NCBI GenBank assembly: GCA_024280035.1
Contig: JAJRQV010000011.1
Coordinates: 1 to 64,000, forward strand
Source of the DNA: Campylobacterales bacterium
GTDB taxonomy: Bacteria; Campylobacterota; Campylobacteria; Campylobacterales; Sulfurimonadaceae
Direction: 5' to 3'
DNA length: 64,000 nt
The notes beneath the pieces were generated by a model. That model was not told where the DNA came from. It saw nothing but the letters and a program-made list of their open reading frames with translations, and searched no databases. Positions 1-64,000 of the stretch are shown here, piece by piece. Positions within the stretch are counted from its first letter, which is position 1; each line of letters opens with the position of its first letter. The position numbers and the translations under genes were made by a program.

Positions 1-76
1 AGTCTTTAGGACTAAGAGTCTTTTTCCACACACACTCCCCCCTCTTTTTGTTAAAATGTTTCAAGAAGGAAACATT

Positions 77-505
77 ATGCAGACATTTCAAAAAAGATAA
101 AAACTTTATTTCTTAACCTCAATTTTTAGTATTGTTTTCGCACTGATAGGTTTTTCATATAATGTTTGGCGTTTACAACAGAGTGAACTCAATGATACCA
201 TTCGCATGGCGTCTTTCGAAGTACTTACCGAACTTGCAGAGTTTGAACAGGTTCTGTATGGTGCTTATTATGATAAAAACAAGAGCATAGGAAACCCTAG
301 AAAAGGGTGGGTTAAAATTGGTCTTATTGTTGATTTAAGTCAACTGATTTCGAAACCAGTACAGAATAAATCTAGGCTTTTACAAGAGTCTTGGAAAGAG
401 TATTGGCAAGACATTAATACAAATGAAGAAGTGGTTACACAACTGGTAAAAGAGATTGATGGTATTCGTAAAGAGATAAAAGATGAACTTGTACGACTTG
501 AATAA
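77..505 (+). pseudogene. Small membrane-anchored protein with in-frame TAA at codon 8
   Basis: A good ribosome site (AAGGA) precedes ATG 77. The frame reads seven codons, meets TAA at 98-100, then stays open to 505. Right after the stop comes a hydrophobic segment (about codons 12-25), then a polar, charged, mostly helical tail of roughly 110 residues. Without the stop this would be a 142-residue single-pass protein. No ATG, GTG or TTG lies in frame between the stop and ATG 206, and starting at 206 would lose the membrane anchor. I do not recognise the family. Either a nonsense mutation or a base error (for example AAA read as TAA) explains it. Confidence 0.55.
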
Positions 506-571
506 AAAGTACTTTAATAACTTCCTAATTTCTTATTCGTCATAATTACTCTTTGAATTTAAGGGACTTTA

Positions 572-1774
572 ATGGAAAAATATCTACTTATAAGCGATTT
601 TACCTATATCGTTGACACACTTTTTGTCATTTTTTCAATGACACTAATTATTTTAATGGTACCTGGTTTTGCAATGCTAGAAGCAGGTTTAGTGCGTACG
701 AAGAATGTTGCTACTGTATTAACAGTCAACACAATGATTTATGCGGTGGCTTCCATGGCTTTTTTTCTTTACGGGTATGAATATGCCTTTGGTACTTGGG
801 AAAACAGTTCATTAAGTATGTATGCTGCTTTTATGTTTCAGATGGCATTTGTGGGGAAAACAGTTAATATCATGAGTGGTGGGGTGAGTGAAAGAGTTCG
901 TATTATTCCTTTAAGTATTTTTACTGTTATTATGGGCGCACTTATTTATCCTACTGTGGTTAACATTACCTGGGGAGTAAACTTCTTAGAAGGGACTGCT
1001 TTAGCACTTAGTATGTATGACTTGGCAGGTTCTACAGTGATTCACTCTACAGGGGGCTGGGCACTTCTTGCAGCAATTTTAATTATGGGATCACGTAGAG
1101 GTCGATACATGAAAGAGGGACGGGTTCGTGTTATTCCTGCTTCTAACATTCCTTTAGTGGTTTTAGGTGCTTTTCTTCTTTGGATTGGTTGGTTTGGATT
1201 TAATGGTGGCTCTGTAGGTTCAATTACAACAAAAGAGGGTGCTGACGCTGTTGCTTTAACCATTATGAATACCAATACAGCAGGGCTCGCAGGTGCTATT
1301 GTTGCAGGTTTTATTATGTATATTCGTTACCGTAAGTTTGATATTACGATGATTTTAAATGGTGCACTTGGTGGTTTAGTTGCTGTTACAGCAGGACCCG
1401 ATTTATATACTATTTATCAGCCTATCATTATTGGTGTAATTGGTGGTATTTTAGTTGTATTTGCCGTACCAATCTTTGATAAAATGAAAATTGATGACCC
1501 GGTAGGGGCACTTTCTGTTCACCTAGTTAATGGTATTTGGGGAACACTAGCTGTTGGAATCTTTGCTAGTGACCCTGAAAATGGAATCACACTCATGGGT
1601 CAAATTAAAGGTATCGTTGTTGTCGGCATTTTTGCATTTTCATCTTCTGCTATTGTACTTTATTTTATTAATTTAGTGGTAAAATTTAGAGCCAGTGATG
1701 AAGAGCAGATGAAAGGCTTAGACATCGAAGAGTGTGGGCTTGAAGCCTATCCTGAGCATCAACGTTCTATCTAA
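572..1774 (+). CDS. amt: Ammonium transporter, Amt/MEP/Rh family
   Basis: This 400-residue polytopic inner-membrane protein conducts ammonium/ammonia into the cell. About eleven hydrophobic helices are visible. Family landmarks are D150 in the DLAGSTVIH stretch, which fits the conserved recruitment aspartate, and the twin pore histidines H158 and H317 (HLVNGIWGTLAVG). The length matches compact Amt proteins and there is no obvious signal peptide. A GlnK/PII gene, a common partner, is not adjacent. ATG follows AAGGGAC at good spacing. The gene stands alone after a small broken membrane protein. Confidence 0.95.
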   Translation: MEKYLLISDFTYIVDTLFVIFSMTLIILMVPGFAMLEAGLVRTKNVATVLTVNTMIYAVASMAFFLYGYEYAFGTWENSSLSMYAAFMFQMAFVGKTVNIMSGGVSERVRIIPLSIFTVIMGALIYPTVVNITWGVNFLEGTALALSMYDLAGSTVIHSTGGWALLAAILIMGSRRGRYMKEGRVRVIPASNIPLVVLGAFLLWIGWFGFNGGSVGSITTKEGADAVALTIMNTNTAGLAGAIVAGFIMYIRYRKFDITMILNGALGGLVAVTAGPDLYTIYQPIIIGVIGGILVVFAVPIFDKMKIDDPVGALSVHLVNGIWGTLAVGIFASDPENGITLMGQIKGIVVVGIFAFSSSAIVLYFINLVVKFRASDEEQMKGLDIEECGLEAYPEHQRSI

Positions 1775-1783
1775 GTTTTACAC

Positions 1784-1837
1784 ATAGACTCCACATTATT
1801 TAGGTTATACTAGTACTAAGTAAAAAAAGGAGTCTAT
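1784..1837 (+). promoter_or_regulatory. Inverted repeat covering the ribosome site of a small ORF
   Basis: ATAGACTCC (1784-1792) is perfectly complementary to GGAGTCTAT (1829-1837), separated by 36 nt. The right arm is the Shine-Dalgarno of the small ORF starting at 1839, so in transcripts reading through from amt the site could be masked. A TATACT hexamer at 1806-1811 inside the loop could be a -10 box; a transcript from there would lack the left arm. Confidence 0.4.
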
Positions 1838-1838
1838 T

Positions 1839-2024
1839 ATGTGTATGCCTCATGCCTCGCCTAAACATGTTAGCCCTGACAAAAGGGATAAAAAAGAGCG
1901 AAAATCGCTTAAACCTTTTAATAAAGAACTTTTAAAACCTGATCCGGACTTTACAGATGAGAGAAAACATGCTTATGCTCCCAAAAAGAAAAAATCATTT
2001 TTAGATAAACTTTTTGGCAGTTAA
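1839..2024 (+). CDS. Small lysine-rich hypothetical protein
   Basis: This 61-residue, strongly basic, soluble protein has an AAGGAG ribosome site directly upstream. It is rich in Lys, Asp and Pro and ends in a basic-hydrophobic tail (KKKKSFLDKLFGS) that might contact membrane or nucleic acid. No signal peptide or membrane segment is seen. I do not recognise a family. The strong ribosome site and sensible codon use make it likely to be real. It lies alone between amt and tonB. Confidence 0.6.
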   Translation: MCMPHASPKHVSPDKRDKKERKSLKPFNKELLKPDPDFTDERKHAYAPKKKKSFLDKLFGS

Positions 2025-2062
2025 CTTGACCTGAATTAACACTTTTGTAACACTTCTTCTAT

Positions 2063-2068
2063 TATAAT
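2063..2068 (+). promoter_or_regulatory. -10 box 6 nt before tonB ATG
   Basis: TATAAT ends six bases before ATG 2075 and no Shine-Dalgarno is present, so transcription would begin at or next to the start codon. This suggests a leaderless tonB mRNA. The same spacing occurs at ispG, cmoA and nth in this window. Confidence 0.5.
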
Positions 2069-2074
2069 AAACTC

Positions 2075-2812
2075 ATGAATTCTGTGGGTTTGAAATATAA
2101 GTCATTATTAACATCACTGTTTATCCATCTTTTTATCGCACTTTTACTTACGGTTGCGTATAAACAGTACGAAGAAAGAAAACATGAAACCCGCGTGTGT
2201 GTCAATCTTCAAGCCCTTCATTATGTTGAACCTAAACCTGTCAAGCAGGTTGTACCTAAGAAAGTTTCTAAACCCGTTTCTAAACCAAAACCTCTTGTTA
2301 AGAAAAAAATTGTACGGCTTATAAAAAAGAAAACAGTACTTGTAAAAAAAGTAGATGTTGTTGAAGAGACTCTCAGTATTGAAAAAGAGATAGACCTTTT
2401 ACCAGTAGAAGTAGAAGAAGTTGTTGCTGTTAAACCTCTTGTTGTTGAGGAGATAAAACAAGAGTTAGTTAAAGCTCAAGCAAGAGTAGTTCAACCAGAA
2501 GTTCCACTTCCTATTGTAAATATTACTCCAGAAGAGGCTTATATGGATGAGAACCTTGCCATTATTAATGCCCTAATTAAACGCAATCTCTCTTATCCTA
2601 GAATTGCAAAAAAACGTGGTTTACAAGGGAAGACAATGGTACTGTTTACACTTGATAAAGAGGGTAATATTGTTGAGATTTCAGCCTCAGGAGAGGTGGC
2701 ATCTATTTTAAAAAAATCTGCTTTAAAGACTGTTCGAAAAGCTTCTGATTCTTTTCCTCATCCTTCTGAAGTTCTGACCTTGCAAATTCCGATTGTTTAT
2801 AAGCTACGTTAG
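2075..2812 (+). CDS. tonB: TonB-family energy transducer
   Basis: This 245-residue periplasm-spanning protein couples the inner-membrane proton gradient to outer-membrane receptors. It has an N-terminal signal anchor (about residues 10-27), a long Pro/Lys/Val-rich linker (50-150) typical of TonB, and a C-terminal TonB domain (about 165-245) with the SYPRIAKKRGLQGKTMVLF motif. exbB and exbD lie 4 kb downstream on the same strand, separated by manB-like, pyrC and a two-component pair. The short gaps suggest a loosely shared transcription unit, though tonB has its own -10 box. Confidence 0.9.
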   Translation: MNSVGLKYKSLLTSLFIHLFIALLLTVAYKQYEERKHETRVCVNLQALHYVEPKPVKQVVPKKVSKPVSKPKPLVKKKIVRLIKKKTVLVKKVDVVEETLSIEKEIDLLPVEVEEVVAVKPLVVEEIKQELVKAQARVVQPEVPLPIVNITPEEAYMDENLAIINALIKRNLSYPRIAKKRGLQGKTMVLFTLDKEGNIVEISASGEVASILKKSALKTVRKASDSFPHPSEVLTLQIPIVYKLR

Positions 2813-2857
2813 ATATAATTACTAAAAAACAACAGTTATAAATTACTAAGGACTCAG

Positions 2858-4234
2858 ATGTCAATTTACAGAGAATATGATATACGTGGTGTGTTTGAAA
2901 AAGAACTTAATGAAGAGACCGTTAAAAAGATTGGATATACCTTAGGTTTAAAGGTAGAGGGTGAATATGTCGTTATTGGATATGATGCACGTACACATTC
3001 ACCGAAACTTTTTGAATTGTTATGTTCAGGTTTTAAACACGCAGGAAAAAAAGTTATTAATATTCAAATGGTTCCTACCCCTGTAAATTATTTTTGTAAT
3101 TATCGAGAGATGATCTTAGAGAATGCAAAAGTGGTAACCTCTTCAGCTTCTGTAATGATTACGGGTTCGCATAACCCTCCTGAGTACAATGGTTTTAAAA
3201 TCACTATAGACAAGGCACCTTTTTTTGGTGAAGATATTTATGCCCTTGGTCGTGAGATTGAGAGCCTTGTAGAGATTATTCCTGATAATAATAGTTATGA
3301 TGAATTTGATGCTATCTCAGAATATATGGATTATATAGTAGAAGAGTTTGAGCATCTTAAAGGCATGGACTTAGATATTGTTTATGATTGTGGAAATGTG
3401 GTTGCGGGTACGGTTCTTCCTACTATTTTTGATAGACTAGAACTTCGTGCTAAAGGAATTTTTGTTAATCCTGATGGATCTTTTCCGAATCACCATCCTG
3501 ATCCTTCTGAGGAAGAAAACCTTGAAGATATTAAACTGCTTTTAAACCGTCAAGGTGACCTTGCCTTTGCTTATGATGGAGATGCAGACCGTATTGCAGT
3601 ACTGACTAAAAAACATAATATCAAAGGTGATATTATGGCACTTCTGTTTTCTAAGCAGATGGCAAAGCCAACGGTTATTGGTGAGGTTAAATGTTCTCAA
3701 GTGATGTATGACACCATACGTGAACGTGGCGGGAAAGCAATTATGTATAAAACAGGTCACTCAAACTTAAAGGTTAAGATTCGTGAAACCAATGCGGACT
3801 TAGCAGCAGAAGTCAGTGGGCATATCTTTTTTAATGACCGCTATTTTGGTTATGATGATGCAATTTATACGACTTTTAGAATGCTTGAACTTATACACAG
3901 AGGTATGGATGTTGATGCTGAGGTTGAGGCACTTCCTCCTGTGTTCTCAACAGAAGAGATTAAGATTAAAACAACAGAAAAAGAGAAGTTTAAGATTATT
4001 GATGCTTTAAAAGTAAAATTAGAAACACCTCCTGTAGATTTTCCAAATATCAAAGAAATTATTGATGTTGATGGTGTGCGTGTAATTTTTGAAAATGGTT
4101 GGGGGTTAGTACGTGCAAGTAACACAACCCCTGTTCTGGTGACACGTTTTGAGTCTGAAAGTTTAGATGATGCTAAATTGTATGAAAAAGCTTTAAACAG
4201 CTTAATTGAATCAGCAAAGGAGTTAATCTCTTAA
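2858..4234 (+). CDS. manB: Phosphomannomutase/phosphoglucomutase
   Basis: This 458-residue cytosolic enzyme of the alpha-D-phosphohexomutase family interconverts hexose 1- and 6-phosphates for sugar-nucleotide and surface polysaccharide synthesis. Signatures are the phosphoserine loop TGSHNPPEYNG (S104), the metal-binding DGDADR loop (240-245) and the phosphate-binding C-terminal RASNTTPVLVTRFE. Length and domain order are normal. An AAGGACT ribosome site precedes ATG 2858. Its stop overlaps the next start (TAATG). The symbol could equally be algC or pgm, since mannose versus glucose preference cannot be read from the sequence. Confidence 0.9.
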   Translation: MSIYREYDIRGVFEKELNEETVKKIGYTLGLKVEGEYVVIGYDARTHSPKLFELLCSGFKHAGKKVINIQMVPTPVNYFCNYREMILENAKVVTSSASVMITGSHNPPEYNGFKITIDKAPFFGEDIYALGREIESLVEIIPDNNSYDEFDAISEYMDYIVEEFEHLKGMDLDIVYDCGNVVAGTVLPTIFDRLELRAKGIFVNPDGSFPNHHPDPSEEENLEDIKLLLNRQGDLAFAYDGDADRIAVLTKKHNIKGDIMALLFSKQMAKPTVIGEVKCSQVMYDTIRERGGKAIMYKTGHSNLKVKIRETNADLAAEVSGHIFFNDRYFGYDDAIYTTFRMLELIHRGMDVDAEVEALPPVFSTEEIKIKTTEKEKFKIIDALKVKLETPPVDFPNIKEIIDVDGVRVIFENGWGLVRASNTTPVLVTRFESESLDDAKLYEKALNSLIESAKELIS

Positions 4235-4575
4235 TGATGTTTTATATTACACTTTTTCTTGGGTTTTTATATTTGAAAATTTTTCGTGTTCGTATTGGAC
4301 AGGAAAAAATTGGTGCCAAAATAGTAAGTGAAGGTCTTCTTAGTACCTTAGCCCTTGTTAGCTTATTGATTTTTGGTTTTATGACACTACCGTGGTACTT
4401 TGTTTTAGGAGCATCTCTTGCTTTTTTTATTGCTGCTGCGCTGATGGTAGTTGCCGTACAACTGGGGATATTTGTGGACGGAAAACCTGTCTTAGTGATG
4501 AGTACAATTTACAAAATCACACCATTCATTGCGATTACTGTTGTTCTTGGAACAGTAAGCACTATTTTATTATAA
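4234..4575 (+). CDS. Conserved small membrane protein
   Basis: This 113-residue protein has three to four predicted membrane helices (about 2-12, 33-52, 57-80 and 94-113) and short loops. Translation is coupled to the upstream mutase by a one-base overlap, and pyrC starts ten bases after its end, so it belongs to that operon. No enzymatic motif is visible and I do not recognise the family. Its placement says nothing clear about function. Confidence 0.75.
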   Translation: MMFYITLFLGFLYLKIFRVRIGQEKIGAKIVSEGLLSTLALVSLLIFGFMTLPWYFVLGASLAFFIAAALMVVAVQLGIFVDGKPVLVMSTIYKITPFIAITVVLGTVSTILL

Positions 4576-4585
4576 AGAGAAAATT

Positions 4586-5644
4586 ATGAAACAACACACA
4601 CTTTTAATGCCACTGGATATGCACCTTCATCTTCGTGATGGCCTTATGCTTGAAAATATTGGATCCTTATCTGCTTACTCTTTTTCAGGTGCACTTATTA
4701 TGCCTAATCTTGTGCCTCCTGTAAGTACAAAAGAGGAGTTAATTGCTTATAAAGAACGTATTAAACATGCTATTGGTGTAGAAGCTGCTGATGAAGATGA
4801 GTTTGATGATATTGGAGAGTTTTGTGATGATGGTGGTTTTGAACCTTATATGACTCTGTTTTATCAAAATTATGATGAAAACTTTTTAGCAGATGTTGCT
4901 GAAGAACTTACTGCCATTAAACTTTATCCTGCGGGGATTACAACAAATTCTGAGGGTGGGGTTAAGAACTTTGACATTGAAGAGATGCGACCTACCTTAG
5001 AAGCGATGGCGAGAATGGACATTCCCTTATGTGTGCATGGTGAAACAGATGGTTTTGTTATGGATAGAGAAGCAGAGTTTATGAATATATATGATGAACT
5101 TGCTACAAACTTTCCGGATTTAAAAATCATTATGGAACACATTACGACAAAAGCAGCGGTAGATATGTTAGACAAACATGCTAACCTTTATGCAACAATT
5201 ACGGTACATCATCTTCTTATCTCTTTGGATGATGTTGCAGGCGGAATGTTAAAACCTCACCTTTTTTGTAAACCAATTGCAAAACGTCCTGAAGATAGAG
5301 CCGTTCTTTTAAAGATAGCTCTTGAAGCCCATCCTAAGGTGATGTTTGGTTCAGATTCTGCACCTCACCCTAAAGAAGCTAAAGAGTCATGTGGTTGTGC
5401 TGCAGGTGTTTTTACAGCGCCAATTGCACTTCAACTGTTGTGTGATATCTTTGAAAAAAATGGAAAATTAGATAACTTACAATCTTTTGTTTCAGACAAT
5501 GCTCAAAGTATATATGGGATCTGCCCAGAGTTTAAAGAAGTGACTTTAGTACAAGAAGATTTTAAAGTACCTGAAACATATAAGGGTGTTGTTCCTATGT
5601 ATGCAGGTGAAACTCTGGCATGGTCGATAGAAGATGTCGACTAA
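4586..5644 (+). CDS. pyrC: Dihydroorotase
   Basis: This 352-residue class II dihydroorotase converts N-carbamoyl-L-aspartate to dihydroorotate in pyrimidine synthesis. Zinc ligands are visible as the HLH pair (H13, H15), K112 in the TAIKLYPAG context (expected to be carbamylated), the His of VHGET, the His of EHITT and the Asp of GSDSAPH. Length is typical for the family. A conventional ribosome site (AGAGAA) precedes ATG. Its last 11 bases overlap the response regulator start, which suggests translational coupling to an unrelated signalling pair. Confidence 0.95.
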   Translation: MKQHTLLMPLDMHLHLRDGLMLENIGSLSAYSFSGALIMPNLVPPVSTKEELIAYKERIKHAIGVEAADEDEFDDIGEFCDDGGFEPYMTLFYQNYDENFLADVAEELTAIKLYPAGITTNSEGGVKNFDIEEMRPTLEAMARMDIPLCVHGETDGFVMDREAEFMNIYDELATNFPDLKIIMEHITTKAAVDMLDKHANLYATITVHHLLISLDDVAGGMLKPHLFCKPIAKRPEDRAVLLKIALEAHPKVMFGSDSAPHPKEAKESCGCAAGVFTAPIALQLLCDIFEKNGKLDNLQSFVSDNAQSIYGICPEFKEVTLVQEDFKVPETYKGVVPMYAGETLAWSIEDVD

Positions 5645-6296
5645 GATTCTTCTACTAGAAGATGATCTACTTTTTGCAGAGTCGCTTGAAGACTTCTTAG
5701 AGGAAGAGGGATTTGAGGTTAAAACAGTACATAATCCACAACTCGCACTTGAACTTACTTATACCGAAAAATTTAATCTTTATCTTTTAGATATTAACTT
5801 ACCACTAATGAGTGGGATTGAGTTTTTAGATGCCTTACGTCAAAGTGGGGACTCTACACCTGCTATTTTTCTTACCTCTTATCAAGATAAAGAGGTGATG
5901 AAAGAGGGTTTTTTAAAGGGCTGTGATGATTATTTGAAAAAACCCGTTGATTTAGAAGAGTTACATCTTAGAATTTCGAGTGTCTTAAAGCGAGTACGTG
6001 GTGAAACAAAGCAGTGCAGTGGTGATATCTGTATTGATATAGAGCAGAAACGTTTGTATAAAAACAAGAAAGAGATAGAGCTTTCTATTCGTGAATTTGA
6101 TCTGATTGCACTGTTTTTACATAATAAAGGTCAAGTGGTAACAAAAGAGATGATTTTTGAGGCCTTGTGGCCTACAAATCAAGAAGGAAGTGATGGGGCT
6201 GTTCGTGTTTATATTACACGTTTAAAGAAAATATTAGGTGATGAAACCTTGAGTAATATTAGAGGTGTCGGATACAAATATGAGCCAAAATCATAA
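5634..6296 (+). CDS. OmpR-family response regulator
   Basis: This 220-residue DNA-binding regulator has an N-terminal receiver domain (about 1-115) with acidic pocket E9/D10/D11, phospho-acceptor D53 (LYLLDINLP) and the conserved TS and KKP positions. A C-terminal winged-helix domain (about 128-218) ends in RVYITRLKKILG and IRGVGYKYEPKS, as in OmpR/PhoB proteins. It overlaps pyrC and the following histidine kinase, forming a standard pair. The target genes cannot be deduced; proximity to tonB and exbBD allows a role in nutrient uptake. Confidence 0.92.
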   Translation: MSTKILLLEDDLLFAESLEDFLEEEGFEVKTVHNPQLALELTYTEKFNLYLLDINLPLMSGIEFLDALRQSGDSTPAIFLTSYQDKEVMKEGFLKGCDDYLKKPVDLEELHLRISSVLKRVRGETKQCSGDICIDIEQKRLYKNKKEIELSIREFDLIALFLHNKGQVVTKEMIFEALWPTNQEGSDGAVRVYITRLKKILGDETLSNIRGVGYKYEPKS

Positions 6297-7113
6297 GACG
6301 ATTCTTCTTTTTATTTTTATTTTAATGGCGATGATTTTTTCTAGTTTTGGTTTTTTTATGGCAGAGTATTTAAGTATTCAACTACTACTTATTTTTTCTC
6401 TTATTGTGGGTTTTGTTATTGGTGGTGCTTATGTCCGACTTTTAATTGAACCTCTTGAAAAACGCTCAAATGAGCTTGAACTCTTAAGTAGACAAACCCT
6501 TCATGAACTTAATCTTCCTGTAGCGACAATTTTAGCCAATACGCAGATGCTTTTAAAAAAAGAAGAGAATGAAAAAAATATAAAACGTCTTTCTCGAATT
6601 GAACAGGCTTCTGTCACATTAAAAACACTTTATACTGAATTAGATTATATGATTAAAAAACAGATTCATAAGGTTGAGTTAGTGGAGTGTGAATTGCAAG
6701 ATTTAATTGAACAGAGAGTTCAAACCTATAAAGAACTTTTTCCACAAATTAACTTTGAACTAACTTTAGAAAAGTATAGTGTAACAATAGATACAATAGG
6801 TTTTTTAAAAGTATTAGATAATTTGACACATAACGCTGTAAAATATTCTCGTCCTAATTCTGTTGTCTCTTTGCGTTTGAAAGATAAACAGTTTAGTATA
6901 AAAGATGAGGGTGTTGGTATGGACGAAGACTTTATTTTTAATGCCTTTGAACACTATTTTCAAGAAGATTCACAAAAAAGTGGACAGGGAATTGGTTTGG
7001 GTTTAGTTAAAGAATATTGTGACCGTAATAAAATTTCAATTTATTTAGATTCAAAAAAAGATCAGGGTACAAGAATAACCTTGGATATGAGGATGGTGAA
7101 TGCAAACAACTGA
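6280..7113 (+). CDS. Sensor histidine kinase
   Basis: This is the inner-membrane kinase partner of the preceding regulator. From ATG 6280 it has 277 residues; a GTG at 6265 in frame is less likely. Two adjacent N-terminal membrane helices enclose almost no periplasmic loop, so it probably senses within or at the membrane. The H-box is RQTLHELNLPVATI (H75 from this start), the N-box DNLTHNAVKYS, and the G-boxes DEGVGM and GQGIGLGL. The H-box has LNLP rather than the usual LRTP. It overlaps both neighbours, so regulator, kinase and exbB are translationally linked. Confidence 0.88.
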   Translation: MSQNHKTILLFIFILMAMIFSSFGFFMAEYLSIQLLLIFSLIVGFVIGGAYVRLLIEPLEKRSNELELLSRQTLHELNLPVATILANTQMLLKKEENEKNIKRLSRIEQASVTLKTLYTELDYMIKKQIHKVELVECELQDLIEQRVQTYKELFPQINFELTLEKYSVTIDTIGFLKVLDNLTHNAVKYSRPNSVVSLRLKDKQFSIKDEGVGMDEDFIFNAFEHYFQEDSQKSGQGIGLGLVKEYCDRNKISIYLDSKKDQGTRITLDMRMVNANN

Positions 7114-7555
7114 GTGGACTGCAATGGCAGAAACGGGTATTGATTATGGTGTAATGGGAAGCTTAATTTTAATGAGTGTTTTAGCTTTATGGGTATTTGT
7201 TGAGCGTTTAATGTATTACAAATCTATTGATGTTAAGGCACATGATAATAGAGAAAAACTTGAACTTGAACTTTCAGATAATGTTTCAACAGTTGCAACG
7301 ATTACAGTTAATGCTCCTTATATTGGTCTTTTAGGAACTGTTCTTGGAATTATGTTAACTTTTTACTCTTTAGGGGAGAGTGGTGCGGTGGATACGAAAC
7401 AAATTATGGGTGGTTTAGCATTAGCCCTTAAGGCAACAGCAACGGGCCTTTTAGTAGCTATTCCTTCGGGAATATTTTATAATGTTTTACTTAGTAAGAT
7501 GGAGAGAATTCTAGCCTACTGGGACATTGAACATAATAATAAGACGCAAGGGTAA
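7100..7555 (+). CDS. exbB: ExbB/TolQ/MotA proton-channel protein
   Basis: This 151-residue inner-membrane protein has three membrane helices. The conserved core APYIGLLGTVLGIMLTF and the following GGLALALKATATGLLVAIPS match ExbB/TolQ/MotA channels. With ExbD it would use proton flow to energise TonB. It is short compared with E. coli ExbB but typical of Campylobacterota ExbB. It overlaps the kinase by 14 bases and exbD follows six bases later. TonB is encoded 4.3 kb upstream on the same strand. Confidence 0.92.
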   Translation: MQTTEWTAMAETGIDYGVMGSLILMSVLALWVFVERLMYYKSIDVKAHDNREKLELELSDNVSTVATITVNAPYIGLLGTVLGIMLTFYSLGESGAVDTKQIMGGLALALKATATGLLVAIPSGIFYNVLLSKMERILAYWDIEHNNKTQG

Positions 7556-7561
7556 AGTGTA

Positions 7562-7945
7562 ATGGGTTTAAAACGAAAACCAATGGCATCAATGAATGTT
7601 ATCCCTTTCATTAATATCATGCTAGTTTTACTTGTTATGGTGTTGACTACCGCGACCTTTATTCGTCAGGGTATTATTCCTGTTGATCTTCCTGAAGCTA
7701 AGTCTTCAGATAAAAAGTCAGACAATAAAGAAGTTACTATTTATGTGACAAAAAAAGGTGAAATCTTTATTAATAAAGATTTAGTAAACCTTGAACAACT
7801 TCAAGCTAAATTAGAAAAGATTTCTAAAAAAGACACGGTTGTTTTACGCAGTGATAAAGAGTCGAAATTTCAAGATTTTGTACATGTTATGGATATCTTA
7901 AAAAAGCTTAATCATGAGTCTTTATATATCGTAACCAAAGAATAA
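7562..7945 (+). CDS. exbD: ExbD/TolR biopolymer transport protein
   Basis: This 127-residue protein has one N-terminal membrane helix (about 13-32) preceded by MNVIPFINIMLVLL, which includes the conserved region normally carrying the proton-coupling Asp. Here that site reads N (NIMLVLLV) where most ExbD proteins have D (typically DIMLVLL). A periplasmic TolR-fold domain follows. The Asn substitution is notable for the proton pathway and worth checking against relatives. The stop abuts the stop of a convergent small gene at 7946. Confidence 0.88.
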   Translation: MGLKRKPMASMNVIPFINIMLVLLVMVLTTATFIRQGIIPVDLPEAKSSDKKSDNKEVTIYVTKKGEIFINKDLVNLEQLQAKLEKISKKDTVVLRSDKESKFQDFVHVMDILKKLNHESLYIVTKE

Positions 7946-8152
7946 TCATCTCTTTGGTAAAAGCATAAGCCTTAGCTCTTTTTTCTCTTTTTTAATTTCT
8001 GTATTGTTTACTTCTTCTGAACTCAGCTTAAAGCTTTTAAGTTTAATCTCTTTATCATGCATAAAGAGTGTTTTAAAAATAAAATAAGCAAGTACCAAAG
8101 CCACTGCGCTCAAGTAGATAATAATAAATTTTTTAATAAAGGGATGTTTCAT
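7946..8152 (-). CDS. Small single-pass membrane protein
   Basis: This 68-residue protein has one N-terminal membrane helix (about 9-30, IIIYLSAVALVLAYFIFKTLF) and a short charged C-terminal tail. It is convergent with exbD with no gap. About 20 bases separate its start from the end of the CheX-like gene on the same strand, but the order (downstream of the CheX gene) makes co-transcription plausible. I do not recognise a family. Confidence 0.55.
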   Translation of the reverse strand: MKHPFIKKFIIIYLSAVALVLAYFIFKTLFMHDKEIKLKSFKLSSEEVNNTEIKKEKKELRLMLLPKR

Positions 8153-8174
8153 AGTCGAAGTATAGCGTATAGAC

Positions 8175-9578
8175 TTATCTTGTCAAAAAGAAAGTAAAAC
8201 CTTCACCTTCAAAGTTAAGGTTCACTTGTACACCCTTGCGTTTTTCTACAGTGGCTAAGAGGTCTTCTACCTTTTCATAGGTTCGGGGTAGGGTAATGTC
8301 AACACTGATGTTTTGTTCTGCCAATAAGGCTTTTACTCGACCTGCTATAATATTTACAAACTCAGCTAAGGTGTCTAAAATCTCTTCAATTTCATCTGTC
8401 TCTTCACCCAAAAGAAGTTCGCATGATTTCTTAGCAATATTAAGGGGAAAGACTAAAATCACCATACCATCTATGTTTCCATAAAAACCAATTGAACTGG
8501 CAATTTTGTCTTTAATACCATCAATTTTGAGTTCTCCAACACTAGCATCTTGTTTCTCTGCTTTGGCATTAGTCATCATCTCCATGGTATTAACGGTAGC
8601 GCTAATAAAACGAGGAAGTTCATTTACAAGAACCTTGTTAAGTGCGCGTTTATTCCCTGCTGCGCTTCCTCCTGAACCACCAAGTTCTTTAAGTAGTTTT
8701 TTATCTTTTAAGATATCATCCATATTATCAAAAAACATCAGCCCTGCATCTTCAAGTTCATGTTTAAAGTTTTCAGGCGTTTTTTCAAAGGTCATGCCAA
8801 CAATACAAAGATTTGCACCATATTCTGCACCTGCACTAGCAAGTTTTGCGAAAAAGTTAACCGCATGAATATTCATTGAAATGACCTTATAGGCATCAAA
8901 AATAAAGAGAGTAAAACCTACATTAAGAGAATTTTGATGATAATTAAGATCAAAACTTTCTGAAATTTCAGCATCTAAAAAACCACCTACTGTGTAAATA
9001 ATGGCATTACCTGTAACCCGTGTGGCAATTTTAGACCCTAATAAACCAAGAAAAGTTTGATAGACTATGGCTTCGTAAAGATCAGCCTGACTCTTTTTTT
9101 CATCAAACTCTTTTTGGGTTTGACAAACTATAGGATTATGCCCTCTATCAAAGAGTTCAATAGCCAGAGCAGAACGTTGCGAAGGCTCCTCTTGCCAGAC
9201 TAAGATACTTTTTTTAGATTTATCTTTGTCTTGCATGCTTGAACTAAACAGACTGGCAATTTTATGGGTTTTAAAGAGTGAAAAATTTAACTCAGGATTA
9301 TAAAACTTTTGAATAGCTGCATATTTTTTATCATCATAATCACAAATTCCAACAATAATGCCTGACTTTTTCTGAATAGAATAAAGCAGGTCTATAAAAA
9401 TATTTAGACCATTTTTGTTAAAGAATATAACTTTTTTTAAAGAGACAAGTAAAATTTCAATTTTGAGAGACTCTGTTGCTTTAATGTCTTCCATGGTTAA
9501 CATACTTGGTGCGGTGGTACCATCTAAAAAACCTTGAGGATGAAAAACACCAATACGATTTTTTACAACAGCTCTCAT
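8175..9578 (-). CDS. STAS-CheX domain protein
   Basis: This 467-residue cytosolic protein has an N-terminal STAS-like domain (about 1-95), a middle region resembling a second STAS/receiver-like module (about 120-290), a Gly/Ser linker near 300 (LGGSGGSAAG) and a C-terminal CheX-like domain (about 315-465). The CheX catalytic pattern ExxN is present in ILDTLAEFVNIIAG. CheX proteins dephosphorylate CheY-type receivers or act as scaffolds. The ATG overlaps the TGA of the repaired HDOD gene upstream (ATGA), so the two were one operon. Phosphatase activity is inference. Confidence 0.75.
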   Translation of the reverse strand: MRAVVKNRIGVFHPQGFLDGTTAPSMLTMEDIKATESLKIEILLVSLKKVIFFNKNGLNIFIDLLYSIQKKSGIIVGICDYDDKKYAAIQKFYNPELNFSLFKTHKIASLFSSSMQDKDKSKKSILVWQEEPSQRSALAIELFDRGHNPIVCQTQKEFDEKKSQADLYEAIVYQTFLGLLGSKIATRVTGNAIIYTVGGFLDAEISESFDLNYHQNSLNVGFTLFIFDAYKVISMNIHAVNFFAKLASAGAEYGANLCIVGMTFEKTPENFKHELEDAGLMFFDNMDDILKDKKLLKELGGSGGSAAGNKRALNKVLVNELPRFISATVNTMEMMTNAKAEKQDASVGELKIDGIKDKIASSIGFYGNIDGMVILVFPLNIAKKSCELLLGEETDEIEEILDTLAEFVNIIAGRVKALLAEQNISVDITLPRTYEKVEDLLATVEKRKGVQVNLNFEGEGFTFFLTR

Positions 9579-10389
9579 ACGTTTTCTTCCATGATTAAGT
9601 CTTGAAACTCTTCATATATATCGTGTACATACTCTATATTAAACTCTATAAAATCATTTAGCCCTGCATTAGTGGCTAGTGGCTGTGAAAGTTGATAGAA
9701 AAAAAGAAGATGCATCCATTTTGAAGTAATTGAGTCTCTTCATCAAGGTCTTTTTTGTCTCCTTTGGAAGCAAGCACTATAGCTGAAGTTTTAAGAGGAA
9801 ATTCCCATACATCCGCAATCTCTTTACATAAATCATATAAATCCATTCCGCTAAGACGTTTTAAAATAGTGTTATAGTTAAGGTCATTTGAGGCGCGAAG
9901 TAAGTTTATATTTTCTTGTTTTGATTTAAAGAGTGCTTCACATACAATGATAGAAGCCGGAAGCAAAGAGATAGAAGTATAAATATCATTATCTTTAATG
10001 TTGAGATGTTCTAGAATCTTTTTCCATTGTAAACTTAGTCTATCTTGTATCTCAGAAAAGCTTTTTGTATTTAACTCAAAAAGTTCCCATTTTTTAGGAC
10101 TAAGAAGTGAAATCATGTAGTTGTAAACAATCTGTTTGGCTTGGGTGAGTCCTAAGATACTGAAAATTTGATTAATATCTTTAATATCATTTTTAAAACC
10201 ATAAATAGGTTTATTAACAATATTTTGAAGATAAAGCTTTAATGCAGGGTCTTCAGAAGCACTTTGAGCTGCTTTTGCAAGCTCTTGTTTATCAAGATAA
10301 GAGAGTACTTCTTTAAGTGTTTTTACAGAAGGAGGAATGGTCTGAATATAGGCACGAATCTCTTCTTGTGTAACCACAGTTTTCTCCAA
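9575..10389 (-). pseudogene. HDOD-domain protein with a C-terminal frameshift
   Basis: The intact frame (9676-10389, 237 residues) encodes an HDOD domain: PPSVKTLKEVLSYL, then SILGLTQAKQIVYNYMISL. HDOD proteins are non-catalytic relatives of HD phosphohydrolases used as signalling scaffolds. The frame ends early with a Phe-rich tail. A single added base in the T7 (as read) or A4 run between 9699 and 9722 would restore an acidic tail of about 45 residues (LSQPLATNAGLNDFIEF...), ending in a TGA that overlaps the start of the CheX gene. That overlap is strong evidence that the longer frame is ancestral. Confidence 0.7.
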
Positions 10390-10735
10390 TACAGTACAAA
10401 GCTAGAGTTATTCTAGCACGATAAAGATGGCTTGTAAAGTTTTATTTAAAATTTATTAACTTTTAGTAGCTTCAGATATAGAAATTAGCATAAGATTAAT
10501 TCTAATAATACAGATACACAAGATAACTTACTTATTTTAAAACAAATATAGAGTCTGTTTTTTATTTATTTGTTGTATTTTAGATTTTAGAAAAATATCC
10601 TATGTTTAAATAGTATAAGTTGTAAACTCTGCTGTTTATAAGCTGTAGTAGTCTTCTACTAATATTGGTATAAGTTTAACTTGTTTATACTATAACAAAA
10701 AGAAACGAAAATAACTTAAAGTTGAAAGCAGTTGA
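10390..10735. other. Divergent intergenic region, 346 bp
   Basis: This very AT-rich gap separates divergent HDOD and EAL-HDOD genes and must hold both promoters. A perfect small hairpin, TAGTAG-TCTT-CTACTA (10646-10661), is visible. No coding potential, tRNA or recognised operator was found. Confidence 0.6.
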
Positions 10736-11962
10736 ATGATGTCAAATACTCACCATTTTTTTAATCGACAGCCTATACTCTCTTATGATGGTGAAGTTTT
10801 TGCTTATGATTTACAGTACGAAGGTATAGATGATGAGGTAAGGCTTTCTGTTTTAAGTTCACATCTTATTAGTTCTGTTCTTAATAATTTTGGTAAAAAA
10901 AGAATCTTAGGCAATAAACTTGGGTTTATTAAAATAGATGAAGCATTTTTGTTAAGTGATAGGATGCTTACTGCACCAGTTGAAGGTTTTATTTATTCCC
11001 TCATGGACAACTTACGTGTGACCAAAGAGTTATATGCACGACTGCAAGAGATGAAGCAGCTAGGCTATATTTTTGCTCTGCATGATATGAGTATAAAAAC
11101 AGGCTCTTTTAAACGTTTTGTTCCTATTTTAACTCTTATAGATTATGTAAAAGTCAATATGAAGGGTTTTCCTCAGGAGTATCTTATTAGTCTAAGAAAA
11201 CTGCTAAATGAATATAAAATCATGTTGATTGGTGTTAATATACAAGAACATGAATTATGTGCAATTGCACGGGGTTTAAAGTTTGATTATGTTGAAGGAT
11301 ACTATTTTAGTGAACCTGTTCTGATTGAAGATAAAAATTTTGATGCAAAGTCTTTAACCCTTTTACAGCTTTATAATATGCTTTTATCTGATGCTAGTGT
11401 AGAAAAACTGGTGTTGACCTTTGAAAATAACCCTGAGTTAATTGTACAGCTTTTACAATTTATTAATTCTCAATCATTTGCCCTTGTACATAATGTTTCG
11501 TCTATCTCTCAGGTATTAACTCTTTTAGGACGAGAACAGTTGGCACAGTGGTTAATGATGTTGATGTATGGAAATTCAATTAATCAAGGTCAATATAATG
11601 AACCATTAATGCAGATGGTTCAAAACCGTACACGTTTAATGCAGGGTTTATTTAAACTTATTCATCCGAGATTAACAAAAAAAGAAGAAGGAAAAGCATT
11701 TTTTGTTGGAGTTATGTCACTTTCAAGTACAGTAATGTTAATGCCACTTCGTATAATTCTAAAAGAGATGAACCTCTCTTTAGATGTGCAAATGGCTCTT
11801 TTAGAAAGAAGCGGAGAGTTAGGTGAGATGCTTGTAGCAGTAGAATCAATTGAAAAATTTAAGTTAAAAAAACTTAAAAAGTTTATGATGAAATATGGAA
11901 TTAAGGCGCATAATATTGAGTATTTAATGAAGCAGACTTCTGTGGAGATACTTAATGGCTAA
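10736..11962 (+). CDS. EAL-HDOD (YuxH-like) signalling protein
   Basis: This 408-residue cytosolic protein combines an N-terminal degenerate EAL fold (about 1-205; FFNRQPILSYDGEVFAYDLQYEG, then LIDYVKVNMKGF and VEGYYFSEPV) with a C-terminal HDOD domain (about 205-405; SVEKLVLTFENNPELIVQLLQFINS). The ExL and other metal-binding residues of active c-di-GMP phosphodiesterases are absent, so binding or scaffolding is more likely than catalysis. It overlaps the next gene by 8 bases. ATG 10736 or the adjacent ATG 10739 may be the start. Confidence 0.85.
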   Translation: MMSNTHHFFNRQPILSYDGEVFAYDLQYEGIDDEVRLSVLSSHLISSVLNNFGKKRILGNKLGFIKIDEAFLLSDRMLTAPVEGFIYSLMDNLRVTKELYARLQEMKQLGYIFALHDMSIKTGSFKRFVPILTLIDYVKVNMKGFPQEYLISLRKLLNEYKIMLIGVNIQEHELCAIARGLKFDYVEGYYFSEPVLIEDKNFDAKSLTLLQLYNMLLSDASVEKLVLTFENNPELIVQLLQFINSQSFALVHNVSSISQVLTLLGREQLAQWLMMLMYGNSINQGQYNEPLMQMVQNRTRLMQGLFKLIHPRLTKKEEGKAFFVGVMSLSSTVMLMPLRIILKEMNLSLDVQMALLERSGELGEMLVAVESIEKFKLKKLKKFMMKYGIKAHNIEYLMKQTSVEILNG

Positions 11963-13841
11963 GACTCCTTCTTTAAAGCGTTTTGCAGGTCTTTTTAATT
12001 TACTGTTTTTTCATGATAATGGAGAGTATAGTTATTTTAAAACTCTCTTAGAAGAGACGTTTAAGTCTGTCTCTTACGAAGATTTAAATAGCTGTAATTT
12101 AATTAATAAGGATATCCATTTAGTCCTTGTTTGTGGGGATAATCAAAACTTTCCCTTAGAAAATATGATGGAAAAATTAACTCAATATAAATATTTATCA
12201 TCTGCTTTTATTTCTAATAAGTATATATCCTTAGAAGCTTGTCAGTTTGCAAATAAGATAAAAGCTTCTGTTACACTTCCTGTTCCTAAAGATGAGAAGA
12301 GTTTTAAAAAGCTTATTTCTTCTATCTTACCTGAGCTTCGTAAAAAATATAGTGAAGATATATTAAATCAACGTAATGCAAAACTGGCTAATGCTAAACA
12401 ACATTTGCATGTTCTTTATAATCAAACACAAGCAACATATATGAGTGAACAACTTAAAAGTTTTCTTGGGCTTGAAGATCTTGAAGCCTATAAGGCACAT
12501 GAATATAACCGTATGGTTTTGAGTAAAATTGAGAGTTTACAAAGTGATACTAATGAGGTCTTAACCTTTTCAGATGGTTCTTCATGTTTTGTTACTTATT
12601 CAAAGTTACTCAGTAATGACAAACTTGTTAGTTTTATTCCTTTATTAACATCATTAACCAGTACAGATGATAAAATTTTAAATCGTATTAGTTTTATTGA
12701 GGTGCTTAAAGACTTAAGTCTGAAAGAGGAATTTCAAAAAAATGACACGCCCTTAGTTGTTTTATCGATTCAAAATAGTGAAAATATTTTACAAACACAT
12801 AGTGAAACATTTTATAATGAGTTAGTGCTTAAGCAGGTAAAAATGATGTCTAATCTTTGTGATGGTGTCCGTAAAATGGCGCAATGGCATAAAAATATTT
12901 TAATTATTCAGCCCAATACAAATGATATGAATATGATTGCACAACAGGTTGAAAAAATTAATGAACAGAGTCAAGTAGAAGGAGAGATTTCAGGCGTATC
13001 TTTATTAGTAAGTACTTTTGTTGTAAATATAAAGGCATTAGAGTTAAATAAAATCATTATTATGATTGATCATCTGGCTAATCATAATTTAGATAGAAAA
13101 GATCTGCATGGAATTGAATACATTGAAGTCTCTGTTTCTGATGAAGAAAATACGCAAACAGATAAGACCTTTTACTATTTTGAAAAAGCAATGCTTGAAA
13201 AAGCAGAGATTAAACTTTGTAACTTTTATAAGGGTTTAAATATCAGCTCTTTTGCTCAGATTATTAAAATGGATAAAGAAAAAATCTATGTTATTAAAGA
13301 TAAAATGCAAGGGTATGCAATGAAGGCAGAGGGTTCTGTTCTTATTCAGTCACCACTGTTTCCTATGGATATCATAGCTAAGGTGAAATTGGTAGATATT
13401 AGTAAAAAAATTGCTATTCTTTCAGATTTTCAAACCCTTAACTCTTCGGCTAATAATCGTCAATACATTCGTGTTCAAAGTGATTATAGAATGCATATTT
13501 CTATTAGTGCAAAAGCACAATCTTTCTCAGCTACAGTACTTGATATTTATATAAAAGCAATGGCATGTAGTTTAAGTAATGTTAAAAATACCCCAGAGGT
13601 GGGTAACATTATGAAATTACAGTTTCAACTTCCTTCAAAACGTTTTGATGAGGGGATGGCACAACTGAATATTGAAGGTGTGGTAACACATCTTGTTAAA
13701 CGTAAAGATGAGGTAAAACTTGTCTTTGATTTACGCCTAGAAGAGCCTTATGAAAGTTATCTTTTAGAATATATTTACGAAAGACAGCAGGTTTTAATAC
13801 AAGAAGTTAAGCAGATTGCACAGCGTCTCTCACAGGCTTAA
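11955..13841 (+). CDS. Multidomain signalling protein with degenerate GGDEF-like and PilZ-like regions
   Basis: This 628-residue protein has no membrane segment. Reading by eye: a receiver-like N-terminus (about 15-130), a short helical stretch and PAS-like region (130-230), a GGDEF-like fold (about 240-385) beginning ILNRISFIEVLKDL but lacking any GG(D/E)EF motif, and a C-terminal PilZ-like domain (about 505-620) starting RQYIRV. That matches the RxxxR c-di-GMP contact, but the second (D/N)xSxxG motif is missing. The domain calls are structural inference. It overlaps the EAL-HDOD gene and is probably co-translated with it. Confidence 0.65.
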   Translation: MAKTPSLKRFAGLFNLLFFHDNGEYSYFKTLLEETFKSVSYEDLNSCNLINKDIHLVLVCGDNQNFPLENMMEKLTQYKYLSSAFISNKYISLEACQFANKIKASVTLPVPKDEKSFKKLISSILPELRKKYSEDILNQRNAKLANAKQHLHVLYNQTQATYMSEQLKSFLGLEDLEAYKAHEYNRMVLSKIESLQSDTNEVLTFSDGSSCFVTYSKLLSNDKLVSFIPLLTSLTSTDDKILNRISFIEVLKDLSLKEEFQKNDTPLVVLSIQNSENILQTHSETFYNELVLKQVKMMSNLCDGVRKMAQWHKNILIIQPNTNDMNMIAQQVEKINEQSQVEGEISGVSLLVSTFVVNIKALELNKIIIMIDHLANHNLDRKDLHGIEYIEVSVSDEENTQTDKTFYYFEKAMLEKAEIKLCNFYKGLNISSFAQIIKMDKEKIYVIKDKMQGYAMKAEGSVLIQSPLFPMDIIAKVKLVDISKKIAILSDFQTLNSSANNRQYIRVQSDYRMHISISAKAQSFSATVLDIYIKAMACSLSNVKNTPEVGNIMKLQFQLPSKRFDEGMAQLNIEGVVTHLVKRKDEVKLVFDLRLEEPYESYLLEYIYERQQVLIQEVKQIAQRLSQA

Positions 13842-13900
13842 GCGATTCTTATGCTAATAGAGGGTATTATTGCGCATTAATTTAAGCAAGGAGCCTAATC

Positions 13901-14089
13901 ATGGCAAGAAAATGTGCTATTAGCGGTAAAGGTCCAATGGCCGGAAACAATGTTTCACACGCAAAGAACAGAACAAAAAGACGTTTTTTACCAAACTTAC
14001 GTACAATCCGTATCACTCTTGAAGATGGTACTACACGTAAAATTAAGATCTCTGCATCTGAATTACGTACAATGAAGAAAAATTCGTAG
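13901..14089 (+). CDS. rpmB: 50S ribosomal protein L28
   Basis: This 62-residue ribosomal protein has the typical start [20 protein letters not shown] and the basic [13 protein letters not shown] core. It has a clear AAGGAG ribosome site. Length is normal for L28. In the 59-bp gap to the preceding gene no certain promoter could be chosen. The potassium channel gene follows 17 bases later and may be co-transcribed. Confidence 0.97.
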
Positions 14090-14106
14090 TCGATTAAGAT
14101 TATAAA

Positions 14107-15237
14107 TTGAACCTGTTTCGAAAGATCCGGGCCGCTCTTCACTGGGAGGTTGCTCCCAAACCAGTCCCTTCTATTCTGCCTGAAATCTATGGGCAATTCA
14201 AAGCATTTCGTCTACCTATAATACTGACTGTAATTACCATGATGGTAGGTACCATTGGTTATGTACTTATTGATAACTTTTCCCTTATGGACGCTATTTA
14301 TCAAACAGGTATTACTTTTACTACAGTTGGATTTGGCGAAATTGCACCTATTTCTGATATGGGACGTATCTTTACAATTACACTTATCATCGCAGGTTTC
14401 GCGATTTTTTCAATTGCAATTGGTACGCTTGTTGCCGAAATTAATAAGGGTGAACTGGTACGAATACTAAAGGAACGCAGTATGTTATACAAGATTGCAC
14501 GGCTGAAAAATCATTTCGTTATCTGTTACCATAATGAATATACTATTGAAGTTAGTAAACAACTTCTAAAAAGTCATATTCCTTTTGTTGTGATTGATCC
14601 CAGCGTAGATATGGCAGAGATAGCTAAAGAACATCGTTATCCTTATTTTATTCAAGGTGAACCCCATACGGAGTTGGCGATGTTAAAAGCACATCTTAGT
14701 TCAGCAAAGGGCTTGATTACACTTTCTCACTCAATTGCTGATAATATTGCTTTAATTGCTTCTGTACGCCTGTTTGAAAAAGAACATGAAATTCCTGTTG
14801 CTTATAATGTTATTACCTCTGCTGAAAATATGTCTGATTTAGAAAAACTTAAAAAACTTGGTGCCAATACAGTAGTAACACCAACAAAACTAACGGCTCA
14901 ACGGGTTACGGCAATGGCAGCTCATCCTGATATGGAAAATCTTCTTGAAGAGTTTATGTACCGTTCAGATACACCTTTAGATATGGAAGAGATTCAAGTG
15001 CCTAAATATTCATGGATGGTACTTCAAAAACTTAAAGAGACACATCTGCGTAATATTGCGAATGTTTCAGTGGTTGGAATTAGAAAAAAAGATGGAAAAT
15101 TTGTCCCTATGCCTCAGGGTGATGAATTGGTAACTTCAGAGTCTAAACTGCTTTTAATAGGAACGCAAAAAGGTATTGGTATTACAAAGGGGCTTATTAA
15201 ACAACGTGTTAAACCACAGGAGTTAAAATATGTCTAA
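14107..15237 (+). CDS. Two-helix potassium channel with RCK domains
   Basis: This 376-residue inner-membrane channel starts at TTG. It has a short cytosolic N-terminus, two membrane helices (about 36-55 and 93-112) around a pore loop with the potassium filter TTVGFG, then two cytosolic RCK (TrkA-N/TrkA-C) lobes (about 130-245 and 285-370). The first RCK strand reads FVICYHNEYTIEVSK, without the GxGxxG dinucleotide loop, so NAD binding is doubtful and another ligand or none is likely. It overlaps argJ by 8 bases. A separate TrkAH system lies at 56-59 kb. Confidence 0.9.
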   Translation: MNLFRKIRAALHWEVAPKPVPSILPEIYGQFKAFRLPIILTVITMMVGTIGYVLIDNFSLMDAIYQTGITFTTVGFGEIAPISDMGRIFTITLIIAGFAIFSIAIGTLVAEINKGELVRILKERSMLYKIARLKNHFVICYHNEYTIEVSKQLLKSHIPFVVIDPSVDMAEIAKEHRYPYFIQGEPHTELAMLKAHLSSAKGLITLSHSIADNIALIASVRLFEKEHEIPVAYNVITSAENMSDLEKLKKLGANTVVTPTKLTAQRVTAMAAHPDMENLLEEFMYRSDTPLDMEEIQVPKYSWMVLQKLKETHLRNIANVSVVGIRKKDGKFVPMPQGDELVTSESKLLLIGTQKGIGITKGLIKQRVKPQELKYV

Positions 15238-16414
15238 GATTACACCTAATGAAAATGCTTTGTGTGCAGCAGAAGGTTTTTTTACGGATGGAATTGCAAT
15301 TGGTTTAAAAGCAGATAATAAAAAAGATATGGCTTTTATCCATTCTGAGACCTTATGTGAAGTGGCATCAACTTTTACAACAAACAAAATGACAGCCGCA
15401 CCTATTCGCCATTTTAGAAAGTATGGAGATTTTAAAACAAATTTTGTACTTATTAATGCTAAAAATGCCAATGCAATGACGGGAGCTGCTGGGATAGATG
15501 ATATAAATGAAGTCTTAGATGCTTTAAAGCTTAAGTTTACACATTTAGTTAATCCTATTATGAGTTCTACTGGTGTTATTGGGGTGAGAATTCCTAAACA
15601 GAAAATTTTAGAAGGGGCTTTGAGTTTTGACCTTTCTAAAAAAGAGCCAAAAAATGCTTCTGAAGCGATTATGACAACAGACTCTTTTTCTAAACGCATT
15701 GCCTTTGATATTGAATGTGAAAGTGGAACCTTTAGTATAGGTGCTATGGCTAAGGGTGCAGGGATGATTAATCCTGCGATGGCGACGATGTTATGTTTTA
15801 TTACAACAGATGCAAACGTAGATGCTTCGGTGATACAAGAGATTTTAGATGAGCAGGTGAAAACAACCTTTAATGCAGCCTCTGTTGATGGTGACACATC
15901 AACAAATGATACCGTTTTACTTTTGAGCAATCGTAAAAGTACTGCCTTTGATAAAGAAGCTTTTGCAGAGGCTTTAAGACGTATTATGCACTTTTTAGCC
16001 TTAGAGATGGTAAGAGATGGTGAAGGGGCTACTAAACTGGTAGAGTACATTATAACAGGTGCTAAAGATGATAAAGAGGCAGAAACAGCAGCTAAGGCAC
16101 TGTCTAACTCTTTATTAATGAAAACAGCTCTGTATGGGGAAGATCCCAACTGGGGAAGAGTTGCATCTACTATTGGTGCCTCAGGCATAGAGTGTGATGA
16201 GGCAGGTTTAACAATCTCTTTTAATGATTTAGTGGTATATGAAAAAGGAAATTTACTTTTTGATGAAACTATGGAGATAGAAGCTGCTAAAATAATGCAA
16301 ACAAGTGAATTTACAATCTCTTGTGATATTGGTATTGCTAAGGGTGAATTTACTGCTTATGGCTGTGATCTTGGGCATGAGTATGTTAAGATTAATGCTG
16401 ATTATCGGACCTAA
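15230..16414 (+). CDS. argJ: Bifunctional ornithine acetyltransferase / N-acetylglutamate synthase
   Basis: This 394-residue cytosolic enzyme of arginine synthesis moves acetyl groups from N-acetylornithine to glutamate. ArgJ is made as a precursor that self-cleaves at an Ala-Thr bond; the site is visible as KGAGMINPAMATMLCF. Other landmarks are LINAKNANAMTG, the SSTGVIG loop and YGEDPNWGR. Length is normal. Its TAA shares a base with the ATG of the broken M23 gene that follows. Confidence 0.95.
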   Translation: MSKITPNENALCAAEGFFTDGIAIGLKADNKKDMAFIHSETLCEVASTFTTNKMTAAPIRHFRKYGDFKTNFVLINAKNANAMTGAAGIDDINEVLDALKLKFTHLVNPIMSSTGVIGVRIPKQKILEGALSFDLSKKEPKNASEAIMTTDSFSKRIAFDIECESGTFSIGAMAKGAGMINPAMATMLCFITTDANVDASVIQEILDEQVKTTFNAASVDGDTSTNDTVLLLSNRKSTAFDKEAFAEALRRIMHFLALEMVRDGEGATKLVEYIITGAKDDKEAETAAKALSNSLLMKTALYGEDPNWGRVASTIGASGIECDEAGLTISFNDLVVYEKGNLLFDETMEIEAAKIMQTSEFTISCDIGIAKGEFTAYGCDLGHEYVKINADYRT

Positions 16415-17327
16415 TGTTTTTCTTTCTCCGCTTCTTTTTTCTCTAAATTTTATTTATTTAGCACCACAAAAAGAGGCTTTTTCTAGCCTCTCTCAGGTTA
16501 ATGCTCAAACCAAATATTTAAAAAAAAAGTAAAGTATTAAAAAAAGTCTTTCAAGCTAAAGATAAGCGTTATCCTCATGAGCAACTCTGTTCAGGGGGCA
16601 TTGCTAAACTCTATTTTAATGAACGCCCTGATATTTATATTCATAATAAAAAAATAAAAGTATTTACAAAAAAAGAGGAAAGTGGCTGGGTGGTCTTGTT
16701 GCCTCTGTCTTTATATCAAAAGAGTAAATTTTTAAGCCTTAAGTCAAAAACTACACAAACAGAACAAAAACATAAGATTAGCTTACATAAAGCCAATTAT
16801 GAAATTCAGCATATTAAACTTGATAATAAAGAGTTTGTTATCGCTTCTAAAAAAACCTTAGAACGGATTTGGAAAGAGAGTGCCTTAAAGAAGAGAAGCT
16901 TTAGTCGTTATTCTCGTCTATATTGTAGAGATTTAAAGATGATAAAACCTCTGGACTCAGAACTACGACATGATTTTGGGAAAAGACGTTTTTTAATGGG
17001 GTGGCAAAGAATCCCCATGCAGGTATAGACCTCTCTGGAAAAAAAGGTGATAAAATCAAGGCTCCCTTATCGGGTGAGATTATCTTACTTGGAAATCTTT
17101 TTTATAATGGAAATATGCTCTTAATTGACCATGGACAAGGGCTTATTACTGCGTATTCGCATCTTTCAAAATTTTCTAAAAAAGAGGGTTCATGGGTAAA
17201 GCAGGGTGAAGTGATAGGGGAGGTTGGTGCAACAGGTAGAGCAACTGGACCGCATCTGCATTGGTCGGTTTACCTTAATGGTGAACCCATTAATCCAGAC
17301 CTATTTTTGGAAGACGCCAGCCTTTAA
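16414..17327 (+). pseudogene. Secreted M23 peptidase with three homopolymer frameshifts
   Basis: Three frames together encode a secreted zinc endopeptidase of the LytM/M23 family. One extra T in the T5 at 16417-16421 gives a clean signal peptide (MFFLSPLLFSLNFIYLA). Removing one A from the A9 at 16520-16528 joins that to the next frame. One extra T in the T6 at 16989-16994 gives FFNGVAKNPHAGIDLS, the M23 zinc motif HxxxD, and leads to GPHLHWSVY, the HxH motif. All three changes are single bases in mononucleotide runs. The repaired protein would have about 303 residues. It overlaps the convergent UPF0126 gene by 38 bases. Confidence 0.75.
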
Positions 17328-17903
17328 AATAGGCAAGTAGTCTTAAACCAATAGCAAAGAGTGAAATAAATAGGATAGATATCTCATTTAGATAATTTAG
17401 AGTATTTGCTATAAAAAGAAGTAGGGCAACAAGAAGTGCAATAGAACCATAAAAATCACTGACTAAAACAGCAGGCACCTTGTTAATTAAAATATCTCGT
17501 GTTAAACCACCACCCACAGCCGTTAAGAAACTTAAAATAATTACACCAAAAATATTAAACTCTGCCTCTAATGCCAAAAGTGCACCAGTGATACTAAAGG
17601 CAACAAGACCTATGGTATCTGAAACCACAAAAAAGAGTTTTCTCTCAACATCTTTCTTTTTATAGATTTTAAAAAAAAGGCTAACAAAAGAACAATCAGA
17701 ACAGTGGTTGCAGGGTAATACTCTTTAAAGGTAAAAGGGGTGGTATTTAAGATAACATCACGAACAATTCCTCCACCTAAGGCAGTAAGAAAAGAGGCAA
17801 TTAAAATACCTAATAAATCAAGATGATTACGTACGGCAACAAGGTAACCACTAAGTGCAAAGGCAGTAATACCAATAATATCTGCTATAAAAAATAGATC
17901 CAA
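17290..17903 (-). pseudogene. UPF0126/TRIC-type cation channel with one frameshift
   Basis: Two overlapping frames encode the two repeats of a UPF0126 (YicG/TRIC-like) membrane protein: IADIIGITAFALSGYLVAV...GGGIVRDVIL and VSDTIGLVAFSITGALLAL...GGGLTRDILI. Each repeat has three helices and the GGG-x(2)-RD motif. One missing base in the A8 run at 17671-17678 (T8 in the coding sense) would join them into a normal protein of about 204 residues. UPF0126 proteins form trimeric cation channels. It faces the broken M23 gene and their ends overlap. Confidence 0.8.
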
Positions 17904-17921
17904 AGTTTATAAGCTTAAAGT

Positions 17922-17992
17922 GTGAAGGGCGAAGGTTGAAGGGCTTGGCTGAATAATAGCTATAAGCTCTCTTCCTTCTACCTTCATCCTTC
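17922..17992. repeat. Imperfect inverted repeat of GAAGGNN units
   Basis: The left arm (17923-17943) is built of GAAGG repeated every seven bases. The right arm (17974-17992) is its pyrimidine-rich complement, CCTTCTACCTTCATCCTTC. About 16 of 19 positions pair. It covers the last codons of the gamma-carbonic anhydrase gene. Similar purine/pyrimidine hairpins occur at 18.5 and 61.4 kb. Confidence 0.6.
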
Positions 17993-18523
17993 AAGCTCTC
18001 CTCTATAGTCCTCTTTAAAATCTACATATCGATAAGAAGAAGCATAAAGTTCTTTTACCTCTTCCTCGCTAAGTTCTCTAACAACTTTGGCAGGGCTTCC
18101 CATAATTAGTGAACGTGGAGGAAAGACCTTGTTTTTAGTCACCAGTGAACCCGCGCCAACAATAGACTCTTTTCCAATAACAGCGCCATCTAAAATGGTT
18201 GCAGACATACCAATAAGACAGGCATCTTCAATGGTACAACCGTGCATCATTACGCGATGACCAATGGTGACGTCTGAGCCAATAATAGTAGGGTTGCCAT
18301 CGCTCATATCTTCTTTTTTGTAATGGGTTACATGAATCATTGAGAGGTCTTGAATATTTGTTCTGTCCCCAATAGCGATGTAATGAACATCTCCTCGAAC
18401 CACACAGCCAAACCAGATAGAGACATCTGTACCTAAGGTGACATTCCCAATAACATCCGCAGAGGGAGCAATCCATGTTTTATCACCAATTTTTGGAGAC
18501 CACTTTTTAAATGTATAAGTCAT
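17984..18523 (-). CDS. Gamma-carbonic anhydrase family protein
   Basis: This 179-residue left-handed beta-helix protein is made of hexapeptide repeats ((I/V/L)GxxxxI-like turns). The histidines of a trimeric zinc site are present (MIHVTH, and TIGHRVMMHGC). Relatives include YrdA, PaaY and Cam-type carbonic anhydrases; activity in short forms without the acidic loop is uncertain. AAAGGAT precedes ATG. It stands between two intergenic purine/pyrimidine hairpins. The C-terminal codons run into the left hairpin. Confidence 0.88.
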   Translation of the reverse strand: MTYTFKKWSPKIGDKTWIAPSADVIGNVTLGTDVSIWFGCVVRGDVHYIAIGDRTNIQDLSMIHVTHYKKEDMSDGNPTIIGSDVTIGHRVMMHGCTIEDACLIGMSATILDGAVIGKESIVGAGSLVTKNKVFPPRSLIMGSPAKVVRELSEEEVKELYASSYRYVDFKEDYRGELEG

Positions 18524-18541
18524 ATATAAATCCTTTAAAAG

Positions 18542-18618
18542 AGGCTAATGGGGTGATGAGAATAAGTGGTGAAGAAGATTTATCTTCCTTACCCCTTTAT
18601 CTTATTAGCCCTTCACCT
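18542..18618. repeat. Purine-rich / pyrimidine-rich imperfect hairpin
   Basis: GGCTAATGGGGTGATGAG is followed by CTTACCCCTTTATCTTATT and AGCCCTTCACC, which carry complements of the same words (GGCTAAT/ATTAGCC, GGTGAAG/CTTCACC, GGGGT/ACCCC) in partly shuffled order. It lies between ppk and the gamma-carbonic anhydrase gene and may terminate or process the ppk transcript. Confidence 0.45.
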
Positions 18619-18625
18619 TATAAAA

Positions 18626-20716
18626 TTAGCTCTCTTTAAACAGACGTGTAGCTAACTGTTCAACATAATTAGGGTTTTCTTTTTTAAGCGCCTTATGTAC
18701 TTTTTCGGTATGGGTCTCAATAAGACGTTGATTATTAATTTTTTTAGCCTTGTTTGTTGGTATTTTTGTATAACCACCATCATCTTTAAGCTCATAGGCC
18801 AGAACATTATCATTACATTGAAGCTGTAAAATCTGTAAGAGTTTAGCCGCTGATGCCTTATCTGAAATGCCGGTAAGCAGTTCAATACGACGAATAAGAT
18901 TTCTAGGCATCCAGTCTGCACTGGATATATAAATTTGAGGACTAGCATGTTTAAAGTAAAAAATACGCGCATGTTCTAGGTATTTACCAATAATAGAAAT
19001 AACACGAATGTTCTCACTCAAATCTTTAATGCCTGGTTTAAGACAACAGATCCCACGTACAATAAGTTCCACTTTTACACCTGCTTGAGATGCCTTATAT
19101 AAAGCGCGTATCACATCTTCATCTACTAAAGAGTTTACCTTAACGATAATATGCCCTTCTTTTTGCATTTTTGCCTCATTTTGTATCATCGACAGAAGTT
19201 TAGGTTTCATCTGTGTTGGTGCCATGTACAGACGATTTAACTTGCCTTTTTTAGAGAATCCTGTTAAAAAATGAAAGAAACGTGTAACATCATTTACAAT
19301 CTCTTCATTACAAGTTAAGTAGGAGGTGTCGGTATATATTTTTGCTGTGGTCGCATTATAATTACCTGTTCCAATATGGGCATATTGTTTGAGTGTATCA
19401 CCTACACGTTTAGTGACTAAGGCTGCTTTGGCATGAACTTTAAAGCCCTTAATACCAAAGATAACATGCGCACCTGATTGTTCTAACTGTTTTGCCCAAA
19501 TAAGATTGTTTTCTTCATCAAAACGTGCTTTTAATTCAACCATAACAGTAACTTGTTTTCCTGATTCTGCTGCAGAGGTAAGGGCATTTACAATAGGGGA
19601 ATTTGCCCCTGCACGGTATAAGGTCATACGAATAGCAAAAACATCAGGGTCCTTAGCTGCTTGCTGAATGAGTCTAGTAATCGGATCAAAACTTTCATAC
19701 GGATGATAAAGCAGAACATCTCGTTTATCTAAGACAGAAAAAACACTTTCATCAGTGTCAAAAGGGGGTAGATTTCTTGGTTTATATAGAGGTACGGTAA
19801 GTTGGGCAAAGTTTTTATTGCCTACAATCTGCCATAAAGAACCAAGGTTAAGCCAAGTATTAAAGTAATAAATATCTTCTTTAAAAACATTAGTATGACG
19901 GTTAAAAAAGTTAATAAGGTCTTCATCTGCATTAGAACCTAATTCAAGTCTAACCATCTCTCCACGTTTACGAAGACGAAGCCCCTCTTCAAGAATCTCC
20001 ATAAAATCATCGGCTTCTTCTTCTTCGATGGTAATATCAGCATTTCTAGTAACACGAAATGAAGAATATTTAATAAGTTCAAATCCTGGAAAAAGATCAG
20101 AAACATGTTCAGCAACTAAGGTTTCAACAGGTACATACACATTATCAAGTTCAATAAAACGAGAGAGCATTCTTGGCACACGAATAAGACCAAAACGAAT
20201 CTCTTGAGTTTCGGTATCACGAAGTTGAACAATAACCCCAAAACTAAGGTTGTTTAGATGAGGGAAAGGGTGAGTTGCATCCACGGCAATAGGAACAATA
20301 ACAGGATAAATATAGGTATTAAAATATTCATCTAAGGTGCGTTTTTCTTTAACAGAAACTTCTTGGTACTCTTTAATAAAAAGGTTCTCTTTTTCAAGTT
20401 CTCGAAAAATATTAATAAGGGTATATTCAACAACCTGTTTCTCTTGATGAAGATACTTTCGAATCTCACGAAGTTGTTGTAATGGTGTGAGTCTGTCTGC
20501 TCCTGAAACAATTACCCCCGCAGTAAAAAGTTTCTTAAGCCCTGCTACACGAATCATATAAAATTCGTCAAGATTTGTTCCATAAATGGCTAGGAATTTT
20601 AACCTTTCTAGTAGAGGTAAGGCCTCATCTTGTGCCTGATGCAGTACACGTGTATTAAACTGCAGCCATGAAAGCTCACGATTAAGGTAATATTTTGGGT
20701 CTTTAAGATTTAGCAT
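18626..20716 (-). CDS. ppk1: Polyphosphate kinase 1
   Basis: This 696-residue enzyme reversibly polymerises ATP gamma-phosphate into polyphosphate. Its domains follow the PPK1 order: N-terminal helical (YYLNRELSWLQFNTRVL), head, and two C-terminal PLD-like domains. The phospho-histidine region is GFKVHAKAALVTKR, with a second catalytic region LEHARIFYFKHA. DPITRLIQQAAKDPDVFAIR is typical. The length is normal. No exopolyphosphatase gene is adjacent. Confidence 0.96.
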   Translation of the reverse strand: MLNLKDPKYYLNRELSWLQFNTRVLHQAQDEALPLLERLKFLAIYGTNLDEFYMIRVAGLKKLFTAGVIVSGADRLTPLQQLREIRKYLHQEKQVVEYTLINIFRELEKENLFIKEYQEVSVKEKRTLDEYFNTYIYPVIVPIAVDATHPFPHLNNLSFGVIVQLRDTETQEIRFGLIRVPRMLSRFIELDNVYVPVETLVAEHVSDLFPGFELIKYSSFRVTRNADITIEEEEADDFMEILEEGLRLRKRGEMVRLELGSNADEDLINFFNRHTNVFKEDIYYFNTWLNLGSLWQIVGNKNFAQLTVPLYKPRNLPPFDTDESVFSVLDKRDVLLYHPYESFDPITRLIQQAAKDPDVFAIRMTLYRAGANSPIVNALTSAAESGKQVTVMVELKARFDEENNLIWAKQLEQSGAHVIFGIKGFKVHAKAALVTKRVGDTLKQYAHIGTGNYNATTAKIYTDTSYLTCNEEIVNDVTRFFHFLTGFSKKGKLNRLYMAPTQMKPKLLSMIQNEAKMQKEGHIIVKVNSLVDEDVIRALYKASQAGVKVELIVRGICCLKPGIKDLSENIRVISIIGKYLEHARIFYFKHASPQIYISSADWMPRNLIRRIELLTGISDKASAAKLLQILQLQCNDNVLAYELKDDGGYTKIPTNKAKKINNQRLIETHTEKVHKALKKENPNYVEQLATRLFKES

Positions 20717-20794
20717 AGTATTTCCATAATTATATTTATATTGTTATATTATAGCTAAAAATTATTTTATTAAGATTATGAGTGAAAGAGATGC

Positions 20795-22768
20795 TTAAAG
20801 TTTTTTAATCTTTTCGATCTCATCACGAAGCCGTGCGGCTTCTTCAAACTCAAGCAGTTTAGCGGCTTGTTTCATTTTTACATTAAGTACATCAAGCAGT
20901 TTTTTACGTTCACGTGCAGGCATTTTTTCTGATTTTTTACTCTTATTATAAAGTTCTCCTGCATCTTCGACCTTTAAGTCAGTATCCAGTTTTCGAATAA
21001 CTGTTTTGGGTGTAATTCCATGTTCTTTATTATAATTATCTTGGAGCTCCCGTCTAGCTATTGTGGTGTCCATCGCTTTTTTCATGGACTTTGTAATTTT
21101 ATTGGCATATAAAACTACTCGACCTTCTGCATTTCTAGCTGCTCTTCCCATGGTTTGAATAAGAGCTGTTTCTGAGCGTAAAAAGCCCTCTTTATCAGCA
21201 TCTAAAATCGCTACTAAACTCACTTCAGGTAAATCAAGCCCTTCTCGTAATAAGTTAATTCCAATTAAAACATCAAACTCACCTTGTCGTAATCCCCGTA
21301 TAATCTGATTTCTTTCAATCGCATCAATATCAGAATGCATGTATTGTACTTTGATACCCAAATCAGCAAGATATTTTGTTAAAGCTTCGGACATTTTTTT
21401 AGTTAAGGTGGTTACGAGTATTCTCTCATTTTTAAGGACTGTTTTTTTAATCTCATCATGCAGGTCTTCTACCTGATTGTCAGAGCTTCTTACTTCGATA
21501 ATAGGGTCAAGTAGTCCTGTAGGACGGATAATTTGTTTAGCTACAGCAGAAGAGAGTTCAAGTTCAACCTCATTAGGAGTAGCCGATACAAAAAGATAAA
21601 AAGGAGCTTTTTCTATAAACTCATCATACCTAAAAGGGCGGTTATCTAATGCTGAAGGCAGACGAAATCCATAGTCTACTAAAACCTCTTTACGGCTTCT
21701 GTCTCCAGCGTACATTCCACGAAACTGAGGCAGGGAGACATGAGATTCATCTACAATAACTAAGTACTCTTTATGCCTTTGAGCAAAGTAGTCCAAAAGG
21801 GTAAAAGGAGCTTCTCCCTCTTTTTTATCTGTTAAATGCCGAGAATAGTTTTCTACGCCTTTACACATTCCTGTAGCTTCAAGCATCTCTAAATCAAACT
21901 CAGTTCTTTGTTTAATACGTTGGTACTCTACCCGTTTATCTTCTGTAGAGAAGTAGTTAAGTCTCTGGTCTAACTCTTTTTCAATTCTTTTAATAGCACG
22001 TGATAGTTTTTCATTTCCTACCGCAAACTGTGAAGTGGCATATATAGTTACCTTTTTGAAGTCTTCAATCTTTTTGTTCTGTAAAACATCTATGCTGTAA
22101 ATAGAATCAACAACATCACCAAAAAACTCAATACGAATAGCTTCATCTTCATGATAGGCAGGAAAGACATCAATAACATCACCTGAAACACGAATATTTC
22201 CACGGTCAAAGAAATTATCATTCCGAGTGTAACCCATTTCAACAAGACGTAAGAGAAGCTGTTTTTGATTGATTTCATCATCAAGAGCAATGGCTTGAAC
22301 CATTTTCACGTATTCGTCAGGATCACCTAACCCGTAATTAGCTGAAACAGAAGCGACACAGATAACATCATCATAAGACAGAAGATTTGCTGTAGCAGAG
22401 AGTCGAAGACGTTCTAACTCTTCATTAATAGAAGAGTCTTTTTCAATAAAGAGGTCTTGCCTAGGAATATAGGCTTCAGGCTGGTAATAATCATAATAAG
22501 AGATAAAGTATTCAACATGATTGTCAGGAAAAAAACCACGAAATTCAGAATAGAGTTGAGCCGCTAATGTTTTATTGTGGGTCATAATCAAAGTGGGTAT
22601 CTGCATCTCTTGGATAACCTGTGCCATAGTAAAGGTTTTACCTGAACCGGTTACTCCTTCTAGGGTGTTGTAACGGTTCTTGGCTTTAATACTATTGCTG
22701 AGTACTTTAATAGCCTCAGGTTGGTCACCTGCAGGTTTGTATGCTGAGTGGAGCTGAAACTTTGTCAT
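20795..22768 (-). CDS. uvrB: UvrABC excinuclease subunit B
   Basis: This DNA-repair helicase-like subunit verifies damage delivered by UvrA and recruits UvrC. Walker A is [12 protein letters not shown], the beta-hairpin region [13 protein letters not shown], then DESH box, motif [11 protein letters not shown] and a C-terminal UVR domain ([14 protein letters not shown]) that binds UvrC. Two nearby in-frame ATGs exist. The AGAAGG ribosome site is eight bases before ATG 22768 and only two before ATG 22774, so I chose 22768 (657 residues). Confidence 0.96.
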
Positions 22769-22942
22769 AAGCATAACCTTCTATTTTGTATATTGCGAAA
22801 TTATAGCTTTTTATTGATTGATTTATATTTTTAATAGCTATGGCTGCTAAGGTAAGGCTATAAAAGAAGATAAAAAACTCTAAATTTTTGTAATGACTTA
22901 GTACGTATGTTTATCTTATTTAATTTAAAACAAATCTGCATG

Positions 22943-23290
22943 CTAAAAGAAGATAGTATAGTTACGGTCTTTACGCATATTTTCTAATATCTTTTTTGCT
23001 TTTTGTTTAGTCTTTTCATCAAAATAAATTAGCATATTTCTTGAAAATATAAAATCAAACCTTCTTAATTCTAAAAACTCTTTATCAAAGATATTTATCA
23101 GCTTAAATTTAACCTGATTTTTTATATTTTCTTTTAAAATATAGCTACTTCCTTTTTGTCTAAAATATTTACCTAAAACACTTTGGGGTATATAGCTTAT
23201 ATTTCTTTTCGTATAAATGGCTTCTTGAGCCTTTTGCAGTGCTTCTTCATTAATATCAATTCCTATGATGTCTTTACAAAGAGAGGCTTA
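22943..23290 (-). pseudogene. cheR: Remnant of a CheR-type methyltransferase
   Basis: An open stretch of about 115 codons without a start reads CKDIIGIDINEEALQKAQEA and later FDFIFSRNMLIYFDEKTK. Both are hallmark segments of the SAM-binding domain of CheR chemoreceptor methyltransferases. The 5' side is cut by an in-frame TAA just upstream, so the N-terminal helical domain and the SAM glycine loop are missing. The 3' side ends abruptly after KKILENMRKDRN instead of the usual family C-terminus. No other chemotaxis gene is nearby. The rest of the 22769-23495 gap is AT-rich with nothing recognised. Confidence 0.7.
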
Positions 23291-23495
23291 TATTATGTAT
23301 AGATATATTTTTTTAAATAGAGACCTTATCTAAAGTAATTATGAGTGTAAATTAAGCAAAAGATTGATATTAAGATTTACAAAAACAGTAGAGTTGTGAA
23401 AAATTATATTTTATGAGGCTAAAATAAATGAATAATAACTTACTGTATATTAGTGACATGTATTAAAATAAGGCTAATCTGCCTTAAATCCCTGC

Positions 23496-23906
23496 TTAAT
23501 CATGAGAATTTTTTATTTCGCAGCTTTTTAAGTCTTGTCTTTTTTGTGAGTACTTGTGGATGATGTTTTCCATTCTCATTGTAGCCAATAAAGCAACTAA
23601 AAAAGTTAGGGCAAAGGCATAACTATATTCGAGATTAAAAAGATAAGTAATAAGTACAAAAGATAGTAATGGAATAGCAACAAAAAAGGTACCTAATAAA
23701 ACCTTTAATTTAAATTTTACATATTTTTCAAAATTTGAATGACTACCTTGTGTGTTGACAAGAGAGTTAAATTCTAAATTTTTTAGTTCTTTAAAAAGAT
23801 CTATTTGTATGTTCTTGTTTTTGTAACTCTTTTCTGTTTTCTCAAAAATAGACTTTAAGTTGTTACATAAAAAACTGTCAGTTGTATTTAAAAATAATTT
23901 TAACAC
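23496..23906 (-). CDS. Hypothetical membrane protein
   Basis: This 136-residue protein has a charged N-terminal cytosolic part (1-67) and two membrane helices (about 70-91 and 93-110) followed by a basic tail with KYSQKRQDLKS. No family is recognised. The base composition is very AT-rich, like its surroundings and the adjacent cheR remnant, so this patch (22.8-24.1 kb) may be a degraded or acquired island. GGAAAT precedes the ATG. Confidence 0.55.
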   Translation of the reverse strand: MLKLFLNTTDSFLCNNLKSIFEKTEKSYKNKNIQIDLFKELKNLEFNSLVNTQGSHSNFEKYVKFKLKVLLGTFFVAIPLLSFVLITYLFNLEYSYAFALTFLVALLATMRMENIIHKYSQKRQDLKSCEIKNSHD

Positions 23907-24115
23907 GATAATTTCCTTTTTATTAATAGTATTATAACATAATATTATTTAATGATTAATTAATGGTTATCTACAGTAGAATCAAAAGAATATAATCTAC
24001 ACAGTAATACATATTTAAGAATACAAGTCTCAAAAGAGGCAAGTTTTATAAGACATAAGTGTTATACTAAAGAAATGTATTATAAGTAAATTCTATTTAA
24101 TAAAAGGACGTGTCG

Positions 24116-24376
24116 ATGAATGAGAAGAAAGAAAACTATAATATTGAAGCCCTGAACAGAGAAAAAAGAGAAAAACTTTTGAAGTTTGCATCAATAACAC
24201 TTTTCATTTTAACCCTAGCCGCCATATATTTTGAGTTTTATGATGAGACCTATGTGCCCCCATTCTTACGAATCTTTTTAGCGATGTATTGGTTGTATTC
24301 ACTTTTTGGTGTCATAATTTCAAAAAGAGGAAGTGATGAGTGGGTATCACGATTATACTTTAATGTATCGAAGTAA
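24116..24376 (+). CDS. Hypothetical two-helix membrane protein
   Basis: From ATG 24116 this gives 86 residues. The AAAAGGA ribosome site is correctly spaced for it, while the in-frame GTG at 24110 is too close. A polar, Lys/Glu-rich N-terminus (1-24) precedes two membrane helices (about 26-44 and 52-69) and a short tail. I do not recognise the family. It lies upstream of the coiled-coil pair but 75 bases away. Confidence 0.65.
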   Translation: MNEKKENYNIEALNREKREKLLKFASITLFILTLAAIYFEFYDETYVPPFLRIFLAMYWLYSLFGVIISKRGSDEWVSRLYFNVSK

Positions 24377-24451
24377 AAATACTTTTTTAACACCGTTGCC
24401 TTTTTTACTAAATAGTGTTAGAATTATAGCAATTAATATAAAAGAGTAATA

Positions 24452-24673
24452 ATGATGAATATAATTGAACAGCTTAATGAGAAAATTGATGCGATGCTAA
24501 ATCGTTATGAAACAATGAAAACAGAAAATGAAACATTACGAACAGAGGTAGTGAGTTATAAAGCACAAAGTGAAGCAAAAGATACACAAATTAATAAACT
24601 CGAAGAAGATAATGCAATGAAAGATATTGAGATAGAAGATATTGTTAAAAAGATTGAGTTAGCTCTCGGATGA
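24452..24673 (+). CDS. Small coiled-coil protein (ZapB-like in form)
   Basis: This 73-residue protein is almost wholly heptad-patterned coiled coil (IIEQLNEKIDAMLNRYETMK...), acidic and without Cys or Pro. It resembles ZapB-type division proteins or tropomyosin-like dimers in size and composition, but sequence identity cannot be claimed. It overlaps the next gene by ATGA, so the two are made together and probably act together. Confidence 0.65.
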   Translation: MMNIIEQLNEKIDAMLNRYETMKTENETLRTEVVSYKAQSEAKDTQINKLEEDNAMKDIEIEDIVKKIELALG

Positions 24674-24882
24674 GTAAAAAAGTCACTCTAACCATCAATG
24701 GAAGTCGTTTTGACATAGACTTAGAAGATGGTTTCGCCGGTTATATGGATAATGAACTTGATAAAGAGTTTAACATTCATGGCAATAATGACATAAAATC
24801 ACTGCTTCAAGCCTATATCAAAAAAAATTATGAACTCTACGAAGCAAAACAGAAACTCAAAGAGACCTTAAAAAAAATATAA
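24670..24882 (+). CDS. Small protein, ZapA-like in form
   Basis: This 70-residue protein starts with a beta-hairpin pattern (KKVTLTINGSRFDIDLEDG) similar in shape to the ZapA N-terminus, and ends in a helix rich in Lys and Glu. ZapA binds FtsZ and pairs with coiled-coil ZapB in other bacteria. The overlap with the coiled-coil gene makes a ZapA/ZapB-like pair an attractive but unproven reading. It is shorter than typical ZapA. Confidence 0.55.
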   Translation: MSKKVTLTINGSRFDIDLEDGFAGYMDNELDKEFNIHGNNDIKSLLQAYIKKNYELYEAKQKLKETLKKI

Positions 24883-25023
24883 AACAATAAAAAAACACGT
24901 TCTTTAACCCTGCTTACGATATTTCACAGACATTGACAGATTAAGTTAACTATAAGTAAAAATGATTTACAATGCTTTTTAAGGTTACTAGAGTAATCTA
25001 TATTTTAAAACAAGGAGTAAGAC

Positions 25024-25446
25024 ATGAAAAAAGGTTTTACTATGATCGAATTAATTTTCGTTATCGTTATTCTAGGTATTTTAGCAGCAGTTGCTATTCC
25101 AAGACTTGCAGCTACTCGTAATGATGCTACGGCTTCTACTTTAGCTACTTCTGCAGCTACATGTGTTAATGATGCTGGTGGTGCATATATGATGGATGGT
25201 TTATTTGCTGGTACTGGTGGTGCACCGAATGGATTGCCAGCAGCTTCTGCTGCGTGTGCAGACGCTTTAGCCATTCCAACAGGTGGTGCAGCTGCTTGTT
25301 ATACAATCACTGCAAATGATACAGCTGGTACATTAACAGTTACTGACGTTCCTGGTGCAACAGCACAAGATGTGTGTACTTTAGCAGGTCTTTTAACCAG
25401 ACAAAATGGTTTATCTTCTGCTGCTGGTGTTATACACCAATTCTAG
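25024..25446 (+). CDS. Type IV pilin / pseudopilin-like protein 1
   Basis: This 140-residue protein has a short basic leader MKKG, then F and the hydrophobic helix FTMIELIFVIVILGILAAVA with Glu at mature position 5. This is the prepilin peptidase (PilD) signature. The exported head is Ala/Gly/Thr-rich with several Cys residues that could pair. A strong AAGGAG site and a hairpin just after the stop suggest it is made in excess over the two downstream pilins. It resembles them in the ends SSAAGVIHQF and SSPAGVTHQF. Confidence 0.85.
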   Translation: MKKGFTMIELIFVIVILGILAAVAIPRLAATRNDATASTLATSAATCVNDAGGAYMMDGLFAGTGGAPNGLPAASAACADALAIPTGGAAACYTITANDTAGTLTVTDVPGATAQDVCTLAGLLTRQNGLSSAAGVIHQF

Positions 25447-25454
25447 ATTATACT

Positions 25455-25479
25455 TCTATAAGTCTTATTGGCTTATAGA
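25455..25479 (+). terminator. Intra-operon hairpin after pilin 1
   Basis: TCTATAAG (25455-25462) pairs perfectly with CTTATAGA (25472-25479) around a nine-base loop. Placed nine bases after the first pilin stop and before the next two, it could attenuate transcription or protect the upstream mRNA. The following sequence is not a pure U run, so a processing role is possible. Confidence 0.45.
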
Positions 25480-25598
25480 GTACATTCGAGTAAAATAAAG
25501 TTTTTTGGAGAAGTAATTTTTACTTTTGTATAAAGTTTTATTTCTTCATTTCCCTCCATTAGGATATACATTTTTACATAAAAACTAAGGTGATGCTT

Positions 25599-25976
25599 AT
25601 GCGTTTAGCTTTTACTATAATAGAGTTGATATTTGTAATTGTTATATTAGGTGTTTTGGCTGCTATTGCAATACCAAAAATGGCTACTACTCGAAATGAT
25701 GCATTGGCTTCAACAATAGCATTTAATCTCTCTGACTGTATTCAGTTTTCGGGGAGTTCTTTTATTACAAACTCTATTTTTGATATAACAAGTGATGCCT
25801 GCATTTCGGCATCTATAACAAACTTGTGTTTTACTATCACTCCTAATAATGTAAACGATACATTATTAGTTCAAAATGTTGCAGGAGCTGCAGCTGGTTC
25901 AGTATGCTCTACTGCTCAACTTTTGACGGCTAGAACGAATATTTCATCGCCAGCAGGAGTAACTCATCAATTTTAA
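25599..25976 (+). CDS. Type IV pilin / pseudopilin-like protein 2
   Basis: From ATG 25599 (AAGG spaced eight bases; earlier GTG 25590 and ATG 25593 lie too close) the protein has 125 residues. The leader MRLA is followed by FTIIELIFVIVILGVLAAIA, with Glu5 present; cleavage would be after Ala rather than Gly. The exported part has four Cys residues and ends SSPAGVTHQF, like pilin 1. It looks like a diverged duplicate. Pilin 3 follows after ten bases. Confidence 0.8.
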   Translation: MRLAFTIIELIFVIVILGVLAAIAIPKMATTRNDALASTIAFNLSDCIQFSGSSFITNSIFDITSDACISASITNLCFTITPNNVNDTLLVQNVAGAAAGSVCSTAQLLTARTNISSPAGVTHQF

Positions 25977-25986
25977 AGGAGAAAAT

Positions 25987-26430
25987 ATGATTAATAATAG
26001 AAAAGCTTTCACGATGATAGAACTTGTTTTTGTAATTGTAGTCTTGGGAATACTTGCATCAGTAGCAATTCCAAGGTTTGCAGCGACAAGAGATGATGCG
26101 CAAATTGCAAAAGGACGTTCTGATATTTCTTCAATTCGCGCTGGAATTATAACGGAAAGACAGGGGAGACTCTTTAGAGGAAATTCTTCTTTTATAACAA
26201 ATGCAGCAATGGACTCAGCGGCTGGACTTTTTGATGGGGTTATGGCTTATCCAATTACTGCTGGTGCAGTAGGTGAAAAAGGACGTTGGCGAGCTGTTGT
26301 TGCAGGGACAACATACACTTTTATTATAAATGCAGGAACAGCAACCTTCACCTACAATCAAGCTAATGGTGTGTTTGATTGTGTGACGAATAACCCTAAT
26401 GCCGCATGTACAGCCTTCACTGCTAACTAA
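25987..26430 (+). CDS. Type IV pilin / pseudopilin-like protein 3
   Basis: This 147-residue prepilin has leader MINNRKA, then FTMIELVFVIVVLGILASVA with Glu5. After the helix comes ARDDAQIAKGRSDISSIRAGI, typical of Campylobacterota pseudopilins, and a head with two Cys residues near the C-terminus. An AAGGAG site precedes ATG. Its stop directly abuts the TTG start of priA. A role in DNA uptake or a minor pilus is plausible given comEC 4.5 kb downstream, but pilus assembly genes are not in the window. Confidence 0.85.
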   Translation: MINNRKAFTMIELVFVIVVLGILASVAIPRFAATRDDAQIAKGRSDISSIRAGIITERQGRLFRGNSSFITNAAMDSAAGLFDGVMAYPITAGAVGEKGRWRAVVAGTTYTFIINAGTATFTYNQANGVFDCVTNNPNAACTAFTAN

Positions 26431-28284
26431 TTGCACTATTATGAAATTTCTATCTTAGGCTCTTTATTAGAGCCTTTAACTTACTCTTCATCTGAAAAAC
26501 TTTCAAAATTACAAATCATTAACATTCCTTTTCGTTCTAAAGAGAAAGAAGGTGTTGTTTTAGATGAGGTAAGTAAACCTGACTTTGATACTTCTGAGCT
26601 TATCTCTTTAAAATCTTCTTTTTTTAGTGAACAACAGTATAAACTGGCAAAATTTATTTCAGATTATTATTTTTGTTCTTTGGGTGAGGCTTTTTCTATT
26701 TTTGTAGCTTTTGAAAGAGTGCAGACAGTTGAAGATGAAAAGAGTTATCCTACAGATTCTTTAGTTTCTAAAATTGTTTTGTCTAAAAAACAAAACTCTT
26801 CTTTATTAGAGCTTCAAAAATATAAGGTCTCTCTTCTTTTTGGAGATACAGGCTCGGGTAAAACAGAAATTTACATGAAGTGGTTTGAAGAGATTTTATC
26901 TGATGACAAACGGGTCTTAATGTTGATGCCAGAAATTTCACTTTCACCTCAGATGCAAGTGCGTTTGGAAGAACATTTTGGTGAGATGGTTGTGATGTGG
27001 CACTCTAAGCTTACTGTAGTTCAAAAGCGTAAGGCATTAGAAAAAATTCATAATGGTTCAGCTCGTGTGATTGCTGGGGCAAGATCAGCTCTTTTTTTAC
27101 CTCTGCAAGACTTAGGATTAATTGTTGTAGATGAAGAGCATGATGACTCGTATAAGGCAAATTCTCGTCCTCGTTATAATGCTCGAGATATGGCAATTTA
27201 TTATGGAAAACTTTTAGATATACCTGTTCTTTTAGGTTCAGCCACACCTGCTTTATCTTCATATGTTAAGTTTCCTTTTGTTCGTTTAAAGGGTGGGCAT
27301 TTTTCTCAGAATCGTCGTTTTATTTATGAGCCTCATGTTGAAGAGATTACGCCTATTATAGAAAGTGCTGTTTTAAAAACGACTTCAAAACAAGAACAGT
27401 CTATGCTTTTTTTACCCACACGTGCCAATTTTAAGTATATGATTTGTGATCGTTGTGCCTACACCTATACCTGTCCTTATTGTGACGTAGGGATGAGTTT
27501 GCATAAGTTTGCGCGTAGGGTTAAATGCCATTATTGTAATTTTTCTGAACCTATTCCTGAAGTCTGTCCTGAATGTAAGGTGGGTAATCTCCTGTCTTCA
27601 CGTTTAGGTACAGCAGAAGCAGTTGAATTTTTTCAAGAGAAGTATCCTGATTTACGTGTGGCACAGTTTGATAGAGACAAAATTACTACACAGAAAAAAC
27701 TTAAGGCATTACTCTCTTCTTTTAATAAGGGTAAAATTGACCTTTTAATTGGAACGCAGATGCTCTCTAAGGGGCATGATTATCATGATGTTACCTTAGC
27801 GGTTATTCAAGGTATTGATAACATTTTACAAATGAGTGATTATAGAGCAAGAGAAAAAGCACTCTCCTTATTGATACAAATTGCAGGAAGAAGTGGGCGT
27901 AAAAAAGATGCAATTGTATTAATTCAGAGTTTTAATCAGGAGTTTTTTGATCCGTATCTTACAAAATATGAAGAATTTTTAGAAGATGAAAAAGAGTTTA
28001 GAAAAGAGATGTATCCCCCTTATAAAAAACTTTCTAAACTTGGCTTTGCTCATGTAAAAAAAGATGTGGCAAACAGTAAAATGAATGAGGTTCTTCAAAA
28101 ACTATATGCATCTCCAAACATTGAAATTGTGGGGCATGGTGCCTCTCCTATTGAAAAAATAGCGAATAAGTTTCGTTTTCAAATTTTGATTCGTGCAGAT
28201 AAAAGTACGGATTTAATCAGAGCAATAAAAATGAGTAAAAATCAACTTTGTGAAGTAGATATGGACCCAATAGACTTTATTTAA
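26431..28284 (+). CDS. priA: Primosomal replication protein N' (PriA helicase)
   Basis: This 617-residue 3'-5' helicase restarts stalled replication forks and loads the DnaB primosome. Walker A is GDTGSGKTEIYMKW, Walker B DEEHD, and motif VI QIAGRSGR. The inserted zinc region has the usual cysteine pairs (CDRCAYTYTCPYC, then CHYC and CPEC). The N-terminal DNA-binding part is shorter than in E. coli, as is usual in this phylum. The start is TTG immediately after the pilin stop, so translation is likely coupled. Confidence 0.94.
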   Translation: MHYYEISILGSLLEPLTYSSSEKLSKLQIINIPFRSKEKEGVVLDEVSKPDFDTSELISLKSSFFSEQQYKLAKFISDYYFCSLGEAFSIFVAFERVQTVEDEKSYPTDSLVSKIVLSKKQNSSLLELQKYKVSLLFGDTGSGKTEIYMKWFEEILSDDKRVLMLMPEISLSPQMQVRLEEHFGEMVVMWHSKLTVVQKRKALEKIHNGSARVIAGARSALFLPLQDLGLIVVDEEHDDSYKANSRPRYNARDMAIYYGKLLDIPVLLGSATPALSSYVKFPFVRLKGGHFSQNRRFIYEPHVEEITPIIESAVLKTTSKQEQSMLFLPTRANFKYMICDRCAYTYTCPYCDVGMSLHKFARRVKCHYCNFSEPIPEVCPECKVGNLLSSRLGTAEAVEFFQEKYPDLRVAQFDRDKITTQKKLKALLSSFNKGKIDLLIGTQMLSKGHDYHDVTLAVIQGIDNILQMSDYRAREKALSLLIQIAGRSGRKKDAIVLIQSFNQEFFDPYLTKYEEFLEDEKEFRKEMYPPYKKLSKLGFAHVKKDVANSKMNEVLQKLYASPNIEIVGHGASPIEKIANKFRFQILIRADKSTDLIRAIKMSKNQLCEVDMDPIDFI

Positions 28285-28491
28285 GGATTTAGTTGGGATA
28301 ATCTTAATATCAAGTGGAATTTCTATTTAATCTAATTTACCAATTGATTAGTTCGATGGAAAACTACTACCATAGTTTTTAAGAGCAAGTGTGTTAATTT
28401 CTGGTAATAAATTTTATTTAGAGTAATCGATTGGCTCGTTTTCTTACTAAGCTAACTTTTAACTTCAAGCTATCTCTTACAAATAAAAAGA

Positions 28492-28497
28492 TAAAAT
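28492..28497 (+). promoter_or_regulatory. -10 box 6 nt before ispG ATG
   Basis: TAAAAT ends six bases before ATG 28504 and there is no Shine-Dalgarno, so a leaderless ispG mRNA is likely. The rest of the 219-bp gap after priA is AT-rich without other recognised features. Confidence 0.4.
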
Positions 28498-28503
28498 CAC
28501 TTT

Positions 28504-29571
28504 ATGATAAATAGAATATATACTAAGAAAATTTATGTAGGTAATGTGGCTATTGGTGGGGATGCTCCTATTTCAGTACAGTACATGACTTACTCCGAAA
28601 CTGCCAATGTTGAAGCAACTGTAGAGCAGATTAAACGTTTACACTTTGCAGGCTGTGATATTGTGCGTGTTGCTGTACCTAATATGGAAGATGCGTATGC
28701 CTTAAAAAAAATAAAAGAGCAAATTTCATTACCTCTTGTTGCAGACATTCATTTTAATTATAAACTGGCACTTATTGCTGCTGAAAGTGTAGATTGTATT
28801 CGTATTAATCCTGGAAATATTGGGGAGAAATCCAGAGTAAAAGATATTGTAAAAGCCTGTCAAGAGAGAAATATTCCCATTCGTATTGGGGTGAATGCGG
28901 GTTCTTTAGAAAAAGAGTTTGAGCAGAAATATGGTCAAACGGCTGAGGGAATGGTAGCCTCAGCAGAGTACAATATTAAGTTTTTAGAGGACTTGGGTTT
29001 TAATGATATTAAGGTTTCATTAAAGGCTTCTGATGTGCAAAGAACAGTAGATGCCTACAGACTTTTACGTCCTAAGAACATTTACCCTTTTCATTTAGGG
29101 GTGACAGAAGCTGGAACAATTTTTCATGCTACCATTAAAAGTTCTATTGGTTTAGGCGCACTTTTACTTGATGGTATTGGCGATACAATGCGTGTTTCAA
29201 TTACGGGTGAATTAGAAGAAGAGATTAAAGTGGGCAAGGCTATTTTAAAAGATTCTGGGGCTTTAAAAGATGGTTTAAATATTATCTCTTGTCCTACCTG
29301 TGGACGTATAGAAGCAGATTTAGTTACAGCAGTAGCCGAAATAGAAGAGAGAACAAAACATATTAAAGCACCCTTAGATGTTTCAGTTATGGGTTGTGTA
29401 GTGAATGCTATTGGTGAGGCAAAACATGCAGATGTTGCTATTGCTTATGGAAAAGGTTCTGGTCTTGTAATGGTAAAGGGTGCTGTGGTTGCGCGTTTAG
29501 ATGAAAAAGAGTTAGTGGACCGTTTTGTTGATGAAGTTGAAAAAGCGGCAAAAGAAAGCGAGAAAGAGTAG
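28504..29571 (+). CDS. ispG: 4-hydroxy-3-methylbut-2-en-1-yl diphosphate synthase
   Basis: This 355-residue iron-sulfur enzyme (GcpE) makes HMBPP in the MEP isoprenoid pathway. It has a TIM-barrel N-terminal part with the [10 protein letters not shown] substrate loop and a C-terminal cluster domain with the three ligands CPTC and VMGC. HPF-type motifs ([11 protein letters not shown]) are present. Length is normal for the single-domain bacterial form. dnaB begins at the next base after its stop. Confidence 0.95.
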
Positions 29572-31017
29572 ATGGAAGAGAACTTATATAACATAAATGT
29601 TGAACGTTCTGTATTAAACTCAATTGTTTTTGAACCTTCTCAATTTGAAGATATTGAAGCTAAACTCAAAGTAGATGACTTTTATCTGCCTGCACATCAA
29701 GAAATTTATAAGGATATGATTGAACTACATAGAAACTCTCGACCTATTGATGAAGAGTTTATTAAAAAACATCTTAATGCTAAAAAACGTTTTGATGAGA
29801 TGGTTATGCTTGATATTCTTTCATCAAACCCAATCTCAAATACACTGGCTTATGTAAATGAGATTAAGGATAAGGCAGTCAAACGTCATCTTCTAACGCT
29901 CACGACAGAGATTAAAAAAGTAACTATGGAAGAAGATCTACCAAGTGCTGAAGTGATTGATATTGTAGAGAAAAAACTGTACGAAATTACACAGGCAAAT
30001 GAAAATGTAGACTTTAAAGATGCACCGACAATGACGCATGACACCTTAGAATATATTAAAGAGATGAAGGCTCGTGGGAACTCCATTCTAATTGGTGTTG
30101 ATACGGGCTTTGCAGAGCTTAATAAAATGACCACAGGCTTTGGTAAGGGTGATCTAATAATTTTAGCTGCACGTCCTGCTATGGGGAAAACTTCATTGGC
30201 TTTGAATATGGTTTTAAACCTGATGGTGAAAGGGAAGGGCGTTGCATTCTTCTCTTTAGAAATGCCTGCTGAACAATTAATGTTAAGGCTTCTTTCTGCT
30301 CACACCTCCATTAACTTACAAAGTCTTCGTACGGGTAATTTAAATGATGAAGAGTGGTCACGTCTGAATGGAAGTTTGGAGATGATGAACAGCTCTAAAC
30401 TTTTTGTTGATGATGGTGCAGGTGTAACGATTAATCAACTTCGCTCAAAACTTCGTAAGCTAAAATCACAACATCCTGAAATTGAGATGGCAGTGATTGA
30501 TTACCTTCAAATTATGAATACAGCAGGGCGTGATAGACAGGCTGAAGTATCTGAAATATCTCGTGGCTTAAAACTACTTGCTCGTGAGCTTGAGATGCCT
30601 ATCATGGCACTTTCTCAGCTTAACCGTGGAGTTGAATCACGTGCAGATAAACGTCCAATGCTTTCTGATATTCGTGAGTCGGGTGCGATTGAACAAGATG
30701 CGGATATTATTATGTTTGTTTATCGTGATGATGTTTATCTTTATAAAGAAGAAAAAGAACGTGAAAAAGCAGCTAAGGCTGAAGGTAAAGAATTTACCTC
30801 TACTTATATTGAAAAAGATGAAGAAGAGGCAGAAATTATTATTGGTAAACAGCGTAATGGCCCAACGGGGCATGTGAAGTTAATGTTCCAGAAAAAGTTA
30901 ACACGATTTGTTGACGCTCCGGCCTTTGGCGGTGTAGAAATCTCATTTGAGAATGTTCAGGCTACAGAAGCAAAAATGGACGTTGGAAATGAGACAATCT
31001 CCCAGCCCGTCATCTGA
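29572..31017 (+). CDS. dnaB: Replicative DNA helicase
   Basis: This 481-residue hexameric 5'-3' helicase drives the replication fork. The N-terminal primase-binding domain (about 5-105) is followed by the RecA-like domain with Walker A ARPAMGKTSLALN, Walker B AVIDYLQIM, and the DIRESGAIEQDADIIMFVYRD and KQRNGPTG motifs. A Glu/Lys-rich insert at about 385-420 is a variable loop. There is no gap from ispG, and comEC starts inside its 3' end. priA being nearby groups fork-restart and helicase functions. Confidence 0.95.
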   Translation: MEENLYNINVERSVLNSIVFEPSQFEDIEAKLKVDDFYLPAHQEIYKDMIELHRNSRPIDEEFIKKHLNAKKRFDEMVMLDILSSNPISNTLAYVNEIKDKAVKRHLLTLTTEIKKVTMEEDLPSAEVIDIVEKKLYEITQANENVDFKDAPTMTHDTLEYIKEMKARGNSILIGVDTGFAELNKMTTGFGKGDLIILAARPAMGKTSLALNMVLNLMVKGKGVAFFSLEMPAEQLMLRLLSAHTSINLQSLRTGNLNDEEWSRLNGSLEMMNSSKLFVDDGAGVTINQLRSKLRKLKSQHPEIEMAVIDYLQIMNTAGRDRQAEVSEISRGLKLLARELEMPIMALSQLNRGVESRADKRPMLSDIRESGAIEQDADIIMFVYRDDVYLYKEEKEREKAAKAEGKEFTSTYIEKDEEEAEIIIGKQRNGPTGHVKLMFQKKLTRFVDAPAFGGVEISFENVQATEAKMDVGNETISQPVI

Positions 31018-32290
31018 TGTAAAAGAACCTAAGGAAGCTTCCCTTTTAGGTAAGCCTGAACTCTTTAGCTCTTTAGGGCAATATATTTTTCTTCTTCTCT
31101 TACTCTTTTTACTTTTTTTAAGTTCCATTTTTTTAAAATATCAACAGTATAAAGAACTGACCCAGTTCTCTGATTTTACAACTACTGTTATCGTTGAAAA
31201 GCAGTACAAAAAAAAGAACTATACGGTGTTAAAACTTCATCATAAAAATTTCTCTTTTTATACCAGTTCACGAGAAAAATTAAAACCTTTAGAAGGCTCA
31301 AAAATAGAGCTGAGGATTTTACACACGCAGAAGATAAGTTTTCTAGATTATCTTAAAGGTTTTTATGCCAGTACCGCACTTGTTTCAAACCTGTATGAAA
31401 AAAAAAGGCGTTATGTTTTAATGGACAAACTTACTTCTATTCATACTGAACCCAGTACCTCTATTTTTAAGGCTCTGTTTTTTGCAGGAAATATCCCCAA
31501 AGATACCCGTAAAACTCTCTCTTCTTTAGGTATTAATCATCTTTTGGCTATTAGTGGTTTTCATTTAGCTGTTTTGAGTTTTATTCTTTTTTTCTTATTA
31601 AAACTTATATATAAACCTATTGCGCAGAAGTTTTGTCCATATAGAAATAGTCATAAAGATATTACCATAATTGTTTTTATCTTACTGTTTTCTTATCTCT
31701 TTTTTTTAGACTTTGTACCCTCTTTATTACGTGCTTTTGCCATGAGTATCTTTGGATATATCTTATATGATAGAGGTCTTAAAATACTCTCTTTTTCATC
31801 TCTTTTTCTAGTGGTAAGTTTTCTTATTGCACTCTGGCCAAAATTGCTTTTTGCCTTAGGTTTTTGGTTTTCTGTTGCAGGGGTGTTTTATATCTTTTTA
31901 TTTATGCATTATATGCAATCATTAAGGGTTTGGCAGATTTTTATTCTTTTGCATATATGGGTGTATGTGGCTATGTTGCCCTTAGTGCACTACTTTTTTG
32001 GACTTTTTAGTGTACACCAACTCTTTTCACCTATATTAACAATGCTTTTTATTCTGTTTTATCCTATAGAACTTTTTTTACATGCGGTGGGAGAGGGTAC
32101 AGACTTGGACTTTATATTAGAATATCTACTGACTCTTAAACTTCATAGTATTGAGTTATTCACTGACTTTTGGGTCATGCTCTTGTATATCGTACTCAGT
32201 ATCTTTGCCGTCTTCAAAAAAATCTGCTTCAAGGTTTTGTTCATCTTCAATTTTAGCTTCTTGGGCTACTTGTTGTATGGTGTAACATAG
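30989..32290 (+). CDS. comEC: ComEC/Rec2 family DNA-uptake channel
   Basis: From ATG 30989 (chosen over 30947, which would overlap dnaB by 71 bases) this polytopic protein has about 433 residues. It has an OB-like periplasmic region (about 45-125) and a ComEC core with the signature GINHLLAISGFHLAVLSFI, then about eight further helices. It lacks the C-terminal beta-lactamase-like domain, as do other Campylobacterota ComEC proteins. It would move single-stranded DNA across the inner membrane during transformation. Its last 135 bases overlap the convergent YihY gene. Confidence 0.85.
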   Translation: MRQSPSPSSDVKEPKEASLLGKPELFSSLGQYIFLLLLLFLLFLSSIFLKYQQYKELTQFSDFTTTVIVEKQYKKKNYTVLKLHHKNFSFYTSSREKLKPLEGSKIELRILHTQKISFLDYLKGFYASTALVSNLYEKKRRYVLMDKLTSIHTEPSTSIFKALFFAGNIPKDTRKTLSSLGINHLLAISGFHLAVLSFILFFLLKLIYKPIAQKFCPYRNSHKDITIIVFILLFSYLFFLDFVPSLLRAFAMSIFGYILYDRGLKILSFSSLFLVVSFLIALWPKLLFALGFWFSVAGVFYIFLFMHYMQSLRVWQIFILLHIWVYVAMLPLVHYFFGLFSVHQLFSPILTMLFILFYPIELFLHAVGEGTDLDFILEYLLTLKLHSIELFTDFWVMLLYIVLSIFAVFKKICFKVLFIFNFSFLGYLLYGVT

Positions 32291-33067
32291 TTTAAGCCCA
32301 TAAATAAAAATAATCCAAGAGAGATAAATCCATAAAAAGAAAAAGATTAGAGTTGAAAATGAGCCATAAATTGTTGCATAAGTTTGGTTGTGTGAAACAT
32401 AAGAGATAAAACCAATTTTTGCGATATACCAAGTCAATGAGACAGTAAATGAGCTAATTCCTGCGGCACGGTTACTGACCTCAGTATTGGCAGATATCTT
32501 ATAAATCAAGAAAAATAGGGTCCAAATAATAAGATAAGGGAAAAGTTCTAAGATACTTAAGGCTTGGGTTAGCTCATTTTTACCTAAATAGTTTTGCAGT
32601 TGATTAGAGAGATAAAAAGAGAAAACAAGTGCAATAGGAGTTAGAGTAACAAGTGTCCAATAAATAGTTAATGATTCCCAAAAACCACGTGGTTTTGTTT
32701 TAAATATCTTATTTACAATGTACTCAAAATTTTGAAAAAATAGCATTGAAGCGACTATGATAGAGATAATTCCCATAATACTAAGTTGAGTGGAGTTTTT
32801 CATAAAACTATCAACAAAAAGTGAAAAAGCTTCATTTGAAACAGGAATGATATTGTCCATGATAAAGGCTTTTATATTTCCATAAAAAGCATCAAAACTT
32901 GTTAAAGAGGTAGAAATGGATAAAACAATTAACATTACGGGAACAAGTGTAAAAAGTGTATAAAAACTTAAACTTGAAGCATAAAAAGTGATGTCTTTGT
33001 CAAAAAGTGAAGTGATATAGGTTTTAATAACTCTAAAAGAAAGTTTAACATTTCGAAGTTTACTCAT
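32156..33067 (-). CDS. YihY/BrkB (formerly RNase BN) family membrane protein
   Basis: This 303-residue inner-membrane protein has six predicted helices and the family start FDKDITFYASSLSFYTLFTLVP. Later come the conserved YGSFSTLIFFFLWIYLSW and YGLKLCYTI. The last 45 residues are an acidic cytosolic tail (DFFEDGKDTEYDIQEHDPKVSE) encoded antisense to comEC. Despite the old name, proteins of this family are not RNase BN; a transport role is suspected. ATG 33067 has AGG at suitable distance. Confidence 0.85.
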   Translation of the reverse strand: MSKLRNVKLSFRVIKTYITSLFDKDITFYASSLSFYTLFTLVPVMLIVLSISTSLTSFDAFYGNIKAFIMDNIIPVSNEAFSLFVDSFMKNSTQLSIMGIISIIVASMLFFQNFEYIVNKIFKTKPRGFWESLTIYWTLVTLTPIALVFSFYLSNQLQNYLGKNELTQALSILELFPYLIIWTLFFLIYKISANTEVSNRAAGISSFTVSLTWYIAKIGFISYVSHNQTYATIYGSFSTLIFFFLWIYLSWIIFIYGLKLCYTIQQVAQEAKIEDEQNLEADFFEDGKDTEYDIQEHDPKVSE

Positions 33068-33207
33068 AAGAAGCCTAGTCGATATAATTTAACTTATAAA
33101 AGAAGAAAACTATCTCTCTTGTTTTATAAGGTATCCCCTTGTATAAAGAGGCATTATAGCTAAAGAATAAAAATAATCCAGTAGCTTTTATGTTTTTATT
33201 ATTTAAG

Positions 33208-33357
33208 TCCCATTTTATGTGGGTTTAAAATATTGTTAGGGTCAAAACTAGCCGTGGCGGTTTCGCACAGCGAAAAGTTTCTAAAGAACTTTCAAAGAGG
33301 ATAAAAGTCTTACTTTAATCCCATTTTATGTGGGTTTAAAATATTGTTAGGGTCAAA
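33208..33357. repeat. Duplicated 3' end of glcD flanking an AAAAC-AGCC element
   Basis: A 39-bp perfect direct repeat occurs at 33208-33246 and 33319-33357. The second copy is the real 3' end of the FAD oxidase gene; the first is an orphan copy beyond its stop. Both continue to encode Gly-Leu-Lys-stop, using different codons. Between them at 33244-33280 lies the dispersed element AAAACTAGCCGTGGCGG with the hairpin TCGC-ACA-GCGA, then GTTT. The repeat period is 111 bp. See the findings for the matching structure at nth. Confidence 0.85.
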
Positions 33358-34692
33358 CGCCATTTTAATAGAATTAAAAAGATTCATCTCTTCATCTGTA
33401 AATGCCATCTTCATATAAGGTGCTTTGGCAATTCCAATACCGTGCTCACCACTTAGTGTTCCGCCTAAGTCAATAGTTGCTTGAAAAACTTCTTCAATGG
33501 CTTCATAAGCAATTTTAACCTGCTCAGGATCTGAACCATCTACCATAACATTAGTGTGCACATTTCCATCTCCTGTGTGACCAAAACAGGGGATGTTAAT
33601 ACTATACTTATCAGCAATAGCATAGAACTTTTCAAGAAGTTCAGGCAAAACTGCTCTTGGAACGGTAACATCTTCATTAAGTTTTTTAGAACCATAAACA
33701 GAAAGAGCAGGGCTTGCATTTCTTCGTGCAAACCAGAGGTCTGCTGCCTCTTTGTCATCTTTAGCACGTTTAAACTCAGAACAACCATTTTCTTTAAAAA
33801 CTTCTTCAATTTTATTGAGTTGAAAGTCTAAATCATCTTCTAAGTTACCATCAACATCTGTAACTAAAATAGCGCCTGCTTCTGTTGGTAATCCCTTATT
33901 AAAAGTTTGCTCAACGGCACGAATAGTGAGGTTATCTAAGAACTCCATAGCCACAGGGGTAATTCCACTCGCCATCGTCTTGTAAACGGCTTCCATCGCT
34001 TGTTTTACGGAAGGAAAAATACCCATAGCTGTTTTGGTTAACTTAGGTTTAGGAATTAGTTTCATGGTTACTTCAGTGGTTACTGCGAGTGTTCCTTCTG
34101 AAGCGATTAAGATACCTGCAATGTTATACCCTGCCACATCTTTAATGGTACGTTTACCGGCTTTGATGATGTCTCCATTAGGAAGAACAGCACGAATAGC
34201 CATAACATAATCTTTAGTGATTCCATACTTAGCGGCACGCATTCCACCTGCATTTTCGTTTACATTTCCACCTATGGTTGAGTAGTCTTGACTTGCTGGA
34301 TCGGGGGGATAAAATAGACCCACTTCTTCGACTGCTTTTTGTAAATCCATATTAATGACACCGGGTTGAACAATGGCAACCATGTTTTTCATATCAATTT
34401 CTAAGATTTTATTCATATGCTTTTCAAGAGCAAGGACAATCCCTCCCTCAGAAGGTAAGGCACCGCCAGTAAAACCAGAACCTGCTCCCCGAGGAACAAT
34501 AATGATTTTGTACTCATTACAGTGTTTTAAAATAGCTGAGATATCTTCTTCATGGCGAGGAAAAATAACCGCATCGGGTTCAAAATGTTCACGTGTTGCA
34601 TCATATGAGTAGGCAATAAGATGTGCCTTATCTTCAAATATATTTTCGTCACCAACAATGTTTTTAAAATATTCGTAGTGTTTTTTATCCAT
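33310..34692 (-). CDS. glcD: FAD-linked oxidase, GlcD/D-lactate dehydrogenase type
   Basis: This 460-residue flavoprotein oxidises a 2-hydroxy acid (glycolate or D-lactate). The PP-loop FAD domain carries PRGAGSGFTGGALPSEGGIVLAL and TIGGNVNENAGGMRAAKYG, and the C-terminal domain has CFGHTGDGNVHTN and GTLSGEHGIGIAK. Length fits GlcD. It shares one base with the upstream PgbA-like gene, so they form an operon; the same pair is neighbouring in Campylobacter as I recall. The 3' end exists twice because of the element next to it. Confidence 0.92.
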   Translation of the reverse strand: MDKKHYEYFKNIVGDENIFEDKAHLIAYSYDATREHFEPDAVIFPRHEEDISAILKHCNEYKIIIVPRGAGSGFTGGALPSEGGIVLALEKHMNKILEIDMKNMVAIVQPGVINMDLQKAVEEVGLFYPPDPASQDYSTIGGNVNENAGGMRAAKYGITKDYVMAIRAVLPNGDIIKAGKRTIKDVAGYNIAGILIASEGTLAVTTEVTMKLIPKPKLTKTAMGIFPSVKQAMEAVYKTMASGITPVAMEFLDNLTIRAVEQTFNKGLPTEAGAILVTDVDGNLEDDLDFQLNKIEEVFKENGCSEFKRAKDDKEAADLWFARRNASPALSVYGSKKLNEDVTVPRAVLPELLEKFYAIADKYSINIPCFGHTGDGNVHTNVMVDGSDPEQVKIAYEAIEEVFQATIDLGGTLSGEHGIGIAKAPYMKMAFTDEEMNLFNSIKMAFDPNNILNPHKMGLK

Positions 34693-35543
34693 TAATCTTC
34701 ATCCTCCGTTCCAACTGAGATAGTAAAGCTATTAATAAATGAATTTAACCATGAATTGTTTTCATTCTCATCTTGTGCTTTATGACGTGCATGTTGGTAT
34801 TTTTGAATCCAAATATTATCTGGATTGTGCGCAGCAAGTAAATCTACATAATAAGCATCATAATCTAAAATTTCATCACTTCCTTCACCAAACCAATTGT
34901 CTTGTATATGGGGTACGCGTGTGTAGAAAGGCACTTGCTGTTCTTTACTTTTGACAGTTGTTGACTTGTTTTTAATAATCTTAAATGATTGACAATCTAC
35001 AGTAAGAATAGATTTGTCAAACATAAAAGCAACTGTACCGATGTTATTGGCTCTACAAGCTTGATTAAAGTCTTCTTTTAAGGGAGAAGGGTGACCATTT
35101 GAAGAGATGACGGAGGCAAAAAGATCGGGATGAACCCACTGTCTGTCCTTATGGTAACTAGTGATTTTTTTGTAAATACTTGCATTAGGAGCAATCAGCA
35201 TAGCTCTTTGGTAGTTATAAGCAAGGGCTACCTTATACCCCACCTTTACCTTCCATGTTCCACTAGGTAAGGCGCTTTGTTCAAGCGCGATAATTGGGAT
35301 AAGTTTTAATGTGCTCTTCTCCCCTTCAATCTTAGTGATTTCTACCCAGTTCAGTGCAACCGAATGTCTTTTGTCAAATGAATGTGAGACAATGCCATAC
35401 ATACCTACTTGAGAGTCTTTAATGGTTGAAATAGTAATAATTCCTTCGTCTTCGTCAACAGAGTTAACTAAGGTATGAACAGGGGCATTAAAAAGACCAA
35501 AAAGTGTAGTTGATAAAACTAGTGTTAATAAAAATAAACGCAT
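34692..35543 (-). CDS. PgbA-N-domain secreted protein
   Basis: This 283-residue exported protein has a clear signal peptide (MRLFLLTLVLSTTLFGLF). The region 20-200 resembles the N-terminal domain of Helicobacter PgbA (named for plasminogen binding) and its Campylobacter counterparts. The C-terminus is polar and acidic. The plasminogen name need not describe the job in a free-living bacterium; envelope function is more likely. GAGGATT precedes ATG. It is divergent from the csd3/pgp3-like peptidase. Confidence 0.75.
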   Translation of the reverse strand: MRLFLLTLVLSTTLFGLFNAPVHTLVNSVDEDEGIITISTIKDSQVGMYGIVSHSFDKRHSVALNWVEITKIEGEKSTLKLIPIIALEQSALPSGTWKVKVGYKVALAYNYQRAMLIAPNASIYKKITSYHKDRQWVHPDLFASVISSNGHPSPLKEDFNQACRANNIGTVAFMFDKSILTVDCQSFKIIKNKSTTVKSKEQQVPFYTRVPHIQDNWFGEGSDEILDYDAYYVDLLAAHNPDNIWIQKYQHARHKAQDENENNSWLNSFINSFTISVGTEDED

Positions 35544-35702
35544 ATAATCCTCGAAGTTTTAAATAAGTCATGGATTATACATTGTAAACAATTAAAGGTC
35601 TATTAGGTATTTTTTTTAGGCTTATTCTAAAAGTCTATGAATTTAAGCGATGATAAGTGAAGTTTAGATAACCTTTCATTCAGAATAATAGATAGGTTTT
35701 TT

Positions 35703-36923
35703 ATGTATAAATTTTTAGTTCTTTTTTTAATGCCACTTATGCTTGTGGCTTCTGAGGTTGAATTCACCAAATGTAAAGCAGGTGAATCTTTTTTAAATTT
35801 CTTAGATACTCATAATCTTCCTCAAAAGATTTATTATAATCTTGATAAAAGTGACCAGACTATTACCGAAGAGATTTATGCAGGGGTAAATATCCAAATT
35901 TTACGTGATGTAAATGAAACAATTGAACAGGTTTAAATTCCTATTAATGAAGAACTTCAGCTTCACATCTATAAAAAAGGTGAAAAATATAAGTTTGAAC
36001 AAATTCCGATTATATATACAAAGGAGCAAAAAGCCTTTACTGTCGAGATTCAAAACTCTCCTTATTACGACATTGTAAAAGCTACTGGTTCAGATAAGCT
36101 AGCCCTTCAATTTGTTAATGCCTTTAAAAATTCTCTTAATTTTCGTAGAGATTTACGCAAGGGTGATAAGTTAGTTATGGTATATGAGCAGAAGTATCGT
36201 TTTGGTCGTAATTTTTCTCAGCCTAAACTTCAAGTCGCTATGATTGAAATGCATAAGAAAAAACATTATATTTATCTGAATGATGATGGACGTTATTATG
36301 ATGAAAAAGGTGTTGAAGCAGAAGGTTTTATGCTTAATCGTCCTGTTCGAAATGCACGAGTAAGTTCAAGCTTTACGCTTCGTCGTTATCATCCTATTTT
36401 AAAAAAATATAGAGCACATTTAGGTGTTGATTATGCAGCACGACCTGGTACACCAATTATGGCAGCAGGAAGTGGACGTGTTATTTTTGCAGGATACACC
36501 CGTGGTTATGGCAAACTAACAAAGATTCAACATAGTGATGGTTATATGACCTTGTATGCGCATCAAAGGGCTTTTCGTAAGGGAATTAGACGGGGTAAAC
36601 ATGTTAAAAAAGGGCAGGTGATTGGTTATGTGGGAAGTACGGGGCTTTCAACCGGACCTCACTTACATTTTGGTCTGTATAAAAATGGACATGCTAGACA
36701 TCCTGCTCGTGTGATTCGTATTACTACCAATAAACTTAAGGGCAAAAAGTTAAAAGCCTTTAAAAAATTAAAAGAAGATTATAATAAAACTGTTGAACTT
36801 CACTTAGAAGCGGAAACGAAGGCAACATGTTTTGTTGATTTTAAAAATGTGTATTATCTAAATGAAGAAAATTTTGAACTTTTGGACCTTCAAAAACCAA
36901 AAGACAGTAATAAAAACTTATGA
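35703..36923 (+). pseudogene. csd3: Csd3/Pgp3-like M23 peptidase with in-frame TAA at codon 78
   Basis: ATG 35703 opens a frame with a signal peptide (MYKFLVLFLMPLMLVAS). TAA stops it at 35934-35936, and the same frame then stays open to 36923. The continuous product (about 406 residues) matches the layout of Csd3/Pgp3, a peptidoglycan DD-endopeptidase/carboxypeptidase shaping helical cells: inhibitory N-terminal domains, then an M23 domain with HLGVDYAARPGTP, TLYAHQ and GPHLHFGLY. All zinc ligands remain. The single stop is the only defect. The NUDIX gene overlaps its end. Confidence 0.8.
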
Positions 36924-37474
36924 TAGACAATATAACACTTACCCAATGCCAAGATTCCAACTTTGTAAAAACACAAAGAATGCTTTATACACAAAAGGGA
37001 ATTCCTAAGGCTTGGGATATGGTTCATGTACATGATAGTGTTGCTATCTTAATTTACCATACTGAAAAAGATGCTTTTGTTCTTGTCAAACAGTTCAGAC
37101 CTCCTGTATATCTACAAAATAAAAATGGTTATACGTATGAACTGTGTGCGGGTATTGTAGATAAAGAGTTGTCACTTGAAGAGATTGCCAGCGAAGAGAT
37201 AGATGAAGAGTGTGGATATAAGATAAAAAAACTTGAGCGAATCACCTCTTTTTACACAGCTGTTGGTTTTGCAGGTGCCCAACAAACACTTTTTTATGCT
37301 GAGGTAAATGAGAGTATGAAAATTCACGAAGGCGGCGGTATTGATGTTGAAGAGATAGAAGTGATTTATCTTGATATTAGTGAGGCTAAAACTTTTATTT
37401 TAGATGAGAGTCATGCTAAAACACCAGGTATTATGTATGCCATGATGTGGTGGTTTGAGAATTTTAAAAGCTAA
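36920..37474 (+). CDS. NUDIX hydrolase
   Basis: This 184-residue cytosolic enzyme probably cleaves a nucleoside diphosphate-sugar or ADP-ribose. The Nudix box is AGIVDKELSLEEIASEEIDEECGY; its core reads SEEIDEECG where REUxEExGU is expected, so the Arg is replaced by Ser while the metal-binding Glu residues remain. The pattern resembles UDP-sugar pyrophosphatases (NUDT14-like). It overlaps the peptidase gene by four bases. A strong palindromic terminator follows. Confidence 0.88.
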   Translation: MIDNITLTQCQDSNFVKTQRMLYTQKGIPKAWDMVHVHDSVAILIYHTEKDAFVLVKQFRPPVYLQNKNGYTYELCAGIVDKELSLEEIASEEIDEECGYKIKKLERITSFYTAVGFAGAQQTLFYAEVNESMKIHEGGGIDVEEIEVIYLDISEAKTFILDESHAKTPGIMYAMMWWFENFKS

Positions 37475-37479
37475 ACTTG

Positions 37480-37510
37480 CTTAAGGGGCTGTTCCCCGCC
37501 TCCCCTTAAG
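37480..37510. terminator. Bidirectional palindromic terminator
   Basis: CTTAAGGGG (37480-37488) and CCCCTTAAG (37502-37510) form a perfect nine-pair stem between convergent genes. A second small hairpin (CTCTT-TT-AAGAG, 37522-37533) overlaps the FmdE-like stop. Together they could serve transcripts from both sides. Confidence 0.75.
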
Positions 37511-37526
37511 TAAAAGAACGCCTCTT

Positions 37527-38135
37527 TTAAGAGACTTTAATGATTTTAATGATTTCTTCATTATTGAAGTTATCTACTAAAATTCTTTTAACTCTGTCTT
37601 GCCATAACTCACCAAACTTCTGTTTATCTTCATCAGAAGCTTGCCCTTGCAAGATAGCTTGAATAAGAGGACCTTGTTCAGGGCTTGGAGGAATTGAGCT
37701 TGGGTCATAAACCACATCTACGCTATCACCTGTATCTACGCGAGTAAAACGAATATTTTGAACATCTTGATTATATGCCATTAAAGAGTGACGTGCAAAG
37801 TTTCCTGCAAGCCCTTTAAACCCACTTTTATCTGTTGCGCCTGTAATATAAGAGATAACATTAGCAACAACACCTGTTGTCCCTTCTTCTAAATCATCAG
37901 CAAGTTTAATATCTATACTTCCACGTAAGGCACGACCCTCGGGAAAAAGTGTTTTAAGTGCATGGTAAGTCATTAAATATGCACCACCAACCGTAGGACA
38001 GCTGTGTCCTGCCCCTTTCACTACTTCTAGATAAGAAATTTCTACTTCCCCTTTAACAAAGGTACCAAGTACAGCAGATAAGGGATCTTTTAGTTTGATG
38101 GCAGGAATGGTGTCAAAAAAGTCAGGGTAAGTCAT
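37527..38135 (-). CDS. FmdE-like protein
   Basis: This 202-residue cytosolic protein shows the FmdE-family motif [20 protein letters not shown] (His/Cys metal site) near residue 42, followed by [11 protein letters not shown]. FmdE is named after formylmethanofuran dehydrogenase subunit E, but such proteins occur widely in bacteria without that enzyme and may bind iron-sulfur or molybdenum-related ligands. It is divergent from cmoA, sharing a short gap that contains the TTGATAATTATCAA palindrome. Confidence 0.75.
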
Positions 38136-38184
38136 GTTCTCTCTTTTTTTAATAAAGAGTATAGTTAAATTTTTTACATATAGG

Positions 38185-38200
38185 CTTGATAATTATCAAG
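38185..38200. promoter_or_regulatory. Operator-like palindrome CTTGATAATTATCAAG
   Basis: A perfect 16-bp palindrome lies just upstream of a TATAAT box for cmoA, between divergent genes. The same 14-bp core recurs at 53097-53110. The GATAAT half-site resembles Fur-type boxes, but the regulator is unknown. Confidence 0.55.
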
Positions 38201-38205
38201 TAAGA

Positions 38206-38211
38206 TATAAT
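38206..38211 (+). promoter_or_regulatory. -10 box 6 nt before cmoA ATG
   Basis: TATAAT ends six bases before ATG 38218, with no Shine-Dalgarno. The palindrome at 38185-38200 sits in the spacer, where a bound repressor would block RNA polymerase. Confidence 0.5.
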
Positions 38212-38217
38212 GTCATT

Positions 38218-38928
38218 ATGAAAACAGATACAGTCTTTGATAAACCTATAAAAAAACAGTTTGAATTTGATGAAGAAGTTGCCGTTGTCTTTGATGATAT
38301 GCTCTCACGTTCGGTTCCTTTTTATGATGAAGCGATGAAACTCACTTCGCATTTTGCAAGCCTTAATATTGGTGAAAATGAACGGGTATATGACCTAGGA
38401 TGTTCTACTGCTTCTTTACTCTTAGAGATAGAAAGAAAATCTGATAAAAAGATACAACTTATTGGTATTGATAACTCAAAAGCAATGTTAGAACAAGCAT
38501 CTAAAAAACTGCATGCTTTTAATTCAAAGATAGAGCTTGAATTTGGTGATATTTTAAGTTTTGACTATCAAGAATCAGCAGTAATCTGTTCAAACTATAC
38601 TATGCAGTTTATTCGTCCTCTAGAACGTGTTAATTTTGTAAAAAAGATTTATGATGCTTTGAAACCAGGAGGGCTTTTTATATTTTCTGAAAAGGTGATT
38701 TCTAAAGATTCGGCATTAAATAAGCAGATGATAGATACTTATTATGAGTATAAAAAGGCTCAGGGTTACAGTGAATATGAGATTGTTCAAAAAAGAGAAG
38801 CCTTAGAAAATGTGCTTATTCCATACACGGAAGAGGAAAATATTAAAATGTTAGAAGATGCAGGATTTAGCCATTGTGAAAGTATTTTTAAATGGGTGAA
38901 TTTTGAGACTTTTATAGCACGGAAGTAA
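38218..38928 (+). CDS. cmoA: Carboxy-S-adenosyl-L-methionine synthase
   Basis: From ATG 38218 the protein has 236 residues; the longer frame back to 38134 is unlikely because it crosses the promoter and adds a non-homologous start. CmoA makes Cx-SAM from SAM and prephenate for tRNA wobble modification by CmoB. Motifs are [34 protein letters not shown] (SAM glycine loop) and [20 protein letters not shown]. Length is typical. cmoB is not in the window. Confidence 0.92.
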
Positions 38929-38936
38929 AACGAAAT

Positions 38937-39194
38937 TTACCAAACAACCTTATGCTCAGGCTCTACGTGTTCTGTATGCGTAATCGTCTCTTTAGCTGAC
39001 TGATAAAGCTCTTTACTGCCTTGTTTAACGTCTTCAAATTCAATGATATTTTCATCACATACTTTATGATAATAACCACGTGCATCATAATACTCTCTAC
39101 AATCATTATAATATGTACTTGAGATACCACGTTTATTGACACATCCGCTAAAAACTATTACACTCATCATTAAAAATATGATACTCTTGTACAA
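38937..39194 (-). CDS. Small lipoprotein
   Basis: The best start is TTG 39194, eight bases after AGGA. It gives 86 residues with a lipoprotein signal ending FSGC. The longer frame from 39245 adds a poor N-terminus. The mature part is rich in Tyr and acidic residues, with two Cys in NDCREYYDARGYYHKVCDE. I do not recognise the family. It is convergent with cmoA (eight-base gap) and divergent from pepD. Confidence 0.65.
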   Translation of the reverse strand: MYKSIIFLMMSVIVFSGCVNKRGISSTYYNDCREYYDARGYYHKVCDENIIEFEDVKQGSKELYQSAKETITHTEHVEPEHKVVW

Positions 39195-39250
39195 ATGGAT
39201 GTCCTGTAGATATAATTTAGTATCAACAAGCAAAAATAGTACCAAGGATA

Positions 39251-40537
39251 ATGATGTCAGTTATAAAGATATTTAAAAAGATTTGTACGATTCCACACTG
39301 CTCCTTTGAAGCTGAAAATTTAGAAAAATACATTATTGAAAAAGCTGAATCTTATGGTTATTCGGTACAAAAAGATAAGCTTGGGAATATCCTTTGTTCA
39401 CATCAAGAGGCAAATCTTATTTTACAATCGCATTATGACATGGTCTGCATTGGACAGGCACCGAATTTAGAACTGTATGAAGAAGAGGGTTTCTTAAAAG
39501 CAAAAGAGAGCTCTTTAGGTGCAGACAATGGTATTGGTATGGCTATGATGCTCTCTTTAATGCAAGAAAAAAAGAAAGTGTCTTGTCTTTTTACGGCAGA
39601 TGAAGAGGTGGGGCTTATTGGTGCTCAAGGTTTAGAGTTATATATCAAAGAAAAATGGATGTTAAACCTTGATACTGAAGAAGAGGGATATGTTTATATT
39701 GGTTGTGCAGGTGGGGCAGACATTATTGCTAAAAAAGCTTTACATTTTCAAGAAATTACTGAGGAGGTCAGCTCTTATGAGGTGATAGTTGATGGATTAG
39801 CAGGAGGTCACTCAGGAATTGATATTGATAAAAACATTCCTTCTGCTATTAAAGTCTTGAGCTCTTTTTTAGTACATATTCCTCATTATTTAATTCGTAT
39901 AGAAGGGGGAGAAAGACGTAACTCTATTTCAAAAAGAGCAAAAGCGGTAATTTCTGTACCAAAAGGTGTTATTGTTGATAATAATAGAGAAAATATTAGT
40001 ATTAAAAAACTTAAGGTTAAACAGACAAAGATGATTGATCAAGGGCACATGATTTCAGAAATGATTCATGCCTTTGCCCAAGGTGTACGTGCTGTTAATA
40101 AGGAATTAAATATTATTCAAAGCAGTATAAATCTTGCCCTTATTGAAACTACTGAAAAAGAGATAAAAGTAAGTTTAAGTGCACGTTCAATGGACTCTGA
40201 AGAACTCTTGGTTTTAGTTAATGAAACGCTGTGCTTTTTTAAGGCATTTGATTTTATGGCACGTTCCGAGGGTATGTATCCAGCATGGAAACCTGAGGTA
40301 AATGACTTCTCTTTAAAGGTACAAAAAATCTGTAAAAAACATTTTAAAGAAGCTGACTTCAGAGCCATACATGCGGGCTTAGAGTGTGCCATCTTAAAAC
40401 AACATTCACCACATTTAGATATTGTCTCTATAGGTCCCAATATTTATAATCCTCACTCCTCATGTGAATCTGTGGAGATGGCTTCAGTCGAACGTGTGTA
40501 TAATGCCTTAAAAGAGATTGTAAGGGAATGCTCATGA
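39251..40537 (+). CDS. pepD: Aminoacyl-histidine dipeptidase (peptidase D), M20 family
   Basis: This 428-residue cytosolic metallopeptidase cleaves Xaa-His dipeptides. Zinc-site motifs are LQSHYDMVC, the bridging ESSLGADNGIGMA and TADEEVGLIGA; the lid domain includes GGHSGIDI. The last metal ligand region is PHSSCESV. ATG 39251 or the next ATG is preceded by AAGGA. Its TGA overlaps ATG 40534 of the lipoprotein gene. The AAAAC-AGCC element starts right at its stop codon. Confidence 0.9.
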   Translation: MMSVIKIFKKICTIPHCSFEAENLEKYIIEKAESYGYSVQKDKLGNILCSHQEANLILQSHYDMVCIGQAPNLELYEEEGFLKAKESSLGADNGIGMAMMLSLMQEKKKVSCLFTADEEVGLIGAQGLELYIKEKWMLNLDTEEEGYVYIGCAGGADIIAKKALHFQEITEEVSSYEVIVDGLAGGHSGIDIDKNIPSAIKVLSSFLVHIPHYLIRIEGGERRNSISKRAKAVISVPKGVIVDNNRENISIKKLKVKQTKMIDQGHMISEMIHAFAQGVRAVNKELNIIQSSINLALIETTEKEIKVSLSARSMDSEELLVLVNETLCFFKAFDFMARSEGMYPAWKPEVNDFSLKVQKICKKHFKEADFRAIHAGLECAILKQHSPHLDIVSIGPNIYNPHSSCESVEMASVERVYNALKEIVRECS

Positions 40538-40986
40538 AAACTAGCCGAGGCGGTCTCAAAGAGAAGTTTATTTATAAAACTAGCCAAGGCAACCACAAAG
40601 TGAAACCTTATAGATTAAAAGCCTTACTGTTTTTATTAATAATTGCATTCTCAAGTGGTTGTGTCACTCTCGGAGTAGGTGCAGCTTCCGCCTTAGGCGG
40701 AAGCTATTATCTTTCCGGAGAGATTAAAGCTTCGTATCCAGTTTCAATTTATCATCTGTATGAGGTGACGCTGTATACCTTTGAAGAAGAGGGTATTAAA
40801 AGTACGTTAGTAAAAAATTCTAAAATTGATGCCGACATTGAGGGTGAATTTGATGATGGAGAAAAGGTAAAAGTACATATTTACTATAATAAAAAAGAAG
40901 AAGCGACCTTAGGTATTAGAATAGGAAGTATAGGTGACGAAAAAAGAAGTAGAGAACTTCTCAAAAGAATGCAAAGATATATTTAA
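40534..40986 (+). CDS. DUF3568-like lipoprotein with an in-frame repeat insertion
   Basis: ATG 40534 overlaps the pepD stop (ATGA). Residues 3-24 are encoded by a 66-bp insert made of two AAAAC-AGCC elements. Removing it gives MKPYRLKALLFLLIIAFSSG followed by the lipobox Cys, an ideal lipoprotein signal. With it, the signal has a long charged extension. A GTG just after the insert (40600) could instead start translation. The mature part (about 110 residues) resembles DUF3568 periplasmic lipoproteins. Whether the extended protein is exported is unclear. Confidence 0.75.
   Translation: MKTSRGGLKEKFIYKTSQGNHKVKPYRLKALLFLLIIAFSSGCVTLGVGAASALGGSYYLSGEIKASYPVSIYHLYEVTLYTFEEEGIKSTLVKNSKIDADIEGEFDDGEKVKVHIYYNKKEEATLGIRIGSIGDEKRSRELLKRMQRYI
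40537..40610 (+). repeat. Two tandem AAAAC-AGCC elements
   Basis: Copy 1 (40537-40570) reads AAAACTAGCCGAGGCGG, hairpin TCTC-AAA-GAGA, then GTTT. Copy 2 (40576-40610) reads AAAACTAGCCAAGGC, hairpin CAC-AAA-GTG, then AAACCTT. The 66-bp insert is bounded by TGAAA at 40535-40539 and 40601-40605, a possible target duplication. Confidence 0.8.
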
Positions 40987-40999
40987 ATTTTTACTACCC

Positions 41000-41055
41000 G
41001 CGTGATTAAAGGACTTAGAGATAATTTTTAATCCGTTAAATTTGTGTAATCATGC
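41000..41055. repeat. Imperfect hairpin with AATCCGTTAAAT word
   Basis: GCGTGATTA (41000-41008) pairs with TAATCATGC (41047-41055) with one wobble. The right arm contains AATCCGTTAAAT, the same word that opens the large inverted repeat at 49.36 kb. It lies between the lipoprotein and nth ends. Confidence 0.45.
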
Positions 41056-41075
41056 TGACTTAAAGCTCTTTTTAT

Positions 41076-41205
41076 TAAGCAAGTTTACGCAGGTTTAAAA
41101 CTCTTTGTAGTTTTACAAAACAAGCCGTGGCGGTCGCGAAGCGATGTTTCAGGCGAAGCCGCATAAGCAAGTTTACGCAGGTTTAAAACTCTTTGTAGTT
41201 TTACA
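41076..41205. repeat. Duplicated 3' end of nth flanking an AAAAC-AGCC element
   Basis: A 42-bp perfect direct repeat lies at 41076-41117 and 41164-41205 (period 88 bp). The second copy is the true 3' end of nth, with its stop; the first is an orphan beyond it. Between them (41117-41149) is AAAACAAGCCGTGGCGG with hairpin TCGC-GA-AGCGA and GTTT, then a second mini-hairpin GGC-GAA-GCC. The arrangement is the same as at glcD. Confidence 0.9.
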
Positions 41206-41820
41206 GTACGCTTGTAAAAAACATTCACTGTCACACTTAGGTCTTTGCGCTGTACAGATATAACGTCCAAAAAGTACCATTCCTTGATGGAGTTGATGCA
41301 GATTAGTTTTAAACTTTTTAGCCAGGGTGGCTTCTGTTTTTAAAGCCGTGAGGTCATCACTTAGACCTAAACGATGAGAGACTCTAAAAACGTGGGTATC
41401 TACTGCCATTAGATTCGCTTTAGTAAACTCAATCAGTACAACATTGGCTGTTTTTTGACCAACACCGCCTAGTGTCATAAGTTCTTTAGCTTCAAGTGGA
41501 ACTTCTCCATCATAAACCTCTACAACACGTTGTGCCATTTTGATGATATTTTTTGCCTTATTATTAAAAAATGAACAGCTGTGTATTAAGGCTATTACAT
41601 AATCTAAGTCAGCATTTCCTAAACTTAGGGGGTCAGGATATTTTTCAAAGAGAGCAGGGGTGATAAGATTTACCCGTTTGTCAGTACATTGGGCTGAAAG
41701 AGCCACAGCAATGACGAGTTCAAAGGCATTTGTATAATTAAGTTCAGTAACTGCTTCATCATATCTTTTGACGAATTCTTCTTTTATTTCTTCTATCTCT
41801 TTTTTAGTTGCTTTTTTCAT
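41173..41820 (-). CDS. nth: Endonuclease III
   Basis: This 215-residue base-excision repair glycosylase/AP lyase removes oxidised pyrimidines. The helix-hairpin-helix and catalytic Lys are in LGGVGQKTANVVL, and the catalytic Asp in AVDTHVFRVSHR. The C-terminal 4Fe-4S ligands read CTAQRPKCDSECFLQAYC; spacing is C-x6-C-x3-C-x5-C, one residue more than the usual x2. A TACAAT box lies six bases before ATG with no Shine-Dalgarno. The 3' end is duplicated downstream. Confidence 0.94.
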   Translation of the reverse strand: MKKATKKEIEEIKEEFVKRYDEAVTELNYTNAFELVIAVALSAQCTDKRVNLITPALFEKYPDPLSLGNADLDYVIALIHSCSFFNNKAKNIIKMAQRVVEVYDGEVPLEAKELMTLGGVGQKTANVVLIEFTKANLMAVDTHVFRVSHRLGLSDDLTALKTEATLAKKFKTNLHQLHQGMVLFGRYICTAQRPKCDSECFLQAYCKTTKSFKPA

Positions 41821-41826
41821 AACAAC

Positions 41827-41832
41827 ATTGTA
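41827..41832 (-). promoter_or_regulatory. -10 box 6 nt before nth ATG
   Basis: In coding sense, TACAAT is followed by GTTGTT and ATG, with no ribosome site. This is the fourth gene in the window with this spacing and suggests a leaderless nth mRNA. Confidence 0.45.
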
Positions 41833-41993
41833 ACAGATATAGGTTAAAACGCCCTATACTTCGAAAAAAAACACCCATTTAATTCAGTTTTAATTATAAT
41901 ATAAGATAATGAGTGATTATTTATTATTCTAATTGAGAGCTTTGATAGACCTATTATTCTTCAAAAGTCTCAACTATTTTCAAGGGGAAATAT

Positions 41994-43961
41994 ATGGCAT
42001 CACTCTTTTCGTGGTTCAGTTCAAAGCTAAAAAACCAAGGTCCTACGGCATCCATGACCGATGTAATGGAAAAAGATGGTTATGTATCTAAAGAACTTTT
42101 TTATGAAATTTTAGACCTTGAAACAAATGCTATTTTATTTTTTACCAAAGATGAGGGTTGGATAGGCGGCAATAAAGCTTTTTTTAATCGTTTTAATTTT
42201 ACAAATATTGCAGATTTTCGTATGAAACACGAAAGTATTAGAGAACTTTTTCTTGAAGAGTCTGAAGAGGTGTTTACCGAGTATGATAAATCATGGTTAG
42301 ATTATATTCGTATTCATAAAGAAAATGGCTATCGGGTGGTACTTAAAGATAAGGACAAGAGTGATATCCCTTGTCGTGTAAAGGCACGTAAAATCCGTCA
42401 AGCAGGAAGAGACCTTTATGTACTTGAACTTGAAGATATTTCTGAACTTGAAGAGGCGCGTTTTAAAACCCAAGAAGTAGAGCGTTTAAAGAGTAAATTT
42501 TTAGCGAATATTGGACATGAATTTAGAACACCAATGAATGGTATTTTAGGTTTTATTGAGCTGATGGAAAAAAACAATGCTGACCATGCCCAGAGTGAAT
42601 ACCTTCAAATGATTAATATCTCTGCACGTAATTTGATGTCAAATATTGAATCCTTGCTAGACCTTGCTCAGATGCAGGGGGGACGTTTGAAACTGGCTAC
42701 TTCTGAATTTAATCCTATTGCTGAGATGGAAGAACTTGCTCGTCTTCACGCGGTTGAAGGAAGAAATAAGGGTATTGCGACACATTTTTACATAGATCCT
42801 AAACTGCCTCAGTATATGACAGGTGATCTTCGTAAACTCAAACAGATTTTAAATAACCTGATTAATAATGCTCTAAAATTTACAAAACGTGGCGGAAAAG
42901 TTACGGTTGAAGTTAAACTACTTGGTCGAAATAATGATGGTACCTGTAGTATTGGTTTTGGGGTAAAAGATACAGGAAAAGGAATTTTAAAAGAACATTT
43001 GGCATTAATTACACAACCATTTGTAGCGGGTGATCAAGCTGATAACCGTTTAGGTGTTGGTCTGAGTCTTTCGCATGGGCTTATTAAGATGATGGGGGGT
43101 GAACTTAAGATTCAATCTGAAATTGAACGGGGTTCAGCCTTTACCTTTGCGATTAGTTTTAGCTGTTCGGATGCACAATCTTTTCAAGTCGTTCAAAATA
43201 AAACGGCTAAGGTTGTACTCTTAGATGAAAAACGTGTTGAAGATGCTAACCAACTGACTATGTATTTACGCTCTTTTTCTATGAACGTTATTAAGGTCAA
43301 TCATATTGATGAAAAACTGTATGAAGGCACCGATCTAGTTTATCTTGTAGCGTCTCAAGATAAACCAAGTTGGATGTTAAAACTTTCTACCTTAGAAAAA
43401 CGTGGAAAGACAATTTTAATTATTAATCCAGGTGAGCAGGTGCAGTCAAAAATGGCACATGTTATTGACCATACCTTTGTTAAACCAATGTTACCATCAA
43501 AAATAGCGAATCATTTAACGAAGGTTTTACGTCTACCTAAGGCGGCTCCAGTTTTCCAAGAACCTGAACATGAAAAAGAGGTGTTTAAAGCCTTAGTGGT
43601 TGAAGATAATCTTATTAATCAAAGATTGATTAAAATTCTTCTTCAAGAGTATAACTTAGATGTGACTACTGCGGGGGATGGAGAAGAGGCTGTTAATTTA
43701 TGTCAAAATAATGAATATGATATTATATTTATGGATATTGATATGCCGATTAAAGATGGAATTCTTGCTACGCAAGAGATTAAACAACAAGAGAACCCAA
43801 GCAAGGCTAAGGTGATGCCTATTGTTGCTTTAACGGCATTAACCATGGAAGGTGACAGAGAACATATCTTAGAAGAGGGGCTTGATGATTATCTGTCTAA
43901 GCCTTTAACCCGAGAAAAACTAGAGTACGTGTTGCAAAAACATTTACGTTTAAATATATAG
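41994..43961 (+). CDS. Hybrid histidine kinase 1
   Basis: This 655-residue soluble sensor has a PAS-like N-terminal domain (about 30-150), HisKA with H175 (IGHEFRTPMNGILGFIE), HATPase (N-box NNLINNALKFT, G-boxes KDTGKGI and LGVGLSL), a degenerate receiver-like domain (about 400-515) and a C-terminal receiver with phospho-acceptor D581 (IIFMDIDMP) and final KPL. No membrane segment is present, so the signal is cytosolic. An AAGGGG site precedes ATG. A close paralogue follows 12 bases later; no output regulator is adjacent. Confidence 0.92.
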   Translation: MASLFSWFSSKLKNQGPTASMTDVMEKDGYVSKELFYEILDLETNAILFFTKDEGWIGGNKAFFNRFNFTNIADFRMKHESIRELFLEESEEVFTEYDKSWLDYIRIHKENGYRVVLKDKDKSDIPCRVKARKIRQAGRDLYVLELEDISELEEARFKTQEVERLKSKFLANIGHEFRTPMNGILGFIELMEKNNADHAQSEYLQMINISARNLMSNIESLLDLAQMQGGRLKLATSEFNPIAEMEELARLHAVEGRNKGIATHFYIDPKLPQYMTGDLRKLKQILNNLINNALKFTKRGGKVTVEVKLLGRNNDGTCSIGFGVKDTGKGILKEHLALITQPFVAGDQADNRLGVGLSLSHGLIKMMGGELKIQSEIERGSAFTFAISFSCSDAQSFQVVQNKTAKVVLLDEKRVEDANQLTMYLRSFSMNVIKVNHIDEKLYEGTDLVYLVASQDKPSWMLKLSTLEKRGKTILIINPGEQVQSKMAHVIDHTFVKPMLPSKIANHLTKVLRLPKAAPVFQEPEHEKEVFKALVVEDNLINQRLIKILLQEYNLDVTTAGDGEEAVNLCQNNEYDIIFMDIDMPIKDGILATQEIKQQENPSKAKVMPIVALTALTMEGDREHILEEGLDDYLSKPLTREKLEYVLQKHLRLNI

Positions 43962-43973
43962 GAAAAGAAGCAG

Positions 43974-45920
43974 ATGCAGGGATTAAAAGAACATTTACCA
44001 AAGAGTGTTACATCATTCACTGAAGAGATTTTAGAACTTGAAACAGCTATTGTTTTAGTCTTAGATAAAAAAGTTGGTGTGATTGGTGCAAATAGTGCTT
44101 TTTGTGATTACCTTCCCTTTAAATCATTAAGTGAGTTTACTAAAAGGCATAAAGATATTTCTGAACTTTTTATTGCCTCAAAAACGACCTTAAGCAGTTA
44201 AAAACCTTTTGCTTGGTTGTTTCATATACTTCGAAATTCACGTAAAAAACATAAGGTTAAAATGCGTAACAAAGAGGGACGTGAACAACTTTTTTCGGTA
44301 AAGGTTAAAGAAGTTTCTGCTGAGGGTAAAAACCTTTTTATTGCACAGTTTGATGATATCTCTGCTTATGAAAAAGCAAAACGTGCCCAGACCTATTTTG
44401 AAGAGTTTAAACATAAGTTCTTAACCTCAATGTCTCATGAATTTAGAACGCCAATGAATGGTATTATCGGTTTTGTTGATCTTCTTGGACGTACAGAAAC
44501 CTCTAGAATTCAACAAGAATATGTTAACCTTATTTCTCATTCTGCACAAGCGATGATGCATAATGTTGAAAATCTTCTTGAATTAGCACAGATTGAATCA
44601 AAACAGATTCAGGTTCATGAAGAAAAAATAAACCTTATTGATATGATGGAAAGTTTCTCATATAATTTTTGCGATGAGTCTAAAAATAAGGGGCTTCAAC
44701 TTCTTTTTTATATTGATCCTCTTCTTCCTCGTGAAATTATGGGGGATGAAAACAAGATTAAAAAAGTACTTGATAACCTTATTAAAAATGCTATTAAATA
44801 TACGGATGTTAAGGGACAGGTTTATATCGAAATTCGCGCGAATGATATTGGTAAGAAAAAAGAGATTCTTGTAGAATATTCTGTTTCAGATACAGGTGTT
44901 GGTATAGACCACGATAGGCTTTCTACTATTATTCGTCCTTTTGCTTCGGCAAAAGAGAACCAAAGTCGTGGTAAAGATGGATTAGGTGTTGGTCTTTCGG
45001 TCTGTTATAAACTTACTGAAATGATGAATTCTAAACTTAAGGTGGCAACTGAAGTGGGGAAGGGGTCACGTTTCTATTTTGCTATTCGTCATAAAACAGA
45101 CCATCAGAATTATTTTGAGTTTGTTAAAGGCTCAAAGGTTGCGGTATGGGGAGAAGACCATTATACAGTTTTATATTCAAAACTTTTAAAAGAGTATCTT
45201 GATCATTTTGGTGTAGAAGTGGTTGAAATTGATGGTCTAGCCAATAAAGAATTAAAGCATTGTGATGCTGTTTTTATTGTCACAGACCACCTCTCTCTTT
45301 CTCGGGTGAAAGCAATTAAATCACATTATAAAAGTTTACAAATTGTTCCTGTGATTAATCCTCAAAATGAGATTAAATTTGCTGAGATTATTGATGAGGT
45401 TGATGACCTTTTAGTTAAACCACTACTTCCAAATAAGATTTATGAAACACTTAGTGTTGTTTGGAAAAAAGTACCTAAAGAGTTCTTGAAAAAAGTTCAA
45501 CTTAAACCGCAAAAACCTAAAAAACCACTTCTTGATTTAACTATTTTAGTCGCCGAAGATAACCCAATAAACCTTAAACTGATTGAGACCTTATTGTCCC
45601 AGTACAAACTTAAAGTACGTACCGTTGTTAATGGTAAAGAAGCTGTTGATGTGTATGATAAAGAGAAGAATTTTGATCTTGTGTTTATGGATATTGACAT
45701 GCCAGTGATGGATGGAATTACCGCAACACGTATGATAAAAGAGATTAATAAACGTGATTCAAGAGAACATATTCCTGTGATTGCCTTAACGGCACATGGG
45801 CTTTCAGGAGATAGAGAGAGAATTATTGGTGCAGGGCTTGATGATCACTTTCCTAAACCACTTGACCGTACCAAATTGGAACGGGTACTAAAACAGTATT
45901 TAGATTTAGAGATAAACTAA
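43974..45920 (+). pseudogene. Hybrid histidine kinase 2 with in-frame TAA
   Basis: This is a tandem paralogue of kinase 1 with identical domain order: PAS-like, HisKA (MSHEFRTPMNGIIGFVD), HATPase (DNLIKNAIKYT, SDTGVGI, LGVGLSV), degenerate receiver, receiver (LVFMDIDMPVMDG, KPLD). TAA at 44199-44201 interrupts the PAS-like domain at codon 76. The frame reopens without shift and runs to 45920, giving about 648 residues if read through. Aligned with kinase 1, the stop falls near a Tyr (EYDKSWLDY), so a single TAT/TAC-to-TAA change would explain it. A truncated kinase could start later at ATG 44217. Confidence 0.8.
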
Positions 45921-45999
45921 GTCAACATTAACTTTTATGAAGTATAATAAAAAGCTTTGATTATATAGAGAATTTATAGAACAAAACTTAAGGATAAGA

Positions 46000-46830
46000 A
46001 TGAAAAAAGTAATTTTAGCACTTGCAATTGCAGGTGTAGCGTATGCCGGAACAGTTGTCACCGTAAATGGTAAGAATATTACAGATACTGAGGTTCAAGA
46101 AGTATTAATGCAAGGTACACAAGGTCGTTATAATCAACTTCCCCCTGAAAAACAGAAAGAACTTTCACAACGTGTTATTGAAGGTCTTATTTCTCAAGAG
46201 TTAGTTTACGCTGATGCTAAAAAAATGGGTGTGCTTAAAAGTACAGAATATAAACAAGAGTTAGAAAAGATTCTTGAGCGTGTTAAGGTTCAACTTGCTT
46301 CAAAAGTATGGGAAAAACGTCAATTTGAAAAAGTCAAGGTTTCAGAAAAAGAGGTAACAAATTACTTTAATACGCATCCTGAAGAGTTTTCTGAAAAATC
46401 AAAAGTACGTGCTTCTCATATTCTTTTAAAAACAGAAAAAGAGGCAAAAGATATTGTTAAAGAGCTTTCATCACTTAAGGGTGGTGCTCTTAATGCTAAG
46501 TTTGTTGAGCTTGCTAAGGCTAAATCAACAGGCCCTAGTGGACCAAAAGGTGGAGACCTTGGTTTCTTCGGTCAAGGGCAGATGGTTCCTGCTTTTAATG
46601 ATGCGGTTTTCTCAATGAAAAAAGGTGACCTAACTAAGACTCCAGTTAAGACACAGTTTGGTTACCATGTTATTCTTGTAACAGATAAACAAGAGTCTAA
46701 AAATCTTCCTTTTAAAGAAGTTAAAGGTTTTATTGAGCAGAAATTAAAAGTAGAAGCATTTAAAGAACAGATGCAAACAAAGATGAAAGAACTTAAGAAA
46801 AAAGCAAAAATCACCTTCGCTAAAAAATAA
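46000..46830 (+). CDS. peb4: PEB4-type periplasmic peptidyl-prolyl isomerase
   Basis: This 276-residue SurA-like chaperone/isomerase folds outer-membrane proteins. It has a signal peptide (MKKVILALAIAGVAYA), a helical chaperone domain with NGKNITDTEV and EKQKELSQRVIEGLISQEL, and a parvulin domain (about 125-230) with KVRASHILLKTEKEA, GPKGGDLGFFGQGQMVPAF and QFGYHVILVTD. An AAGGAT site precedes ATG. In Campylobacter the peb4 gene neighbours fba, as I recall; here fba lies 1.4 kb downstream on the other strand. Confidence 0.93.
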   Translation: MKKVILALAIAGVAYAGTVVTVNGKNITDTEVQEVLMQGTQGRYNQLPPEKQKELSQRVIEGLISQELVYADAKKMGVLKSTEYKQELEKILERVKVQLASKVWEKRQFEKVKVSEKEVTNYFNTHPEEFSEKSKVRASHILLKTEKEAKDIVKELSSLKGGALNAKFVELAKAKSTGPSGPKGGDLGFFGQGQMVPAFNDAVFSMKKGDLTKTPVKTQFGYHVILVTDKQESKNLPFKEVKGFIEQKLKVEAFKEQMQTKMKELKKKAKITFAKK

Positions 46831-46832
46831 GA

Positions 46833-47714
46833 ATGTTTCCAAGACTTCCTTCACGAGTTGACCTAGTCAAATTTCGTGGAAGAAGTCTTTATATTAAACG
46901 TGATGACCTTATTGACCCCTGCCTTTGTGGAAATAAATACCGTAAACTTTATACATTAATACAAAGCTCTTCAAATACCCATAAAAAAGTTATCTCTTAT
47001 GGTGGTGCGCAGTCTAATGCTATGTTCTCCATTGCCTGTTTATGTAAGCAAAAGGGGTGGGAGTTTCATTATTATATGAAAACCTTACCTTCTTATTTAA
47101 AGGATAATGTAGAGGGTAATTTAGCCCAAGCACTTGAGTTAGGAATGCATATTCATGAAGTGTCTCATAATAGGTATGAAAAAAAAATAGAAGAACTTAA
47201 GCATTTAGAAGAAGAAGGAAGTTTACTAATTTCTCAAGGGGGAGCCGATGCACTGGCTTCGGAGGGTCTTGAACTTTTAGCAAAAGAGATTAATACCTGG
47301 AGAAGTGAAAAAGCTATTAAAAACTTATCAGTAGTTCTTCCTAGTGGTACGGGTTCAAGTTCTTTATATCTAAAAGCCTTTTTGCACAAGGATATAGAGC
47401 TTTATACTGTTGTATTAGTAGGTGATGAAGAGTTTCAGTTAGAGCAATGGAAAAGACTCTCTAAAGGACCTTATCCGAAGATACTTCCTTCACCAAAAAA
47501 GAAATTTGCCAAACCCTATGCCCAATACCTTCAGATGTATCAGGAATTAAAAAAAGAGACAGGCATTGAGTTTGACTTGATTTATGCACCTAAAACATGG
47601 ATATATGGTATTTTAGAACTATTTGAACAAGAGTCAGAAATTTTATATGTGCATACGGGTGGCGTCAGTGGAAATGTAAGCATGTTAAAACGTTATGCAC
47701 ATAAGGGAAGATAA
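46833..47714 (+). CDS. PLP-dependent D-cysteine desulfhydrase / ACC deaminase family
   Basis: This 293-residue fold-type II PLP enzyme has the family start with LYIKRDDLIDPCLCGNKYRKL, whose Lys in GNKYRK is the expected Schiff-base residue, and ISYGGAQSNAMFSIA. The phosphate-binding loop is LPSGTGSSSLYL. Substrates in the family include D-cysteine and 1-aminocyclopropane-1-carboxylate; the exact one cannot be read. It starts two bases after peb4 and its stop overlaps the next start, so it is in that operon. Confidence 0.82.
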   Translation: MFPRLPSRVDLVKFRGRSLYIKRDDLIDPCLCGNKYRKLYTLIQSSSNTHKKVISYGGAQSNAMFSIACLCKQKGWEFHYYMKTLPSYLKDNVEGNLAQALELGMHIHEVSHNRYEKKIEELKHLEEEGSLLISQGGADALASEGLELLAKEINTWRSEKAIKNLSVVLPSGTGSSSLYLKAFLHKDIELYTVVLVGDEEFQLEQWKRLSKGPYPKILPSPKKKFAKPYAQYLQMYQELKKETGIEFDLIYAPKTWIYGILELFEQESEILYVHTGGVSGNVSMLKRYAHKGR

Positions 47715-48169
47715 TGATAATTCGTAAGATGGCATTAATGCTTCTATTGACACTTACCTTGTCAGCAGAAACTTATTTAGATATCTCAAATAAAATTATT
47801 AAAGATTTTAATTATATCTATCAAGATAGAGCTTGGAGTGGGGGTTCAACCTATGTTAAAGAGACACGGTTTCGTTATCGTTTTAAAACGATTTCTGCTT
47901 ATGAAATAGAGATAAGTAAAAGTATAGATGGAAGCTGTGAGGGAGAACCTTTTATTTTAGATATACGTCTTGAGTATGCAGTAGATTTAGAAAAAGATAA
48001 TAAATGTGACCCCGCCTTAATACTCTCATTTGATACAGATATTATATATTTAATTGTAAAAGATAGATGCGGTGCTTTTGGTGGATTTAATCTATATAAA
48101 AGAGCAAAAGAAGCAAGGCTTTTACTGCAGATGCACCTGCGTGAAGCGAGGGAACTCGCCAAGCCCTAG
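47714..48169 (+). CDS. Secreted hypothetical protein
   Basis: This 151-residue protein has a signal peptide (MIIRKMALMLLLTLTLSA). The mature part is mixed alpha/beta with three Cys residues (SCEG, KCDP, RCGA) that could form disulfides. I do not recognise a family. Its last codons (REARELAKP) are encoded by a GC-richer hairpin unlike the rest, so the natural C-terminus may have been altered by a repeat. It overlaps the PLP enzyme by one base. Confidence 0.7.
   Translation: MIIRKMALMLLLTLTLSAETYLDISNKIIKDFNYIYQDRAWSGGSTYVKETRFRYRFKTISAYEIEISKSIDGSCEGEPFILDIRLEYAVDLEKDNKCDPALILSFDTDIIYLIVKDRCGAFGGFNLYKRAKEARLLLQMHLREARELAKP
48146..48159. terminator. GCGAG-GGAA-CTCGC hairpin between convergent genes
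   Basis: A perfect five-pair stem with a GGAA tetraloop lies inside the last codons of the secreted protein gene, 37 bases before the convergent fba stop. It may act as a shared terminator or be the trace of a repeat element; no long U run follows. Confidence 0.35.
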
Positions 48170-48195
48170 AGATACAGCTGAGACGGTAAAAAGAC

Positions 48196-49269
48196 TTAGT
48201 TTCTGTTCATTGCATTTAAGTCTTCAAAGGCAACAACTACTCTTTTAACAAGGGTCTCTTGACCTGCACGTAACCATTTTCGTGGGTCATAATATTTTTT
48301 ATTGGGTTTATCTTCACCCTCTGGGTTTCCGATTTGAGCTTGCATATATGCCTTGTTTTTTTCATAAAAAGCCTTAGTCCCTTCCCATGTTGCCCATTGT
48401 GTATCTGTATCAATATTCATTTTAATAACACCATAGCCAAGTGCTTCTTTGATCTCTTCTTTGGAAGAACCTGAACCACCATGGAAAACAAAATCAACAG
48501 GTTTTTCATCAGTATTGTATTTTTCTTGAATAAATTTTTGAGAATTATCTAAGATTTTTGGAGTAAGTGTTACATTTCCTGGTTTATAAACCCCATGCAC
48601 ATTACCAAACGATGCTGCAATAGTAAATGCTTTAGAAACTTTTGAAAGTTCTTCATAAGCATAGGCTACTTCTTCTGGTTGCGTGTATAAAAGTGAATTG
48701 TCAATATTTGTATTATCAACACCATCTTCTTCTCCGCCTGTTACTCCCAATTCAATTTCAATCGTCATACCAATTTTATCCATGCGTTTAAAGTACTCAA
48801 CACAGGTAGCAATATTGTCTTTAATAGGTTCTTCAGAAAGGTCAAGCATATGAGACGAGTAAAGCGGTTTACCCTCACTCTTATAAAACTCTTCACCTGC
48901 ATCAAGAAGGGCATCAATCCAAGGTAGTAGTTTACGAGCAGCGTGGTCAGTATGTAAGATAACCGCTACTCCATAAGCCTCTGCCATGGCATGCACATGT
49001 TTTGCACCTGCAATTGCACCTGCAATAGCTGCTTTTTCATTTTCATTACTAAGGCCTTTTCCTGCGTAGTATGAAGCACCACCGTTAGAAAACTGGATAA
49101 TTACGGGAGAATTAACCTTTGCAGCTGCTTCTAAAATTGCATTGATTGAGTCTGTCCCTACAACATTAATTGCAGGAAGAGCAAAACCCTCTGCCTTTGC
49201 GATTGCAAAAACTTTTTGAATATCTTCACCGTGTAATACGCCTGGTTTTACTGCGTCTAGTACTTTCAT
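48196..49269 (-). CDS. fba: Class II fructose-bisphosphate aldolase
   Basis: This 357-residue zinc aldolase interconverts fructose 1,6-bisphosphate with two triose phosphates in glycolysis/gluconeogenesis. Zinc ligands appear in VILHTDHAARK, GNVHGVYKPGN and DFVFHGGSGSSKEEI. Length fits the class IIA form. An AGGAA site precedes ATG. It is transcribed alone, divergent from the 5'-nucleotidase gene across a gap holding a large inverted repeat. Confidence 0.96.
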   Translation of the reverse strand: MKVLDAVKPGVLHGEDIQKVFAIAKAEGFALPAINVVGTDSINAILEAAAKVNSPVIIQFSNGGASYYAGKGLSNENEKAAIAGAIAGAKHVHAMAEAYGVAVILHTDHAARKLLPWIDALLDAGEEFYKSEGKPLYSSHMLDLSEEPIKDNIATCVEYFKRMDKIGMTIEIELGVTGGEEDGVDNTNIDNSLLYTQPEEVAYAYEELSKVSKAFTIAASFGNVHGVYKPGNVTLTPKILDNSQKFIQEKYNTDEKPVDFVFHGGSGSSKEEIKEALGYGVIKMNIDTDTQWATWEGTKAFYEKNKAYMQAQIGNPEGEDKPNKKYYDPRKWLRAGQETLVKRVVVAFEDLNAMNRN

Positions 49270-49356
49270 TAAAATTCCTATTTATTATAATGTTGGAATT
49301 ATAGCAAACTTGCTATTATGATCCACATAAATTAAAACAAAACTAAATAAATTTCT

Positions 49357-49431
49357 AATCCGTTAAATCTTCTTAATCTGTGGATGAAATTCTCTTTAAA
49401 AAGTCCACAGATTAAGCAGATTTAGCGGATT
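49357..49431. repeat. 28-bp near-perfect inverted repeat
   Basis: The left arm (49357-49384) starts AATCCGTTAAATC and ends AATCTGTGGA. The right arm (49404-49431) is its complement with two mismatches, around a 19-base loop. It lies between divergent fba and the 5'-nucleotidase gene. A related word occurs at 41.03 kb, so it seems to be a dispersed family. Confidence 0.75.
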
Positions 49432-49451
49432 GTGGTTTTAGAAGGAAATAT

Positions 49452-50359
49452 ATGGGACTCGATTTAAGTCAATGTTTGGTTATAGGAATTTCTTCACGTG
49501 CACTTTTTGATTTAGAAGATGAGAATGATATTTTTAACAAAGAGGGTGTTGAAGCTTATAGTAAATACCAACTTGATAATGAAAGAAATATTTTAAAACA
49601 AGGCACCGCTTTTCACCTTGTCGAAGCACTTTTAAAACTTAATGAACTCTCTGGAAAAAGCTCGTTGAAGTGATAGTCATGTCAAGAAATTCACCTGATA
49701 CAGGGCTTCGTGTTTTTAACTCTATTGAGAAGTATGGTTTAGACATTACGCGAGCAGCCTTTTCGGGTGGGGAAAATCTTTCAGATTATTTAGAAGCTTT
49801 TAGTGTAGACCTGTTTCTTTCTAAGTCAGAAGAGGATGTTCAACATGCTATTGACACGGGGTGTGCTGCAGCCATTTTATATGCACCTCCTAAAGAGATA
49901 GATATGTCTAAGCAGATTAGAATTGCCTTTGATGCGGATGCGGTTATTTTTTCTGAAGAGTCAGAACGTATTTATAAGGCTAAGGGTTTAGATGCTTTTT
50001 TAGCACATGAAAAAGAGAATGTTAATAAGCCTTTGCCTGAAGGTCCTTTTGCTAAACTTCTTAAAACCCTCTCTTTTTTACAATCACAATTTAAAAAATC
50101 ACCTATCCGTTTAGCCATTGTAACCGCACGTAATTCACCTGCACATGAGAGAGTTGTTCAGACCTTAAGAACATGGAACGTACAGATAGATGAAGCCTTC
50201 TTCTTAGGCGGTGTTTCTAAGGACCAGATTTTAAAAGCGTATAGAGCACATATCTTTTTTGATGATCAAGAGACCCATTTAGAAGATGCCTCAAAGGTCG
50301 TTCCATCGGGTAAGGTTCCTTATAAAACAGGTTCTCCTCTCAACAAGGTTTCCACGTAA
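49452..50359 (+). pseudogene. 5'-nucleotidase (NT5C1/PF06189 type) with one frameshift
   Basis: Two frames encode one protein of about 302 residues: the start MGLDLSQCLVIGISSRALFD with FNKEGVEAYSKYQ, then VIVMSRNSPDTGLRVFNSIE, IAFDADAVIFSEESER and FFDDQETH. These match cytosolic 5'-nucleotidases of the PF06189 family, which dephosphorylate nucleoside monophosphates. One added A in the A5 run at 49655-49659 gives GKKLVEVIVMSRNSPDTG in one frame. The remaining sequence shows no other damage. Confidence 0.82.
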
Positions 50360-50396
50360 AAAGTATTATACTTGTACTTAGATACAAGGAGATAAT

Positions 50397-50963
50397 ATGA
50401 AATTATTTTTACTTAGTTTAATAACCTTGAACATCTTTGCTTTGAACTTATGCACGACGGTACCGAGTATTTATAAGGCCTATACACAAGAACTTAAAAT
50501 GGAACGAGAAGCTTATTCTGAACTCTTACGTAATAGAAAATTTGAACAACATCAAGCAGAGATAGAAGCGTACTTCTTAGTGGTGGTAAGTGAAGCCTTT
50601 TCTATTGGAAATACATTAGATGAAAACAGAAGGTTTAAACAAAGAGATTATAAACAAGAAGAAGAGTTAAGAGCCTCTTATTATAAAGCTTTACAAGCCT
50701 TACAGAAACCTAGAAAATATATTCAAAGTCTGTATTTTATAGATTTATCTGATGCGATAGACCAAGATAATGAAGCCTATGTAAAATTTTTAGTGATTAA
50801 AGGTCCTGTTATTTTAGACACAAACAGTAGTTTAAAACAGAAGGTTCTCATTTACAGTACTTTACATAAAAATCTTGCAGAGACTTCAGCGATACGGTAT
50901 CTTCAAGATGAAAATAAACTAAATAAGATGATGAAAAGCCCAAAAAAGAATCTTATTTTTTAA
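50397..50963 (+). CDS. Secreted protein, paralogue of the M23-fusion N-terminus
   Basis: This 188-residue exported protein has a signal peptide (MKLFLLSLITLNIFA) then LNLCTTVPSIYKAYTQEL. It matches the N-terminal 180 residues of the protein at 51383 along its length (LRASYYKALQALQKPRKYI versus LRASYLKALRSLQKPREYI; SAIRYLQDENKL versus SAVRYLQDEKKL). It is mostly helical and charged. Function unknown. AAGGAG precedes ATG. The two copies flank a third secreted gene. Confidence 0.72.
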   Translation: MKLFLLSLITLNIFALNLCTTVPSIYKAYTQELKMEREAYSELLRNRKFEQHQAEIEAYFLVVVSEAFSIGNTLDENRRFKQRDYKQEEELRASYYKALQALQKPRKYIQSLYFIDLSDAIDQDNEAYVKFLVIKGPVILDTNSSLKQKVLIYSTLHKNLAETSAIRYLQDENKLNKMMKSPKKNLIF

Positions 50964-51060
50964 ACAGAAGAGTTTATCTTTGTTCCTAACTTGTAAAAAA
51001 CAAGAAAGTGTTAAAGTCTTGGAACTTCTTATTGGTATAATTACAAAAAAAGGTTTATGG

Positions 51061-51402
51061 ATGAAGGTGATTTTAGTTTTATTTATTTTCTTTAGTAGTA
51101 TGTTTGCTAATATAGCTACGATTGAAGACGTTATCGTTAGCGGAGAAAAGGGTGTTTATGGTTTTACAGTAAAAATTTTGCATGAAGACAGTGGTTGGAA
51201 ACATTATGTTAATCGATATGAAATCTTAGACAAAGAGGGAAATATTTTAGCTACACGAACCCTTTGGCATCCGCATGAACATGAACAACCCTTTATCCGT
51301 TCTTTAAACGGTGTGAACTTAAGCGGTATGAAAAAAGTATGGGTACGTGCTAATGACAGTGTAGATGGATATTCGAAGACTTATGAAATTACTCTTCCTT
51401 AA
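51061..51402 (+). CDS. Small secreted protein
   Basis: From ATG 51061 the protein has 113 residues with a signal peptide (MKVILVLFIFFSSMFA). The frame open from 50980 adds a non-signal leader and is less likely. The mature part is beta-rich, with many aromatic and His residues (GWKHYVNRYEIL, LWHPHEHEQPF), suggesting a small Ig- or C2-like periplasmic fold, possibly metal-binding. I do not recognise the family. Its end overlaps the start of the M23-fusion gene by 20 bases. Confidence 0.68.
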   Translation: MKVILVLFIFFSSMFANIATIEDVIVSGEKGVYGFTVKILHEDSGWKHYVNRYEILDKEGNILATRTLWHPHEHEQPFIRSLNGVNLSGMKKVWVRANDSVDGYSKTYEITLP

Positions 51403-52798
51403 TTTTATTGTTGTTTTTAAGCTATTGGCTTTAAACCTTTGTGTGACAGTCCCGAGTGCTTATAAAGAGTTAGCTGAAGAGATTGCTATTGAAAGAGAGA
51501 CGTATCATCAACTTTTATTAAATGAAAAATTTGAAGAGAATCAAGAAGACATAGATGCGTATTTTATGCAAGTCAGTAAGGCTTTTGCTATAGGAAATGC
51601 CTTAGATGTAGAAATAATGTCAGATGAAGGTACTCAAGAAGATGAGCTTAGAGCATCCTATCTAAAGGCATTAAGAAGTTTACAAAAACCTCGCGAATAT
51701 ATTAGACGAATATATTATGAAAGCCTCTTGTCTGCAATAAAAGAAAATGATGAAAAGTATGTAGCCTATTTAGTCACACGTGGTCCTACGATTTTGACAA
51801 ATAATAAGAAGTTAAAAGAAGCTGTCCTAAGGTACAGTGAACAACATAAAAAACTTCAAAAATACTCAGCCGTTAGATACCTTCAAGATGAAAAAAAGTT
51901 AGATGAAGCCTCTCGTGCCTACACGCAAAAAATGCAAGATGAGTATAAGGCATATCAAGAAGTACTTAAAAAACAAGAAGCCTTAAAACTTCGTAAACTT
52001 CTTGTGTCACAACAAAAAGGTGGTGTTATTGTATATGCAAATGAAGATAAGGGTAATATCTTTTTTGTTATTGAAAACCTTTTTGAGATGCATGTGAGTG
52101 CTACTCTTCATGTGAGTGATATTCTAGGCTATAAAAGTAAAAATAGCTTGCCTTTAAAAGTAGTACTTAAACCTAAGGAAAAAAGAACGATAGTAAGACT
52201 GAGTAACACAAATAAGAAAAAAGCTGTAGGTTACTTTAAGTCACATCTTTCGTGGGTGAAAGGTGCCGTAGATGCTAAAGCTGATTTAGATTTTGTATAT
52301 GCCCTTCCTTTTAAAGCCTCACAAAAGGTTTCCCAAGGTTTTAATGGAAAAACCTCACACAAAGGAAATGCAAAGTATGCAGTTGATTTTGCTCTAAACA
52401 AAGGAACAAAGGTTTATGCTGCTCGAGATGGGAAGGTAGTTGAAATCGTTCAAAATCATAACAAACATGGAATGAGTCTAAAGATGCGGCAAGAGGCAAA
52501 TTATCTAATTATTGAGCATTCAGACAAGACCTTAGCACGTTATTTTCATCTGCAAAAAAATGGGGTGAACGTTAAGTTAGGTGAAAGGGTGAAAAAAGGT
52601 CAGTTTATTGCTATCTCTGGTAATACAGGACGTACTTCAGGGGCACACTTACATTTTGTAGTGACGCAAGCAGAGGTGTATAAAGATGCTTATCGTTCGG
52701 TTTCTGTGCCGATTAAGTTCTTATGTTCAAAAGGAGTTTTACAAGAACCTTTAAAGGGGCATCGTTATTGTACAACAGAGGCTAAAGAAAGTGAATAG
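51383..52798 (+). CDS. Secreted M23 metallopeptidase with novel N-terminal domain
   Basis: From ATG 51383 (an earlier ATG at 51365 is possible) it has 471 residues. A signal peptide is followed by a helical domain shared with the protein at 50397 (about 20-180), a coiled-coil linker (185-215), a beta domain (about 220-310) and an M23 peptidase domain (about 315-450) with SHKGNAKYAVDFAL, RYFHLQKNG and SGAHLHFVV. The first zinc His is in SHKG, eight residues before the Asp, as in one M23 subgroup. It likely trims peptidoglycan. The stop overlaps the cupin gene. Confidence 0.85.
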   Translation: MKLLFLNFIVVFKLLALNLCVTVPSAYKELAEEIAIERETYHQLLLNEKFEENQEDIDAYFMQVSKAFAIGNALDVEIMSDEGTQEDELRASYLKALRSLQKPREYIRRIYYESLLSAIKENDEKYVAYLVTRGPTILTNNKKLKEAVLRYSEQHKKLQKYSAVRYLQDEKKLDEASRAYTQKMQDEYKAYQEVLKKQEALKLRKLLVSQQKGGVIVYANEDKGNIFFVIENLFEMHVSATLHVSDILGYKSKNSLPLKVVLKPKEKRTIVRLSNTNKKKAVGYFKSHLSWVKGAVDAKADLDFVYALPFKASQKVSQGFNGKTSHKGNAKYAVDFALNKGTKVYAARDGKVVEIVQNHNKHGMSLKMRQEANYLIIEHSDKTLARYFHLQKNGVNVKLGERVKKGQFIAISGNTGRTSGAHLHFVVTQAEVYKDAYRSVSVPIKFLCSKGVLQEPLKGHRYCTTEAKESE

Positions 52799-53084
52799 CT
52801 AACCAAATTGTAGGTGATGAGGTGTAGATAACCTTATGCTTTTTCATTTTAGGAAGGTAGATATGCTCCCCTTTTTTAAGGTGAAGTTCTTCTTTATTTG
52901 AAAAAAGAAGTTTTCCTTCACCTTCAATGAGTACAACCAATTCATCTTTTTCTGATTCATACCACTGACTTGAAGTCTGTCCATTTGAGGTGATTTTTTC
53001 TATGTGTATCTGGGGAAGTTGAAGAAGTTTTTCAAAGACCTCTTTTTCTTGGTTTGCTTTTTCTGTGGAAAAAAGATTAATCAT
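52782..53084 (-). CDS. Small cupin-domain protein
   Basis: From ATG 53084 (AAGGA in the right place) this gives 100 residues. The frame open from 53138 would have to cross the palindromic operator, so I reject that start. The cupin core shows DELVVLIEGEGKLLFSNKEE, HLKKGEHIYLPKMKKHKV and IWLAIHFL, resembling small metal-binding cupins with few His ligands. Ligand unknown. It is divergent from the hemerythrin gene and may share its control through TTGATAATTATCAA. Confidence 0.75.
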   Translation of the reverse strand: MINLFSTEKANQEKEVFEKLLQLPQIHIEKITSNGQTSSQWYESEKDELVVLIEGEGKLLFSNKEELHLKKGEHIYLPKMKKHKVIYTSSPTIWLAIHFL

Positions 53085-53096
53085 AAGCGGGTATCC

Positions 53097-53110
53097 TTGA
53101 TAATTATCAA
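53097..53110. promoter_or_regulatory. Operator-like palindrome TTGATAATTATCAA
   Basis: This perfect 14-bp palindrome is the same core as at 38185. It overlaps a TGATAAT -10-like word and abuts the AAGGA ribosome site of the cupin gene; the hemerythrin start lies about 100 bases away on the other strand. Confidence 0.6.
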
Positions 53111-53212
53111 TGTCATTTTTATTGTAAAAGTATATCATTTCTAAAACTAAGCGTATGCTGATTTTGCTTTACGAAAAGTTTCTTTATAAAATATAAGTTA
53201 GGATACCAAAAT

Positions 53213-53650
53213 ATGTCAAACATAAAAGATTATATGACTCAAGACCATAGAGACTGTGATGAGATTTTTTCTCAAATGGAAGAGGCTGTGGCTAACAAAA
53301 GCGATGATGCTATCTCTAAATTTGAAGAGTTTTATGATGCCTTAACAAACCATTTTAAGATGGAGGAGATGGTGCTGTTTCCTCAGTTTGAACAAAAAAC
53401 AGGAATGATTCAAGGTCCAACACAGGTAATGGTTATGGAGCATGAACAGATGCGAGGTCTTCTTTCTCAGATGGTTGAAGCCATTGGTGCTAAAGATGAT
53501 GACAAGTTTTTTGGTCTGTCTGAAACACTTATGATTTTAATGCAACAGCATAATATGAAAGAAGAGCAGATGCTGTATACAATGATTCAACAACATCTGG
53601 GTTCTGATGCAGATCATATTATTACTCAAATGAGAACGGTAGCTCAATGA
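53213..53650 (+). CDS. Hemerythrin-domain protein
   Basis: This 145-residue four-helix protein carries the di-iron ligand pattern of hemerythrins: H in TQDHRDCD, HFKMEE, VMEHEQMRG and QHNMKEEQ. Such proteins bind oxygen or nitric oxide, or repair iron-sulfur centres (RIC/YtfE-like). It overlaps the DUF2249 gene by four bases, and a polytopic membrane protein follows, a grouping often seen with nitrosative stress or denitrification. The role here is inference. Confidence 0.88.
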   Translation: MSNIKDYMTQDHRDCDEIFSQMEEAVANKSDDAISKFEEFYDALTNHFKMEEMVLFPQFEQKTGMIQGPTQVMVMEHEQMRGLLSQMVEAIGAKDDDKFFGLSETLMILMQQHNMKEEQMLYTMIQQHLGSDADHIITQMRTVAQ

Positions 53651-53892
53651 TTGAGCTTGATGTAAGAGACCTGCCCGCACCTGAACCAATGCAAACAGCA
53701 TTAACAGCACTCTTTAAGTTACAAGAGGGTGAAATTATTCATTTTCATCATGTTATGGTTCCTCAGATGTTACTGCCTAGATTAAATAATCATTTTTATG
53801 AAATTATAGAAAAAGAAGATGATGTACATCTTTATATTTGTCATAAAAATGATGAGTCTTCAATCAATACGATAAAAGATATAATAAACTAG
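53647..53892 (+). CDS. DUF2249 protein
   Basis: This 81-residue protein has the DUF2249 pattern: LDVRDLPAPEPMQTAL, then a His-rich HFHHVMVPQMLLPRL and FYEIIEKEDDVHLYI. It has a small alpha/beta fold related to TusA-like sulfur carriers but without the Cys. DUF2249 genes commonly accompany hemerythrin and nitrite/NO genes. It is co-translated with the hemerythrin gene. Its TAG lies in a hairpin that starts the gap before the membrane protein gene. Confidence 0.82.
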   Translation: MIELDVRDLPAPEPMQTALTALFKLQEGEIIHFHHVMVPQMLLPRLNNHFYEIIEKEDDVHLYICHKNDESSINTIKDIIN

Positions 53893-53927
53893 CGCGGCAT
53901 ATCTGTGCGTGGGCTTAATGCCGAGTT
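53887..53927 (+). promoter_or_regulatory. Bulged hairpin in the leader of the membrane protein gene
   Basis: AACT...CGGCAT (53887-53900) pairs with ATGCCG-AGTT (53918-53927), leaving a four-base bulge (AGCG). It begins at the DUF2249 stop. It may be a terminator-like or regulatory RNA element; the class is not recognised. Confidence 0.35.
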
Positions 53928-54002
53928 AAATAAAGCATTAGCGTAGATGAATGGGGTTTTTGCTCATTTATCGTAATAAAAATGGAAAGGTAGGATAAAT
54001 AG

Positions 54003-55307
54003 ATGATAGGCGGAGGACTCTCTTTAGATCAATCACCACCATTTTTTTCAAGTGGACGTTTTTTTCTTACAGCACCTCTCTTTATAGTTCTTGCCGGATT
54101 TATTCTTCTTTTTAAAGATATTAGTCTGGTTCGTTCTAATCCTGAGGTTGTTACCCTTGTGCATCTTTTTACACTGGGTGTATTTAGCATGATAATGTTT
54201 GGTGCTATTCAGCAGATGCTACCTGTTTTAGCAGGAGCACAACTGCCTAAGGCTAATCTTATTTCAAAAATATCGCATATCTTATTAGTTGTAGGAACTC
54301 TACTGTTTGCCTTTGGTTTTATGGTGGAAATGACACCTTTTGTGATGTACACCGCAGCAACTCTTTTACTTCTTGCCTTTATCTTAGTCTTAGGTGGTTC
54401 GGCATATGCTATCCTTAGCGTAGAAAAGTCTTCTCCAACAGTAAAAGCGATGTCGTTAGCTTTAATTGCAGGGCTTATTACCTCAGTTTTAGGTTTTTGG
54501 ATGATGCAAAACTATGTGGGTGAGTATGATAATGTTCATGGTTCCATTATGTTTGTTCATATGGTTGTAGGTATTTTTGGTTTTGCAGGAATTTTAATTA
54601 TCGGGGTTACTTTTAAGATTATTCCTATGTTTTATGTTGCCCCAGGATTTAAAAATTTTTGCAAGGGTTGGGTTGCAAATCTAATTGTACTTGGTATTTC
54701 TATGTGGGCTATGTTTACTATGATTTGGCCCTCTTTACAATGGATTGCTATTTTAGTGTTAACTACTTTTTTTACAGCATTCTCAACAACAATTATCTTA
54801 AAACTGAATAAACGTCGCCGTCCTATTTCAGATATTACTGTATGGTACTGGCGTATTGCAGGGGTGAGTCTATTTGTGGGTATGTTTGTGATTATGATAA
54901 ATGGCTGGGTGGATGCGGATTTAGATGTATATGTGGTAGCTCTAATTGGAGGAGGTTTTTTACTCTCAATTTTAACAGGTATGTTATATAAGATTGTTCC
55001 GTTTCTAGTTTGGTTTCATCTTAATGCCAAAGGGCATTTTGAGATTCCAACCATGCGAGAAATGTTAGATAAAAAGATGTCTAATGCTCAATTTATTTTT
55101 CATATTTTGTCTTTAGTTTTGTTGATGTTGGGGGTGACTTTTCCTTTAGCTCTGAAAGCTGCAGGGCTTGCTTTTGTAGTTTCGGGTTTGTTGATATTTT
55201 TAAATTTAATGAAAGCAGTCCGTGTTTATAACACACTAAAAGATGTGGAAGTTCCTGATTTAATGGCTAGTTTTGAGATGCCTCCTGCACCCACTAAGGA
55301 AGCTTGA
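54003..55307 (+). CDS. Polytopic heme-copper-oxidase/NnrS-like membrane protein
   Basis: This 434-residue inner-membrane protein has about twelve helices. Conserved His residues occur in helices (VTLVHLFTLGVFSMIMFGA, IMFVHMVVGIFGFAG, FLVWFHLNAKG), as in oxidase subunit I-like or NnrS-like proteins that may bind heme or copper. It follows hemerythrin and DUF2249 genes, which supports a role in NO or oxygen handling. The exact family cannot be fixed by eye. The ATG lies in AATAGATGATAGG without a strong ribosome site. It overlaps the convergent MBL gene by 14 bases. Confidence 0.7.
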   Translation: MIGGGLSLDQSPPFFSSGRFFLTAPLFIVLAGFILLFKDISLVRSNPEVVTLVHLFTLGVFSMIMFGAIQQMLPVLAGAQLPKANLISKISHILLVVGTLLFAFGFMVEMTPFVMYTAATLLLLAFILVLGGSAYAILSVEKSSPTVKAMSLALIAGLITSVLGFWMMQNYVGEYDNVHGSIMFVHMVVGIFGFAGILIIGVTFKIIPMFYVAPGFKNFCKGWVANLIVLGISMWAMFTMIWPSLQWIAILVLTTFFTAFSTTIILKLNKRRRPISDITVWYWRIAGVSLFVGMFVIMINGWVDADLDVYVVALIGGGFLLSILTGMLYKIVPFLVWFHLNAKGHFEIPTMREMLDKKMSNAQFIFHILSLVLLMLGVTFPLALKAAGLAFVVSGLLIFLNLMKAVRVYNTLKDVEVPDLMASFEMPPAPTKEA

Positions 55308-56154
55308 TTTCCATAAGGTCTTCTGCCCAAATTATCTTAGCCTTGAACTGTTTTTGTATTATTTCTTCTGTCTCTTTTTCATGTCCAAAAGTTCTTTTCA
55401 TACGATGAGAAAGAACTAAGGTCTTTACCTTGGCTTGACTCGCAATTTCAGCAATACGTGAAGGTTTCATATGAAGGGCTTCAGCGCCTTTAAAATCATG
55501 TTCAATAATGGCATGATGGGAAATGAAGATATCAGCATTTTTTGCTAAGCTTGTTAGCGTGTCACTTTTAGCAGAGGTGTCTCCTGAAAAAACAATCACT
55601 TTACCATCAATTTCAATTTTATAGGCAAGAGCAGGGACGATACCGTGATTAACTTCTACGGCAGTAAGCTTAAAGCCTTTGAATTTTAGTTTTTGTGCGC
55701 CTTCAAAAAGATGAAGTGAAAAAGAGTCACTTTTAGACGTCAAAATATCTGACATATATCGGTAACTCCCTTTTTCACCAAACTGTAATTGAATAAACTC
55801 TTTAAAACCAGGAAAATAAGCATTTCCTTGTGGACCTATCATCTTAAGTTTACGGCTTCTATCTGAAAAATAACCAGCTTTCATAAGTGCAGGTAATTCA
55901 ACAACATGATCTATGTGTAAATGGCTAAATAAAACTGCTTCTAACTCCTCAATATGCACTTTTGCCTGTCCAAAACGTAAAAAAGCACCGCCACCAAAAT
56001 CAATTAAAACAAGCGCCTTTGCATCTTTTTTTATAAGATAAGAAGAGGAAGCACGTTTACCCCCTTCGGGTCCACCTGAACCTAAAACTTGAATGGAAAT
56101 TTCTGCAGCTATTGTTGTTAGGGTTAATAATGCAATTAAAAGTAGTTTTTTCAT
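55294..56154 (-). CDS. Secreted metallo-beta-lactamase-fold hydrolase
   Basis: This 286-residue protein has a signal peptide (MKKLLLIALLTLTTIAA), so it acts in the periplasm. The MBL metal motif is FSHLHIDHV, with later ligands in VEVNHG, VFSGDTSAK and VLSHRM. The overall layout resembles RNase Z/arylsulfatase-like MBL proteins rather than lactamases. The substrate is unknown. It is convergent with the membrane protein gene and divergent from trkA. Confidence 0.85.
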   Translation of the reverse strand: MKKLLLIALLTLTTIAAEISIQVLGSGGPEGGKRASSSYLIKKDAKALVLIDFGGGAFLRFGQAKVHIEELEAVLFSHLHIDHVVELPALMKAGYFSDRSRKLKMIGPQGNAYFPGFKEFIQLQFGEKGSYRYMSDILTSKSDSFSLHLFEGAQKLKFKGFKLTAVEVNHGIVPALAYKIEIDGKVIVFSGDTSAKSDTLTSLAKNADIFISHHAIIEHDFKGAEALHMKPSRIAEIASQAKVKTLVLSHRMKRTFGHEKETEEIIQKQFKAKIIWAEDLMEIKLP

Positions 56155-56252
56155 ATAGATGATTATATCAGGTTAAATTAATAAGAGTGGTTTTAATTTC
56201 TTTCTAAAGGAGGTATAATAAACCTTTTAGGGTTTTAAAAAGAAGGTACACA

Positions 56253-57566
56253 ATGGATATTATTGTAGCAGGAGCGGGTGGGGTTGGCTTTCGTCTAGCA
56301 AAGGTGTTAAGTTTTAAACATAATGTGACCGTTATTGATAAAAATGAAGAGGCATTGAATCGTCTACAAAATAGTATTGATGTGATGATTATTCATGGAA
56401 ATATTGAAGACCCCATAACTTATACCCTACTTACGGATAAAAAGTTTGATCTCTTTATTGCAGTAACAGATTCAGATGAAATCAATATTATTTCGACCTT
56501 AATTGCAGATGAGTTTATTGTGGTTAAAAGTAAAATTATACGCCTGCGGAACACCTTCTTTGCTGACAGCTCTATAAGTGAGAAACTTAATATTAGTTTT
56601 GCTGTATTTCCCTTTGATTTAACGGCTAAAACGCTTGAATCTCTTCTCTTTTTCCCTTATGCCAATAATGTTAAAAGTTTTATAGAAGTTAATCAAAAAT
56701 TAATTTCTATTCGTATTTATGAAACACTAAATCCTAGATCCCTTTCTTGGGATTCTTTAAAAATCGTAGGAATAGAACGGGATAAAAGTTTTTATTTTCT
56801 TAAAGAAAATGATAGTTTTATGAAAGATGATTTGGTTTATATTTTTGGACAAGACAAAGAGATAAAAAAGTTGTGTTCTAAACTAAAGTTAGATATGCCT
56901 ACAAAGGTGAAAAATATAGTTATTTTTGGAGCAGATACCTTGGGTATTGAAATCGCTTTAAGTTTAAGTAAACATGACACTCTTATTAAACTGGTTGAAT
57001 CAGACTTATATAAATGTAAACAAGCAGTAGACGTTTTACAAGATAAGGTAACCATTATTAACAGTAAATATGAGGGGCATGCTCTTTTTGTTGAAGAGGG
57101 CATTTCTGAAGCAGATATGGTGATTGCTTCTTCTACAAATGATGAAGAAAACATTATTAAATGTTTAGAAGCTAAAGAATATGGGGTAGAAAAAGTTATT
57201 GCAATCAATAACGATATGGAACTGTATTATCTTATGCATAAGTTAGGTATTGTTGCGGTACGTGGACCAAAAACAAATGCTTATTATTCTATTGTTGAAC
57301 AGATTGCTTCAACTACCCTTGTGCATAAACGTCAATATTGTGGAGGTAAGGCAAGTGTTCTGTTTAGACACATTAATAAGGATTCAGAACTGCTTGAAAA
57401 AAAGGTACGTCCTTTTAAAGGAGAAGAGTTTCTTTTATACCTTATTCGAGGAGATAGTATTGAAGTGTTTGATGAGGTAAGAATACTAGAAGAAGATGAT
57501 GTCATCGTCCTTTTTGGTACACTAAAATATAAAGAGGAACATAAGTTTTGGATCAATCATCTATAA
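56253..57566 (+). CDS. trkA: Trk potassium uptake regulatory subunit TrkA
   Basis: This 437-residue cytosolic protein has two RCK units, each with an NAD-binding N-lobe and a C-lobe. The first has GAGGVGFRLAKVLSFKHNVTVIDKN with the full glycine loop; the second has IVIFGADTLGIEIALSLS, a weaker loop. It gates the TrkH channel according to nucleotide state. AAGAAGG precedes ATG. It overlaps trkH by 19 bases. This tandem arrangement is standard for TrkA. Confidence 0.94.
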   Translation: MDIIVAGAGGVGFRLAKVLSFKHNVTVIDKNEEALNRLQNSIDVMIIHGNIEDPITYTLLTDKKFDLFIAVTDSDEINIISTLIADEFIVVKSKIIRLRNTFFADSSISEKLNISFAVFPFDLTAKTLESLLFFPYANNVKSFIEVNQKLISIRIYETLNPRSLSWDSLKIVGIERDKSFYFLKENDSFMKDDLVYIFGQDKEIKKLCSKLKLDMPTKVKNIVIFGADTLGIEIALSLSKHDTLIKLVESDLYKCKQAVDVLQDKVTIINSKYEGHALFVEEGISEADMVIASSTNDEENIIKCLEAKEYGVEKVIAINNDMELYYLMHKLGIVAVRGPKTNAYYSIVEQIASTTLVHKRQYCGGKASVLFRHINKDSELLEKKVRPFKGEEFLLYLIRGDSIEVFDEVRILEEDDVIVLFGTLKYKEEHKFWINHL

Positions 57567-59002
57567 AACATATTTTAAAATTTATTGCGGTTACGCAAAT
57601 TGCCTTAAGTCTGTTTTTTTTATTACCCATTTTTGTTGGTTTCATCTATGAAGAAGATATTTATGCCTTTATGGTTTTTGATTTAAGCTGCCTTCTTATT
57701 AGTCTAGGAACTCTTTTTATTTTACGCAATCATAAGGTAGATTTAAATATTAAAGAGGGTGTTTTAGCCGTTAATTTGGTTTGGATATTATTAGGTTTTA
57801 TGGGAGCATACCCTTTTGTTTTGTACACAGATGTTTCTGTATCATCGGCTCTATTTGAGTCTATTAGTGGATTCACTACAACAGGAGCTACCGTATATAC
57901 AGATATTGAAAGTTTACCTAAGATGATTTTGATGTTACGCTCTTTGACCCATTGGTTAGGTGGTATGGGTATTATTGTTTTAGGAGTAGGGCTTTTTTCA
58001 ATTATTAATCCTAGTGGTTCGGTTACTTTATTTAAGGCAGAATCAACAGGAATTACAGCAGAAAAAATTACCCCACGGATTAAAGATACGGCACTTCGTT
58101 TATGGGAAGTTTATGCTCTGTTGACCTTAATTGATATGCTGTTTTTGTATGCTGAGGGTATGAACTTTTTTGATGCCTTAAATCATGCCTTTTCAACAAT
58201 TTCTACAGGAGGTTTTTCTACTAAAAATGACTCCTTAGCCTTTTATGCACAAAATAGTATGATAATGTGGACAACAACATTTTTTATGTTGTTGTCTGGG
58301 GTGAACTTTATAGCTCATTTAAAACTTTTTAAAAGAGACTTGAATGGCTACAATACAGAAACATTTTTTTGGTACATCCGTATCTTTGTAGTCCTCTCTT
58401 TTTTCTTATCATTTACGCACTACTTTAATTCAGCGGATAGCTTGAGTGTCTCTTTAACACAGGGTTTCTTCACCATAGCCTCCATTTTAACGACAACAGG
58501 TTTTGTTACACTTGATTATGAATCATGGGGGCATTTTTCAGTAGCCTTAGTTTTTATTGCCATGCTTATTGGTGGAAACACAAGTTCTACTTCGGGTGGG
58601 GTAAAGGTAATTCGTTATATTGTTATTTTTAAAATATTAAAAGCAGAGATTAAAAAGATTCTTCATCCTAATGCCATGTTTAATGTTTTTATTAATGGTA
58701 ATAAAATGAAAAAAGATGTTATTTACTCGACGGTAGGCTTTTTTATGCTTTTTGCCTTAAGTAATCTATTTTTAACATTGTACCTCTTCTCACGAGGTTT
58801 TGATGCTATGACAGCAGTAAGTACCTCACTGGCTTGCATTGGTAATATTGGACCAGGTTTTGAAGCAGTAGGCCCTCTTTATAATTATAGTTTTTTTAGT
58901 GATATAGATAAACTTATTCTTGCTATTTTTATGATTATTGGAAGGTTAGAATTTTATACAGTGGTTTTACTCTTTACAAAACGATTCTGGAAAAAATTTT
59001 AG
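57548..59002 (+). CDS. trkH: Trk potassium uptake channel TrkH
   Basis: This 484-residue membrane protein takes up potassium. The four pseudo-symmetric pore loops are visible: SGFTTTGATVY, STISTGGFSTK, TTTGFVTLDY and ACIGNIGPGFE. About ten to twelve helices are predicted. Translation is coupled to trkA. Its stop overlaps the convergent substrate-binding protein gene by four bases. Together with the RCK channel at 14.1 kb the window has two potassium systems. Confidence 0.95.
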   Translation: MDQSSIKHILKFIAVTQIALSLFFLLPIFVGFIYEEDIYAFMVFDLSCLLISLGTLFILRNHKVDLNIKEGVLAVNLVWILLGFMGAYPFVLYTDVSVSSALFESISGFTTTGATVYTDIESLPKMILMLRSLTHWLGGMGIIVLGVGLFSIINPSGSVTLFKAESTGITAEKITPRIKDTALRLWEVYALLTLIDMLFLYAEGMNFFDALNHAFSTISTGGFSTKNDSLAFYAQNSMIMWTTTFFMLLSGVNFIAHLKLFKRDLNGYNTETFFWYIRIFVVLSFFLSFTHYFNSADSLSVSLTQGFFTIASILTTTGFVTLDYESWGHFSVALVFIAMLIGGNTSSTSGGVKVIRYIVIFKILKAEIKKILHPNAMFNVFINGNKMKKDVIYSTVGFFMLFALSNLFLTLYLFSRGFDAMTAVSTSLACIGNIGPGFEAVGPLYNYSFFSDIDKLILAIFMIIGRLEFYTVVLLFTKRFWKKF

Positions 59003-59988
59003 TGACCTGCTTCAAACTGTTGGATACTGGCTTCTACAAAATCGTGGTTTATGTGAAGATGTGCAGGATTACCTGACGGAGGTAGATAGGGTTTAATTTG
59101 CTCAAGTGCATGATTTAAACGTTTGTCTAGAAACATTTTCTGATTTAGACGAAGTGTTCCGGCTTGAAGCCCCGCATACGATTTAGCAAAACTACGCTCT
59201 TGAAGTTTATTGGCGACAACACTAAAAACCTCTGTAGGCTCTTTCTTTAGTGATTGCATTAATTCAAACCAACTTAACATAAATTTATGCCAATCTTTTG
59301 CTCGTGTATTAATGGAGTTTGACTGTACTAAAACGATGTCAATAACTAAAGAATTAAGCTCTTTAGTAGTAAAAAGAATATTACCACCAATCTCTTTTTT
59401 AGCAAGAGAGAGAAGAGGTTCCCATAAAACAGCTGCTTGTATCTGTTTGTGAAAGAGTTGAGCTAAGGCATCTTCATTAGTCATATTAAGGGTTTGAACA
59501 TCATCTATCTGCATCTTATAAAGGTTTAATGCCTCAAGTAAGATGAGCTCATTGACTGAACTAGACTGAGCAGAGACCTTTTTTCCTTTGAGCTCTTGTA
59601 TAGAGGTAATCTCTTTAATGGCAACAATACCATCTGCACCTTTTGATACATTTGTACTTAAAATAATATCAAAATCATGCCCACCTTGCATATTTAAAGC
59701 ATCCCAAATAGAGGTCATTACCGCGTCGATTTCAAGGTTCTCTAAGGCTTTTGTTGCGGTAGCTTGGTCAGGATAATGAATAAGTTTAATCTTAAGTTTA
59801 TTTTTTTCAAAGATCCCTTTTTCTTGGGCATAATAAATAAGATCAAAACCTGGCCATGTAGCAAAGCCAATAGTAAGCGGTTCTCGGTCTGTTTCCTCTT
59901 TTTGTACAGAACTACAAGCAAGAAAATTAAATAAAATAAAAGAGAGTAAAAAGGGAGTAAAAAGTACTCTTATGTGCGAAAAAAACAT
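58999..59988 (-). CDS. ABC transporter substrate-binding lipoprotein (NMT1/SsuA type)
   Basis: This 329-residue lipoprotein has a signal ending FNFLAC with lipidation Cys25. The mature part is a type II periplasmic binding fold: TIGFATWPGFDLIYYAQEKGIF, YPDQATATKALENLEIDAVM and LKGKKVSAQSSSVNELILLEAL, as in sulfonate/taurine/nitrate or thiamine-precursor binding proteins. No permease or ATPase gene is adjacent, so its transporter is elsewhere or it serves as a sensor. GAGGAT precedes ATG. Confidence 0.85.
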   Translation of the reverse strand: MFFSHIRVLFTPFLLSFILFNFLACSSVQKEETDREPLTIGFATWPGFDLIYYAQEKGIFEKNKLKIKLIHYPDQATATKALENLEIDAVMTSIWDALNMQGGHDFDIILSTNVSKGADGIVAIKEITSIQELKGKKVSAQSSSVNELILLEALNLYKMQIDDVQTLNMTNEDALAQLFHKQIQAAVLWEPLLSLAKKEIGGNILFTTKELNSLVIDIVLVQSNSINTRAKDWHKFMLSWFELMQSLKKEPTEVFSVVANKLQERSFAKSYAGLQAGTLRLNQKMFLDKRLNHALEQIKPYLPPSGNPAHLHINHDFVEASIQQFEAGH

Positions 59989-60128
59989 ATAATCCTCAAA
60001 ATATTACAGATGTGAAATTATAGCATGAAATTAATTTTGGGGAGGTTAAGTTAAAACTTTTAACTGCATAAAAATCACCTTAGTTAGTTTTAGATATAAT
60101 TGCAATAATACTATATAAGGTTATAATA

Positions 60129-61418
60129 ATGACAATCCTTTCTACTGCTGACGCACAATTTGACGCAGCTTTTGAAGAACTATTAGGACGTGGCAAGATG
60201 GATATGGAGCAGGTCTCTGTAATCGTTAATGGAATTATTTCTGAGATTAAAACAGAAAAAAATCTTGCGCTAAAACGTCATATTGCTAAATTTGATAACT
60301 GGACCCCAGAGTCTGATGATGATTTGAAAATGAATGTAGCCGATATGAAAAAAGCCTATGATGAACTTGATGAGAGACTTAAAGCCTCTTTGCACCTTGC
60401 GTATGACCGTATTAAGGTTTATCATGAAAAACAACTTCCTAAATCTTGGTTTGATACCGAAGATAATGGAACAATATTAGGTCAAAAAGTTACTGCTGTA
60501 GATAAGGCAGGGCTTTATATTCCTGGTGGAAAAGCAGCCTATCCTTCTTCTTTATTAATGAATGTAATCCCTGCTCAAGTTGCGGGTGTTGAAGAAATTG
60601 TTGTGTGTACACCAACGCCTGATAATGAACCTAACCACCTTCTTTTAGCAGCGTGTCACCTTTGCGGTGTAAAAAATGTTTATAAGGTTGGTGGTGCTTC
60701 AGCGATAGCCGCAATGGCGTATGGAACAGAAAGTATTCCTAAGGTAGATGTTATTACGGGACCGGGAAATATTTTTGTAGCCACGGCTAAAAAACTTGTT
60801 TTTGGTGAAGTTAATATTGATATGATTGCAGGACCTTCTGAAATTGGAATTTTAGCAGATGCGACAGCTAATCCGCATCACTTAGCCATTGACCTTCTTT
60901 CTCAAGCTGAACATGATGAGATGGCATCTTCTATCTTAATTACAACATCAAAAGAGATTGCAGAAAAAACAATTTTTGAGATTCAGTCATGGTTAGGCAA
61001 ACTTCCACGTGAAGAGATTGCAAGAAAGTCTATTGAAGAACGTGGAGCGGTAATTATTACTAAAGATATGGACGAAGCCTTAAAATTGATGAATGAAATT
61101 GCTCCGGAGCATTTAGAAGTGGTGACCGCAAATCCTTGGGAACTCCTTCCTAGTATTAAACATGCAGGAGCAATCTTCTTGGGTCCAAACACACCAGAAG
61201 CAATTGGGGATTATGTTGCAGGACCTAATCATACCTTACCAACAGGGGGAACAGCTAAGTTCTACTCCCCTTTAGGTGTTGAAAATTTTATGAAAAAATC
61301 TTCTATTATCTCTTTCTCATCAAAAGGGATTAATGAGATTGGTGAAGCCTGTGCAATGATTGCCAATACAGAAGGCTTGACGGCTCACGAACAGTCAGTA
61401 AGAGTGCGTTTAAAATAA
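60129..61418 (+). CDS. hisD: Histidinol dehydrogenase
   Basis: This 429-residue zinc enzyme catalyses the last two steps of histidine synthesis, oxidising histidinol to histidine with NAD. Motifs include GLYIPGGKAAYPSSLLMN, VDVITGPGNIFVATAKKLVFG, DLLSQAEHDEMASSIL (Zn ligands Gln and His), EHLEVVT and GPNHTLPTGGTAKFYSPL. Length is normal. AAGG precedes ATG at eight bases. It stands alone; no other his gene is in the window. Confidence 0.96.
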   Translation: MTILSTADAQFDAAFEELLGRGKMDMEQVSVIVNGIISEIKTEKNLALKRHIAKFDNWTPESDDDLKMNVADMKKAYDELDERLKASLHLAYDRIKVYHEKQLPKSWFDTEDNGTILGQKVTAVDKAGLYIPGGKAAYPSSLLMNVIPAQVAGVEEIVVCTPTPDNEPNHLLLAACHLCGVKNVYKVGGASAIAAMAYGTESIPKVDVITGPGNIFVATAKKLVFGEVNIDMIAGPSEIGILADATANPHHLAIDLLSQAEHDEMASSILITTSKEIAEKTIFEIQSWLGKLPREEIARKSIEERGAVIITKDMDEALKLMNEIAPEHLEVVTANPWELLPSIKHAGAIFLGPNTPEAIGDYVAGPNHTLPTGGTAKFYSPLGVENFMKKSSIISFSSKGINEIGEACAMIANTEGLTAHEQSVRVRLK

Positions 61419-61428
61419 TTTAAACGTG

Positions 61429-61600
61429 GTGATGAGGTAATGGGTAGAAGAGGTAATGAGGTTTAAGTTAGATGTGTGAATCTGTGGATGTGAAGATAGA
61501 GTTAGGCAGTTAAATTGCTCTTAGCTTTTTCCTCATTAGCGAAGCGAACACATTCATCCATAACCCCATTAACATGCGAAGCATAACCCCCCCCCCATTA
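61429..61600. repeat. Purine/pyrimidine hairpin and C10 tract after hisD
   Basis: A purine-rich stretch with GGTGATGAGG and GGTAATGAGG words is followed about 70 bases later by complements (CCTCATTAGC, CATAACCCCATTA). Small GCGAAGC words sit in the right half. A run of ten C residues (61587-61596) follows, striking in this AT-rich DNA. No gene is seen in the whole 61419-61760 gap; the DUF2231 promoter must lie in its last part. Confidence 0.55.
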
Positions 61601-61760
61601 TTGTCAAATTTTGTCATAAGTTTTTACTTAAAATAAAATATTAATTTAACTTATAGTCACAATTTAAAGATAAACTTCCTATTATTTGACAAATAAAATT
61701 TAGAAGCCCCTGTATAAGGGCTTCTTATAGGTTTTATAAATTTTCAAAAAGGTCACAAAT

Positions 61761-62270
61761 ATGGAAGGTCTTCTTCATCCCCCATTAGTTCACTTCGCGG
61801 TAGTTTTACCAATCGTTGCTTTAGCATTTCAAATTGCTTATATGATTACAAAAAATGAGGCACATTCTGTTTATGCTGCTCGTATCTTAGCTGTAGCTGC
61901 TATCTTAATGGTTGCTGTATGGTACACCGGTGGCGCTGATGGTAAAGTGGCATATCCTTTATTAGATGCTGAAGGTAAAAAAGAGTTATTAGAGCATAAG
62001 GCTTATGGTCTTTATGTCATGATTACAACACTTATTATTGCCGCAATTAAATTTGTTTCATGTAGAATGAAAAACCGTGCTTTAGAAATGGGTTCTCTTC
62101 TTTTAATGATTTCTCTTGTTGGAATGGTAGGTTATCAAGGTTCAATGGGTGGTGATGTTGTTTATGAACATGGTGGAAATGTAGAAACAACTAAAACACT
62201 TAAAGATTGTAAGGCAGAACTTGAAGAACTCAAAATGATGTCAGATGATGAAGACGAAGACGAAGAATAA
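61761..62270 (+). CDS. DUF2231 membrane protein
   Basis: This 169-residue inner-membrane protein has four helices (about 8-29, 40-56, 82-100 and 108-127), with the DUF2231 start LLHPPLVHFAVVLPIVALAF and further His residues in loops, and a very acidic C-terminal tail (SDDEDEDEE). Some DUF2231 proteins are thought to bind heme. AAAAGGT precedes ATG. A terminator-like hairpin follows, so it seems monocistronic and separate from the psr genes. Confidence 0.82.
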   Translation: MEGLLHPPLVHFAVVLPIVALAFQIAYMITKNEAHSVYAARILAVAAILMVAVWYTGGADGKVAYPLLDAEGKKELLEHKAYGLYVMITTLIIAAIKFVSCRMKNRALEMGSLLLMISLVGMVGYQGSMGGDVVYEHGGNVETTKTLKDCKAELEELKMMSDDEDEDEE

Positions 62271-62329
62271 GTCTTTGTTTTTATTTCAATAATAAAGGCT
62301 AGATGGAATTCTCATTTCATTTATAAGTT

Positions 62330-62363
62330 AAAGAAGGTGATAACTTTGGTTATCTCTTTCTTT
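62330..62363 (+). terminator. Terminator-like hairpin after the DUF2231 gene
   Basis: AAAGAAGGTGATAAC (62330-62344) pairs at 13 of 15 positions with GTTATCTCTTTCTTT (62349-62363) and is followed by T-rich sequence. This would isolate psr transcription from the upstream gene. Confidence 0.55.
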
Positions 62364-62633
62364 GCTCTTCTTAACTTTTTCTACCTTTCTCTTTCTAACC
62401 AACACTTCAATTAAATTGAACATCCTGTCCCATTAAATTAATAATTTCTTATTTTACACACCTAAGCGAGAAACTCCAAAATCTTTCATTTTATTTTAGT
62501 TTTAAACAAGACTATTTAAGCTATTATCCCCCTAGGAAAGTTCTTTATTTAGGGATAAATAAGGATAACTTTTAAAAATTATTAGTAACTCTAATAATGA
62601 AATAGTTCATAATCTTAAGTAGGAGGAGAATGA
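62364..62633 (+). promoter_or_regulatory. psr upstream region with TTATCCC/GGGATAA palindrome
   Basis: The leader of the psr genes contains a perfect seven-base inverted repeat TTATCCC (62524-62530) and GGGATAA (62552-62558), about 75 bases before psrB, a good candidate operator or leader hairpin. No certain -10/-35 pair was chosen. The rest is AT-rich and non-coding. Confidence 0.4.
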
Positions 62634-63275
62634 ATGCATTTAGGCTTCTTAGTAGACTTACACCTTTGTATGGGTTGTAAGGGCTGTGAAATTGCATGTA
62701 AGGTGGAGAACGAGGTACCATTGAGTACTTGGCGTCTTCGTGTTAAGTATGTAGATGTGGGTGTGTTTCCTGAAACAAAACGTACATTTACTCCATTACG
62801 CTGTAATCATTGTGCAAATGCACCTTGTGAGCGTATCTGTCCGGTTAGTGCGCTTCACTATATCGAGAATGGTATTGTAAATATCGATAAAGAACGTTGT
62901 ATCGGTTGTGCAGGTTGTGTTATGGCATGTCCATATGGTGCAATCTACATTGATCCAGAAACGCAAACAGCAGACAAATGTACGTATTGTGCGCACCGTA
63001 TTGCTTCAAGCTTAATGCCAGCGTGTGTTGTAGCTTGTCCGGTTGAAGCAAATATCTTTGGTGACCTTGATGATCCTGCATCAAATATTAGCCGTTATAT
63101 TATGGAAAACCAAGGTGACGTACAAGTACGTAAACCTGAAAAAGGTACAGACCCTCACCATTATTATGTTGGTGGTGGTAATATTCAACTTAATCCTCTT
63201 GCATCTGTACGTACAGAGGGACACAACTTGTTTGGTAAACTTACAAGTAAAATGCCTGTAGGAGGACACCACTAA
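62634..63275 (+). CDS. psrB: Iron-sulfur electron-transfer subunit, PsrB/PhsB type
   Basis: This 213-residue ferredoxin-like subunit has four 4Fe-4S motifs (CMGCKGCEIAC, CNHCANAPCERICP, CIGCAGCVMACP, CTYC...CVVACP). It carries electrons between a molybdopterin subunit and an NrfD-type quinone-linked membrane subunit in polysulfide, thiosulfate or related reductases. It lacks a Tat signal, which its catalytic partner would carry. TAGGAGG precedes ATG. Its stop overlaps the NrfD start. The order B-C suggests the catalytic gene lies beyond the window. Confidence 0.92.
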   Translation: MHLGFLVDLHLCMGCKGCEIACKVENEVPLSTWRLRVKYVDVGVFPETKRTFTPLRCNHCANAPCERICPVSALHYIENGIVNIDKERCIGCAGCVMACPYGAIYIDPETQTADKCTYCAHRIASSLMPACVVACPVEANIFGDLDDPASNISRYIMENQGDVQVRKPEKGTDPHHYYVGGGNIQLNPLASVRTEGHNLFGKLTSKMPVGGHH

Positions 63276-64000
63276 TGGTACATGAATCTTTAGCAGCAAC
63301 TCAAGCAGTTGTAACTCTAGACGTTGGCCTTCCAGGTATCGTTTGGGGTTGGATTATTACAATGAACATGTGGGCAAAGAGCATCGGTACCGGTGTTATC
63401 TTTATGCTTTTTTATCTTCTTAAAAAGTACCCTAATGAAGCTGGATATTTACGTTTTCCATTAACGGTTATTTCAATCGTTGCGATTCACGTATTTTTAT
63501 TCTTTACCGTTATTGACTTACACCAGATGTTTAGATTCTGGCATATCTTTGTATATGGGCACTTCACTTCTGCAATTGCAGTGGGGTCTTTCCTAGCAAC
63601 AGGTTTTGTAGGTCTTATCTTTTTACTTGCATACGCTTCTTACATCAAGAAAGACAATGCACTTTTTGATAAAGTGTTAACTTGGACAGTACTTCTTGGT
63701 ATTCCAGTTACGCTTTATACAGCAGCACTTATGGCGCAATCAACTGCACGTGAATTATGGCAAATGCCTACAGAAGCGGTACAGATGATTCTTGCAGCGA
63801 CACTGTCGGGTTCTGCAACAGTTCTACTTGTTGGCGCAAAACTTCCGTATGAAGCAAAACGCGACATGGCAGTCGTTCTTGGTTTCTCTGCATTTATGGC
63901 ATTCCTTATTTACATGAGTGAATACGTATTTGGACCAATGAAAGCTGAAGAGGTTGCGGCTACTTTAGAGTTTATTAAAGGTCACGGTGAGTACACAACT
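63275..64000 (+). CDS. psrC: NrfD/PsrC-type membrane subunit (3' end outside window)
   Basis: The frame from ATG 63275 (overlapping psrB TAA) is open for 242 codons to the window edge. It begins MVHESLAATQAVVTLDVGLP and shows at least six helices with the NrfD-type WGWIITMNMWAKSIGTGVI, VIDLHQMFRFWHIF and YTAALMAQSTARELW. NrfD/PsrC subunits exchange electrons with the quinone pool. GGAGGAC before the start supports it. With psrB it points to sulfur or related anaerobic respiration. Confidence 0.9.
   Translation, partial: MVHESLAATQAVVTLDVGLPGIVWGWIITMNMWAKSIGTGVIFMLFYLLKKYPNEAGYLRFPLTVISIVAIHVFLFFTVIDLHQMFRFWHIFVYGHFTSAIAVGSFLATGFVGLIFLLAYASYIKKDNALFDKVLTWTVLLGIPVTLYTAALMAQSTARELWQMPTEAVQMILAATLSGSATVLLVGAKLPYEAKRDMAVVLGFSAFMAFLIYMSEYVFGPMKAEEVAATLEFIKGHGEYTT

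What the first reader, a model, noticed from the sequence alone, without database searches (positions are those of the whole stretch)
33208..33357. The 3' end of glcD is duplicated around the same element
A 39-bp perfect repeat (period 111 bp) of the gene end flanks an element in the same orientation relative to the gene as at nth. Both copies finish Gly-Leu-Lys-stop, though with different codons (GGA TTA AAG versus GGA CTT AAA). Two independent genes with the same architecture make coincidence unlikely and point to one mechanism that targets gene 3' ends and preserves the C-terminus.
Basis: partly seen in the sequence, partly recalled or inferred. Interest (0 to 1): 0.72.

Follow-up and report, generated by a model that had tools for sequence, protein, structure and literature searches.

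The report
Tiny mobile hairpin duplicating gene ends
A tiny hairpin-forming repeat, scattered in dozens of copies through one genus close to Sulfurimonas, sometimes inserts into the end of a gene while duplicating about 40 or 76 bases of it, so the gene keeps an intact end; this looks like a new, unusually small mobile element rather than a device that seeks out gene ends.

Summary
The 39-bp repeat of the glcD end (33208-33246 / 33319-33357) and the 42-bp repeat of the nth end are the only two exact direct repeats of 16 nt or more, less than 1 kb apart, in the 64-kb window, and both bracket one short element. A covariance model finds 12-94 copies in each of six same-genus genomes. The element (35-48 nt) folds into a three-way junction with very strong covariation, has one precise end (AAAAC, joined to an AAAA(C) already present in the target) and one variable end. 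About 58 of 170 sites are simple insertions, TTTAG|AAAA, mostly without duplication. In 32 sites the target left of the element is duplicated. The spacing from the element end to the right-hand AAAA clusters at 73-80 nt (13 of 31) and 37-48 nt (8), with a gap between. Most duplications cover a stop or start codon of a gene on the right, so the gene stays whole. I read this as insertion with a long target duplication, seen inside genes mainly where it restores the gene, not as targeting of gene 3' ends. Empty sites in relatives confirm insertion. The enzyme is unknown: RVT_1, Y1 transposase and Cas1 are all absent from this genome.

The parts
33244..33282 (+). element E at glcD: AAAACTAGCCGTGGCGGTTTCGCACAGCGAAAAGTTTCT
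   Evidence: covariance model R1 52.9 bits; DNA fold three-way junction
33319..33357 (-). in-gene copy (c1) of the duplicated glcD end, exact part; with mismatches 33310-33357
33208..33246 (-). outer copy (c2) of the glcD end, exact part; with mismatches 33199-33246; retains native downstream promoter region
   Evidence: empty sites L361, L362
33283..33309 (.). filler between element end and the glcD stop; filler plus copy = 76 nt to the right-hand AAA(A)
   Evidence: interpreted as diverged intergenic part of the target duplication (inference)
33310..34692 (-). glcD (FAD-linked oxidase, 460 aa)
   Evidence: Pfam PF02913 and PF01565
41117..41151 (+). element E at nth, A-type (AAAACAAGCC..ATGTTTC); extended right end GGCGAAGCCGCA to 41163
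41164..41205 (-). in-gene copy of the nth end (42 nt)
41076..41117 (-). outer copy of the nth end (42 nt)
41173..41820 (-). nth (endonuclease III, 215 aa)
40537..40571 (+). third element copy in the window, no long direct repeat, at the stop codon of the upstream gene; a second degenerate copy follows at about 40576

Best explanation
The element is a short (35-48 nt), non-autonomous, hairpin-forming mobile repeat. Its left end AAAAC joins to an AAAA(C) in the target. Often it inserts simply (element ...GTTTCTTTAG next to the target AAAA). In a minority of events the stretch of target ending at that AAAA, about 40 or about 76 nt long, is copied again on the far side of the element, giving X-E-X-Y. 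At glcD the AAA lies inside the last codons and the duplicated stretch reaches past the stop codon, so the gene body gains a complete end (c1) in front of the element and the old end (c2) is stranded downstream. Insertions in genes survive when the duplication covers the gene boundary, which makes the element look as if it targets gene ends. Later recombination between diverged strains makes the outer parts of the two copies differ. Shown: family, structure, precise left end, microhomology, spacing clusters, gene-boundary pattern, empty sites in relatives. Inferred: that the duplication is a target-site duplication made at insertion, most likely by single-stranded, replication-coupled copying or template switching started at the AAAA; that survivorship explains the gene ends; that strain recombination explains the mosaic copies. 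No enzyme is identified.
For: Only two exact repeats in the window, both around the element. 46, 94, 34, 17, 12 and 20 copies in the six genomes of the genus at E<=0.5. Structure: 96.1% of cells paired, 234 double-change cells against 80.9 +/- 6.9 in shuffles, none of 500 reaching it, and all slid versions at most 52% paired. Left junction: the base before AAAA is almost never A and is C in 48%. Duplication in 32 of 170 sites above every swapped-flank control. Spacing 73-80 nt in 13 of 31, p=0.0001 against uniform and 0.005 against a normal null. Gene boundary at or close to the start of the right-hand copy in most duplicated sites; the right-hand gene reads into the element in 23 and away from it in 8 of 35. 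Empty sites with a single gene end: glcD in G003 and G005, nth in G002 and G003. Synonymous excess between copies 45:18.
Against: Most sites show no duplication, so a long target duplication is not an obligatory step. The filler between element and gene boundary is not recognisably similar to the left copy's flank even where the coding part is identical (glcD, L282), so the full-length duplication is inferred from spacing. The spacing test is post hoc. Several sites are shared between species (glcD, nth, L002/L221), so events are fewer than sites. No mobilising protein found.
Confidence: 0.55

Rival explanations
1. Two-step origin: the element first sat in the intergenic spacer beside the gene, and later its left end recombined by AAAA microhomology with an internal AAAA(C) of the same gene (or an incoming allele), leaving a copied gene end.
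For: The repeat begins at the stop or start codon within a few nt at many sites; start-codon sites carry a ribosome-binding-like AAGG in the filler (L229, L009); allelic, mostly synonymous differences between the copies.
Against: Filler length plus repeat length clusters at about 76 or about 40 nt, which two independent distances would not give. No orthologous site with element, filler and gene but without the copy was found among the fetched loci.
Confidence: 0.17
2. SINE-like target-primed reverse transcription: an RNA of the minus strand ending in UUUU is primed by a nicked target AAAA, giving a precise 3' junction, a variable 5' junction and long variable target duplications.
For: One precise and one variable end, AAAA microhomology, target duplications of tens of nt.
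Against: No RVT_1 reverse transcriptase in the window's own genome or in G002, G004, G005. The two found in the genus, in G001 and G003, have no element within the fetched 3 kb. G.T pairs are favoured on the plus strand (39 vs 10), so the conserved fold is on the opposite strand to that RNA.
Confidence: 0.1
3. REP-like element moved as single-stranded DNA by a RAYT/IS200-type HUH transposase supplied in trans, the long repeats being secondary.
For: Size, hairpin structure favouring one strand, intergenic abundance and tandem arrays resemble REPs; Y1_Tnp genes exist in G001, G004, G005.
Against: No Y1_Tnp in G000, G002 or G003. No GTAG tag in the consensus. No convincing element beside the Y1 genes tested.
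Confidence: 0.13
4. A dedicated mechanism recognises gene 3' ends and rebuilds the C-terminus.
For: Repeat boundaries coincide with stop codons even in near-identical copies (L282, L230).
Against: Most copies have no gene-end duplication; gene starts, intergenic sites and gene interiors are also used; the duplicated gene ends share little sequence beyond AAAA(C).
Confidence: 0.05

Closest known systems
REP / REPIN elements (GTAG-tagged palindromes with RAYTs; PMC3733652, PMC3116915)
   Same: 20-40 nt structured repeat, tens of copies, mainly intergenic, tandem arrays, one strand's fold favoured
   Different: no GTAG or CGTC tag at the ends, no RAYT-type transposase in this genome, three-way junction instead of a single hairpin, target duplications of about 40 and 76 nt
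Rickettsia palindromic elements (RPE; described in PMC2229807)
   Same: palindromic mobile repeat that also sits inside genes, in frame
   Different: 35-48 nt instead of 105-146 bp; different bacterial phylum; long duplication of the target
YPAL / RU-2 of enterobacteria (PMC2229807, PMC2759123)
   Same: non-autonomous repeat with target duplications of variable length; fusions to gene 3' ends known for RU elements
   Different: 168 bp; duplications 3-26 bp against 37-98 nt spacing here
Small dispersed repeats (SDR) of cyanobacteria (from memory, not read here)
   Same: very small mobile repeats with a conserved fold and compensatory changes
   Different: 21-27 nt; no sequence relation tested; no long target duplication that I know of

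Membership tests
REP / GTAG-tagged repeats | GTAG (or CGTC) tetranucleotide at one end of the hairpin | tested here: not met
   alignment A1 consensus AAAACTAGCCGTGGCGGTTT..AAAAGTTTCT; flank profile
REP / RAYT system | Y1 HUH transposase in the genome, usually flanked by the repeat | tested here: not met
   PF01797 absent in G000, G002, G003; only a non-significant model hit (E=0.28) near the Y1 genes searched
Retroposon / group II intron / retron-borne element | reverse transcriptase available in the host | tested here: not met
   PF00078 absent in four of six genomes including the window's own
CRISPR-type (Cas1) integration | Cas1 integrase | tested here: not met
   PF01867 absent in five of six genomes
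Attachment site of an integrative element | same core sequence at all sites and a large insert | tested here: not met
   repeats differ from gene to gene; insert is about 40-100 nt
MITE | terminal inverted repeats with a fixed target-site duplication | tested here: inconclusive
   5-bp outer stem AAAC(T/A)/(A/T)GTTT covaries, but duplications are AAAA only, about 40 or about 76 nt
Known structured RNA family | Rfam match at gathering score | tested here: not met
   no match in the window
Rickettsia palindromic elements | insertions inside protein genes that keep the reading frame | tested here: met
   19 copies inside ORFs, one in a phage gene; length and sequence differ, so membership is not claimed

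The most novel reading that the evidence does not exclude
A mobile element of only 35-48 nt, folding as a three-way junction, spreads by an undescribed mechanism that joins one precise end at AAAA(C) and duplicates the target in discrete lengths (about 0, 40, 76 and perhaps 119 nt), without reverse transcriptase, Y1 transposase or Cas1.
Probability: 0.25. Interest if true: 0.8.

Novelty: new variant of a known kind. Interest (0 to 1): 0.6.

Why it matters
It would be among the smallest mobile elements known, and its long, stepped target duplications do not fit the usual transposition chemistries. The X-E-X-Y arrangement explains how a repeat can enter coding sequence without damage, and it makes the question of what moves tiny bacterial repeats testable in a genus where no obvious transposase accounts for them.

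Tried and rejected
Rfam search of the window: nothing. Tandem Repeats Finder does not report the glcD repeat, because the copies are separated. Element at RT or Y1 transposase loci: no convincing match. Genes between or beside neighbouring elements in G001: housekeeping (truB, csrA, GHMP kinase, grpE, fliE) and a ParE toxin, no transposase. Cas1 as integrase: absent. Element in phage and plasmid collections: none in phages and only partial chance-level matches in plasmids. Filler traced to another place in the genome: only short chance-level matches. The first structure string for A2 was one column off and scored poorly; the corrected one is. A class II aldolase gene as birthplace of the element: the native family is conserved to ...EQAKL, so both origin and in-frame insertion remain possible.

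Full report
Observation. The glcD repeat is exact over 39 nt at the stated coordinates with period 111 and extends to 48 nt with three mismatches. In the gene the inner copy ends GGA TTA AAG TAA and the outer copy GGA CTT AAA TAA. An exhaustive scan of the window for exact repeats of 16 nt or more, 20-1000 nt apart, returns two hits only: glcD and nth. Both bracket the same element in the same orientation relative to the gene.

The element. A BLAST search of the window's genome (2.51 Mb, 107 contigs, a close relative of Sulfurimonas by its glcD hits) gave diverged copies. A covariance model from 24 copies finds 46 copies in this genome and 94, 34, 17, 12 and 20 in the other five genomes held for the genus. 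In a sample of 151 genomes of the family, four genomes of other genera have one copy each. None of 54 genomes outside the genus matched the short consensus pattern with up to one mismatch. The consensus is AAAAC[T/A]AGCCNNGGCGGT-hairpin-[A/T]GTTTC. It folds as a three-way junction: an outer stem in which T-A and A-T swap (66 and 46 distinct sequences), a small GC hairpin and a variable hairpin. With the corrected structure 96.1% of cells pair and 234 cells have changes on both sides against 80.9 expected from shuffles. G.T pairs outnumber A.C on the plus strand 39 to 10, so the plus strand appears to be the folded one. The common hairpin loops are GAA and AAA.

Junctions. I read 207 copies at 170 sites. 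The left end is precise: most copies start AAAAC, the preceding base is almost never A and is C in 48%, and in duplicated sites the right-hand copy ends in AAA, AAAA or AAAAC from the target in most cases, that is, 3-5 nt of microhomology; nth has only one A. The right end comes in three forms: GTTTCTTTAG followed by (A/T)AAA, 58 sites, mostly without repeat; GTTTCAGGCGAAGCCGCA, 20 sites, including nth; and GTTTC(T) followed by other sequence, 92 sites, which hold most of the repeats.

Duplications. With the left copy anchored at AAAA, 32 of 170 sites score 12 or more; swapped-flank controls never exceed 11.7. Examples: galU in this genome (L036, 82 nt) and, at a different point, galU in G001 (L230, 93 nt, one mismatch); L282 (66 nt, perfect); nth in this genome and G005; glcD in this genome and G001. 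The distance from the element's GTTTCT to the right-hand AAAA is 73-80 nt in 13 of 31 sites and 37-48 nt in 8 (nth counted as 45 after its 12-nt extension), with nothing between 48 and 68. That regularity is the main reason I treat the filler between element and gene boundary as part of one target duplication of defined length.

Genes. In most duplicated sites the gene body lies right of the element and the repeat begins within a few nt of its stop or start codon. Of 35 duplicated sites the right-hand gene reads toward the element in 23 and away in 8. Insertions without a duplication are mostly intergenic, with 18 inside ORFs. The simplest reading is survivorship: inside a gene, events whose duplication restores the gene persist.

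Ancestral copy. At glcD, G003 and G005 have one gene end followed directly by the promoter region of the next gene; in the window and in G001 the outer copy sits next to that same region. The outer copy therefore keeps the ancestral right flank, and the inner copy with the element was added. nth is empty in G002 and G003 and occupied in this genome, G001 and G005. Several insertions are shared between species at about 70-85% nucleotide identity of the flanks, so many are old.

Why the codons differ. Over 279 codons compared, the two copies differ at 45 codons synonymously and 18 non-synonymously, far from the neutral expectation for a stranded copy. Differences lie mainly in the half away from the element (56 vs 23), although the anchored method favours this. 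I infer that recombination between strains joins an outer part from one allele to an inner part, element and gene from another. This also explains glcD: 39 identical nt next to the element and three synonymous differences beyond.

Machinery. PF00078, PF01797 and PF01867 are absent from the window's own genome, and none of the three is present in all six genomes. No convincing element copy lies beside the reverse transcriptase or Y1 genes tested. The enzyme, if there is a dedicated one, is unknown; template switching during replication is possible. At L018 a host stretch resembling the element's right half seems to have been used in place of it, which fits template switching.

Limits.

Noticed in passing
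window 40537-40610: Two tandem element copies right at the stop codon of the upstream gene (TGA completed by the element's first A); the same bases can be read as the N-terminal extension of a lipoprotein-like ORF starting ATGAAAACTAGC.
   Followed up: partly
L380:981-1018: An uncultivated virus contig carries an element copy in frame inside a phage structural or protease-like ORF, a possible vehicle between hosts.
   Followed up: partly
L006, L234, L381: In two genera the last codons and stop of a class II aldolase gene (..EQAKLAKAV*) are element sequence; the native family is conserved to ..LEQAKL, so this may be the element's birthplace or an in-frame insertion.
   Followed up: partly
L036, L230: galU ends (gene name by eye, not tested) are hit in two species at different points, with an older partial copy of the gene end further out in L036.
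   Followed up: partly
L004, L231, L241, L251, L260, L263: Element copies of the GTTTCTTTAG form are often embedded in larger composite intergenic repeats shared by several loci.
   Followed up: no
spacing values: Spacing modes 8 (simple insertion), about 42, about 77 and perhaps 119 nt look like steps of about 35 nt; unexplained.
   Followed up: no
L366 (G001 nth): A second element copy sits inside the outer nth copy as a simple insertion at TTTT|AAA, showing both insertion forms at one locus.
   Followed up: partly

Follow-up and report, generated by a model that had tools for sequence, protein, structure and literature searches.

A short folded repeat and duplicated gene ends at nth and elsewhere in a genus of Campylobacterales

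The end of nth and the element within its repeat

The window, 64,000 nucleotides in length, forms contig C14 in G000, a draft genome of 2.5 Mb and 107 contigs with a completeness rating of 100%. It carries an intact gene on the minus strand (41173-41820) that we take, from knowledge of its sequence family, to be nth, encoding endonuclease III; the names galU, hemE and glcD used below are presumed in the same way. An earlier note on this DNA described a perfect 42-bp direct repeat with a period of 88 at the end of nth, and a repeat search found exactly this, 41076-41117 and 41164-41205 being identical at 42/42 positions, which far exceeds what chance would produce. As the note also had it, both copies consist of C-terminal codons of nth, the stop and 9 further bases, and the inner copy is the functional one, running continuously into the gene in the list of open reading frames and providing its end, with the outer copy left as an orphan.

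The 46 bases between the two 42-mers make up a single copy of an interspersed element, which we call E and read in the direction AAAAC...GTTTC, here along the plus strand. The repeat copy to the left of E, the orphan at 41076-41117, is denoted X1, and the copy to its right, at 41164-41205, X2 (both in plus-strand coordinates). The core of E at nth, AAAACAAGCCGTGGCGGTCGCGAAGCGATGTTTC (41117-41150, plus strand), falls within a match at 41117-41155 to a covariance model built from eight other genomic copies (35 bits; E-value 2e-6 in the window), and is followed by a long-form tail, AGGCGAAGCCGCA (41151-41163, plus strand), which is also present in four other copies (L015, L051, L213 and L155). 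Rfam returned no gathering-score match in the window, and none with an E-value of up to 1 in 41050-41230. The same X1-E-X2 layout occurs at nth in the assemblies of two other species, G005 and, with a further insertion, G001, so an assembly error private to G000 is unlikely.

Fold and distribution of the element

E can be written as AAAACWAGCCRWGGCGGT, a variable hairpin and WGTTTC, roughly 35-50 bases in all, with a core, AGCCRWGGCGGT, that is almost invariant. Across 147 copies the consensus ends are AAAAC(T/A)AG and GTTTC, complementary to each other over 5 bp only (AAACW/WGTTT), and as a single strand E would fold into this short closing stem and two hairpins. At nth the stems are P1 (41118-41122/41145-41149), P2 (41124-41126/41129-41131) and P3 (41134-41137/41141-41144), a pairing supported by covariation in the 147 copies. 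We argue the structure from covariation because single copies do not stand out in folding energy, minimum-energy folding having given no significant z-score. The base after AAAAC pairs with the base before GTTT in 145/147 copies, as T-A in 71 and A-T in 68; the maximum in 2000 shuffles was 93. The left arms of the hairpin comprise 44 different sequences and pair fully in 125 of the copies, and the closing stem is kept through changes such as AAAAT...ATTT and AAAGC...GCTT. Likewise, the E copies at nth have changed sequence while their pairing stayed, the closing pair being A-T in G000 and T-A in G005 and G001, with hairpin arms that differ in each. The two stems point opposite ways as to strand, with 22 G.T against 7 A.C pairs in P3 but 8 against 12 in P1.

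We compared six genomes of the genus, a group of uncultured Campylobacterota: G000 and five congeners, one per species and all fragmented drafts. In G000 the pattern AAAACNAGCCNNGGCGG with up to 2 mismatches occurs at 29 places, against 2 for the reversed control. The covariance model (R1, eight copies) counts 42 copies of E in G000 and, for the five congeners, 80, 21, 14, 10 and 14, numbers that are tied to a small model whose E-values are rough. With a stricter pattern, other genera of the family and order gave 0-1 match per genome, which is the control level. An exact-pattern search of 84,980 genomes of named species gave 96 stretches. Campylobacterota records hold 43 of these (Arcobacter sp. 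NORP14, Sulfurimonas sp. UWMA-0129 and MAG313, Kmv12, LH_M16, GMC7, GMC1, 4559-240 and B24_G6), and the remaining matches are mostly single and spread over unrelated phyla. In viral contigs the exact pattern matched 16 times among 2.9 million, about the number estimated by chance for a degenerate 18-mer in so large a set.

Relatives of E were also seen in other Campylobacterota metagenome assemblies (L074, L078, L089, L094, L104, L121 and L128), where the tail is often GTTTCTGTGAAA as opposed to GTTTCTTTAGAA, a difference that suggests lineage-specific subfamilies; no long duplications were noticed in these copies. At seven loci (L026, L219, L099, L093, L237, L229 and L233) E is enclosed by a larger interspersed repeat common to loci of G000 and G001, which can be aligned in both orientations, is partly palindromic and contains CTTTCATTCGCGGTCGAAG. 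Two E-bearing stretches of G001 (L222 and L223) that resemble each other, with diverged 79-nt duplications and inverted self-similarity, are perhaps another larger repeat carrying E. A second mini-motif, AGAAGYAAARCGGACTTTAG, has four copies (L093 at 3063, L210 at 705, L212 at 846 and L234 at 769), against none in the reversed control, and directly adjoins E in L212 and L234.

Empty sites, duplications and their age

The earlier note had proposed an insertion that rebuilds the gene end, to be checked against relatives lacking the element, and the comparison bears it out. At nth, whose orthologues in four congeners are 82-87% identical, G002 and G003 have one gene end and lack E, as against E with the duplication in G000, G005 and G001. 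The glcD-like FAD oxidase gene of the window (33310-34692, minus strand) has a second copy of E at its end (33244-33286, plus strand, found by pattern and covariance model), set between an orphan copy of the gene end recovered by the flank test described below (X1, 33202-33246, plus strand) and the functional end (X2, 33314-33357, plus strand); the end is single in G003 and G005 and duplicated with E in G000 and G001. For galU the end is single in G002, G003, G004 and G005 and duplicated with E in G000 and G001, and for hemE it is single in G002, G003 and G005 and duplicated with E in G000. Thus two, two, four and three genomes, respectively, have single ends without E, and ends are double where E is present; neither a duplication without the element, which the note had named as counting against its reading, nor E with one end was seen at these loci. 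E-free relatives being single-ended and E-bearing ones double-ended at all four, E and the duplication arrive together, and E is mobile. The galU duplications of G000 and G001 measure 74-78 and 89 nt, with insertion sites 28 bp apart, and are two independent events of E plus duplication in one gene.

Not every insertion is of this form. Two tandem E units (40537-40611, plus strand) lie in frame directly after the ATG of a lipoprotein gene (40528-40986), with no long duplication, at a site that is empty in G001, G002 and G003. A pair of E units found at a start codon of G001 has none either. At the lipoprotein gene the pair adds a stretch of roughly 25 residues (KTSRGGLKEKF...) before the signal peptide.

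Across the family, we scored the best repeat between the 100 bases to the left of E and the 150 to its right, with its end fixed at E's first base and a score of at least 24 as the cut-off. Such anchored repeats flank 33/143 copies, compared with 1/441 AAAA anchors and 2/441 random anchors; tandem E arrays account for about eight of these, and copies of host sequence for the rest. The duplicated host sequence, X, lies to the left of a break between C and AAAA and spans 21-89 nt with no fixed ruler, and about three quarters of E copies have no detectable long duplication. That a 42-bp duplication is longer than transposons make, as the note had stated, is right in that it falls outside cut-and-paste lengths, and the variation among copies adds to this. 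The left junction of E is precise at (C)AAAA and the right junction is variable. AAA directly follows X2 in 18/24 cases, against a background of 4.6% (p about 1e-19), and the base before E is C in 49%, compared with 31% for AAAA runs generally (p = 3e-5). At nth the bases after X2 are AGTAC in G000 and AAAAC in G001, and from the latter the site may have first read C followed by AAAAC. Some repeats (L013, L132 and L226) begin inside the conserved GTTTC end of E.

All 19/19 duplications that could be assigned to a gene have that gene to the right of E, completed by X2, at its 3' end in 13 and its 5' end in 6; in one of them a further gene ends to the left. A duplicated stretch confined to the left of the break can rescue only right-hand genes, and this polarity together with purifying selection would predict the bias. 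An insertion within a gene can therefore be harmless, as a repair copy of the gene end comes along with it.

The perfect identity of the nth copies had been taken as a sign of recent origin, a reading that finds no support here because the insertion is common to three species (G000, G005 and G001) and the copies are homogenised within genomes. G000 and G005 have both boundaries in common at nth, where X1 and X2 agree at 42/42 positions within each genome and at 37/42 between the two; the glcD copies agree at 35/35 within each genome and 29/35 between genomes. Since they are identical inside each genome and differ between genomes, the X copies evolve in concert, and the nth repeat appears to be old rather than recent. 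Slippage or recombination between the direct repeats, 88 bp apart at nth, would most simply account for the homogenisation. The G005 nth locus has a partial further unit past the second copy, and longer arrays are found elsewhere (L015, L118 and L132). The note's alternative of a slippage-type tandem duplication is thus improbable as the founding event, E-free relatives being single-ended, and survives as a later step in which slippage probably expands and contracts the X-E-X unit.

Comparison with known elements and the route of insertion

How very small hairpin elements move, in bacteria and in mitochondria, is an old open question, as they leave few traces. E does leave a trace, in its variable duplications, its fixed polarity and the empty sites of relatives, which narrows the mechanism and makes it testable. 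In searches of the literature outside subscription journals we found no earlier report of an E-like element with a long gene-rebuilding duplication; E works like the small hairpin elements, but with such a duplication. Its nearest known kinds are the mobile hairpin elements of mitochondria, and REPs are nearest in setting. The GC clusters of yeast mitochondria show unit merging and a putative duplication of AG (2 nt, GC42), by a DNA or RNA mechanism that is unresolved (PMC4478555), and among the hairpin elements (RHE) of sponge and Allomyces mitochondria those of Allomyces were reported without flanking duplications (PMC2800124). Like these elements, E is a few tens of bp long, folded, non-coding and sporadic, its presence at orthologous sites varying from one relative to another as expected of the GC-cluster kind, and both diversify fast and have no known enzyme of their own. 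Unlike GC clusters and the Allomyces elements, it is bacterial, has duplications of up to 89 bp and rebuilds gene ends. We know of no sequence relation between E and the mitochondrial elements.

REP and REPIN elements are mobilised by RAYT (Y1) transposases (PMC3733652, PMC3116915). E resembles them in being bacterial, palindromic, interspersed and non-autonomous, and in a size range of 20-50 nt. It differs in that the foot of the 147-copy consensus lacks a GTAG or CGTC tag, in its long left-hand duplications and in that three of the six E-bearing genomes lack a Y1 domain. The MITEs of DDE transposons differ as well, having a fixed duplication of a few bp where that of E is variable and sometimes absent. 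Rickettsia palindromic elements, about 100-150 bp and so larger than E, share with it a palindromic form, small size and a place inside reading frames (in frame at 40537-40611 for E), and to our knowledge do not duplicate long target stretches. PARCEL coding repeats, a 25-residue protein repeat, are unrelated (PMC2996958), and the RepRanger paper offers only counts for Sulfurimonas gotlandica. Readings of E as an integron attC site or a CRISPR array were dropped by reasoning from the consensus and the variable repeat length.

We propose, at about even chances, that E is a small non-autonomous mobile element copied into its sites by microhomology-primed template switching that returns upstream. 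A 3' DNA end reading ...X-AAAA, at a nick or stalled fork, would anneal at the border of a donor E, to the sequence complementary to AAAAC, and be extended through E and a variable tail. It would then rejoin the recipient at no fixed position, often 20-90 nt behind its exit, and copy X again, giving X-AAAAC-E-tail-X-AAAA; later slippage between the direct repeats would expand or contract the X-E unit and keep the copies identical. The sequences themselves show that E is mobile, its target and polarity, the variable duplication gained jointly with it, the concerted evolution of the copies and the conservation of the pairing. We infer host replication or repair enzymes as the agents of switching, as we do the nature of the donor strand and the role of slippage. 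The absence of a length ruler, the fixed left and variable right junctions and the insertions without a long duplication fit a copying exit at AAAA with variable re-entry, and the repeats that start inside GTTTC are as expected if microhomology guides the return. Duplications would be seen mainly at gene ends because an insertion within a gene survives only if the re-copied X restores the end. Junction microhomology, variable copied lengths and templated duplication are features that E sites share with microhomology-mediated template switching (FoSTeS/MMBIR). That process copies arbitrary sequence; at E sites, unlike there, the insert is always the same structured element. Host enzymes alone leave unexplained why E, and not any AAAAC sequence, is copied, and no donor copy came to light for any insertion, a search by shared tails having given, among the matches listed, mainly other E copies.

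The conserved structure and the preference for a break between C and AAAA hint at a dedicated protein. A transposase or integrase specific for folded E, cutting between C and AAAA with a long, loose stagger and leaving the filled-in target site as the duplication, would account for the target preference, the precise left junction, the strongly conserved fold and the restriction of E to one genus within the family. We nevertheless consider it unlikely, since the target duplications of known DDE and Cas1-type integrases have a fixed length and HUH Y1 enzymes make none, as against 21-89 bp here and insertions with no long duplication, and since a domain search found Y1_Tnp (PF01797) in G001, G004 and G005 and not in G000, G002 or G003.

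A route through RNA seems somewhat less probable again: X-AAAA with a 3'OH would prime at the 3' end of a transcript complementary to E (target-primed reverse transcription), and a staggered second-strand cut would leave the variable duplication. Non-LTR retroposons have variable-length target duplications at short A-run sites, and E resembles them in both respects and in having one precise and one variable junction. Against this, reverse transcriptase RVT_1 (PF00078) is absent from G000, G002, G004 and G005, with one each in G001 and G003, and the RNA required is the E complement, whereas the wobbles of P3 lean to the E strand, those of P1 being inconsistent. Thus neither of the two enzyme families searched is common to all six E genomes, and G000 has neither although it is rated 100% complete.

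We regard it as very unlikely that E lay beside the gene first, that hairpin slippage duplicated the gene end and E in tandem, and that the outer E was then lost. Tandem E and X-E units do exist (L015, L118, L132 and L226) and the X copies evolve in concert, but at nth, glcD, galU and hemE the relatives with a single gene end have no E either, which contradicts this order of events at four loci, and most duplicated sites hold no remnant of a second E, so that exact loss must have recurred many times. An assembly or binning artefact might be suspected, as the compared genomes are drafts in fragments, most of them bear MAG in their titles and E arrays stand at the ends of some contigs. It is highly improbable given the same layout at the same site, with species-specific sequence, in three separately assembled genomes.

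Template switching is therefore ranked first and a dedicated enzyme next, in view of the poor fit to a fixed stagger and the absence of RVT_1 from four genomes and Y1 from three. More tentatively, and we hold this to be doubtful, E may spread with no dedicated enzyme, its fold exposing an AAAAC that captures 3' ends at breaks between C and AAAA, host copying returning upstream and so rebuilding the gene, and the hairpin being renewed by copying that preserves pairing.

Several E copies without a direct duplication (L194, L099 and L052) show short inverted repeats on either side of E, such as TTTCGGGC ... GCCCGAAA, which looks as though copying had sometimes returned on the other strand.
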